Below the pieces are notes generated by a model. The model saw nothing but the letters and a program-made list of their open reading frames with translations. It had not been told where the DNA came from and searched no databases. Source: a gamma proteobacterium SCGC AAA007-O20 (GTDB lineage: Bacteria > Pseudomonadota > Gammaproteobacteria > PS1 > Pseudothioglobaceae). From it: a DNA stretch of 38,433 nt. Position numbers and translations under genes: made by a program. Location of the stretch: the NCBI GenBank assembly GCA_000213395.2, contig AFHY01000002.1, positions 1 through 38,433 of the forward strand. Reading direction: 5' to 3'. Within the stretch, counting starts at the first letter, position 1; every line of letters begins with the position of its first letter. Of this stretch, positions 1 to 38,433 are shown in pieces.

Positions 1-521
1 GAAGGCTTTAGGACCATTGTACAGCCAGCGGCAATTGCAGGAATAACCTTAAGTGCGACCTGACTGATTGGCCAGTTCCAAGGCGTAATAAGTGCGCAGA
101 CTCCTTTTGGCTCATATAGCAGTCGATCGTCTGAATCGTCGAGCTGCTCTTCAAACTCGAACTTTTTAAGTTGTCTAGTGAATTCTTTAATGGCGCTTGT
201 TCCAGAGGTTGCTTGAGACGCTTTCGAGAAATCAATCGGCGCGCCCATTTCCATAGAAATAGCCTCAGCCATATCGTCCATTCTTCTTTCATAGATATCG
301 TAGAGTCTCTCCAAGAGTGCAATTCTGTCGGCTTTCGTTGAAATAGACCAAGAGGGTAGAGCAGCCCTTGCTGCAGCAACTGCAGCGTCAGTATCAGTCT
401 GGGAGCCCAGAGAAACGACTGCACAGACTGTCTCATCTGATGGGTTGATAACATCAAGGTCGTTTTTAGTTGAAGGGTCGACCCATTGACCATTAATATA
501 AAATTTTCTTTTGTCTAACAT
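1..521 (-). CDS. Aldehyde dehydrogenase family protein, N-terminal part (runs off the window)
   Basis: NAD(P)-dependent oxidation of an aldehyde to a carboxylic acid; the substrate cannot be told from this fragment. About 173 residues are visible from an ATG at 521, which follows a good Shine-Dalgarno AGGAG about 8 bases upstream. The protein opens MLDKRKFYINGQWVD and has the family N-terminal pattern: an INPSDE-like segment, an AAVAAARAA helix, the SMEMGAP segment near residue 90 and the Rossmann entry ITPWNWP with CTMVLKP at the cut end. The catalytic Cys and Glu lie beyond the window. It reads away from the window edge on the minus strand and is separated from the aminotransferase gene by about 70 bp. 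An overlapping long ORF in another frame is a shadow of this gene. The family assignment is firm; the specific function is unknown. Confidence 0.88.
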   Translation of the reverse strand, partial: MLDKRKFYINGQWVDPSTKNDLDVINPSDETVCAVVSLGSQTDTDAAVAAARAALPSWSISTKADRIALLERLYDIYERRMDDMAEAISMEMGAPIDFSKASQATSGTSAIKEFTRQLKKFEFEEQLDDSDDRLLYEPKGVCALITPWNWPISQVALKVIPAIAAGCTMVLKP

Positions 522-591
522 TATTTTTTCTCCTGTTTAGTGAGAGAGAGCTTATCTTATGAAAATTATCATGTCAAGAAAAAAACACAAT

Positions 592-1767
592 CTAAATGTT
601 AGATAAACGTTCTATTGCTAATTTTAAGTTGTCCATGCTTGTTGCAAAAGAGAGTCGCACATATCCAGGCGCACCAAATGCAGAACCAGGAACCAAAGCT
701 AAGCTAATTTTATCAAGACAATAAGTCGAAAATTCAACATCATCCTTGAGTCCGAGTCGATCAATCAGACCTTGCACTCTTGGAAATGAATAGAAGGCGC
801 CGCGAGATTGTGGGCATTCTATGCCATCGATGGCGTTAAGGCTATCGACAAGAAAATTGTGTCGACTCTCAAAGGCCTCAACCATCATATTGATAAATGA
901 TTGATCGCCACTGATCGCTTCAAGAGCAGCAGCCTGAGAGATTGAGCTCGGATTTGATGTAGACTGTCCCTGAATCTTTTTCATTGCCTTGATGATATCT
1001 TCCGGTCCAGCGGCATAACCAATCCTCCAGCCCGTCATCGCGTAGGCCTTTGAGACACCGTTGAGGATGATTGTTCTGTCTTTTAGCTTCGGGCATGCCA
1101 TCGCGATGTTGACAAATTCGTCGTCTCCCCACCGAATATGTTCATAAATATCGTCACTAATTACGTTGACCTGTGGGTGTCTTTCTAGGACTACACCTAG
1201 GGACTCTATTTCAGATTTTGTGTACACAGCACCTGTCGGATTTGAGGGACTATTGAGAACAAAGAGTTTGGTATTGACATTAATACTTGAGTTGAGTTGC
1301 TCAGCCGTTATCTTGAATTCCTGCTCTAGCCCAGCTTCAATGAAAACAGGTGTTGCATCTGCAAGGATAACTATATCCGGGTAGGATACCCAGTAAGGCA
1401 CAGGTATGATTACTTCATCACCCTTACTAAGAATGGCCTGACAGAGATTATAAAATACCTGCTTGCCTCCTGAAGAGACCATCACCTCGTTGACAGAGTA
1501 ATCGAGACCGTTTTCTCTTTTAAATTTCTCACAGATGACTTTTTTGAGTTGCGGTGTTCCATCGACTGCGGTGTAACGAGTCTCGCCAGAACTAATTGCC
1601 ATGGTGGCGGCTTTTTGAATATTGACCGGTGTATCAAAGTCAGGTTCACCAGAGCCCATGGAAACAATTTTCACTCCTTGGGCCTTTAACTGCTTGGCTT
1701 TGTCGCTCATAGCCAAGGTCGCTGATGGCTTAATTTTTTGTACTCGATTTGAAAGAATAGTTGACAT
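592..1767 (-). CDS. aspC: Class I pyridoxal-phosphate aminotransferase (aspartate/prephenate type)
   Basis: Fold-type I PLP enzyme that moves the amino group between aspartate (or an aromatic amino acid or prephenate) and 2-oxoglutarate, in the cytosol. At 391 residues it is the usual length for subgroup I-gamma enzymes. Visible motifs are NSPSNPTG at about 172-179 (cofactor and substrate contacts), SDDIYEH at 204-210 (Asp and Tyr binding PLP), the Schiff-base Lys240 in [14 protein letters not shown] and the carboxylate-binding Arg371. The start ATG at 1767 is divergent from uvrB, only about 60 bp away, so promoters for both genes are compressed or overlap the coding ends. The exact substrate (aspartate alone, or also prephenate/arogenate) cannot be read from the sequence, so the symbol is provisional. 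Confidence 0.9.
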
Positions 1768-1788
1768 TTACTGGGTTATTTAAATAGT
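1761..1788 (+). promoter_or_regulatory. Possible sigma-70 promoter of uvrB
   Basis: A perfect -35 TTGACA lies at 1761-1766, inside the first codons of the divergent aminotransferase gene. A 16-base spacer follows and then AATAGT at 1783-1788 (4 of 6 to TATAAT). It would start transcription about 30 bases before the uvrB ATG. I see no CTGT-N8-ACAG LexA operator here, so SOS control of uvrB is not supported by this sequence. The -10 is weak, hence low confidence. Confidence 0.4.
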
Positions 1789-1827
1789 TTAAAATTAAGT
1801 GTTTATGTTAATGAAAAATTGCCAATA

Positions 1828-3813
1828 ATGGCTAGAAAATTTCAGCTAAAGTCAGCATTTTCACCCTTGGGTGATCAACCAAAAGCGATCAAAAAATTAC
1901 TGGATGGAATCAATTCAGGTGCCAAATATCAAACACTGATAGGTGTCACCGGTTCAGGCAAAACTTTTACCCTTGCTAATGTCATAGAGAAGAGTCAAAA
2001 ACCGAGCCTAATCATGGCCCCCAATAAAACATTGGCGGCTCAACTCTATAGCGAGATGAAGGAGTTCTTTCCTAAAAACGCTGTCGAATATTTTGTCTCT
2101 TATTATGACTATTACCAGCCAGAGGCTTATGTTCCTGCTTCAGACACCTATATTGAAAAGGATGCTTCAATCAATGAGCAGATTGAGCAAATGCGACTCT
2201 CTGCCACTAAGGCACTTCTAGAGCGCAAGGATGTTATTATCATTGCTAGTGTTTCTGCTATCTACGGTTTGGGTGACCCTGATAGCTACATGAAGATGTT
2301 GTTGCACTTGACTGTTGGTGAGGTCACAAAGCAAAGGGAAATTCTATCGACGCTCTCAAAAATGCAATACACACGTAACGACGTTACCCTAATACGTGGC
2401 CACTTTAGGGTTAAGGGAGAGGTTATTGATATCTTTCCAGCCGACTCCGAGGAGAGGGCGATACGGGTGGAAATGTTTGATGACGAAGTTGAAAACCTGT
2501 CTTGGTTTGATCCCCTCACCGGTGAAAAGTTGAAGTCGCTTCATAGGGTTACGGTTTACCCAAAGACACATTACGTGACACCTAAATCAACAATTCTAAA
2601 TATCCTTGATGATATCAAAGTAGAGCTTGCTGAGCGCAAGAAGGAATTGATTTCTCAAAACAAACTAGTGGAAGATCAGCGCCTTTCTCAAAGAGTAGTG
2701 CTCGATATGGAAATGATGAGAGAGTTGGGTTACTGCTCTGGTATTGAGAACTATTCGCGCTATTTGTCTGGTCGAAAGCCAGGCGAGCCTCCGCCAACAC
2801 TACTTGATTATTTACCGGAAGATGCACTCGTTATTTTGGATGAATCTCACGTCACTGTGAGCCAGATAGGGGGTATGTATAAAGGTGATAGGTCTCGTAA
2901 AACAACACTTGTTGATTTTGGTTTTCGATTACCTTCAGCGCTTGACAACAGACCTCTCAGGTTCGATGAATTTTCTGAAAAAGTAGGTCAATGTATTATG
3001 GTCTCTGCGACACCTACTAACTATGAAATGGAAGTTTCCTCTGTGATTGCCGAACAGGTTGTCAGACCAACCGGTTTGTTGGACCCAAGTATCGATATTC
3101 GTCCGGTTGAAACCCAGGTCGATGACCTATTATCAGAAATCCATAAAAGAGTTGCCATCAAGGAGAGAGTTCTTGTAACCACACTCACTAAGCGTATGTC
3201 TGAGCAGTTAAGTGACTACTTGCACGAACACAACGTCAAGGTTAGGTATCTTCATTCAGATGTTGACACTGTTGAGAGGGTAGAAATTATTCGTGATTTA
3301 CGTCTCGGTGTGTTTGATGTATTGGTGGGCATTAATTTACTTCGAGAAGGTTTGGATATTCCAGAAGTCTCTTTGGTTGCAATATTAGATGCGGATAAAG
3401 AAGGGTTTCTACGCTCAGAGCGGTCACTCATTCAGACTATGGGGCGCGCTTCAAGACATATCAATGGTAGCGTCATTTTGTATGCAGACCGAATTACCAA
3501 CTCGATGCAAAGAGCAATAGATGAAACAACCAGAAGAAGAAATAAGCAGAAGGCTTTTAATAAAAAATACGGGATAATACCAAAAGGTGTTGTGAAGCCA
3601 ATCGTTAATATTTTGGATACCGACCTGTCAGCTTCTGAGATAGAAGAAATGGGATCAGAGATGATACAGGTTCACTTATCACCGGTTCAGCTTGCCAAGG
3701 AATTAAAGCTCCTAGAAAAAGAGATGTATGAGTTTGCTGAGGACTTGAAATTTGAACAGGCCGCAGATGTACGAAACCAAATTAAATACTTAAAAGATGG
3801 ACAATTTAAATAA
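1828..3813 (+). CDS. uvrB: Excinuclease ABC subunit B
   Basis: DNA-damage-recognition helicase of nucleotide excision repair. It is loaded by UvrA, verifies the lesion and recruits UvrC for incision. About 661 residues, full length. Motifs in order: Walker A GVTGSGKT at 39-46; the damage-probing beta-hairpin region [20 protein letters not shown] at about 92-111; the DEAD-like box DESH; the motif V/VI region with [12 protein letters not shown] and QTMGRASR; and a C-terminal UVR coiled coil rich in Leu/Glu/Lys (about 620-655) that docks UvrC. The ATG at 1828 is preferred because [18 protein letters not shown] matches the normal UvrB N terminus; an in-frame TTG at 1819 would add only three residues. 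No strong Shine-Dalgarno is seen. Nothing is truncated or odd. Confidence 0.97.
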
Positions 3814-3856
3814 CACCACATTAAACATTACTGAAATCTCTTATTCTCTTCAAGAA

Positions 3857-3885
3857 GTGACAAAAAAGAAAAATAGTTGTATGAT
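3857..3885 (+). promoter_or_regulatory. Sigma-70 promoter for the downstream lipoprotein gene
   Basis: GTGACA at 3857-3862 (5 of 6 to consensus) is followed by a 17-base spacer and TATGAT at 3880-3885 (5 of 6). Spacing is ideal and the predicted start is near 3892, about 25 bases before the lipoprotein ATG at 3917. It supports choosing that ATG over the longer ORF that begins inside uvrB. Confidence 0.65.
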
Positions 3886-3916
3886 CTACTTCTTGATTAA
3901 ATTATTAAATAATCCA

Positions 3917-4603
3917 ATGAAATATATTAAATCTAAGTTGAAAGTTTATATCAGTCTGTTTTTAGGGATTATATTCTTATCGGCATGTACGCCTAGTGTT
4001 GTTGATATTTCCCTTTATACGTCAGATGTTGAAGTTGCGCTAGAAGGAGAAATTGTAGAGGTGCCGGTCAGAGCCTCATTCACTACTTATAGTGATGATG
4101 ATGATGGAGACCTAGAAAAAGCAACAATAATTTCAGAAAAATATTTATCTCCAGACTCTGTCTTCTCACAATCTACAGGAGACTGGGGTGAAACACTCGT
4201 TATTGAAACCACTATCCCATTGGGTACTCTAGATAACTTAAATAGATATTTAGCATCGAATAACCGTGTTGCGGTATTGCTTGTTGAAGTAGATGAAGAA
4301 TATGGGAATATTGATGTTAGTATTAGGCCTACAGACTTTTCCTCGGCTCTAAACAGTGAATTGAGTGACATTAATTTCATGTTGGGATTCGAACTGCCCG
4401 CTGACGATACAAACTTTAGACTTATCAGTGATAGCAGGAATGACGTAGTGGTAAATGCAACTGCTGTCTTTGTATCCGAAAAGCCTTATCTATACTTTGA
4501 AAAAACCTTAAAGAAACGAGGCGAAGCTGAGATAGTATTTAAGGGCTCTACTGATAGTGTTTATAGTGAGATTTATCCAGTTATCTATATCTATTTTCCT
4601 TAA
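3917..4603 (+). CDS. Predicted lipoprotein of unknown function
   Basis: I do not recognise a family. The ORF can be extended upstream to 3797, overlapping the end of uvrB, but the ATG at 3917 gives a textbook lipoprotein signal: MKYIKSKLK, a hydrophobic stretch, then the lipobox LSAC with the lipidated Cys at residue 24. A promoter ends about 30 bases upstream. The mature part (about 205 residues) is acidic and rich in Thr, Ser and Val with alternating hydrophobic residues, suggesting a beta-rich fold. It carries a run of Asp residues (SDDDDGD) that could be a loop or a cation site. It is anchored in the periplasm or outer membrane by inference. The gene converges on aroC; a modest hairpin, AGAAGC/GCTTCT, at 4617-4638 follows its stop but lacks an immediate T-run. 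Confidence 0.72.
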   Translation: MKYIKSKLKVYISLFLGIIFLSACTPSVVDISLYTSDVEVALEGEIVEVPVRASFTTYSDDDDGDLEKATIISEKYLSPDSVFSQSTGDWGETLVIETTIPLGTLDNLNRYLASNNRVAVLLVEVDEEYGNIDVSIRPTDFSSALNSELSDINFMLGFELPADDTNFRLISDSRNDVVVNATAVFVSEKPYLYFEKTLKKRGEAEIVFKGSTDSVYSEIYPVIYIYFP

Positions 4604-4667
4604 TTAGAGTTTCCAGAGAAGCTGTTGTTAAAGCTTCTGCTTAAATTCCTTTCAGAACTTTTTTTAA

Positions 4668-5768
4668 CTAGGATTTTGCTGTAGGTACAGCAGAGCTTGA
4701 TGGTGTTACATCGGCGTTTTGTGCTCGGTGACGTAAAGCATGATCCATCAAAGTGATTGCCAGCATAGCTTCAGCTATTGGGGTGGCTCTGATTCCAACA
4801 CAGGGGTCATGTCGACCTGTCGTGCTAATCTCAGTTGCCTTGCCTTTTTTGTCAATACTCTGAGCACTTATACGGATACTTGAGGTAGGCTTGAGTGCAA
4901 TTGAAATCAGTAGGTCTTGTCCAGAACTTATTCCTCCAAGGATGCCACCAGAATTGTTCGAGGTGAAACCTTCAGGCGTTATCAGGTCTCTATGAACAGA
5001 GCCTTTCTGATTGACGACATCAAAACCTGCTCCAATTTCAACACCCTTGACAGCATTAATACTCATCATTGCATGGGCTATTTCAGCGTCAAGACGGTCA
5101 AAGATAGGCTCTCCAAGTCCTGTAATCATATTACTAGCGACAACATTGACTCTCGCGCCAATAGAGTCACCCGCCTTTCTGAGTTTATCTACATAGTCTT
5201 CTAGCTCACTAACCTTGCTAGCGTCAGGACAAAAGAATGGATTATTGTGTACCTCTTTCCAATCAAAATTCTCAAACGCAATCGGACCGAGTTGAGCTAG
5301 GTAGCCATGAATCTCAATGCCGTGCTTTTCCTTGAGGTATTTTTTTGCAATACCTCCAGCTGCAACCCTTATAGCAGTTTCTCTGGCAGATGAACGGCCA
5401 CCTCCACGATAATCTCTGAGTCCATATTTTTGTTGATAAGTGTAATCTGCGTGACCTGGACGAAAAGAGTTGGCGATATTGCTATAGTCTCTCGGGCGCT
5501 GGTCAGCGTTTTGTATAATAAGAGCAATCGGCGTGCCTGTTGTTACTCCTTCAAAAGTGCCAGAAAGAATCTTAACTTCGTCTGTTTCTCGTCTCTGAGT
5601 GGTATGCCTTGAACTGCCTGGTTTCCTCAAATCAAGGTCATCCTGTAAGTCTTTTTCTGTCAAAGACATTCCAGGAGGGCAACCATCGACAATCCCAATA
5701 AGGGCTTCGCCATGACTTTCTCCAGCGGTTGTTAGAGTAAATAATTTTCCAAAAGAATTGCCAGACAT
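4668..5768 (-). CDS. aroC: Chorismate synthase
   Basis: Last step of the shikimate pathway: converts 5-enolpyruvylshikimate-3-phosphate to chorismate using reduced FMN, in the cytosol. 366 residues, normal length. Family signatures are GESHG close to the N terminus (about 17-21), the RPGHADYTY segment, the [14 protein letters not shown]/substrate loop and the GGISSGQ region. The conserved [10 protein letters not shown] segment near the C terminus holds catalytic residues. aroE, the reductase two steps earlier, sits elsewhere in this window, so the pathway genes are scattered. The gene is monocistronic as far as can be seen, and tRNA-Arg lies upstream on the same strand. Confidence 0.97.
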
Positions 5769-5878
5769 TGACTATAGTTACGCTTAAGTTAGATGGCTAA
5801 TATTATACCTGTGACAACTTTTTTATCACAAAAGATTAGATTATCTCACGTAGAGTAGATAAAACGGGTTCAAAAGTT

Positions 5879-5955
5879 TGGTGCCCTGGGCGAGATTTGA
5901 ACTCACGACCCCTCGCTTAGGAGGCGAGTGCTCTATCCAGCTGAGCTACCAAGGC
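5879..5955 (-). tRNA. tRNA-Arg, anticodon CCT, CCA encoded
   Basis: Read on the minus strand, 77 nt form a standard cloverleaf. The acceptor stem is GCCTTGG with CCAGGGC (one G-U), the D arm is GCTC/GAGC, the anticodon stem is CTCGC/GCGAG around the loop CTCCTAA, and the T loop is TTCAAAT. The discriminator A and the encoded CCA occupy 5882-5879. The anticodon CCT reads the rare Arg codon AGG. It lies about 34 bases after the stop of the minus-strand DsbA-family gene and may be cotranscribed with it. Confidence 0.97.
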
Positions 5956-5989
5956 AGGTTTACTATTATTGCCAGTTATGGCTATTTAT

Positions 5990-6610
5990 TCAAGGAATTA
6001 TTTGCTTAACAATGTAATTAGCATCTAGGTAGTCAATATCAATTCCTTTTAGAGTGTCATTAATTTGTAAAACTAAAGAGGGCATTGAATTGATATCCAT
6101 TGATCTGGTAAGCTTAATTTCATCGAGCAGAATTTCATTAATCTGTGATGATTTCAAATCCATTTTAAATTTTTCAATGTCAAGTCCTAGGCTCTCAGCA
6201 ATGTTAATCAATACATCGTCGTTTGAAGGATTTTGAGCCTCTAGATAATAAGACTTTTGAATACCATAGATCATCAACTTTTCAAAATCAGGATGCTGCT
6301 GTTTTGCAGAAATCACAGCCCTACAGGCAGGGTATGTTGAGCGTTTTGGTTCACAGGATGTCCAAAAATCATAATTAAATCTTGTGTCTGGAATCATCTC
6401 CTGAATTCTATTCCAGTTTCCCTTGACGTATTCACGAGTTTCAATGGACATCGGTTGGTTATTGTCCGGCGCTAATCCACCGATTAGATAGCCCACCTCT
6501 ACCTTTCCTAATAGTGCATCTTTAACCCTATCCCAGATTGGTTTAAATGCCCAACACCAGGAACACATCGGGTCATGGATATAGTAAAGAGTATTGTTAG
6601 CTAAATTCAA
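5990..6610 (-). CDS. DsbA-family (FrnE-like) thioredoxin-fold protein, cytosolic
   Basis: 206 residues with a thioredoxin fold carrying an alpha-helical insert, as in the DsbA/FrnE/2-hydroxychromene isomerase group. The active-site motif CSWC lies at residues 16-19 directly after the first strand (LYYIHDPMCSWCW). A cis-proline loop, SMPSL, lies near the C terminus, so redox activity is plausible. No signal peptide or transmembrane helix precedes the motif, so it should act in the cytosol rather than as a periplasmic disulfide donor. FrnE-type proteins have been linked to oxidative stress or GST-like reactions, but no substrate can be assigned here. The neighbouring tRNA-Arg downstream and the divergent glycine-zipper gene give no functional hint. 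Confidence 0.82.
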   Translation of the reverse strand: MNLANNTLYYIHDPMCSWCWAFKPIWDRVKDALLGKVEVGYLIGGLAPDNNQPMSIETREYVKGNWNRIQEMIPDTRFNYDFWTSCEPKRSTYPACRAVISAKQQHPDFEKLMIYGIQKSYYLEAQNPSNDDVLINIAESLGLDIEKFKMDLKSSQINEILLDEIKLTRSMDINSMPSLVLQINDTLKGIDIDYLDANYIVKQIIP

Positions 6611-6674
6611 TGAAAAAAATAAATAAAGGTATATAATTTACATTATAGGGGCTAAAAAATAGTGGAGTATGAGT

Positions 6675-7196
6675 ATGAAAATAATTATAAAAAGTTTATT
6701 ACTGATATCATCAATTTTTGCGACTCAAATTGCAGTTGCTGCTAGTTTTACAGACTACGCAACTGTGACCTCTGTTGAGAAAGTTTACAAACAATACAGG
6801 ATTGAAGAGCCTTATCAGGAATGTTACATAAAAGAGACCTTGCAGAATCAAGGTGACGGTAGTGCTACCAACGAGATACTGGGAGCGATACTCGGTGGCG
6901 CGATTGGTAATAAAATTGCTGAGGATAGTAGTGATACTGGCAAAGATGTCATGACTCTTGCCGGTATTATTTTAGGTGCTTCCATGGAAAATGATGCAGA
7001 GAAAGCAAACTCAACTGGTCAAGTTGTAGTCAGCCAGGAGGTCTGTGAAACAAAGGTTAAAACGAGCTTCCAAAAGAGGCTGAGCCATTATTTAGTTCAT
7101 ATCGATTATGAAGGTCATGATTTAGCTTTTACTAGTAAAAAAAGACCTTATGACGATGTCATTAAAGTTAAAGTGACTGTTGACTCTCTTGACTAA
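6675..7196 (+). CDS. Glycine-zipper (17-kDa antigen/SlyB-like) envelope protein
   Basis: 173 residues from the ATG at 6675; GGAG at 6664-6667 is 7 bases upstream of it, whereas the ATG at 6669 would leave only one base. A Sec signal peptide ([15 protein letters not shown], cleaved after AVAA) is followed by a periplasmic stretch with a YQECY segment. A glycine-zipper hairpin (GAILGGAIGNKI then LAGIILGAS, about residues 70-105) is typical of Rick_17kDa_Anti/SlyB-type proteins that insert in or span the outer membrane. There is no lipobox Cys, so it is probably not lipidated. A C-terminal soluble beta region follows, including an HIDYEGH segment. Two cysteines (in ECY and EVCET) could form a disulfide. 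Exact function is unknown. Confidence 0.78.
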   Translation: MKIIIKSLLLISSIFATQIAVAASFTDYATVTSVEKVYKQYRIEEPYQECYIKETLQNQGDGSATNEILGAILGGAIGNKIAEDSSDTGKDVMTLAGIILGASMENDAEKANSTGQVVVSQEVCETKVKTSFQKRLSHYLVHIDYEGHDLAFTSKKRPYDDVIKVKVTVDSLD

Positions 7197-7369
7197 TAAC
7201 TGAATTTCTAGATAAATCGTAAGCCTTTAAGGTTTATTTCATGAGTAAAGCTTTAGGCAACTTGTTACGTTGTTGACTGTTAACGTCTATCAAATCTAAG
7301 TATAATTTTTTAAAGTAGATTTACTTGGCTGATTGATTTTGTGAGTTATAGAGTATTAATGAGACTTTT

Positions 7370-8074
7370 ATGAAAGATATTAATGTAGAAGACAGGTTAA
7401 TTTTTGCACTAGATGTACCAGAGATTAATCAAGCTAAAGACATCGTCACTGAACTCGATGACAGTGTAAATTTTTATAAAATCGGCATGGAAATGTTGAT
7501 GACAGGTAGCTACTTCGAACTATTAAATTGGCTGATAGAAAGAGACAAAAAAGTTTTTGTTGACTTAAAGTTTTTTGATGTTCCTGAAACAGTCGGTCGA
7601 GCGATAGCAAGACTGAGTGGCTATGGTGCTACATTTGCAACTGTTCATGGCAACCAGGCATTAATGGAAAAGGCTGCTGAAAATAAAAATGATTTAAAAA
7701 TATTAGCAGTAACTGCTCTTACAAGCCTGGACCGAGGCGATCTAGATGACCTGGGATTTGATTGTGATGTCCAGGAATTAGTGATTTCACGTGCAAAACG
7801 TGCTTTTGAGGCTGGCTGTGATGGTATTGTTTCATCAGGTCTAGAAGTGCCCTACATTCGCAAATATGTAGACAACAAGTTAATTGCGGTGACTCCTGGT
7901 ATTCGTCCGGTCGCAAACGATGACGACCAAAAGCGTGTGGTTGATGTCGCTACAGCATTTAAGAGCGGTTCTGACTATATTGTTGTTGGACGACCAATCA
8001 AAAATGCTGAAAATCGTTATCAAGCCGCAAGTGACATACAAAAAATTATCCGTTCGGTTTTCGAAACAGTATAA
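7370..8074 (+). CDS. pyrF: Orotidine-5'-phosphate decarboxylase
   Basis: Final step of UMP synthesis: decarboxylates OMP to UMP in the cytosol. 234 residues, the normal size for the bacterial group I enzyme. The catalytic DLKFFDVPETV segment (Lys/Asp network), the first strand FALDVP with substrate-binding Asp, the KIGMEM motif, the TPGIRP phosphate loop and the VGRPI motif with its Arg are all present, so it should be active. The start is an ATG following a weak ribosome site. The 173-bp gap upstream contains a TATAAT at 7301-7306 that may be a -10 element, without a convincing -35. tRNA-Val begins 13 bases after the stop and is probably read from the same transcript. Confidence 0.96.
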   Translation: MKDINVEDRLIFALDVPEINQAKDIVTELDDSVNFYKIGMEMLMTGSYFELLNWLIERDKKVFVDLKFFDVPETVGRAIARLSGYGATFATVHGNQALMEKAAENKNDLKILAVTALTSLDRGDLDDLGFDCDVQELVISRAKRAFEAGCDGIVSSGLEVPYIRKYVDNKLIAVTPGIRPVANDDDQKRVVDVATAFKSGSDYIVVGRPIKNAENRYQAASDIQKIIRSVFETV

Positions 8075-8087
8075 TAATCCCCTTCGT

Positions 8088-8164
8088 AGTCGCGTAACTC
8101 AGCTGGTTAGAGTGTCACCTCGACAAGGTGGAAGTCGTCAGTTCAAATCTGACCGCGACTACCA
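8088..8164 (+). tRNA. tRNA-Val, anticodon GAC, CCA encoded; integration target
   Basis: 77 nt with acceptor stem AGTCGCG/CGCGACT, D arm ACTC/GAGT, anticodon stem TCACC/GGTGG (first pair T-G), T stem GTCAG/CTGAC with loop TTCAAAT, discriminator A and encoded CCA. The anticodon loop is TCGACAA, so the anticodon is GAC but position 33 is C instead of the near-universal T. The first pair is A-T rather than the G-C usual for tRNA-Val. The segment from the anticodon stem onward (8116-) is directly repeated at 9920 and 13222, marking this gene as the attachment site of the islets downstream. Confidence 0.93.
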
Positions 8165-8200
8165 CTCTAAAACCCATTAATACTAGGCTTTTCAGCCAAT
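8116..8200 (+). repeat. Attachment repeat 1 (left att, within tRNA-Val)
   Basis: Starts in the anticodon stem of tRNA-Val (CACCTCGACAAGG) and runs past the CCA through CACTCTAAAACCCATT to about CAGCCAAT. It matches repeat 2 over 85 bases with only a few differences, all beyond the tRNA. The similarity beyond the tRNA 3' end is shared only with repeat 2, which suggests both islets have the same left end. Confidence 0.85.
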
Positions 8201-8282
8201 TTACTTTATAAATACAAGTGCAAATTTTTTTTGCAAAAAGTACCTAAAATACGTATATTTATATATATTTGTGTATGAAAAA

Positions 8283-8300
8283 GGCACAAATGAGGCACAA
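8283..8300 (+). repeat. Arm-type-like direct repeats, left end of islet A
   Basis: Two units of the pattern GGCACAAATGA / GGCACAA lie in tandem, about 120 bases inside the tRNA 3' end. The same units recur at 9860-9884 near the right end. On the minus strand they read TTGTGCCTCATTTGTGCC, resembling in layout (not sequence identity) the tandem arm sites bound by P4-type tyrosine integrases. Confidence 0.5.
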
Positions 8301-8349
8301 GACGTGAAAAAAACGTGACAGTTTTATGCTGCTATTTTTAGGTCAATTC

Positions 8350-8435
8350 TAACTGCGGGTTAGGAGTAGTTTTTTCACACTATGATTAATAAGTCAACCT
8401 GAACTAAAGTCCAAATTTCGTTTGATGTGTGAGGG
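8350..8435 (-). pseudogene. Remnant of a second MORN-protease gene start with its promoter
   Basis: Reading on the minus strand, 8435-8376 matches the promoter region of the intact MORN-protease gene (11928-11870): the block CCCTCACACATCAAACG, a -35 TTGGAC at 8414-8409, a 17-base spacer and a degraded -10 TATTAA. A GTG follows at 8378 in the place of the intact gene's ATG. The first codons read V-K-K-L-L as in the intact MKKLL, but a stop appears after nine codons and similarity ends. It is therefore a decayed or recombined copy of the gene's 5' end. The rest of 8172-8551 holds no ORF; it contains the arm-like repeats and, from 8466, the palindromic control region. Confidence 0.6.
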
Positions 8436-8465
8436 AGAGGTGTGGATTAGGTGAAGTATAGAATT

Positions 8466-8524
8466 ATGTAATATATTATTTACATAAAGTATGATATATA
8501 ATACATAATGTATGTTATACTTTA
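8466..8524 (+). promoter_or_regulatory. Nested palindromic promoter/operator region of the islet A operon
   Basis: An extremely AT-rich stretch with three inverted repeats: ATGTAA/TTACAT at 8466-8485, TAAAGTAT/ATACTTTA with arms at 8485-8492 and 8517-8524, and inside the latter ATACAT-A-ATGTAT at 8501-8513. A TATAAT (8497-8502) and an extended -10 TGTTATACT (8513-8521) overlap these arms, so a protein bound to the palindromes would block transcription. The XRE-type regulator encoded second in the operon is the obvious candidate, giving autoregulation; that is inference. Confidence 0.55.
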
Positions 8525-8551
8525 CATATTAAATAACTTATAAATATAGAT

Positions 8552-8971
8552 ATGAACATAAAAATAAGAAATACTTTAGCAGAGATAACCGGAGCATCAG
8601 TTGCGATGATTTGGATGTGGTATAACTTAACTGAAGCTTCAATAATGACTATAGAGTCAGTTTCTAAAGTTCTTGCTCAAGGAATTGGAATCAGTATCAT
8701 TGTAATTATTGCCCTAACCATAGTTATCAATATATTCTCATCAATTGTCACTGGAAACTACGAGAAAAATATTGAAGACGAAAGGGATAAACTTTATGAA
8801 CTCTATGCCTTACAACTTAGTAGCGCTATATTTGGCATCTCTATTGTAATAATTCTTGTCTTATTAGGCTGGTTTAATCTTACTATCAATACAGGTCTTA
8901 TCGCTATTACCTTTTCAGGATTTATAGCAAGCATTGCTAGTCTTTTTTTAAAGATGTATCTTTACAAATAG
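8552..8971 (+). CDS. Four-helix membrane protein (DUF2178-like), partner of XRE regulator
   Basis: 139 residues with four predicted membrane segments at about 12-30, 43-66, 91-110 and 113-135. The cytosolic loop between helices 2 and 3 carries NYEKNIEDERDKLYELYALQ. The DERD motif at the start of a charged helix is what small DUF2178-type proteins show, and these are commonly encoded next to a short HTH protein, as here with only 13 bases between the genes. No signal peptide is separable from helix 1. It probably senses a membrane state or ligand and signals to the regulator, but nothing in the sequence proves that. First gene of the islet A operon, about 27 bases after the palindromic region. 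The family call is moderate. Confidence 0.7.
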   Translation: MNIKIRNTLAEITGASVAMIWMWYNLTEASIMTIESVSKVLAQGIGISIIVIIALTIVINIFSSIVTGNYEKNIEDERDKLYELYALQLSSAIFGISIVIILVLLGWFNLTINTGLIAITFSGFIASIASLFLKMYLYK

Positions 8972-8984
8972 CAATAATATATAA

Positions 8985-9200
8985 ATGGCTAAGAAAAAAA
9001 TCAATATAGAAAATTCTGTCAGAAAGCTCAGGTTTAATAATAATGAGATGACACAACAAGAGCTTGCTGATTTAGTTGGTATTTCTAGGCAAACGGTAGT
9101 TGCTATTGAAAAGTATAAGTACACACCATCTCTTGAGCTAGCCTACAAAATTGCATTGGCATTCAATAAAGAGATACAAGAAGTTTTTTATATTAATTAA
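8985..9200 (+). CDS. Small XRE-family helix-turn-helix regulator
   Basis: 71 residues, almost entirely one lambda-repressor-like HTH. The core is MTQQELADLVGISRQTVVAIE followed by YTPSLELAYKIALAFNKEIQEVF, the YozG-like subgroup. The N-terminal KKKINIENS is basic. It contains no dimerisation or effector domain, so effector sensing is likely passed to its neighbour, the membrane protein encoded 13 bases upstream. Operator candidates are the palindromes at 8466-8524. The start is the ATG at 8985 with little Shine-Dalgarno, suggesting translational coupling to the upstream gene. HTH identity is firm; target and signal are inferred. Confidence 0.85.
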   Translation: MAKKKINIENSVRKLRFNNNEMTQQELADLVGISRQTVVAIEKYKYTPSLELAYKIALAFNKEIQEVFYIN

Positions 9201-9225
9201 TAAGTTTTATTTTAAGAGGTGTAAT

Positions 9226-9795
9226 TTGGAATATCCCGTTAACCTGAAAATTGAATACCCAGAAAAATCTAATAAATCAACGGCTCTTTTTAGATTAGTA
9301 TTAATCATACCAATTATTCTTATTCTTGCTCTTATTTGTTCCTATGCTGAAGCGTTATCCATTGCAGTAGCTTTGATGATTATATTTAAAGAAAAATACC
9401 CAAAATGGTGGTTTGACTGGAATGTCGGTATTACTAAATTTATCTATAGAATTGCTGCCTACGGCCTACTACTGAGAGATGAATACCCTTCAACAGACGA
9501 TGAACAGGCAATACAAGTTGATTTACCTTATCCAGACGTTAAGAAAGACCTAAATAGATGGAAGCCACTTGTCAAATGGATTCTAGTTATTCCACACTTC
9601 ATCGTTTTAGTATTCATGTTTATTGCTGTTGTTTTTTGTACTGTTTTTGCTTGGTTTGCTATTCTATTCACAGGACGATACCCAAAAGTGATATTTGATT
9701 TTGTAGAAGGTTTCTTGCGTTGGTCATTAAGGGTTAATGCTTATGCTATATTATTAACAACAGATGAATACCCTCCCTTTAGACTTGGAGAATAA
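9226..9795 (+). CDS. DUF4389-type membrane protein with duplicated module
   Basis: 189 residues from a TTG at 9226, chosen because GAGG at 9216-9219 lies 6 bases upstream and because earlier in-frame starts would overlap the HTH gene. Two copies of the module [RK]YPKxxFD[WF]xxGxxx[FW]xxRxxAYxxLLxxDEYP are visible (about residues 60-90 and 148-183). Each follows a hydrophobic hairpin: helices at about 20-50 and 120-145. This is the layout of DUF4389 proteins, whose function is not established. It ends just before the right-hand repeats of islet A. It likely belongs to the same operon as the membrane protein and XRE gene, 25 bases after the latter, and may act with them at the inner membrane. 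Confidence 0.75.
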   Translation: MEYPVNLKIEYPEKSNKSTALFRLVLIIPIILILALICSYAEALSIAVALMIIFKEKYPKWWFDWNVGITKFIYRIAAYGLLLRDEYPSTDDEQAIQVDLPYPDVKKDLNRWKPLVKWILVIPHFIVLVFMFIAVVFCTVFAWFAILFTGRYPKVIFDFVEGFLRWSLRVNAYAILLTTDEYPPFRLGE

Positions 9796-9803
9796 GGATA
9801 CTT

Positions 9804-9833
9804 AAGTCCAAATTCCGTTTGATTTGTGAGGGA
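9804..9833 (-). repeat. Second orphan copy of the MORN-protease promoter module
   Basis: On the minus strand it reads TCCCTCACAAATCAAACGG and then TTTGGACTT. It matches the modules at 8406-8435 and 11899-11928 with a few substitutions. The -35-like TTGGAC is kept, but the bases 17 downstream are CCAAGT, so the -10 is gone. It sits directly after the DUF4389 stop and before the arm-like repeats, apparently a scar of a lost gene. Confidence 0.6.
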
Positions 9834-9859
9834 GGGTGGGATATTTTTGAAAAAATGTT

Positions 9860-9884
9860 ACAAATGAGGCACAAATGAGGCACA
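9860..9884 (+). repeat. Arm-type-like direct repeats, right end of islet A
   Basis: Two and a half tandem units of ACAAATGAGGC lie about 40 bases before attachment repeat 2. They are the same units as at 8283-8300. When the islet is imagined as a circle, the two clusters flank the crossover core on both sides, as P and P' arms do in phage attachment sites. 9796-10006 holds no gene: only the promoter scar, these repeats and the attachment repeat. Confidence 0.5.
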
Positions 9885-9919
9885 CGCAGCCGCAAATCCT
9901 TACGTAGAAGGCCTTAGTC

Positions 9920-10004
9920 CACCTCGACAAGGTGGAAGTCGTCAGTTCAAATCTGACCGCGACTACCACTCTAAAACCCATTGATGCTAGGCTTTTCAGT
10001 CAAT
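9920..10004 (+). repeat. Attachment repeat 2 (junction between islets A and B)
   Basis: A copy of the tRNA-Val 3' half, identical to 8116-8180 apart from differences beginning after CCCATT. It lacks the 5' half of the tRNA, so it is not a functional tRNA gene. Identity over more than 60 bases, including some 15 bases beyond the CCA, implies a recent origin or continuing recombination with repeat 1. Confidence 0.85.
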
Positions 10005-10006
10005 TG

Positions 10007-11872
10007 TCATTTCAAATTATCAAACAAAACTTTTCTTTCTCTCATTTTCTCAATCTGTGCTAGAGTCATCCAACAAGAAATATAATAAGTTCCATCTGGA
10101 ATCATTCTTCCTAACGCCTCTGTAGAGAGTGCTTTGGTATTGGTATTTACAAGACTGATATTATTACTTTCTAAGAAGTTAATAACTACATTAGATTTAA
10201 TACCAAAGTTAGTTCCTTCTGGAACTACACCATAACTATCCATCATTACCTCAAGGTCTAGTTTTGAAACTGCTACACCTACAGCATTACCTTTGTTATC
10301 GAATATTGGACCACCACTATTGCCAGGTTGAATTGCAGCATCAATCTGCACTTGAGAAAAATTATTGCCGATACCAGCAAGGGAGCTAACGATTCCTCTT
10401 GTTATTTTGACTGGGGTACTAATATCATAACCAAAAGGGTAACCTGCAACATAAATATCCATAAGTGCATAGGGATTTTTTCTGCTTAAAGGAAAGGTGT
10501 ATAAAGGTTTAAAGTCACTCTTTAACAATGCAAGGTCATTATTTAAGTCAAAACTGATTACAGTTGCTGGAATTGTTTGACCTTTATAGGTAATTTCAAC
10601 ATTCTGGCAGCCTTCGATAACGTGATAATTAGTTACGATATGACCATCAGAAGTCACAGCAAAACCGCTACCTGATGAAGCAGGTAATATCTCGTCATCA
10701 TTTGAAAAATTATTATTATTATTATCTGTTGAATCATTTGTAGCATACAAGAACTCACCATTTTCAAAAATACCTTCTAATATATTTCCGTCGGCGTAGG
10801 TATATGTACCTTGTCCGTGCATATTGCTATCTTTAAATTCACCAGAATAACTTTCTCCATCTGAAAAAGCATATGTACCTTGTCCATGAAATTCATCATC
10901 CTTATATTGACCTACGTATTTATCACCTGCAAATTCAGTTCTGTCACCCCAAGTCTCAACACCATATCCGTTTGCTTCATTATCCTTCCATTCACCGATG
11001 TATTTACTTCCATCAGCAGAAGTATATGTTCCTTGTCCATTAAATTCGTTATCCTTCCATTCACCGACGTATTTATCTCCCTTGTACTCGTCATAAGTGA
11101 AGGTAAAAGTGCCAAAACAATTATGCCAAATTGCATTTAAATCACTGGGACAATTGGGTAATGTTTCTTCTTTGTTTGAATACAAGTATTCATTGTTTTT
11201 CCAAACACCTTCTTTTATAGTTCCATCTGCATAGGTTAAAGTTCCTTGTCCGTTATATTTGCCATTCTTAAATTCACCAACATAACTATGACCATTTTCA
11301 AAATTTAAAGTCCCTTGTCCGTTATATATGTTATTCTGAAATTCACCAATATATATTTCTCCATTTACAAAGGTATACATGCCTTGTCCGTGAAATTCAT
11401 CATCCCTAAATTCACCAACATATCTATCTCCAGATGCAAAGGTATATATGCCTTGTCCGTAAAATAATTCATCCCTAAATTCACCAACGTATTTATCACC
11501 TGCCCATTCAGTTTTTTCGCCATAGTAATAACTACCTTGTCCGTTTGATATACCATCCTTAAATTCACCGATGTATTTAGATCCATTAGTCCATATATAA
11601 GTACCTTGTCCTTGCCTTTCGCCATACTTCCATTCACCGATATACTTTTCTCCATCAGCATAGGTATATGTTCCTTGTCCGTGAAATTCATCATCCCTAA
11701 ATTCACCAACGTATTTATCACCCCTGTATTCACCACTATTTAAGGTAAAAGTGCCAAAACAATTATTCCAAATTGCATTTAAATCACTGGGACAATTGGG
11801 CAAACTCCACACTTCTTTCATCATCAAAAGTGATGTAAGGAAAATTATTAGTATGGGTAGTAGTTTTTTCAT
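10007..11872 (-). CDS. Secreted MORN-repeat protein with C-terminal trypsin-like (HtrA-type) protease
   Basis: 621 residues from the ATG at 11872; a TTG 18 bases further upstream is in frame but lies over the promoter. A signal peptide (MKKLLPILIIFLTSLLMM) ends near VWS. Two blocks follow, each opened by a Cys pair in LPNCPSDLNAIW[NH]NCFGTFT. Block 1 has about eight and block 2 about five MORN repeats of the type DKYVGEFRDDEFHGQGTYTYADG-like units. An Asn/Asp linker leads to a chymotrypsin-fold protease with His in TNYHVIEG, Asp in NNDLALLK and Ser in GNSGGP, so the catalytic triad is intact. No PDZ domain follows; a short tail with SCWMTLAQIEKMRERK ends the protein. It probably acts in the periplasm or outside, with the MORN part binding a surface, lipid or wall. 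Role unknown; defence or envelope stress are guesses. Confidence 0.88.
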   Translation of the reverse strand: MKKLLPILIIFLTSLLMMKEVWSLPNCPSDLNAIWNNCFGTFTLNSGEYRGDKYVGEFRDDEFHGQGTYTYADGEKYIGEWKYGERQGQGTYIWTNGSKYIGEFKDGISNGQGSYYYGEKTEWAGDKYVGEFRDELFYGQGIYTFASGDRYVGEFRDDEFHGQGMYTFVNGEIYIGEFQNNIYNGQGTLNFENGHSYVGEFKNGKYNGQGTLTYADGTIKEGVWKNNEYLYSNKEETLPNCPSDLNAIWHNCFGTFTFTYDEYKGDKYVGEWKDNEFNGQGTYTSADGSKYIGEWKDNEANGYGVETWGDRTEFAGDKYVGQYKDDEFHGQGTYAFSDGESYSGEFKDSNMHGQGTYTYADGNILEGIFENGEFLYATNDSTDNNNNNFSNDDEILPASSGSGFAVTSDGHIVTNYHVIEGCQNVEITYKGQTIPATVISFDLNNDLALLKSDFKPLYTFPLSRKNPYALMDIYVAGYPFGYDISTPVKITRGIVSSLAGIGNNFSQVQIDAAIQPGNSGGPIFDNKGNAVGVAVSKLDLEVMMDSYGVVPEGTNFGIKSNVVINFLESNNISLVNTNTKALSTEALGRMIPDGTYYISCWMTLAQIEKMRERKVLFDNLK

Positions 11873-11878
11873 ACTAGG

Positions 11879-11928
11879 ATTATAAATCAACTAGAGTTAA
11901 AGTCCAAATTTCGTTTGATGTGTGAGGG
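11879..11928 (-). promoter_or_regulatory. Promoter module of the MORN protease (leaderless start)
   Basis: On the minus strand: conserved block CCCTCACACATCAAACG, -35 TTGGAC at 11907-11902, a 17-base spacer and a perfect -10 TATAAT at 11884-11879. Only six bases separate the -10 from the ATG at 11872, so transcription should begin at or next to the start codon and the mRNA would be leaderless. The upstream block is kept in all three copies in this region, which suggests it is a regulator site. Confidence 0.7.
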
Positions 11929-11986
11929 GTAGAGTTTTTTTTGATCTATAATTAAATTTCTTTAATAATATTTCTAGGAGTGAAAA

Positions 11987-12280
11987 ATGATTTATGTAAT
12001 TGCTAAGTTACCATGTCATGAAGAAGGAGCGTCGAAGTTTATTGATTTTGCAAAAAGTGACGATGGATTTTCAGTGACAAGAGCGTACAAGGGATTTAAG
12101 CATATCGAACTTTTGGTTGAAGAAGATAACAAGACAATATATTTATACGAACAGTGGGATTCAAAAGAGGAGCATCAAGCATATCTGAATTGGCGAATGG
12201 AGACTGGATTTGGCGACTTTATGGGAGAAATATTGGAAGGTGAATTTTCACTTTCCTATCTTTCCAACGTTGGTGCATGA
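11987..12280 (+). CDS. Small ABM-fold (antibiotic biosynthesis monooxygenase-like) protein
   Basis: 97 residues with a dimeric alpha/beta-barrel pattern: MIYVIAKLPCHEEGASKFIDFAK, a central strand with GFKHIELLVEEDNKTIYLYEQW and the helix SKEEHQAYLNWRMETG, as in YgiN/ABM-domain proteins. The YEQWDSKEEHQAYL motif is characteristic. ABM proteins include quinol monooxygenases and heme-degrading enzymes, but many are uncharacterised; no cofactor residue identifies the reaction. The ribosome site AGGAG at 11976-11980 is 6 bases before the ATG. It is a cargo gene of islet B, divergent from the MORN protease; the 114 bp between the two starts hold both control regions. Confidence 0.82.
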   Translation: MIYVIAKLPCHEEGASKFIDFAKSDDGFSVTRAYKGFKHIELLVEEDNKTIYLYEQWDSKEEHQAYLNWRMETGFGDFMGEILEGEFSLSYLSNVGA

Positions 12281-12405
12281 TGTGTGAAGTAGGGTTTAAT
12301 CAGTTTTTCTTGGCTAGCTAAATTTATCATTTTGAACCTAGTATAAACCCAGACGAAATTTTAATTTTAATTTATACTAAGTTCGAATTAAAATATAATG
12401 CAAAT

Positions 12406-13131
12406 ATGAAAAAACTATTCCAAATCTTATTACTATCTCTTGGCTTAATTGGTTGTTCTTTAATAGATAATGCTGATCTTACTTCACTCACGAGTCCTTT
12501 TGATACTCAACTAAATAGGATTCTTGCTTTAGATCTATCTCATGCAGAGAGTCTAAAAGAGGCCAACAAATTAACGGATCCAGATATGGCAGCTGCTGTA
12601 GTTAATGAACTAGAGGCTAGAAAATTACAAGCTGAAAATGCTATTATCGAAGCAGAGAATGTAGCCAAGTTTGCTGAAAAAATCAAAATTTCAGACAGTA
12701 ATTCTAAGTTTACGGGCCCTGAAATATCAGAAACTAAAAAGAGAGGGCTTCTTCTTAATACCGACTATCTCAATTATTTTTTACGTGGTATTAGAGGAAA
12801 TGATGGCTTAATTCAACATCAACTTCATTTTTCGATTAAATACGATTCAGAAGACAGAAGAAATTACTACTCTGCTAGTCAGTGTGATAGATGGCGAGGT
12901 TGTACCGATGATGGTATTGAAATGGATATTACCTTAATTTCATTAAATGCTTCTGGTTGTAGTGGTTCTTTTTGTAGCTATACGGAAACAATGGAATTAA
13001 AGTTAAGCGATGAATTCTTGAGAAGTAATATGAATACGGGATTTTCTATGCGCTTCAATTCAAAAAAAGAAACCAATAAAATCACTATTTCTTCTGTTTA
13101 TATTAAAGGCTACCTCAAGGTTGTTAAGTAG
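12406..13131 (+). CDS. Predicted lipoprotein of unknown function
   Basis: 241 residues. The signal peptide MKKLFQILLLSLGLIGC has the lipobox LIGC with the lipidated Cys at 17. Residues about 45-95 form a charged, Ala/Glu-rich helix (LEARKLQAENAIIEAENVAKFAEK) that could be a coiled coil. The C-terminal half is beta-rich and holds four cysteines in two close pairs (QCDRWRGC and GCSGSFC) that probably form disulfides in the periplasm. I recognise no family. A TATAAT at 12394-12399 lies 6 bases before the ATG, and the inverted repeat ATTTTAATT/AATTAAAAT spans it. That suggests another leaderless, possibly repressed start, though no -35 is clear. It is the last gene of islet B. Confidence 0.72.
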   Translation: MKKLFQILLLSLGLIGCSLIDNADLTSLTSPFDTQLNRILALDLSHAESLKEANKLTDPDMAAAVVNELEARKLQAENAIIEAENVAKFAEKIKISDSNSKFTGPEISETKKRGLLLNTDYLNYFLRGIRGNDGLIQHQLHFSIKYDSEDRRNYYSASQCDRWRGCTDDGIEMDITLISLNASGCSGSFCSYTETMELKLSDEFLRSNMNTGFSMRFNSKKETNKITISSVYIKGYLKVVK

Positions 13132-13221
13132 TTTCAGTATAAGCTAAGCCCTTCTTTTGTTCGTCTATAAGTATTAAAACGGTAGAGTTTCTTTTAAGAC
13201 ATTTAGATATAACTACTTCAT

Positions 13222-13275
13222 CACCTCGACAAGGTGGAAGTCGTCAGTTCAAAACTGTCCGCGACTACCACTCTA
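13222..13275 (+). repeat. Attachment repeat 3 (right end of islet B)
   Basis: The tRNA-Val 3' half again, from CACCTCG to CCACTCTA, with two changes in the T arm region (CAAAACTGTCC in place of CAAATCTGACC). Similarity stops at CTCTA, so the sequence after it is chromosomal and this is the displaced original 3' end, free to decay. 13132-13370 contains no gene apart from this repeat. Confidence 0.82.
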
Positions 13276-13370
13276 TAATCTTCATTTTCCATTCACTAAT
13301 AAAACATTTAACACTTGCATTTAGAGAGTAGACTTGCAATAATATTTTTTTTAATTGTTAGTTAAAGACA

Positions 13371-14630
13371 ATGGTATTAGAAATTTTTTTTGCGGCAGGT
13401 TGTTTTTGGGGTGTTGAAAAGAACTTTGAAAACATTGAAGGTGTCATAGATGTTGTTTCTGGATACTCGGGAGGTAACTATGAAAACCCTAGCTATGAGG
13501 ACGTTCTCAAAAATCGTATTCCACAAAACGGGACCTTTTTAGATATTTTAAAAAATATTGGTCTTTCAGCTGAAGAGAAAGCAAGAAATGACAGTAATTT
13601 GGTCAATCATACTGAGACAGTCAAGGTTGTTTATGACTCAAGTCAACTTTCAACTGAGTCTTTAATCAAAAACTTTTGGGAGATTCATGATCCTACTCAG
13701 TTCAACAGACAAGGAAATGATGTAGGCAATAATTATCGCTCTGCAATCTATTGGACAACCCCAGAACAAAAAGAGATAGCTTATAGAACCAAACAAGAAT
13801 TTCAAACACTCTTGACAGCTCAAGGTTATGGGCAAATTGTAACCGAGATGGCTGCATTAGAAAAGTTTTGGCCAGCAGAGGGCTATCATCAAAACTATTT
13901 ACTGAAAAATCCAAACGGTTACTGTCCAGATCACACCACAGGTGTGAGCTTTCTAAACCAGTCGTCGTCTAAAATTGCTAAAAATGACATAGTTCCCCTT
14001 GGAAGTAAAGAGATAATTGTGATTGGGCCTGAGATAGAAGGGACCTGTCTTTTTTGCTTAGAATTTGAAAAAACAGTTACTTCAAAATATAAAGGTACTA
14101 TTCCGTTGAGGTCTTCCCCTGCATCTGCCCTGAAGGGGTTTGAATTGAACACAGAGATCTGGGCAACCCCAACTATATTTTTTATCGTTGATGGTAAAGA
14201 GGTCTGGGCGCACCAGGGGATTATGTCTTCTGAGGAGTTTTACCAAGCTTTGGGAGAATTCAAGTTGGGTAAGGATTCCGAGGCTTTTAATGTTGCCTTT
14301 AATGATGGAACAGATAGACGCTTTTGTAAACAATATGAGATATTTAAAGATACTCCTGAAGGCATATTCGTAGACAAACTTTCAGGAAGACCACTGTTTG
14401 ATACTGCTGATCGATTTAAGTCTAAATCAGGCTGGCTATCATTTACTAAGCCTGTGGATAATGAGGTGTATGAGAAGCTTGACCTTAGTTTTGGTATGGT
14501 TCGGACCGAGATAAGGTCTGTTAGTTCTGATATTCATTTAGGTCACGTTTTTAATGATGGACCTGAAGGCATGCCGAGGTATTGTATCAATGCAACTGTA
14601 CTAGAGTTTATTCCCAGAAATAGTGTGTAA
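13371..14630 (+). CDS. msrAB: Three-domain methionine sulfoxide reductase MsrA-thioredoxin-MsrB
   Basis: 419 residues. MsrA occupies about 1-200: catalytic Cys11 in GCFWG, a probable recycling Cys185 in NPNGYCPDH. A thioredoxin-like domain occupies about 210-300, with CLFC at 226-229 and a cis-Pro loop, WATPT, at 264-268. MsrB occupies about 303-419: the SGW segment, HLGHVF and catalytic Cys405 in RYCIN. It reduces both S and R epimers of methionine sulfoxide and carries its own candidate electron donor. MsrA has an insertion of about 30 residues (about 47-78) before HTETVKVVYD. MsrB lacks the zinc CxxC pairs and has Ser where related forms have the resolving Cys, so the middle domain may reduce Cys405 directly. 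No signal peptide, hence cytosolic. The start codon has only a weak ribosome site. Confidence 0.92.
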   Translation: MVLEIFFAAGCFWGVEKNFENIEGVIDVVSGYSGGNYENPSYEDVLKNRIPQNGTFLDILKNIGLSAEEKARNDSNLVNHTETVKVVYDSSQLSTESLIKNFWEIHDPTQFNRQGNDVGNNYRSAIYWTTPEQKEIAYRTKQEFQTLLTAQGYGQIVTEMAALEKFWPAEGYHQNYLLKNPNGYCPDHTTGVSFLNQSSSKIAKNDIVPLGSKEIIVIGPEIEGTCLFCLEFEKTVTSKYKGTIPLRSSPASALKGFELNTEIWATPTIFFIVDGKEVWAHQGIMSSEEFYQALGEFKLGKDSEAFNVAFNDGTDRRFCKQYEIFKDTPEGIFVDKLSGRPLFDTADRFKSKSGWLSFTKPVDNEVYEKLDLSFGMVRTEIRSVSSDIHLGHVFNDGPEGMPRYCINATVLEFIPRNSV

Positions 14631-14753
14631 ATACAGTGCAAGTCATTGAACGTAATAGTGGCTTATTTTTTGTTTAAAAAATCCTAGTAGCACTTTAAAA
14701 AGTTCAATTTAAGAGTGAACAGTTACTAAGTATTTCGTATACAATTTCTTTCT

Positions 14754-15350
14754 ATGAAATTGTTTTTATTATTAAGTCTTTTATTTGTTACTTCATTGCC
14801 CGTCAATGCTGACACTAGTCTTTATGAAAGGGGAAAGGATTTAATTGAAGAAAAGGACTACGAAAAAGCACTAAAGGCTTTTGAACTTGCTGCTAAAACT
14901 GGTGATTTAGATGCAATGCATGCTGTTGGAATTATGTATATTGGCGGTTGGGGCATAGAACAAAATGATAAAAAAGGGCTTGAATATATAATCAAGGCTG
15001 CCAATCAATCACACCTCAAAGCGCAATACACTTTGGGTGCCATGTATTATCTAGGTATTGGGGTTACTTTAGACTTTGAAAAGGCTTTTAGTTGGATTAG
15101 TTTATCTGCGAATCAGGGCTATCTTGATGCGCAACACAATCTGGCCGAAATGTACGAGAATGGAAAGGGTGTAAAGAAGAATCTTGAGAAAGCTTATGAG
15201 TATTATCTTTTAGCTGCAAGGAAGGGTAATTTAGATTCTCAAAAAATGGTTTCTGAAATGTATAAAGAAGGCATCGGTACAGAAAAAAATATAGAAAAAA
15301 GTGAGTATTGGTTAAAGCAAATCGAGGAATCGAAAGTAATCAGTCAGTAA
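14754..15350 (+). CDS. Exported Sel1-repeat protein
   Basis: 198 residues with a signal peptide (MKLFLLLSLLFVTSLPVNA) and about four Sel1-like TPR repeats of 36 residues. Signature pieces are LDAMHAVGIMYIGGWGI, LKAQYTLGAMYYLGIGV, LDAQHNLAEMYENGKGV and LDSQKMVSEMYKEGIGT. Such proteins scaffold protein-protein contacts in the periplasm; no catalytic domain is attached. TACAAT at 14740-14745, with TGAACA 18 bases before it, lies so close to the ATG that the transcript would have almost no leader. It is flanked by msrAB and ubiM with gaps of 123 and 78 bp, so no operon partner is obvious. Specific role unknown. Confidence 0.88.
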   Translation: MKLFLLLSLLFVTSLPVNADTSLYERGKDLIEEKDYEKALKAFELAAKTGDLDAMHAVGIMYIGGWGIEQNDKKGLEYIIKAANQSHLKAQYTLGAMYYLGIGVTLDFEKAFSWISLSANQGYLDAQHNLAEMYENGKGVKKNLEKAYEYYLLAARKGNLDSQKMVSEMYKEGIGTEKNIEKSEYWLKQIEESKVISQ

Positions 15351-15428
15351 GACTGTTCTTTATTAGATCAATATATATTTTTTAAAGGGTGCTAAAATGA
15401 ATCCTCATCAAATTAACGCAACTGTGAG

Positions 15429-16622
15429 ATGGATTACGATATCGTTGTTATAGGGGGAGGACCCGCAGGTCTAAGCTTTGCCTGCTCTATGTCTGGTTTG
15501 AACTTGAATGTTCTTCTTGTTGAAAAGTCATCACTTAAATCGATTTCAAAACCTAAGCCAGATGGTCGTGAAATAGCGCTAACTCATCATTCCCGTAAAA
15601 TATTAATAAAGCTTGGCGTCTGGGCACTTATTGACGAAGCCAAAGTGAGTCCACTAAAAGAGGCAAAAGTATTTGACGGCGGCTCTGATTCTTTGTTGAA
15701 CTTTGACGCTAAAAAATCCGCAATTGAAGCTTTGGGTTATTTAGTGCCGAATCATTTGATTAGAGCGGCATTGTTTGAAAGGGCCTTGCAAATAGAGAAT
15801 GTGACCATTGTAAATGAGCTTATGGTAGATGGAGTTAGTACTACTAATACGGGCGCAGAAGTTTCACTATCTAATGGTAAAACCATTAAATCTAAACTGG
15901 TTGTTGCAGCAGATAGTCGTTTTTCTGAAATTAGGAGAAAGATGGGAATACCTTCGATTATGAAAGACTTCTCCAAGGTGATGATAACAACAAGAATGTC
16001 ACACGAAAAAGCCCACAATCATGTCGCCTTAGAGTACTTTAATTACGGCCACACGCTAGCACTTTTGCCACTTAATGGAAACGTTTCATCCATAGTACTT
16101 ACGGTTCCAACTGATAGGTTAGATGAAATTTTAAGCCTTGATGAGGAAAGCTTTAACGAGATGGCAAGCGATGGTTTTGATGGAAAATTAGGCCAAATGA
16201 AACAGATTGGCGATCGACACTCGTATCCTCTAGTTGGGGTCTATGCTCAGAAATTTAGAGCAACAAGATTTGCACTAATTGGTGATGCAGCTGTGGGTAT
16301 GCACCCGGTAACTGCGCATGGTTTCAATTTAGGTTTGAGAGGACAAGATCTGCTATCGTTGTCTATTAGTAGGGCGCTTAATAGCGGTCTTGATATTGGC
16401 GCAGATGTAGTATTAAAAGAGTTTGAAAGAAAACAAATCAACCTATCTAGGTTGATGTATTTTGGCACCAACGGAATTGTTTCATTGTTTACTAATGATG
16501 ATGCGGCAATTAAGCAAGTTAGAAAATTGGTGCTTAAGTTTGCAAATCGTTTCCCTCCAGTCAAGGCTTTGATAACCCAGCACCTGACAGAATCAAAAAA
16601 GAGTAACCTGATTCCTTTTTAA
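15429..16622 (+). CDS. ubiM: FAD-dependent ubiquinone-biosynthesis hydroxylase, UbiM-like
   Basis: 397-residue flavoprotein monooxygenase of the UbiH/UbiF/COQ6 family, hydroxylating the ring of a ubiquinone precursor, likely at the inner membrane surface. The FAD-binding motif VVIGGGPAGLSFA is at residues 6-18, DGREIALTHHS at about 45-55, and the second FAD motif IGDAAVGMHPVTAHGFN lies near residue 285. The VGMHPVTAHGFN variant and the DGREIALTH segment are what I associate with the UbiM branch rather than UbiH/I/F; this rests on memory of the family, and the hydroxylated position is therefore tentative. A short ORF starting at ATG 15397 overlaps the start in another frame and is not counted. 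pdxH follows 11 bases later, so the two are probably cotranscribed. Confidence 0.85.
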   Translation: MDYDIVVIGGGPAGLSFACSMSGLNLNVLLVEKSSLKSISKPKPDGREIALTHHSRKILIKLGVWALIDEAKVSPLKEAKVFDGGSDSLLNFDAKKSAIEALGYLVPNHLIRAALFERALQIENVTIVNELMVDGVSTTNTGAEVSLSNGKTIKSKLVVAADSRFSEIRRKMGIPSIMKDFSKVMITTRMSHEKAHNHVALEYFNYGHTLALLPLNGNVSSIVLTVPTDRLDEILSLDEESFNEMASDGFDGKLGQMKQIGDRHSYPLVGVYAQKFRATRFALIGDAAVGMHPVTAHGFNLGLRGQDLLSLSISRALNSGLDIGADVVLKEFERKQINLSRLMYFGTNGIVSLFTNDDAAIKQVRKLVLKFANRFPPVKALITQHLTESKKSNLIPF

Positions 16623-16633
16623 TTTTAGATATT

Positions 16634-17271
16634 ATGACAGTTGATTTGACTAATCTCAGAAAGGAATCTCGACAAAATGGACTTAACAGGTCTGAACTCG
16701 ATGATGATCCATTTAAGCAGTTTTCGTTATGGTTCTCTCAGGTAATTAAGTTGGACATTGTTGAACCCAGTGCTATGAGTTTGGCAACTGCTGATGAGAA
16801 TGAGATTGGTATTCGCACAGTGCTCCTAAAACATTTCGATGAAAAAGGTTTTGTTTTTTTACGAACTATAGTTCAAAAAAATCCCAACAAATTGAAGTAA
16901 AACCTCAGGCTGCGCTTTTGTTTCCTTGGTTGGATTTAGACAGGCAAGTAAAAGTTATTGGTAGTGTAGAAAAGATAACAACGCTTGAATCAATTAAGTA
17001 TTTTGCTTCAAGGCCAAAGGATTCTCAACTAGGCGCTTGGGCTTCACAACAATCTGCAACAATCTCCTCAAGAAGTTTATTAGTCAGTCAATTCGAGTCA
17101 ATGAAAAATAAATTTTCTAAAGGAGAGGTGCCTTTGCCTGATTTTTGGGGAGGTTATCGGGTAATACCTGAGAGTATTGAGTTTTGGCAAGGTAGAGAAA
17201 GTCGACTGCACGATCGTTTTATTTATCAGCGTTCAGGAACTGGTTGGAGTATTAGTCGATTGTCTCCCTAA
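16634..17271 (+). pseudogene. pdxH: Pyridoxamine 5'-phosphate oxidase, frameshifted in a T7 run
   Basis: Oxidises PNP/PMP to PLP with FMN. The N-terminal part (LRKESRQNGL..., [17 protein letters not shown]) and C-terminal part ([36 protein letters not shown]) are both well conserved, but lie in different frames. The break is at G followed by seven Ts (16854-16860). With eight Ts the frame would read [10 protein letters not shown] and join the halves perfectly. As written, translation ends at the TAA 16898-16900. All residues after the slip are intact and look under selection, so the break is either a sequencing error in a homopolymer, very recent, or bypassed by slippage at the T run. The 3' end overlaps the convergent aroE by 20 bp. 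Confidence 0.88.
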
Positions 17272-18064
17272 GGGATTTAATTACTTGTTTTGTCTCTGGA
17301 GTGATGCCATGCCAAAAGGCAAAAGCGCTTGCCGCTTGTTCGACTAACATACCTAGACCATCAGTCACTTCTAAAGCAGAGTTTGCTCTTGCCCACTGCA
17401 TGAATGGTGTTTGTCTACCATACATTAGATCATAACATAGTGCACCAGCAGCAACACCTGATGGAATTTCAGGCATTTTGCCATCTAATGAAGCGCTTGT
17501 AGCGTTAATGATAATATCCACCGGTTTGGCTTTTATTTGATTTAAACCAAAGCCACAAACTTTACCATATTTACTATATTTACTTGCCAATTTTAAGGAT
17601 TTTACTTTTGTTCGGTTTGCAACCAAAATACGTTCTGGTTGACACTCTAGCAAAGGTAGTAAGATGCCCTGAGTCGTACCACCAGCCCCTAGTATTAAAA
17701 TGTCTTTGCCTTTGATTAATTGTTGTAAATTATTACAGAGGTCATTAACAAGGCCTATTCCGTCAGTATTTTCTCCATAAAGAGCTCCATTTTCCACTTT
17801 AATGGTATTAACAGAGCTTGCGATATTCGCATTGGAGGTGCACTCATCAACAAGATCGTATGCTTCAACTTTAAATGGAACGGTGATGTTGAATCCCAAG
17901 GCTCCAGCACTAACAAAGTTTTTGACAGTAACAGTAAATCCGTCTAGTGGCGCTAGGATTTTTTCATAACTTATTGAAAGTCCAATCTGTTTTGCAAATT
18001 GGGCATGGATAGTCGGTGACAAGCTATGATGAATAGGATTGCCAATGACAGCGTATTTGTTCAT
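17252..18064 (-). CDS. aroE: Shikimate dehydrogenase
   Basis: NADPH-dependent reduction of 3-dehydroshikimate to shikimate in the cytosol. 270 residues, normal length. Shikimate-binding S-L-S-P ([13 protein letters not shown], near 13-25), the catalytic Lys in FNITVPFK (about 59-66) with its partner Asp in NTDGIG, the glycine-rich nucleotide motif LGAGGTTQG (about 125-133) and the NRT segment after it (AE/NRTxxK, NADPH preference) are all present. The start ATG at 18064 lies 12 bases after the rne stop, so it is read on the RNase E transcript. Tail-to-tail overlap with pdxH. Nothing is missing. Confidence 0.96.
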
Positions 18065-18075
18065 ATTTCGACCTA

Positions 18076-20037
18076 TTAAGTAACCTTTTCAGTCGATTTT
18101 TCAGTCGATTTTTGTTGATCGTTTGAGACAGTCTTTTGATTTCGATTTCTGTTCTGATTTCGATTTCTGTTCTGATTTCCAGAACTCTTCTGATTTCCAG
18201 AACTCTTCTGATTTCCAGAACTCTTCTGATTTCCAGAACTCTTCTGATTTCCAGAACTCTTCTGATTTTCACTCGTATTCTGACTCCTATTCCGATTCTG
18301 ATTCCTATTCCGATTCTGATTCCTATTCCGATTCTGATTCCTATTTTGAGATCTGGTAGATTTTTGTTGGGGTGTTTCTGATTTTTCTATAGAAAACATA
18401 TCAGACAGCTTGCTCATGAATGAGACCTTCCTTTCAGGCATTTTAGTAGAAGGGTGGTTGGCTGCAATAACTGGTATTTCTGGATTTTCAAGGTAGTTTA
18501 TTTCGTAGGGATTGATTTGAGGCTTCGATATACCTTGAAAGCTTTTGTGTTGTGATTTTTTGTCACCCTTTTGCTTATTTATGCTGAAGTTTGGAAAATG
18601 CATATATTGGTTAGGTACCAGGGTTATATTAATACCATGCTTGACCTCCATTTCGATTATATTTTGTCTTTTTTCATTAAGCAGATAGGTGACCACTTCA
18701 ACACTTGACTGAATTGCAATATCACCATTAATTTTGCTGGAGTTTAGTGAATCCTCAAGTTGACGAATAATTTTAAGCGATAGCGTAGGTATTGTTGGTG
18801 TTGCTCCACTTCCATTACATTGCGAACAGGTTTTACCTGTTGACTCTGCTATCGAGTTCATTAAACGTTGGCGTGACAACTCTAGTAGACCAAATCTTGA
18901 TATTGTTCCAATTTGAACGCGTGCACGATCATTAGCTGTTGCTTTTTCCATGGCTTTTTCGATAGCCACTCTATTTTCTTCTGAGGCCATATCGATGAAG
19001 TCAATAACGATCAAACCTCCAATATCTCTTAGCTGTAATTGAATAGCAATTTCTGCAGCGGAATCTAGGTTTGCTTTATAGGCTGTGTCTTCAATACTAG
19101 TGCCTCTCGTTGCTCGAGCAGAGTTAATATCGATGGCTGTTAATGCCTCTGTTGAATCAAAAACAATTGTCGCTCCAGATTTAAGTGTCACTTCTCTGTT
19201 AAAGACACTTTTGACCTGTGATTCGACACTCATGTGAGAAAACAAAGAATGTTCTGTAATATCGAAAAACTTAATTCGATCAAGATAGTGTGGCATTACA
19301 AAGCTAACAAAGTCTCTAGCCTTTTGGTAGGTTTCTAGGTCGTCAATTATGACACTATCAGTATCTTCTCTAAGATAGTCACGTAGAGCCCTTACAGTTA
19401 TGTCACTTTCTTGATAAATTAAAAAAAGTTCGTCTTGATTTTTCGTTGCCGTTTTAATAGACTTCCAAAGTTGCGTCAAATGGTCTATTTCCCATTGTAA
19501 TTCTTCAATGCCTTTTCCTGCACCTTCTGTACGAATTATTAGTCCTGAATGTTTTGGGATTTGCAACTTTGGTAAAAGGTTTTTTAAATCTTGTCGGTCT
19601 GTTGCATTAATCTGTCTAGAGATTCCAGCACTTTTTGGATTATTTGGGGTAAGAATCATGTAGGCACCAGCCAAGTTGATGTAAGTGCTAAGAGCGGCGC
19701 CCTTGTTGCCTCGCTCTTCCTTTTCAACTTGAACGATGATTTCTTGACCTTCCTTGAGAACATCACTGATTGTTAGTTTTTCGCCTTTAGGTTTGATGCC
19801 GTCGGCAAAGAACCCTGAAACCTCTTTGAACGGAAGAAAGCCGTGTTTTTCTTTTCCATAATCTACAAACGCAGCCTCAAGAGACTGCTCTACCCGAGAG
19901 ATTCTTGCTTTGTATATATTGCCTTTAGTTTTTCGATTTAGGCTGGTTTCAATATTTAAATCAGTTAGCTTCTGACTCCTTACTATAGCCACTCGAATTT
20001 CTTCTTTGTGGGTGGCGTTGATGAGAATGTGATTCAT
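18076..20037 (-). CDS. rne: Ribonuclease E with short repetitive C-terminal tail
   Basis: Endoribonuclease that starts mRNA decay and matures rRNA and tRNA. 653 residues. The S1 domain is at about 36-125, then the RNase H-like and DNase I-like domains. Catalytic Asp303 (AIDINSARATRG) and Asp346 (VIDFID) and the Zn-link Cys404 and Cys407 (CSQCNGSG) fall at the same positions as in E. coli. After about 510 the protein departs from that enzyme: no long degradosome scaffold, but a low-complexity tail of QNRNRN-type and five SSGNQK hexapeptides (about 590-640), Arg- and Asn-rich and presumably RNA-binding or phase-separating. The catalytic core could also be read as RNase G-like, but the Zn-link plus basic tail favours RNase E. 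Long leader upstream. Confidence 0.93.
   Translation of the reverse strand: MNHILINATHKEEIRVAIVRSQKLTDLNIETSLNRKTKGNIYKARISRVEQSLEAAFVDYGKEKHGFLPFKEVSGFFADGIKPKGEKLTISDVLKEGQEIIVQVEKEERGNKGAALSTYINLAGAYMILTPNNPKSAGISRQINATDRQDLKNLLPKLQIPKHSGLIIRTEGAGKGIEELQWEIDHLTQLWKSIKTATKNQDELFLIYQESDITVRALRDYLREDTDSVIIDDLETYQKARDFVSFVMPHYLDRIKFFDITEHSLFSHMSVESQVKSVFNREVTLKSGATIVFDSTEALTAIDINSARATRGTSIEDTAYKANLDSAAEIAIQLQLRDIGGLIVIDFIDMASEENRVAIEKAMEKATANDRARVQIGTISRFGLLELSRQRLMNSIAESTGKTCSQCNGSGATPTIPTLSLKIIRQLEDSLNSSKINGDIAIQSSVEVVTYLLNEKRQNIIEMEVKHGINITLVPNQYMHFPNFSINKQKGDKKSQHKSFQGISKPQINPYEINYLENPEIPVIAANHPSTKMPERKVSFMSKLSDMFSIEKSETPQQKSTRSQNRNQNRNRNQNRNRNQNRNRSQNTSENQKSSGNQKSSGNQKSSGNQKSSGNQKSSGNQNRNRNQNRNRNQKTVSNDQQKSTEKSTEKVT
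18138..18341 (-). repeat. 18-bp-periodic coding minisatellite in the rne tail
   Basis: Three blocks share an 18-bp period: GATTTCGATTTCTGTTCT about twice from 18138; TCTGATTTCCAGAACTCT exactly five times at 18171-18260; and TATTCCGATTCTGATTCC three times at 18288-18341 (plus-strand spellings). In the protein these are hexapeptides QNRNRN-like and SSGNQK. Identity between the five central units is complete, so the number of units is likely to vary between strains by slippage. Confidence 0.9.
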
Positions 20038-20265
20038 GATTAAGTCCTATAATATCTGGACTATTGAGTACGTACAAAGCCTCAATACTTGTGTATTGAA
20101 TTGGAATAAAGGGTTGATTAAAGTGATTCATCAATTACTAAATAGGGTCCTGTATGTGGCGTCAATTAGCCCAATAAAATACCTTAATTTTATTGTATTT
20201 AGTATTAAGGTATATGTAAAAAAAATTCTTGTTAGTCGAAAAAAATGTTCGACAGTAAAATTATA
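20038..20265 (-). promoter_or_regulatory. Structured rne leader with promoter -10
   Basis: A good -10, TATAAT (minus strand, 20265-20260), implies a start near 20253 and a leader of about 215 nt before the rne ATG; the -35 is weak. The leader holds perfect hairpins: GTCGAA/TTCGAC at 20253-20235 right at the predicted 5' end, ATACCTTAAT/ATTAAGGTAT (10 bp, 20213-20179) and TCAATAC/GTATTGA (20099-20082). The last competes with TATTGAG/CTCAATA (20063-20087). E. coli rne is known to autoregulate through hairpins in its long leader, so a similar role is likely here. An ORF on the plus strand here is a shadow. Confidence 0.55.
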
Positions 20266-20291
20266 CCATAATATGGTTTAATTTAACCTTT

Positions 20292-21011
20292 TTACTGATT
20301 AAGACTCCTACCCCCGTCAATGTTGATAACTTCACCAGTAATATATTTGGCATCTGCTAAAAATAACACCGCTTCTGCAATGTCTTCTGTTGAACCATGC
20401 TTGTTGAGAGCTATTCTATCAAGCATATTAAATTTTTCCTCTTGAGATAACTCTGCAAGTCCTTGAGGCCACAGAATGGAGCCAGGAGATACACCGTTTA
20501 CTCGAATATTTGGTGCTAATTCCTTGGCAAGTGTTTTTGTAAGCATTTTTAGGCCAGCTTTTGAAATGTTATAAATGGAATGATTTTTCAATGGTCGGTC
20601 GGAGTGAATATCAATAATGTTGACGATACTTCCTTCACTGACTGCTAGAGCTTTACTTAGTTCCGTAGTAATGAAAAAAGGAGCTCTAAGGTTAATATTA
20701 ATTATTTTATCCCAATCCTCAATAGTGCTATTTTCTGTTGAAGTTGGGTAGAAAACAGAGGCATTGTTGACCAGTAAATCTAATGATTTTATTGTTTGAG
20801 TTAACTTTTTAATGGCTTCATTGTCTCCAAGATCAGCAACTACTACTTGAGCAGAACTATTCCGCTTAGAATTAAGTTCACGGCAAAATGCTTGGGCGAT
20901 CTCTTCTGATTGGTGGCAATGGATAATGACTTTATAGCCATTCTCGTGAAGTGTGCTGACTATTTGAGCGCCAATTCGCGCTGCTCCACCTGTAATTAAA
21001 GCAGTCTTCAT
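20292..21011 (-). CDS. Short-chain dehydrogenase, pteridine reductase-like
   Basis: 239 residues from the ATG at 21011; a longer in-frame ORF reaches 21119 but its extra N-terminal part is not SDR-like and would overlap the divergent methyltransferase. The nucleotide motif TGGAARIG near residue 7 (with Arg inside the glycine motif), LVNNASVF near 80, catalytic Ser in IIDIHS, Tyr and Lys in YNISKAG, and the C-terminal TGEVINIDGG mark a classical SDR. The GGAARIG form and the IHSDRPLKNH segment resemble PTR1/FolM-type NADPH pteridine or dihydromonapterin reductases. The substrate is therefore a guess and I leave the symbol empty. Divergent from the midA-like gene, whose start is about 92 bp away. 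Confidence 0.85.
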   Translation of the reverse strand: MKTALITGGAARIGAQIVSTLHENGYKVIIHCHQSEEIAQAFCRELNSKRNSSAQVVVADLGDNEAIKKLTQTIKSLDLLVNNASVFYPTSTENSTIEDWDKIININLRAPFFITTELSKALAVSEGSIVNIIDIHSDRPLKNHSIYNISKAGLKMLTKTLAKELAPNIRVNGVSPGSILWPQGLAELSQEEKFNMLDRIALNKHGSTEDIAEAVLFLADAKYITGEVINIDGGRSLNQ

Positions 21012-21102
21012 AAATATATCAATAAATAAAAGATAATCTGGTAAGTCAATTTGATCTATTGTAGCGAAACAGATGCAATCAGAGTATAAAATAATTTTGC
21101 AT

Positions 21103-22194
21103 ATGAAACTCGAAGACATTATATCCCAATCAATTTATGAAAATGGTAAGCCCATAGGTTTTGATGTATTCATGAATTTTGCTCTATATAGTCCTGGGCT
21201 TGGCTATTATCGTTCCAGTGCAAATGTATTTGGTCATCAAGGCGACTTTATCACAGCTCCAGAGACATCTGATTTATTTGGATATTCGGTTGCCAAGCAG
21301 TGTGCCCAAATCATTAGTGGTGGCGATGTATTAGAATTTGGAGCTGGTAGTGGTGTCTTAGCAGTACAGGTTTTGTTTGAATTGGGTCGACTAAAATCTC
21401 TACCAAAAAAGTACTATATTTTGGAATTGAGTGGACAATTAAGGCAACAACAGAAGCAAACTATCGCGAGTACTTTACCTGAGCTTATTGATCGTGTCGA
21501 ATGGTTAACAGAATTGCCTACAGACTTCTCTGGTGTGGTGATTGCGAATGAGGTGCTTGATGCTATACCTGCAAAAAGATTGATCTTATCTGGCGGTCGT
21601 TTTGTGGAGTTAGGTGTTGACTTTATTGATGGAAATTTTCAATGGAAACCACTCGATGAGCCTTATTTAAATTCATTGACTTCATTGCCTGCCATTTGTG
21701 ATGAAGGATACACCACTGAGGTCAACTTACAGGCTCTAGCATGGATTGACTCTTTATACAGTATTATGAGTAAAGGAATTGTGCTGTTGATTGATTATGG
21801 CATGGATCGAAATGAATATCACCACCCTCAGCGTAAAGATGGGACTTTGCGTTGTTATTATAAACACAAAGCCAGTGACAATCCCTTTGACAACATTGGT
21901 AAACAAGATATTACGACCTCGGTTAATTTCTCAGATGTGGCTGAGCATGCTGTGGAGGTTGGTTTTGAGCTTTCAGGCTATTGCACTCAAGCAATGTTTT
22001 TGATATCTCTGGGTATTGAGAATTTCCTGTCTGAAGAGGAAGATGATGCAAAACGTAATACACTAGCTCAACAAATCAAACAATTAATCTTGCCAGGTGC
22101 GATGGGTGAAACTTTCAAAGTGTTGGCATTGTCAAAAAAACAAACAGTAAAATTAGATGGTTTTAGAGAACAAAATCTTTTAAACAAGCTTTAA
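21103..22194 (+). CDS. MidA/NDUFAF7-family SAM-dependent methyltransferase
   Basis: 363 residues from the ATG at 21103 (MKLEDIISQSIYENGKPIGFDVFMN); an upstream in-frame ATG at 21073 is less like the family start. Conserved family segments: ALYSPGLGYYRS near 29-40, GDFITAPETSDLFG, the SAM motif LEFGAGSGVLAVQ near 80-92, IANEVLDAIPAKRL, and the later IDYGMDRNEYHHPQR with GTLRCYYKH. In mitochondria the homologue NDUFAF7 methylates an Arg in a complex I subunit; the bacterial substrate is not settled. Six bases separate it from uppP, so this is the head of a run of close genes continuing to dusA. Confidence 0.88.
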   Translation: MKLEDIISQSIYENGKPIGFDVFMNFALYSPGLGYYRSSANVFGHQGDFITAPETSDLFGYSVAKQCAQIISGGDVLEFGAGSGVLAVQVLFELGRLKSLPKKYYILELSGQLRQQQKQTIASTLPELIDRVEWLTELPTDFSGVVIANEVLDAIPAKRLILSGGRFVELGVDFIDGNFQWKPLDEPYLNSLTSLPAICDEGYTTEVNLQALAWIDSLYSIMSKGIVLLIDYGMDRNEYHHPQRKDGTLRCYYKHKASDNPFDNIGKQDITTSVNFSDVAEHAVEVGFELSGYCTQAMFLISLGIENFLSEEEDDAKRNTLAQQIKQLILPGAMGETFKVLALSKKQTVKLDGFREQNLLNKL

Positions 22195-22199
22195 AAATT

Positions 22200-22994
22200 A
22201 TGGATATTTTTCAAACAATCACTCTATCACTAATCCAAGGTTTGACTGAGTTTTTGCCAATATCATCTTCTGCGCATCTAGTACTGTTACCAAAATTATT
22301 GAATTGGCCGGACCAGGGATTGGCTTTTGATGTTGTTCTCCATTTTGGAACGTTGTGCGCAATTATTTTTTACTATCGCAATATTTTGCTGGTTATGTCT
22401 CAGGACTTCATCAGTTCAATTCAAACAAGACGAATGGAAGGAGAGGCGTTGCTTGCTTGGGGTGTTTTGTTGGGAACAATTCCGGTAGGATTAGCCGGAC
22501 TTCTCTTTAAAGACAGTATTGAACCTAACTTAAGAACACTCGAAGTAATAGCATTTGCGACACTTTTTTTTGGCGTCTTATTGGGTTTTTCTGACTGGCT
22601 AAATCGTTTTCTTGATCGCAGTCGTGAGATAATTCGAAGCTCTGATATTTTAATTATCGGATGTTTTCAGGCCTTGGCTTTAATACCTGGTACATCTCGC
22701 TCTGGTATTACCATCACTGCTGCACTGTTAATTGGATTATCCAGGTCTTTATCAATCAAGTTTTCCTTTTTATTGTCAATACCTGTAATTGCAATCGCAA
22801 TGGTTGTAAAGACATTTGATTTAGTTAATAAAGTGGACAGTGTTGATTGGTCGTTGCTGTTATTAGGATTCATTATCTCGGCAATCACTGCCTATGCAAC
22901 GATTATTTTCTTCATCCGATTAGTCGAAAGAATTGGACTGCTGCCATTCGTCATTTACCGGCTTCTATTAGGAGTACTATTATTAACAATTTGA
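22200..22994 (+). CDS. uppP: Undecaprenyl-diphosphatase
   Basis: Integral membrane enzyme of the BacA/UppP family that removes a phosphate from undecaprenyl diphosphate, recycling the lipid carrier for peptidoglycan and other envelope polymers. 264 residues, about eight hydrophobic segments. Family signatures are QGLTEFLPISSSAHL near residues 13-27 with the catalytic Glu, HFGTL, and PGTSRSG near 161-167 with the catalytic Ser/Arg. Its stop overlaps the likely TTG start of pepN (TTGA). High confidence. Confidence 0.96.
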   Translation: MDIFQTITLSLIQGLTEFLPISSSAHLVLLPKLLNWPDQGLAFDVVLHFGTLCAIIFYYRNILLVMSQDFISSIQTRRMEGEALLAWGVLLGTIPVGLAGLLFKDSIEPNLRTLEVIAFATLFFGVLLGFSDWLNRFLDRSREIIRSSDILIIGCFQALALIPGTSRSGITITAALLIGLSRSLSIKFSFLLSIPVIAIAMVVKTFDLVNKVDSVDWSLLLLGFIISAITAYATIIFFIRLVERIGLLPFVIYRLLLGVLLLTI

Positions 22995-25507
22995 AGCCAC
23001 CAACAATTTATCGAAAAGATTATAAACCAAGTTCTCACCTGATAAAAACAACTGAGCTTGAATTTGAACTGAAAGACGATGAAACAATTGTCTCTTCTCG
23101 AATTTCTTTTTATAAAAATCCTAAGGTTAGTAAGTCACCAAAAGAACTTTTTCTAAACGGCGACTCTCTAGAATTGCTATCGATAAAGATTGACGAAAAA
23201 GAAGGGAATTATGAATTGAAAGATGATGGTTTGTTGCTTATTAGTCCACCTGAAAGTTTCATTTTAGAAACAGTAGTTCGTATTCATCCAGAAAGCAAAA
23301 CTAATTTAAATGGTCTTTACCAGTCGAGTGGTAATTTCTGCACTCAGTGCGAAGCGACTGGTTTTAGACAAATAACTTACTATCTCGATAGGCCAGATAT
23401 TCTAAGTGTTTTTACTACTAAAATCAAAGCAAACAGGGATCATTACCCGGTACTACTCAGTAACGGAAATCTGATTGATGATTCTAGTTCTCATGCTATC
23501 TGGCATGACCCAGCACCAAAGCCTTGCTACCTGTTCGCTTTGGTTGCCGGCAAATTAGATTGCCTGCAGGACAAATACACAACAGCAACAGGCAGGGAGG
23601 TTGACCTGAGGCTCTATGTCGAACCCCACAACATGCACAAAACTGATTTTGCGATGGCGTCACTTAAAAAAGCCTTTGCCTGGGAAGAGGAGAGATTTAA
23701 CCTTAGCTATGATTTAGATATTTACATGATCGTTGCAGTGGATGATTTTAATATGGGCGCTATGGAAAATAAGGGGCTAAATATCTTTAATTCTGATTGC
23801 GTTTTAGCCAACCAAGAGACAACTGTAGATGAAGGTTTTATTAGAATTGAGTCAATTATTGGTCACGAGTATTTTCATAACTGGACAGGTAACCGTGTCA
23901 CTTGCCGTGACTGGTTTCAGTTAAGCTTAAAGGAGGGCTTGACAGTGTTCAGAGACCAAGAGTTTTCTGCTGATCTTCGTTCACGAGCCATACAACGAAT
24001 CACAGATGTGGTTGCATTAAAAACACGCCAGTTTGCGGAGGATTCGGGTCCCATGGCTCATCCTGTAAGGCCAGAATCCTATATTTCAATGGATAACTTT
24101 TATACTGCGACCGTTTACGAAAAGGGTGCTGAGGTGATCCGTATGATCCACACCATCCTTGGAGAAGAGGGATTCCAAAAAGGGATGCAGCTATATTTTC
24201 AGCGCCACGACGGTGATGCAGTCACCATCGATGACTTTGTGGCGAGCATGGCGGACGCGAATGACTTCAATTTTGACCCATTCATGTCTTGGTATAGTAA
24301 ATCAGGAACACCTGAAGTTGAAGTTGTTGATGAGTATGATTCAGACTCGAAAATTTATCGAGCTACCTTTACCCAAAAAAATCAACAAGACCCTTTCGTT
24401 ATGCCTAATGCTTTTGGCTTATTAGATGATAACGGGAACGAAGTTGCATCAGGCATGGTTCTTATTGATGAGTTGGAAAAGACTATTGAATTTAGTGACA
24501 TAAAGAGCAAGCCAACACCTTCTTGGTTTAGAGGTTTCTCTGCTCCCATCAAGTTTAATTCTAATCTTTCAGTTAGCGATAAACTTTATTTATGTGCTAA
24601 TGATACTGACCCTTATAATCGTTGGGACAATGTTCAAGAACTATGGTTGGATTATATTTTGACGCCAGAAAAGATTGATCAAAAAGACCTCTTTGAAATG
24701 CTAAAAAAACTCCTCCAAAAGGATTCTGATTTGGCCTTACTTTCCGAGATGATGACATTGCCTTCAGAACGCATCATTCACCAAAGGGTTGGAAAAATTA
24801 ATGTAGCCGAGGTCAATCAGAAACGTGAGAATGCTAACTTCTGCGTTATTAGGTATTTAGAAGAGTTTTTACTTAGCAAATACAAAAAATTGAATAACAA
24901 TAAGGCTTTTGATTTGTCTACCCAATCAATCGGTGAGCGCGCTTTAAAAAATAGATGTTTGTCTTATTTGGTGAAAAGCGGTGAATATGAATTGGCTTAT
25001 AAACAGTTCAATCATGCCAAATGTATGAGCGATCAATTGTCATCTTTTCAGATGCTTGTGGAAAATCATAATCCTTACCAGAAGGAAGTGATAGAGCGTT
25101 TTTATCAACTTCATCGTGATGACGTCCAAGTGATGGACAGATGGTTTAGTGTGCAGAGCATATCACCTAGCATTTCTGTAGCAGGAATTAGAGAGCTCAT
25201 GAGTCATAAACTATTCACAATGAAAAATCCAAACAGGATACGCTCAGTGTTCGGTGCATTTACCCAAAATCACATCCAGTTCCATTGCCAAGAAGGTTAT
25301 CAGTTGATGACTGAAGTGATTATCAAATTGGATGCATTGAATCCACAAATTGCAGCAAGATTTGCAAGTGTCTTTAATCACTGGAGGCGATTTACGCCTC
25401 ACTACTCTAAACTACAAGAGATTGAACTTAAAACCATCAGCGAAGTCGATAACCTGTCAAATGATGTCTATGAAATTGTTCACATTGCACTAGAAGGTAA
25501 GACTTGA
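22991..25507 (+). CDS. pepN: Aminopeptidase N, non-ATG start
   Basis: M1-family zinc aminopeptidase of the proteobacterial PepN type, cytosolic, removing N-terminal residues from peptides. About 838 residues from the TTG at 22991. The GAMEN substrate motif is at 256-260, the zinc site HEYFH at 292-296 and the third ligand Glu315 in LSLKEG, all close to E. coli numbering; the C-terminal helical domain is complete. No ATG or GTG exists where the protein homology begins (KPPTIYRKDYKPSSH). Candidates are this TTG, which overlaps the uppP stop as TTGA, and an ATT at 22982 placed 7 bases after AGGAG (22970-22974). The reading frame stays open further upstream inside uppP, but that part is not PepN-like. 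The gene ends overlapping pncC by one base. Confidence 0.94.
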   Translation: MKPPTIYRKDYKPSSHLIKTTELEFELKDDETIVSSRISFYKNPKVSKSPKELFLNGDSLELLSIKIDEKEGNYELKDDGLLLISPPESFILETVVRIHPESKTNLNGLYQSSGNFCTQCEATGFRQITYYLDRPDILSVFTTKIKANRDHYPVLLSNGNLIDDSSSHAIWHDPAPKPCYLFALVAGKLDCLQDKYTTATGREVDLRLYVEPHNMHKTDFAMASLKKAFAWEEERFNLSYDLDIYMIVAVDDFNMGAMENKGLNIFNSDCVLANQETTVDEGFIRIESIIGHEYFHNWTGNRVTCRDWFQLSLKEGLTVFRDQEFSADLRSRAIQRITDVVALKTRQFAEDSGPMAHPVRPESYISMDNFYTATVYEKGAEVIRMIHTILGEEGFQKGMQLYFQRHDGDAVTIDDFVASMADANDFNFDPFMSWYSKSGTPEVEVVDEYDSDSKIYRATFTQKNQQDPFVMPNAFGLLDDNGNEVASGMVLIDELEKTIEFSDIKSKPTPSWFRGFSAPIKFNSNLSVSDKLYLCANDTDPYNRWDNVQELWLDYILTPEKIDQKDLFEMLKKLLQKDSDLALLSEMMTLPSERIIHQRVGKINVAEVNQKRENANFCVIRYLEEFLLSKYKKLNNNKAFDLSTQSIGERALKNRCLSYLVKSGEYELAYKQFNHAKCMSDQLSSFQMLVENHNPYQKEVIERFYQLHRDDVQVMDRWFSVQSISPSISVAGIRELMSHKLFTMKNPNRIRSVFGAFTQNHIQFHCQEGYQLMTEVIIKLDALNPQIAARFASVFNHWRRFTPHYSKLQEIELKTISEVDNLSNDVYEIVHIALEGKT

Positions 25508-25977
25508 TGTTGTTAAATGAAGCACAAGTATTATCAAAACTATTAATATCAAATGACTTGACTATATCTGTGGCTGAGTCTTGTACTGGTGGTTCTCTCT
25601 CTAGAGCCCTTACTAGCATACCTGGCGCCTCCTCTTATTTTGATTGCGGCTATATAACTTATAGCAATAAATCAAAGACTGAGATGCTTGGCGTCGATAT
25701 TCAAACAATTAAAACTTATGGCGCTGTCAGTGAAGAGGTTGTTCTCGAAATGGTTATTGGTGTGACCACAAAATCTCATAGCGATGTTGCAATATCAATT
25801 ACTGGAGTCGCAGGACCAACTGGTGGGACACCTGAAAAACCTGTGGGTATGGTATGTTTTGGCTTTTCCTATGACGATAAAACGAGTACAAGTACACAAC
25901 TATTTTCTGGCGATAGAGCAAGCATTGTTTCTCAGAGCGTTTCGTATGCTTTGAAGCAACTCTCTTTTAGGTTTTGA
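25507..25977 (+). CDS. pncC: Nicotinamide-nucleotide amidase (CinA C-terminal domain)
   Basis: 156 residues; single-domain CinA C-terminal family, deamidating NMN to nicotinate mononucleotide in NAD recycling. Signatures are ISVAESCTGGSLS near residues 19-32, DCGYITYSNKSK, the GAVS motif and TGVAGPTGGTPEKPVG near 98-113. The N-terminal molybdopterin-like domain of full CinA is absent, as in stand-alone PncC proteins, so the gene is not truncated. The ATG at 25507 overlaps the pepN stop (TGATG), and its own stop overlaps dusA the same way, implying translational coupling across pepN-pncC-dusA. Confidence 0.95.
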   Translation: MLLNEAQVLSKLLISNDLTISVAESCTGGSLSRALTSIPGASSYFDCGYITYSNKSKTEMLGVDIQTIKTYGAVSEEVVLEMVIGVTTKSHSDVAISITGVAGPTGGTPEKPVGMVCFGFSYDDKTSTSTQLFSGDRASIVSQSVSYALKQLSFRF

Positions 25978-26930
25978 TGGACCCTTATACAGTCTCAGTT
26001 GCACCAATGATGGATTGGACTGACAAGCATTGCCGTTATTTTTTTCGCTTGCTTAGCACCTGTACGCAACTCTATACCGAGATGATTACCTCAAAGGCTA
26101 TCTTGAGAGGCGACAAGAATCGATTACTAGACTATAACTCTATGGAACACCCATTGATTCTTCAGTTGGGAGGGTCTGATCAAAAAGAAATGGCCCAGTG
26201 TTCTCAGATCGCAAAACAGTGGGGTTATGATGAGGTTAACATAAACGTCGGTTGTCCATCTGACCGAGTGCTTTCAGGTAGCTTTGGTGCTTGTCTAATG
26301 AAAGAGCCCGACTTGGTGGCATCTTGTGTTGAAAGTATGATAGATGCCAGTGACATACCGGTTAGTGTTAAAAGTAGAATTGGAATCGACGATATGGAGA
26401 CTTATGATCAGCTCAGTGACTTTGTATCCCGTATTCATGAAAAGGGTTGTCAACACTTCATCATACATGCTCGTAAGGCTTGGCTTCAGGGTTTAAGTCC
26501 TAAAGAAAACCGCACCATACCGCCTTTAAACTATCCCTGGGTATATCAACTCAAGAAGGACTTTCCTCAACTCAAGATAACCTTGAATGGAGGCATTACT
26601 GAATGTAATGAAGTTGTTGAACATCTCGGTCATGTTGATGGTGTGATGCTGGGAAGGGCAATTTATCATCAACCATATCTGTTGGCAGATATTGACAGTA
26701 GAGTTTTTGGCAAAAAAGGCATTTCTAGAACTCGAGATCAAGTTCTCATCGATTATATGAGTTATATTAAACAGCAACTCAAAGAGGGTGTACCAATCAG
26801 AGCAATGACTCGCCATATATTGGGCCTATATCATGGTCAAAATAATGCAAATTTTTTTCGTCGTTTGTTGAGTGGAAAGACGGTCGAATTAGGTCACCTG
26901 GATGAGTGGTTGGAATTTATAAAAAAATAG
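25977..26930 (+). CDS. dusA: tRNA-dihydrouridine(20/20a) synthase
   Basis: FMN-dependent reductase that makes dihydrouridine in the D loop of tRNAs. 317 residues. The N-terminal VAPMMDWTDKHCRYFFRLL, LYTEMITSKAILRG and QLGGSD, then the catalytic Cys in NVGCPSDRV and the HARKAWLQGLSPKENR segment, are DusA-specific; a TLNGGI phosphate motif and GVMLGRAIYHQPYL complete the barrel. A small helical tRNA-binding C terminus follows (ITRHILGLYHGQ-like). The ATG at 25977 overlaps the pncC stop; a TTG three bases earlier is not needed. Both tRNAs in this window have the D-loop GG and T residues that such enzymes act on. Confidence 0.96.
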   Translation: MDPYTVSVAPMMDWTDKHCRYFFRLLSTCTQLYTEMITSKAILRGDKNRLLDYNSMEHPLILQLGGSDQKEMAQCSQIAKQWGYDEVNINVGCPSDRVLSGSFGACLMKEPDLVASCVESMIDASDIPVSVKSRIGIDDMETYDQLSDFVSRIHEKGCQHFIIHARKAWLQGLSPKENRTIPPLNYPWVYQLKKDFPQLKITLNGGITECNEVVEHLGHVDGVMLGRAIYHQPYLLADIDSRVFGKKGISRTRDQVLIDYMSYIKQQLKEGVPIRAMTRHILGLYHGQNNANFFRRLLSGKTVELGHLDEWLEFIKK

Positions 26931-27003
26931 ATGAACAGTGTTTGGATGGTCTTAATAGTTTGGTAAAATTCCGTTACAAATATTTATCTTTTATTAACTA
27001 ATT

Positions 27004-28227
27004 ATGGCTGGCAGAAACGATTACATAGCGAGTATTGATATCGGGACAGACAAGATTGCTGTTTTAGTTGCTGAAAAAGAAGGGGAAAAGTTGCACATTA
27101 TTGGAAACAATATTTTTCCTTCTGATGGAGTCAGAAAAGGCTCAATTTCTGCAATCGACCCTCTTTCTCATGCAATTTCAAAGATAGTAGATCAAACTCA
27201 AAAAAGTTTTGATTTAGATATAGCATTGGTTCGTGTCAATCTCTCAGACACACACCTTACCTGTATTGATGGGTATGGAAAAGTTCCAATTCGTGAGGTT
27301 GTTACTTCGGATGATATCGATAAAGTTCTTGAGACTGCAAGTGCAATACCCACTCCTACGAATAAGGAAAAACTACATACTATTAAGAAGAAATTTATCA
27401 TCGATGAAGATCATATTGTTGACAACCCTGAGGGTATGGAGGCTGAAGTTCTTGAATCCAAAGTGCACATTGTGACTGTTTCAAGTGTGAGTATGAGAAA
27501 CATTGAAAACTGTTTAAAGAAGTGTGACTTAATGGTAGATGACATTGTTCTTGACCCGATTGCAAATTCTGAAGCGATACTAACTCAAGAAGAGAAAGAT
27601 GGTGGTGTTTGCTTGATTGATTTTGGGGCTGGCGTTACTAGCTACTCTGTTTTTCAGGAGGAGGGTATTGTTCGTAGTGGTGTCATTTCAAAGGGCGGAG
27701 ATGATATTACCCAGGAGATCGCGTTTGCTTTTGACACTTCTTTAGAGGAGGCGAAAAGACTGAAAGAGGATTATGGCTGTGCTAAATCATCGGCCATCAG
27801 GGATGAACAGTTTATTGAATTTGAGCAGGCAGCCAATAAGGATTCTCATTATCTGTCAAGTCTTCAATTATCAGAAGTCATTGAAGAAGCTTATATTGAT
27901 ATATTATCGACATTGAAAAATGAACTAAGGCATCCAGACAATTTAGAGGCAAACGTCAAGTCGGGTTTTGTTTTGTGTGGTGGCGGTGCGCAGGCTTTGG
28001 GATGTGAAGAACTGGTGAGAGAATTTTTCACCCGACGAGTTAAAATAGGGGTCGTTCAACGTGATCGGATTTCAGGTCTAGAAGTGATCCTAATGGATTA
28101 TCGATATACGGGTTCGATTGGACTTTTGTTATATCAGAAAGATCTACCACAAGTGGATTTAATGATGTCAAGAGGAAGGAATGGCGTTATAGAGAAAATA
28201 AAAGAGGCAATAACAGGGAACTTCTAA
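27004..28227 (+). CDS. ftsA: Cell division protein FtsA
   Basis: Actin-like ATPase that tethers the FtsZ ring to the inner membrane and recruits late divisome proteins. 407 residues. The phosphate-1 motif SIDIGTDKIAVLVAE is near 10-24, the 1C domain runs to about 170, phosphate-2 is VCLIDFGAGVTSYSVF near 201-216, and the adenosine motif is VLCGGGAQALG near 322-332. The C-terminal amphipathic membrane helix (GVIEKIKEAITGNF) is intact. It lacks its usual neighbours: upstream is dusA, not ftsQ, and downstream, 3 bases after the stop, is lpxC instead of ftsZ. The ATG follows a 74-bp gap that must hold a promoter; I see no clear -35/-10 pair. Confidence 0.95.
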   Translation: MAGRNDYIASIDIGTDKIAVLVAEKEGEKLHIIGNNIFPSDGVRKGSISAIDPLSHAISKIVDQTQKSFDLDIALVRVNLSDTHLTCIDGYGKVPIREVVTSDDIDKVLETASAIPTPTNKEKLHTIKKKFIIDEDHIVDNPEGMEAEVLESKVHIVTVSSVSMRNIENCLKKCDLMVDDIVLDPIANSEAILTQEEKDGGVCLIDFGAGVTSYSVFQEEGIVRSGVISKGGDDITQEIAFAFDTSLEEAKRLKEDYGCAKSSAIRDEQFIEFEQAANKDSHYLSSLQLSEVIEEAYIDILSTLKNELRHPDNLEANVKSGFVLCGGGAQALGCEELVREFFTRRVKIGVVQRDRISGLEVILMDYRYTGSIGLLLYQKDLPQVDLMMSRGRNGVIEKIKEAITGNF

Positions 28228-28230
28228 TTT

Positions 28231-29142
28231 ATGGTAAAGCAAAGAACAATTAAGAAAACTGTAAAAGCTCGTGGCGTTGGTATCCACAGTGGTAAGCTCG
28301 TGAATATGACATTGATTCCTGCTGAGTCTGACCATGGAGTTGTTTTTAAGAGACTAGATGTGGGTGGTAGGCAAGTTCATGCTCATAGTGCATTTGTTAA
28401 CGAGGTAGTATTGTCAACTGGGCTTGAAAGTCAGGGCGTTAAGGTTTCCACTATAGAGCATTTAATGTCTGCTCTTTCTGCACTCGGTGTCGACAATGTT
28501 TTGGTGGAATTAGACTCATTTGAGGTGCCAATCATGGATGGTTCTTCGGCACCTTTTATTTTTTTAGTTCAGTCAGCCGGAATAGAAGAGCAGGATGCAC
28601 CAAAACGATTCATTGTAATCAAGGATACAATTAGGGTTGAAAACGGCGAATCATGGGCACAGGTTTCGCCACACAATGGATTCAAAGTTACATTAGAAAT
28701 TGACTTTGAACACAAAAAAATTAAAGAGAGTGGTCAGAAATTGACAATTGATTTTTCTGAACAGTCCTACTTAAAAGAAATCTCTCGTGCACGAACTTTT
28801 GGCTATGAAAGAGATGTTGAGGCACTTCAAGCTGGTGGGCTTGCATTAGGCGCTAGTATTGACAATGCAATAGCTCTATCAGATGATGATATTCTTAATG
28901 AAGATGGAATGCGATACCATAATGAATTTGTAAAACACAAAATATTAGATATCGTCGGCGACCTTTTTCTATTAGGCGGTAACGTAATTGGACACTATGA
29001 GGGCTACAAGACTGGTCACATGCTTAATGATCAATTACTTTCCGCGATACTTTCTCAACCTCAAGCATTCAGTATTGAAACTTTTGAAGAGCTTGAATCT
29101 CCGATACATTATTATTCAGAAGATTGGCAAAATAAACTCTAG
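28231..29142 (+). CDS. lpxC: UDP-3-O-acyl-N-acetylglucosamine deacetylase
   Basis: Zinc amidase that performs the first committed step of lipid A synthesis in the cytosol. 303 residues, full length. Zinc ligands His77 ([10 protein letters not shown]), His236 and Asp240 ([12 protein letters not shown]), catalytic Glu76 and the general-acid His263 (TGHML) are all present, as are GVGIHSGK at the N terminus and [10 protein letters not shown]. The close 3-base gap to ftsA implies coupled translation. The presence of LpxC shows an LPS-containing outer membrane. In many gammaproteobacteria this gene ends the dcw cluster after ftsZ, which is missing here. Confidence 0.97.
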
Positions 29143-29228
29143 TAGAGCTCTCGTACAGGTGATTATTTGTCAACTTTGAACGTCCTGATTTTCCTACTTT
29201 ATAGGCTAAAACACTTGATAACGAAGAG

Positions 29229-29257
29229 TTTCTAGTTTTTAAATCTTTGGGTATAAT
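29229..29257 (+). promoter_or_regulatory. Probable promoter of the ilvB operon
   Basis: A perfect -10 TATAAT at 29252-29257 sits about 30 bases before the ilvB ATG, with a poor -35 (TTTCTA, 29229-29234) 17 bases upstream. The resulting leader would be too short to hold a leader peptide, so ilvB itself shows no attenuation of the kind seen at leuA. The 144-bp gap after lpxC holds no other recognisable element. Confidence 0.45.
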
Positions 29258-29286
29258 CGGTACCTTTTAAATTATTGTGATTAGCC

Positions 29287-31020
29287 ATGAAATTGAATGG
29301 TGCTGAGATACTAATAAATTGCCTAAAGAAGGAAGGTGTTAAACATATCTTTGGATACCCGGGCGGTGCAGTTTTGCATATTTATGATGCCCTAGATTCA
29401 CAGGAGGATATTACTCATATTTTGGTTAGACATGAACAAGGCGCCGCCCATGCAGCAGATGGCTATGCAAGGACAAGTGGCAAGCCGGGAGTTGTTTTAG
29501 TGACATCTGGACCAGGAATTACCAACGCCGTTACAGGTATTGCAACTGCTAATATGGACTCTATCCCTATGGTAGTTATCTCTGGCCAGGTACCTTCTCC
29601 ATTAATTGGTAACGACGCCTTCCAAGAGGTTGATGCTGTTGGTATAACGCGCTCCTGTGTTAAGCACAACTTTCTTATTAAGGACATTAGTGAAGTTGCA
29701 ATCACTGTCAAAAAGGCATTTCACATTGCAACCACTGGTAGACCAGGACCAGTTGTAATTGATATCCCAAAGGATGTAACAATTAATCAAATGGAATTAG
29801 AAGAATACCCTGAGACGATCAAGATGAGGTCCTATAAACCTACAACTAAAGCAAGTAATCGTCAAATTAAAAAGGCGGCGGAGCTGATTGCAAACTCGCA
29901 GAGACCAATCCTTTATTCAGGAGGTGGTAGTGTTATAGGTAATGCTTCCAAAGAATTGAGAGAATTTACGCGGTTACTTGGGTTTCCTATTACACAAACA
30001 TTGATGGGTTTAGGAGCCTATCCAGGTACTGATCAATTATCGATTGGAATGTTGGGTATGCATGGCACCTATGAAGCTAATATGGCAATGCATGATTCTG
30101 ATTGCGTAGTCGCTATTGGTGCTCGCTTTGATGACAGAATTACTGGGAATCTGGAAAAATTTTGCCCCTCTGCTAAATTTATCCATATTGATATTGACCC
30201 TTCTCAAATTTCAAAAAATGTTGTTGCTGATATTCCGATTGTTGGTCAAACAAAACAGGTATTGCAGGCTCTTATTGAAGAACTAAAAGATGCAAAGCTT
30301 GTAGATATCTCCAAGTGGTGGTCACAAATCAATACTTGGCGAGGAGTTGACTCTTTAGCTTATAAAAAGAAATCAGGAGTTATTAAGCCCCAAACAGTGA
30401 TTGAGATGCTTTATGAGGTCACTAAGGGTGAAGCTATCGTGACATCAGATGTTGGTCAACATCAGATGTGGGCTGCTCAATATTACTTGTTTGATGAACC
30501 TCGTCGTTGGATTAATTCTGGTGGTCTCGGCACAATGGGTTTTGGTTTACCGGCTGCAATGGGAGCTAAAATAGCAATGCCTGATAGGGATGTTGTCTGT
30601 GTGACTGGAGAAGGTAGTATTCAAATGATGTTGCAAGAGCTTTCGACAATGTTGCAATACAACACTCCAGTTAAAATCGTGAACCTCAATAACCGTTATC
30701 TGGGCATGGTCAGGCAGTGGCAAGAGTTTTTCTACGAAAAGCGCTACGCTATGTCTTACATGGATGCTTTACCTGACTTTGTGAAGTTAGCAGAGAGTTA
30801 TGGGCATTTAGGTATTTTGGTTGAAAATGAAAAAGACTTAAAGCCTGCATTGATTGAAGCACTTAAGCAAAAAGATCGAACTGTTTTTGTAGATGTCATC
30901 ACTGATCCAAATGAAAATGTATTTCCAATGATCCCGGCAGGTGGTGCTCATTGCGACATGTTATTGTCAGGGCGAGATGAGATGGTCTCAAAAGATGAAA
31001 CAGATTTTAACGCGGTATAA
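29287..31020 (+). CDS. ilvB: Acetolactate synthase large subunit
   Basis: ThDP-, Mg- and FAD-dependent enzyme joining two pyruvates, or pyruvate and 2-oxobutyrate, in valine/leucine/isoleucine synthesis. 577 residues. The ThDP-activating Glu50 in VRHEQGAAHAADGYAR, the FAD/middle domain from about 190, and the cofactor motif GEGSIQMMLQELSTM with the NLNNRYLGMVRQWQ metal end near 440-480 are intact. The first residue pair of the ThDP motif is Gly-Glu rather than Gly-Asp, a variant I believe occurs in other proteobacterial enzymes. Followed after 3 bases by ilvH and then ilvC. Confidence 0.97.
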   Translation: MKLNGAEILINCLKKEGVKHIFGYPGGAVLHIYDALDSQEDITHILVRHEQGAAHAADGYARTSGKPGVVLVTSGPGITNAVTGIATANMDSIPMVVISGQVPSPLIGNDAFQEVDAVGITRSCVKHNFLIKDISEVAITVKKAFHIATTGRPGPVVIDIPKDVTINQMELEEYPETIKMRSYKPTTKASNRQIKKAAELIANSQRPILYSGGGSVIGNASKELREFTRLLGFPITQTLMGLGAYPGTDQLSIGMLGMHGTYEANMAMHDSDCVVAIGARFDDRITGNLEKFCPSAKFIHIDIDPSQISKNVVADIPIVGQTKQVLQALIEELKDAKLVDISKWWSQINTWRGVDSLAYKKKSGVIKPQTVIEMLYEVTKGEAIVTSDVGQHQMWAAQYYLFDEPRRWINSGGLGTMGFGLPAAMGAKIAMPDRDVVCVTGEGSIQMMLQELSTMLQYNTPVKIVNLNNRYLGMVRQWQEFFYEKRYAMSYMDALPDFVKLAESYGHLGILVENEKDLKPALIEALKQKDRTVFVDVITDPNENVFPMIPAGGAHCDMLLSGRDEMVSKDETDFNAV

Positions 31021-31023
31021 ATT

Positions 31024-31509
31024 ATGAGACATATTATTTCTGTAGTTATAGAAAATGAAACCGGCGCATTGTCTAGAGTTTCGGGTCTTTTTTCGCAGCG
31101 AGGTTTTAACATTGAATCCCTTACAGTTGCTCAGACAAACGATCCCAGTTTATCTCGGATGACGATCGTGAGCACCGGAAATGATCGGGTGTTAGAGCAA
31201 ATTGTTAAGCAGCTAAACAAGTTAATTGAGGTTGTAAAGGTTAGCGACCTAACCAGTCAAGACCATATTGAGCGTGACTTAATGTTAGTTAAAATATGTC
31301 CAACTAAAAAAGACAATTTTGACTTAAAACAGTTGGTCGATGTTTTTTCTTGCAAAATCGTTGATGTTACTGACAAAACTTACACCATCGAGATTTCTGG
31401 AAAGACTAAAAAACTTAACGCATTTCTAGATACGTTCGATCCGGCAAGCATTCTAGAAGTTTCAAGAACCGGAGTAACTGGAATTTCTAGGGGTAAAAAG
31501 TTAATTTAA
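31024..31509 (+). CDS. ilvH: Acetolactate synthase small (regulatory) subunit
   Basis: 161 residues. The N-terminal ACT domain (residues 1-75: MRHIISVVIENETGALSRVSG, then RGFNIESLTVAQT) binds valine for feedback inhibition, and the C-terminal domain (about 80-161) activates the large subunit. Length and the two-domain layout are those of IlvH/IlvN. The start is an ATG 3 bases after the ilvB stop, so the subunits are made together. ilvC follows after 15 bases. Confidence 0.96.
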   Translation: MRHIISVVIENETGALSRVSGLFSQRGFNIESLTVAQTNDPSLSRMTIVSTGNDRVLEQIVKQLNKLIEVVKVSDLTSQDHIERDLMLVKICPTKKDNFDLKQLVDVFSCKIVDVTDKTYTIEISGKTKKLNAFLDTFDPASILEVSRTGVTGISRGKKLI

Positions 31510-32529
<1,020 letters not shown>

Positions 32530-32567
32530 CTTGTTATTATGATCACAGCTTAATTCCATAATTAATT

Positions 32568-33329
32568 GTGAATGAAAAAATAAAAATCAAAAGAGGTATC
32601 TATTTGCTGCCAAGCATTATTACTACTTTTGCTTTGTTTGCCGGTTTTTATTCCATTGTTGCCTCTATTAATGGTAACTTTACTCTAGCAGCCATTTCCA
32701 TAGTGGTGGCTATGTTATGGGACACCCTAGATGGCCGAGTTGCTCGATTAACAAATACTCAAAGTGCTTTTGGTGCAGAGTATGACTCGCTCTCAGATTT
32801 AGTGTCATTTGGTGTAGCTCCTGCACTCCTTGTATATGAATGGTCTTCGCCTTCTTTAGGAAAGATTAGTTGGCTTGCTGCATTCATTTATTTAGCCTGT
32901 GCAGCTTTAAGGTTGGCAAGATTCAATGCCCAAGTTGGAGCTGCTGATAAGCGCTACTTCCAAGGCCTACCTTCTCCCGCCTCTGCAGGTGTAATCGCCA
33001 GCATGATATGGCTTAAATTTTGGACTGTCGAATATTTTGATATTGGTGACGTTTCTTCGAGCTATTACATTGGCGTTGCTATAACTATACTGTGTGGCCT
33101 ACTTATGGTGAGTAATGTACGTTACTTTAGTTTTAAGGAATTTAATTCAACAGATAAGGCGTCATTTAGGTTTCTTTTATTGACAGTCCTAAGTCTTATT
33201 GTGCTTCTCTATAAACCCAATATTGTCTTATTTACTGGCTTCTTTATCTATATGCTTTCTGGTCCCTTTATAACAATCTTTGGAATTTATAAAAGAAGAC
33301 AACAGAAAAAAAGGGGCAGAGCTAGTTGA
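32568..33329 (+). CDS. pssA: CDP-diacylglycerol-serine O-phosphatidyltransferase
   Basis: Makes phosphatidylserine, the precursor of phosphatidylethanolamine, at the inner membrane. 253 residues; the start is a GTG at 32568, giving MNEKIKIKRGIYLLPS. It belongs to the CDP-alcohol phosphatidyltransferase family, with the full metal signature D-x2-DG-x2-AR-x8-G-x3-D-x3-D (DTLDGRVARL... about 49-71) inside a bundle of about seven membrane helices and a basic C terminus (KRRQQKKRGR). It is the subclass II, membrane-integral type rather than the PLD-like E. coli enzyme. pssA between ilvC and leuA is a common proteobacterial order. Confidence 0.94.
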   Translation: MNEKIKIKRGIYLLPSIITTFALFAGFYSIVASINGNFTLAAISIVVAMLWDTLDGRVARLTNTQSAFGAEYDSLSDLVSFGVAPALLVYEWSSPSLGKISWLAAFIYLACAALRLARFNAQVGAADKRYFQGLPSPASAGVIASMIWLKFWTVEYFDIGDVSSSYYIGVAITILCGLLMVSNVRYFSFKEFNSTDKASFRFLLLTVLSLIVLLYKPNIVLFTGFFIYMLSGPFITIFGIYKRRQQKKRGRAS

Positions 33330-33336
33330 GTTCCTT

Positions 33337-33342
33337 TATAAT
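33337..33342 (+). promoter_or_regulatory. -10 element just upstream of the leu leader ORF
   Basis: A perfect TATAAT 8 bases after the pssA stop. Transcription would begin around 33349, which would put the leader ORF's ATG (33351) almost at the 5' end. No matching -35 is visible, so it may be weak or need an activator. If real, leuA is uncoupled from ilvBHC-pssA transcription. Confidence 0.45.
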
Positions 33343-33350
33343 CAGCGTCT

Positions 33351-33425
33351 ATGAGAACAAATACTAATTCGTTATTTTCTCTTTCATTGGACAACCTCCT
33401 TGCGTTGTTGCGATTATTGCCGTAA
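33351..33425 (+). CDS. leuL: Leucine-rich leader peptide of leuA
   Basis: A 24-codon ORF ending 78 bases before leuA. Nine of 24 residues are Leu and the last nine are LLALLRLLP, that is six Leu in eight codons before the final Pro. The codons used there include CTC, CTT, TTG and TTA. The TAA stop lies in the loop of a perfect 10-bp hairpin (33412-33421 with 33426-33435). This is the standard layout of an attenuation leader peptide sensing charged tRNA-Leu; it is not a homologue of the E. coli LeuL sequence. It has no visible Shine-Dalgarno and may be translated from a leaderless message. The position directly before leuA makes chance unlikely, but expression is unproven. Confidence 0.68.
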   Translation: MRTNTNSLFSLSLDNLLALLRLLP

Positions 33426-33497
33426 GGCAATAATCATCTCAATAGACGAAAGTCTATCACTAAAACTCAAGCTTATATTTGGAATAATAACAAGGAG
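33396..33497 (+). promoter_or_regulatory. leuA attenuator: anti-Shine-Dalgarno and alternative hairpins
   Basis: CTCCTTG at 33396-33402, inside the Leu-Leu codons of the leader, is a perfect 7-nt complement of CAAGGAG (33491-33497), the leuA ribosome site. Between them lie hairpin 1 (GATTATTGCC/GGCAATAATC, 33412-33435) and hairpin 2 (ATAGAC-GAAA-GTCTAT, 33442-33457). The ATAGACG strand of hairpin 2 can instead pair with CGTCTAT at 33346-33352 over the leader start codon. No T-run follows any hairpin, so a classic intrinsic terminator is absent and control of translation is the simpler reading. This is my inference. Confidence 0.5.
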
Positions 33498-33503
33498 CAA
33501 ATA

Positions 33504-35036
33504 ATGTCCGACAAATTAATTATATTTGATACAACCCTTAGAGATGGTGAACAATCACCAGGCGCCTCGATGACCAAGGACGAGAAGGTTCGTATCGCCA
33601 AGATTTTGGAAAAAATGCGGGTCGATATCATTGAAGCTGGCTTCGCAATAGCCTCTCAGGGAGACTTTGAGGCGGTACAGGCAGTAGCAAAAGTTGTAAA
33701 AGATTCAACCGTTTGCTCGCTCGCTAGAGCACTTGATAAAGATATAGATCGTGCAGGTGAGGCTATCAAAAATGCCAATTCTGCTAGAATACATACCTTT
33801 ATTGCGACATCCGACATTCACATGCAGATGAAGTTAAGGATGACACCAGATGAAGTCGTATCGCAAGCCGTTCGATCTGTTAAAAGGGCGACAAAGTTTA
33901 CTAGCAATATTGAATTTAGTCCCGAAGATGCGGGCCGATCTGACATTGATTTTTTATGCCGAATTATTGAAGCTGCAATTGATGCTGGTGCGACAACGAT
34001 CAATATTCCTGACACAGTTGGTTATAACATCCCTCACCAGTTTGGTGAAACCATGAGAGAGATCATTGAAAGAGTGCCAAACTCTGACAAGGCAATATTT
34101 TCAGCCCACTGTCATAACGACCTAGGGTTAGCAGTTTCAAATTCACTTTCTGCTGTCCTTAACGGGGCAAGACAAATAGAGTGTACCATCAACGGTCTTG
34201 GAGAGCGTGCAGGAAATACATCTCTTGAAGAGGTTGTGATGGCGGTTCGTACAAGGCAGGATATCTTTGGTTGTGACACCAATATTGACACCAAAAACAT
34301 TTTAGCAGCCTCGAGGCTGGTTTCATCTATTACTGGCTTTGTTGTTCAACCCAATAAGGCAATTGTTGGTGCTAATGCATTTGCTCATGAGGCTGGGATT
34401 CATCAAGATGGTATTCTTAAGCACCGCGAAACCTATGAAATCATGAAAGCAGAAGATGTTGGTTGGCATACTAATACCCTTGTAATGGGTAAACATTCTG
34501 GTCGTAATGCCTTTAAAGTAAGAATGAGTGAATTGGGTGTTGAATTTGATTCAGATGATGAATTGAATAATGCATTTTCTCGCTTTAAAGCGTTGGCCGA
34601 CAAGAAGCATGATATCTTTGATGAGGATCTTCAAGCGTTGGTTACAGAAGCTCAGGCTGAAACTACAGAAGTTATCCGTCTAATTTCACTGAAAGTTTGT
34701 ACCGAGACGGGTAAAGAAAATACTGCAAACATCACTCTTTTGATTGACGGCAAAGAGAAAAGCGCTTCTGCAAAAACTTCAGGAGCGGTTGATGCAACTT
34801 TCAATGCAATCTTGTCTTTGGTAGATATTGAGCCGATATTGCAATTATATTCCGTGACAAATGTTACTCAGGGTACTGATTCTCTTGGAGAAGTTAATGT
34901 TCGACTCGAGCATAAGGGAAAGATTGTTAACGGCCAGGGAGTTGATACTGATATTATTACATCTTCAGCTAAGGCTTATGTGCACGCATTGAACAAGGTA
35001 ATGGAAAATGTAGAAAGGGCGCACCCGCAAATATGA
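33504..35036 (+). CDS. leuA: 2-Isopropylmalate synthase
   Basis: First enzyme of leucine synthesis: condenses acetyl-CoA with 2-oxoisovalerate made by the IlvBHC pathway just upstream. 510 residues. The TIM-barrel catalytic domain (1 to about 280) has [16 protein letters not shown] (metal and substrate Arg/Asp/Gln), PDTVGY, the HxH metal pair in [11 protein letters not shown] and NGLGERAGN. The linker has HEAGIHQDG. The C-terminal LeuA allosteric domain (about 385-500) binds leucine. AAGGAG lies 7 bases before the ATG. Control by leader peptide plus product inhibition is likely. The stop overlaps the next gene as ATGA. Confidence 0.97.
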
Positions 35037-35446
35037 CACCAGAATTGAGAAATGACTATCTTGAGGCTTTGGATATACCTGAGTTTCTTTATAACAAGAA
35101 TGATTCAATTCCAAGGACCAAAATTAGTGTTCAATGTTTATTGGTAGAAACTAGTCCAGAGAGTTCATTTTGTGAACCAGGTGATACCAAAAACTTGTTA
35201 GCAAAGATGTTAGCTTCAATTGGTTTGTCATTAAATAATACGACTTCTATCTCGATCCAATCTGGCGATCTTGAAGAGAGTATTAAGAGTCATACAGCTA
35301 GAGTTGTTTTAGTGATGGGAGAGACAATCAAATCGAAGTCAGATAATCTATTCTCTACTCACCATCCAAGAGATATTCTGAGAAATCCAGCCCTCAAAAG
35401 GGAAGTATGGGAGGTATTAAAAAAGGTGAAAAAATGTCTCAGTTAA
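35033..35446 (+). CDS. Small UDG-like/HolD-like protein of uncertain function
   Basis: 137 residues. The N terminus [15 protein letters not shown] and the C-terminal [24 protein letters not shown] resemble the small proteins annotated in other gammaproteobacteria either as DNA polymerase III psi subunit (HolD)-like or as uracil-DNA-glycosylase-like; the HP...LLRNPxLKREVWxDL pattern is UDG-like. There is no N-terminal UDG motif with catalytic residues and no iron-sulfur cysteines; the two Cys present are not so arranged. An enzyme is therefore unlikely, and a polymerase-clamp-loader contact role is the better guess. Starts inside the leuA stop (ATGA) and overlaps queH by 13 bases, so it is cotranslated in this operon. 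Confidence 0.6.
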
Positions 35447-36126
35447 ATTATTCATTGGCTTCTTATAATCGTCCAAAACTATCTACACCTAATGGTGAAA
35501 AGAAATTATTGCTTCATTCATGTTGCGCACCTTGTGCTGGGGAGGTTATGGAAGCACTGGCAGCTTCAGATATTGATACAACGATTTTTTTCTACAATCC
35601 AAACATTCACCCCATCGAAGAGTATGAAATCCGTAAGGATGAGAATATTCGCTTTGCTAAAAATCTGGGTATGCCTATTATTGATGCAGATTACGATCGA
35701 GATGAGTGGTTTGAGAAAACAAAGGGTCAAGAGAACGAACCAGAAAGGGGTGAGCGCTGTTCAACTTGTTTTGATATGCGCTTTGAGAGGACTGCTCAAT
35801 ATGCAGCCGATAATGACTTTGATTTGATCTCTTCGACGTTGGGGATTTCTCGTTGGAAAGATATGGATCAAATAAATGCTTCTGGTGCAAGATCATCTGC
35901 GCCATACAATATCCCTTACTGGGATTTTAATTGGAGAAAAAAAGGTGGTTCTTCGAGAATGCTTGAATTATCTAAAAGGGAGGGCTTTTATCAACAGGAA
36001 TATTGTGGCTGTGTTTACTCTTTGAGGGACACCAATCGTTGGCGTGTTTCGAAGGGTCGAAAAAAAATTGAGAGAGGAGTAAAGTTCTACCATGAGGCGA
36101 AACTCGAAGTATCTCAGGATAATTAA
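35434..36126 (+). CDS. queH: Epoxyqueuosine reductase QueH
   Basis: Last step of queuosine synthesis: reduces epoxyqueuosine to queuosine in tRNA. 230 residues from the ATG at 35434, chosen for its AAGGTG about 7 bases upstream and because the family begins near [11 protein letters not shown]. Four sets of cysteines bind the iron-sulfur cluster and iron: HSCCAPC near the N terminus, [10 protein letters not shown] in the middle and [13 protein letters not shown] near the C terminus. The [10 protein letters not shown] segment completes the family signature. QueH is the non-orthologous substitute for cobalamin-dependent QueG. Its end overlaps the convergent argF by 4 bases. Confidence 0.95.
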
Positions 36127-37025
36127 GTTTCGATGAGATAAAGCAGTAATGCCTTTTGGGCATGTAAGCGATTTTCGGCTTCATCCCATACCACACTCTG
36201 CTTGCCGTTAATCACATCTGCGCTAACTTCTTCACCACGGTGTGCAGGAAGACAATGCATAAAGAGAGCATCACTGTTTGCAACAGATATCATTTTTTGG
36301 TCGACCTGGTAGCCTTTGAAAGCTGATTCTCGATGTTTTTGCTCTGATTCTTTTCCCATACTAGTCCAAACGTCTGTCACCACAAGGTCGGCATCTTTAC
36401 AGGCATCCATTGGGTTACTACAATAGTTGATATTGTTTTGATAGCTTTCAATAAACGATTGATTTGGTTTATAGCTATTTGGGGACGCGATAGTTAACTC
36501 AAAACCGAATATTTCAGCTGCCTGCATATAGGTCTGGCAAACATTATTACCATCGCCTATCCAGGCTACTTTTTTGCCACTTATTGATTCTCTTTGTTCT
36601 TGATAGGTCATCAAATCAGCCAGTATTTGACAGGGATGAGATAGATCAGAAAGGGCATTAATGACTGGTTTATTTGAGTATTTAGAGAATTCAATAATAT
36701 CTTCGTGAGAGGATATTCGTAGAATCACAACGTCAACCATGGAACTTATAACAATGGCACTATCAGTTATCGGCTCACCTCTACCTAGCTGTATGTTATT
36801 GTTTGAGAGAAAAAGAGCATGACCACCCAGCTGCGCCATTCCTGCCTCGAAAGAAACTCTAGTTCGAGTCGATGATTTATCAAAAATCATTGCCAGAGTT
36901 TTGTTTGTGAGTGAATTATTGATAGCACCCTCATTGTGTTGCTTTTTAAGAGCTATTGCACGATCAATAATGTCCTGCAATACTTCGAAAGAGAGGTTGT
37001 CAAAATCGATAAAATGTTTTGTCAT
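36123..37025 (-). CDS. argF: Ornithine carbamoyltransferase
   Basis: Forms citrulline from ornithine and carbamoyl phosphate in arginine synthesis. 300 residues. The carbamoyl-phosphate motif STRTRVSFE (about 52-60), HPCQILAD near 130-137, the ornithine-binding DVWTSMG and the catalytic [10 protein letters not shown] near 258-267 are intact. The enzyme is the anabolic type; no regulatory extension. argD ends 8 bases before it on the same strand, so argD-argF is an operon with argD first. I find no convincing ArgR box upstream. Confidence 0.96.
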
Positions 37026-37033
37026 GATATGTC

Positions 37034-38197
37034 CTAAGCGTTGATTAATTTTATAATCTTTTTAATCAAAATGTCTACCTCTTTCTGAGTGATAATCAGC
37101 GGAGGCAATATTCTAATCGAGTTCCCAGTGATGTTAATCAGTAATTCGTCTTCCAGTGCTTTTTGAAGTAATTGAGTGCAATCGATAATGCCTTCATCTA
37201 GTCCAATACCGATCATTAAACCTTTGACACGAATCTGAATCACAGCTGAACAGACTTCTAGATTTTTTTTGAGTTGATCTTTAATGTAATTACTCATCAC
37301 ATTAACGTTATCAAGGATAGCGTCTTCTTCGAAGACATCTAAAACGCTTAAAGCAACTTTACAGACCAATGGGTTGCCTCCAAAAGTTGAACCATGAGAT
37401 CCAGGTGTGAGCATTTCAGCAGCCATTCCTTTTGATAGGCAGGCTCCGATTGGGACGCCATTACCAAGCCCTTTCGCCAAACAAAGCACATCGGGAGTGA
37501 GATCGTTGTATTGGTGAGCAAAGAGCTTACCGGTACGACCCATGCCAGATTGAACTTCATCCAAAATAAATAGCCAATCATTCTCTTCGCACACTGACTT
37601 GACTTTATTTAGATAGTCATGTTGAGGAATAATCACGCCGGCTTCGCCCTGGATAGGCTCCAACATTACTGCGACAATGTTTTTATTGTCGCTGTGTTGT
37701 TTAATGGTCTCGACATCATCAAAATCGACATGTATAAATTCACTCATTAGAGGTGAAAAGCCGGCCTGGACTTTACTATTCCCTGTCGCAGAAAGTGTCG
37801 CCATTGTTCGACCATGAAAGCTTTCTTTTGCGGTTAAAATAACTGGCATATCTATGCCTTTTTGTCGAGCAAAAAGTCGAGCAATCTTAATCGCCGCCTC
37901 GTTAGCCTCGGCACCAGAATTAGAGAAAAACACTTTATCCATATTGGCTAACTTACACAGTCGTAACGCAAGCTCCTCTTGGTGTTCAATACGGTACCAA
38001 TTCGAAGTGTGTAATAGTTCTTGAGACTGCTCTATAATGCTTTGAGTGATTTTAGGATGGCAATGACCAAGATTAACCACACCAACCCCTGAGAGTGCGT
38101 CAAAATACCTCTTACCAGAGGTGTCAGTGAGCCAGCAACCACTACCCTTAGTGAAGGTCACATCGAGAGGTGAATAGTTAGACATTAAATTTGACAT
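37034..38197 (-). CDS. argD: Acetylornithine aminotransferase
   Basis: PLP enzyme of arginine (and possibly lysine, via succinyl-diaminopimelate) synthesis. 387 residues. The N-terminal SGVGVVNLGHCHP, HTSNWYRI, FFSNSGAEANEAAIKIAR near 93-110, ESFHGRTMATLSATG, the PLP Asp in FILDEVQSGMGRTGK, the Schiff-base Lys in CLAKGLGNGVPIGA near 240 and the HGSTFGGNPL motif are all present. The ATG at 38197 has GGAAA 6 bases upstream; a second Met 12 bases downstream is possible. An intrinsic terminator lies directly upstream on the same strand, so a separate promoter must lie between it and the ATG or transcription must read through. Confidence 0.96.
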   Translation of the reverse strand: MSNLMSNYSPLDVTFTKGSGCWLTDTSGKRYFDALSGVGVVNLGHCHPKITQSIIEQSQELLHTSNWYRIEHQEELALRLCKLANMDKVFFSNSGAEANEAAIKIARLFARQKGIDMPVILTAKESFHGRTMATLSATGNSKVQAGFSPLMSEFIHVDFDDVETIKQHSDNKNIVAVMLEPIQGEAGVIIPQHDYLNKVKSVCEENDWLFILDEVQSGMGRTGKLFAHQYNDLTPDVLCLAKGLGNGVPIGACLSKGMAAEMLTPGSHGSTFGGNPLVCKVALSVLDVFEEDAILDNVNVMSNYIKDQLKKNLEVCSAVIQIRVKGLMIGIGLDEGIIDCTQLLQKALEDELLINITGNSIRILPPLIITQKEVDILIKKIIKLINA

Positions 38198-38210
38198 AGT
38201 GTTTCCAGTT

Positions 38211-38240
38211 AAAAAAAATAAAAAAGCCCCATAATGGGGC
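38211..38240 (-). terminator. Intrinsic terminator upstream of argD
   Basis: Read on the minus strand: stem GCCCC/GGGGC with loop ATTAT (38240-38226), followed by six Ts, one A and eight more Ts. The stem is short but all G-C and the T-tract is long, so it should be efficient. In the plus direction the hairpin is followed by only CTTTG, so it is one-directional. It sits 13 bases before the argD start and 25 bases after the stop of a 29-codon ORF. Confidence 0.85.
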
Positions 38241-38265
38241 CTTTGAAACTAAGTTTAATGCATTA

Positions 38266-38355
38266 TTAGTGCAATAGAACCGCCATTGATAAAACTGTCA
38301 GAAGCCCAAGTCTTCGAACTATATTTTTTCTTAAAAGCTTTACAGTACTTAACAT
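38266..38355 (-). CDS. Possible small hydrophobic peptide (29 aa) before the argD terminator
   Basis: ATG at 38355 with a weak GAAAGAG ribosome site; TATAAT at 38388-38383 (minus) could be its promoter's -10. The peptide begins MLSTVKLLRKNIVRRLG, basic, then a short hydrophobic run LLTVLSMAVLLH. It could be a small membrane-associated protein, a leader peptide for argD, or an ORF by chance. It has three Arg but no Arg run, so a simple arginine attenuator is not convincing. 38356-38433 shows nothing else I can support. Confidence 0.35.
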   Translation of the reverse strand: MLSTVKLLRKNIVRRLGLLTVLSMAVLLH

Positions 38356-38433
38356 TTCTCTTTCAAAATATTTAAAGGAGTAATTATATCCTAGTCTTGT
38401 GATTTTATTTTTCTGAAATTATATTAAAAAAAA

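Follow-up and report, generated by a model that had tools for sequence, protein, structure and literature searches.

A scattered bacterial fusion of MsrA, a thioredoxin-like domain and MsrB, with a candidate resolving cysteine in its MsrB

Many Msr enzymes are recycled by a separate thioredoxin. The window analysed here, a stretch of 38,433 nucleotides from the gamma proteobacterium SCGC AAA007-O20 (contig AFHY01000002.1), contains an open reading frame in which MsrA and MsrB flank a redox domain, and this raises the question of whether such a chain recycles itself and through which cysteines. The answer favoured here, with a probability of about 0.62, is that the fusion is a self-recycling bifunctional Msr, probably cytoplasmic, that works by the steps proposed below. 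The protein is a genuine, conserved Msr fusion, scattered among bacteria, that contains a thioredoxin-like domain of its own. A first-pass annotation, made from the DNA letters, is partly confirmed in what it observed and partly supported in how it interpreted the gene.

The features of the gene are collected in Table 1. Both reductase domains are assigned from a profile score over the curated cut-off together with a catalytic motif. PMSR (PF01625) matches in two stretches, of which the best covers residues 77-185 (E 6e-54, 182.9 bits versus a cut-off of 23.7), and the domain carries the GCFW motif; SelR (PF01641) matches with an E of 6.5e-31 and 107.1 bits (cut-off 24.9), and the catalytic Cys of RYCIN is present. 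When the whole protein is searched with Pfam, the gap between PMSR and SelR gives just a weak match to Thioredoxin_2 (E 0.055, below the cut-off). The CLFC motif at 226-229 nevertheless falls between the two reductases, which bears out the order MsrA-redox domain-MsrB first read from the letters. Upstream, the frame is closed by a stop codon 3 codons 5' of the ATG, and therefore has no room for a signal peptide, as had been proposed. A model of the full-length protein reaches a mean pLDDT of 76 and a pTM of 0.52 and is poor in MsrA; a fold search with this model returns Msr entries among the matches listed. The source genome (1.03 Mb, 62% complete) also contains, on contigs C140 and C154 (L002 and L003), pieces that match free-standing msrA and msrB genes.

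Table 1. Coordinates in the window of the fusion gene, its domains and its cysteines
Feature	Coordinates	Strand	Evidence
Whole gene, 419 aa, MsrA - thioredoxin-fold domain - MsrB	13371..14630	+	ATG start; ORF and Pfam
MsrA domain, about residues 1-193	13371..13949	+	Pfam PMSR; phmmer against solved MsrA chains
Cys11, presumed MsrA catalytic Cys (GCFW)	13401..13403	+	43/43 covering clade I rows, 24/24 clade II rows
Lineage-specific insertion in MsrA, about residues 48-77	13512..13601	+	Alignment; low model confidence
Cys185, presumed MsrA resolving Cys (NPNGYC)	13923..13925	+	44/44 covering clade I rows, 24/24 clade II rows
Middle thioredoxin-fold (SoxS-like) domain, residues 205-304 as modelled	13983..14282	+	Profile, model and fold searches
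CLFC redox motif, residues 226-229	14046..14057	+	CXXC in 68/69 rows
MsrB domain without zinc site, about residues 303-416	14277..14618	+	Pfam SelR 303-415
Cys319 (RFCKQY), proposed MsrB resolving Cys	14325..14327	+	45/45 clade I rows, 0/24 clade II rows
Cys405, presumed MsrB catalytic Cys (RYCIN)	14583..14585	+	44/44 covering clade I rows, 24/24 clade II rows

The fusion is not there by chance: 18 of 28 other genomes of the same genus match it at E <= 1e-20 with identities of 94-70% over the aligned rows; at a completeness of at least 90%, the count is 8 of 11. Five of 8 genomes from other genera of its family also match at this threshold. Downstream, on the same strand, lie a Sel1-repeat gene and then a FAD_binding_3 gene (14754-16622). 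These neighbours are matched at 16 and 15, respectively, of the 18 same-genus loci. No match to either gene lies close to the fusion at the other loci compared; the flanks covered were about 1.5 kb for own-family loci and 4 kb for named loci. Elsewhere in the window, an ORF of 627 residues on the minus strand (10007-11890) combines MORN repeats, in 8 stretches, with a Trypsin_2 protease domain.

The MsrA domain is interrupted by an insertion that had been noticed before and that is real: in comparison with the T. denticola MsrAB, residues 45-78 of the fusion stand against about 4, giving roughly 30 extra residues. Its reach is limited to part of the fusion's own family. Positions 47-79 hold 31-33 residues in 21 of the 24 own-family rows; the insertion is absent from L025 and L026, and L027 does not cover the region. 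The same positions hold 10-13 residues in the other clade I rows and 10-15 in clade II, about 20 fewer. Judged from the alignment, the insertion is a lineage feature.

Several comparisons agree on the nature of the middle domain. Taken in isolation, it matches Thioredoxin_2 with an E of 0.0038 and 18.0 bits, below the Pfam cut-off of 27, and the middle domains of 55 of 68 relatives match this profile at E <= 0.01. Among solved chains, the top match of a profile built from the relatives' middle domains is SoxS (3d4t, E 2.6e-7). For residues 205-304, the model reaches a pLDDT of 94. With this model, Foldseek places ordinary thioredoxins in the lead (3vfi, E 2.5e-4) and SoxS at rank 14; with VIA-align, SoxS 3dml is at the top (Z 12.2, rmsd 1.9, 87 aligned), tied with Caulobacter Trx1 (Z 11.9). 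The N-terminal chain of PilB is not among the matches listed for the domain, which has no bearing either way. The TP proline, P267, is conserved in 69 of 69 rows. As far as the model tells, then, the middle domain has a thioredoxin fold with CXXC and the TP proline, and the fold on which the first reading of this region depended has held up, with Z values of 11-12 for SoxS and thioredoxins.

The cysteines were counted by column in an alignment of 69 rows, 45 from clade I, to which the fusion studied belongs, and 24 from clade II. In a tree of 65 rows, the two clades sit on two long branches, each supported at 100/100 (42 and 23 rows). The roles of Cys11, Cys185 and Cys405 are assigned from knowledge of their families. 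The one row that departs from CXXC is L027 (positions 1-672, genome G036), which reads NSNY there and keeps Cys319 and Cys405; the contig start cuts this locus, and an MsrA piece of G036 lies on a different contig. At column 353, where an MsrB usually has its resolving Cys, every one of the 69 rows has Ser or Thr and the fusion studied has Ser (SKSGW); the alignment also finds both zinc Cys pairs absent from its MsrB; on these two absences the first-pass annotation was correct. Across the 69 rows, the MsrB part of neither clade contains a Cys beyond Cys405 and, in clade I, Cys319. Column 319 in clade II, to which for example a protein of Allochromatium humboldtianum (L057) belongs, is Thr, Ser or Ala (24/24), and in this clade the catalytic Cys is the sole Cys of MsrB, with both resolving positions lacking one (24/24).

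The further claim that the MsrB has no resolving Cys is probably wrong, because Cys319 was overlooked. This residue is present in every clade I row and occupies the same alignment column as the Cys of APFCG in L116, a stand-alone MsrB from Pseudoxanthomonas, whose closest solved relative, nearly identical, is the X. campestris MsrB 3hcj. Apart from the APFCG-position Cys, 3hcj contains only its catalytic Cys and those of two CXXC pairs. The resolving Cys of the X. campestris enzyme is usually called Cys31. In the X. campestris structures, as PMC7475093 describes them, a disulfide joins the resolving and active-site Cys, and the resolving Cys is located downstream of N-terminal helices. Clade I conservation, the Xanthomonas-type column and the X. 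campestris disulfide together argue that Cys319 is very probably the MsrB resolving Cys of the fusion studied. An MsrB devoid of any resolving Cys candidate was rejected on the conservation of Cys319 and the column it shares with L116 and 3hcj; the original claim fits the clade II relatives and should be withdrawn for the fusion studied.

The computations support the domain assignments, the thioredoxin fold, the conservation of the Cys set and the homologous position of Cys319; for catalysis, the disulfide pairs, internal electron transfer and the outer donor, we infer the following course. In MsrA, Cys11 would reduce Met-S-sulfoxide and Cys185 would resolve the sulfenic acid. In MsrB, Cys405 would reduce Met-R-sulfoxide, with Cys319 acting as the resolving Cys in the manner of a Xanthomonas-type MsrB. 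Cys226 and Cys229 of the SoxS/thioredoxin-like domain would then reduce one or both of the disulfides, Cys11-Cys185 and Cys405-Cys319. Finally, the middle domain would itself be re-reduced by cellular thioredoxin reductase/thioredoxin or by glutathione. A thioredoxin reductase over the cut-off is present in 16 of 22 same-genus relatives, and none over it was found in the source genome, at its 62% completeness; a glutathione synthetase over the cut-off is present there. The central step draws on PilB, whose fused thioredoxin-like N-terminal domain reduces the Msr domains, according to PMC6210582; by this analogy, reduction of the Msr disulfides is the most likely task of the middle domain in the fusion.

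Where the reaction would take place may differ among relatives. By a crude hydrophobicity rule, in which the start outside the own family was set at the nearest upstream Met, signal-like N-termini occur in 10 of 43 scorable clade I rows, five of the ten being SAR86; for clade II the count is 5 of 24. This is a hint at possible use of the same fusion on either side of the membrane.

Some observations count against self-recycling by this route. The zinc site is absent, and the loop movement seen in 3hcj may not carry over to such an MsrB. Within the PilB chain, only MsrB is reduced efficiently, as reported in PMC6210582. In addition, L027 lacks CXXC, separate msrA and msrB pieces exist in the genome, the MsrA part of the full-length model is of poor quality, and the source genome offers no thioredoxin reductase over the cut-off. 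The PilB behaviour and L027, which has no CXXC and still has Cys319 and Cys405, are also the points that favour a division of labour in which the middle domain serves one reductase alone, much as the PilB domain serves mainly MsrB within its chain, or has turned mainly into a spacer, with free thioredoxin doing the rest. This is unlikely. A spacer would need no CXXC, yet all but one of the 69 rows, spread over two deep clades, retain the motif, and the L027 copy may be decaying or misassembled, given the contig start that cuts it and the MsrA piece on a different contig.

A different course, proposed by the first-pass annotation, dispenses with a working resolving Cys in MsrB altogether and has Cys226 directly reduce the sulfenic acid of Cys405. 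The Ser at the usual resolving position favours it, as does clade II, where proteins of the same architecture have an MsrB with the catalytic Cys alone; moreover, direct reduction of the MsrB3 sulfenic acid by thioredoxin is reported in PMC6488974 to be possible, though inefficient. For the fusion studied, however, Cys319 stands at the Xanthomonas-type resolving position in 45 of 45 clade I rows, a strong resolving candidate that makes direct reduction quite unlikely here. Direct reduction fits clade II better than it fits the fusion studied, and is plausible there because neither resolving position has a Cys in any of the 24 rows. Self-recycling through Cys319 is kept as the reading for this protein.

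The history of the two kinds of MsrB can be approached through a tree of the MsrB part, with 62 rows made up of 32 fusion rows and 30 others, two-domain fusions included. All fusion rows fall on one side of a branch supported at 99/97 and found in 98% of bootstrap trees. Among these rows, a Cys occupies column 353 in 15 of the 30 others and in 0 of the 32 fusion rows, and column 319 in 16/16 clade I rows, 0/16 clade II rows and 1/30 others (L116). The tree and the two columns fit one origin around an MsrB that lacked the usual resolving Cys, followed by a gain of Cys319 in clade I. They permit a broader scenario, which we offer tentatively as a possibility: the fusion arose once, the tethered thioredoxin replaced the usual resolving Cys, clade II would rely on direct reduction, and clade I, having gained Cys319, would run a stepwise disulfide relay in one chain. 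A single origin is opposed by the MsrA tree, a weakly supported quick tree in which an MsrA-only ORF (L088) lies among clade II rows. Furthermore, half of the non-fused MsrB rows, including the two-domain L151 and L152, likewise have no Cys in column 353, and its loss may thus be independent of fusion. The clades differ at residue 356 as well: clade I reads GWLSF (GWL in 16/16), and all MsrBs outside clade I in this comparison, 16 from clade II and 30 others, read GWP.

For the fusion studied taken alone, the finding is modest. If the broader scenario is true, the two clades would amount to a natural experiment that asks if a resolving Cys can be replaced by a tethered thioredoxin. Because they differ in one decisive cysteine, the purpose of a resolving Cys could be tested in matched natural proteins.

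The domain order is not confined to this lineage. A scan of relatives' contigs found at least 80 loci among 592 relatives, and the architecture was examined in 50 of the 80; 44 of these 50 have one uninterrupted fusion ORF with a central CXXC. Carriers include Pseudoalteromonas, Rheinheimera, Kangiella, SAR86, Chromatiaceae, Nitrosomonas, Halothiobacillus, Lysobacteraceae and three Campylobacterota. One Campylobacterales locus (L077) has a match of about 1.5 kb in which the ORF with the MsrA motif ends after 174 residues, so that no single full fusion is present. In an even sample of the class, a match at E <= 1e-50 occurs in only 2 of 143 genomes, the source genome included; thus, the fusion is scattered among bacteria and is not common. 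A literature search with hyphenated architecture names had a single match, a 2018 review of archaeal Msr (PMC6211008), which lists MSRA-Trx-MSRB among archaeal architectures and gives MSRAB, MSRBA and Trx-MSRAB as bacterial examples. The bacterial MsrA-Trx-MsrB is undescribed in the titles and abstract openings found, most subscription journals lying outside the search. A unique domain order was rejected on the strength of the 44 loci and the archaeal listing, and these partly supply the counter-evidence, described proteins sharing the order, that the first-pass annotation had named.

Among known systems, PilB of Neisseria is alike in having both Msr activities and a thioredoxin-fold domain in one chain, and in an MsrB without zinc Cys pairs. 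It differs in order and export, as the first-pass annotation had picked out, and in domain type. PilB is arranged thioredoxin-MsrA-MsrB, in contrast to MsrA-Trx-MsrB here, and the fusion scores 273 bits against NF010625, an NCBIfam entry we take to be the PilB model, for which the equivalog cut-off is 522. In PilB, as described in PMC6210582, the domain resembles TlpA and carries WCPLC, and a periplasmic form of the protein also exists, whereas the domain here is SoxS/thioredoxin-like with CLFC and the fusion has no signal peptide. Filing the fusion as PilB was rejected by its order, its NF010625 score and the absent signal peptide. The archaeal MSRA-Trx-MSRB named in PMC6211008 has the same order, a likeness by name alone.

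Other systems resemble single parts of the chain. SoxS of Paracoccus pantotrophus (3dml, 3d4t) is similar in fold and profile, with CLYC where the fusions have CLFC or CLYC; unlike the fused middle domain, it is a free-standing periplasmic protein. The X. campestris MsrB (3hcj, 3hci) shares with the fusion a Cys in the PFC position and the lack of one at GW, but it stands alone and has both zinc CXXC pairs, which the fusion MsrB lacks. The best whole-protein PDB matches of the fusion, among the matches listed, are two-domain MsrAB proteins. In those of H. pylori (7e43), S. pneumoniae (3e0m) and T. denticola (5fa9), MsrA is followed by a zinc-less MsrB, as in the fusion; unlike the fusion, they have no middle redox domain and carry a Cys at the usual resolving position.
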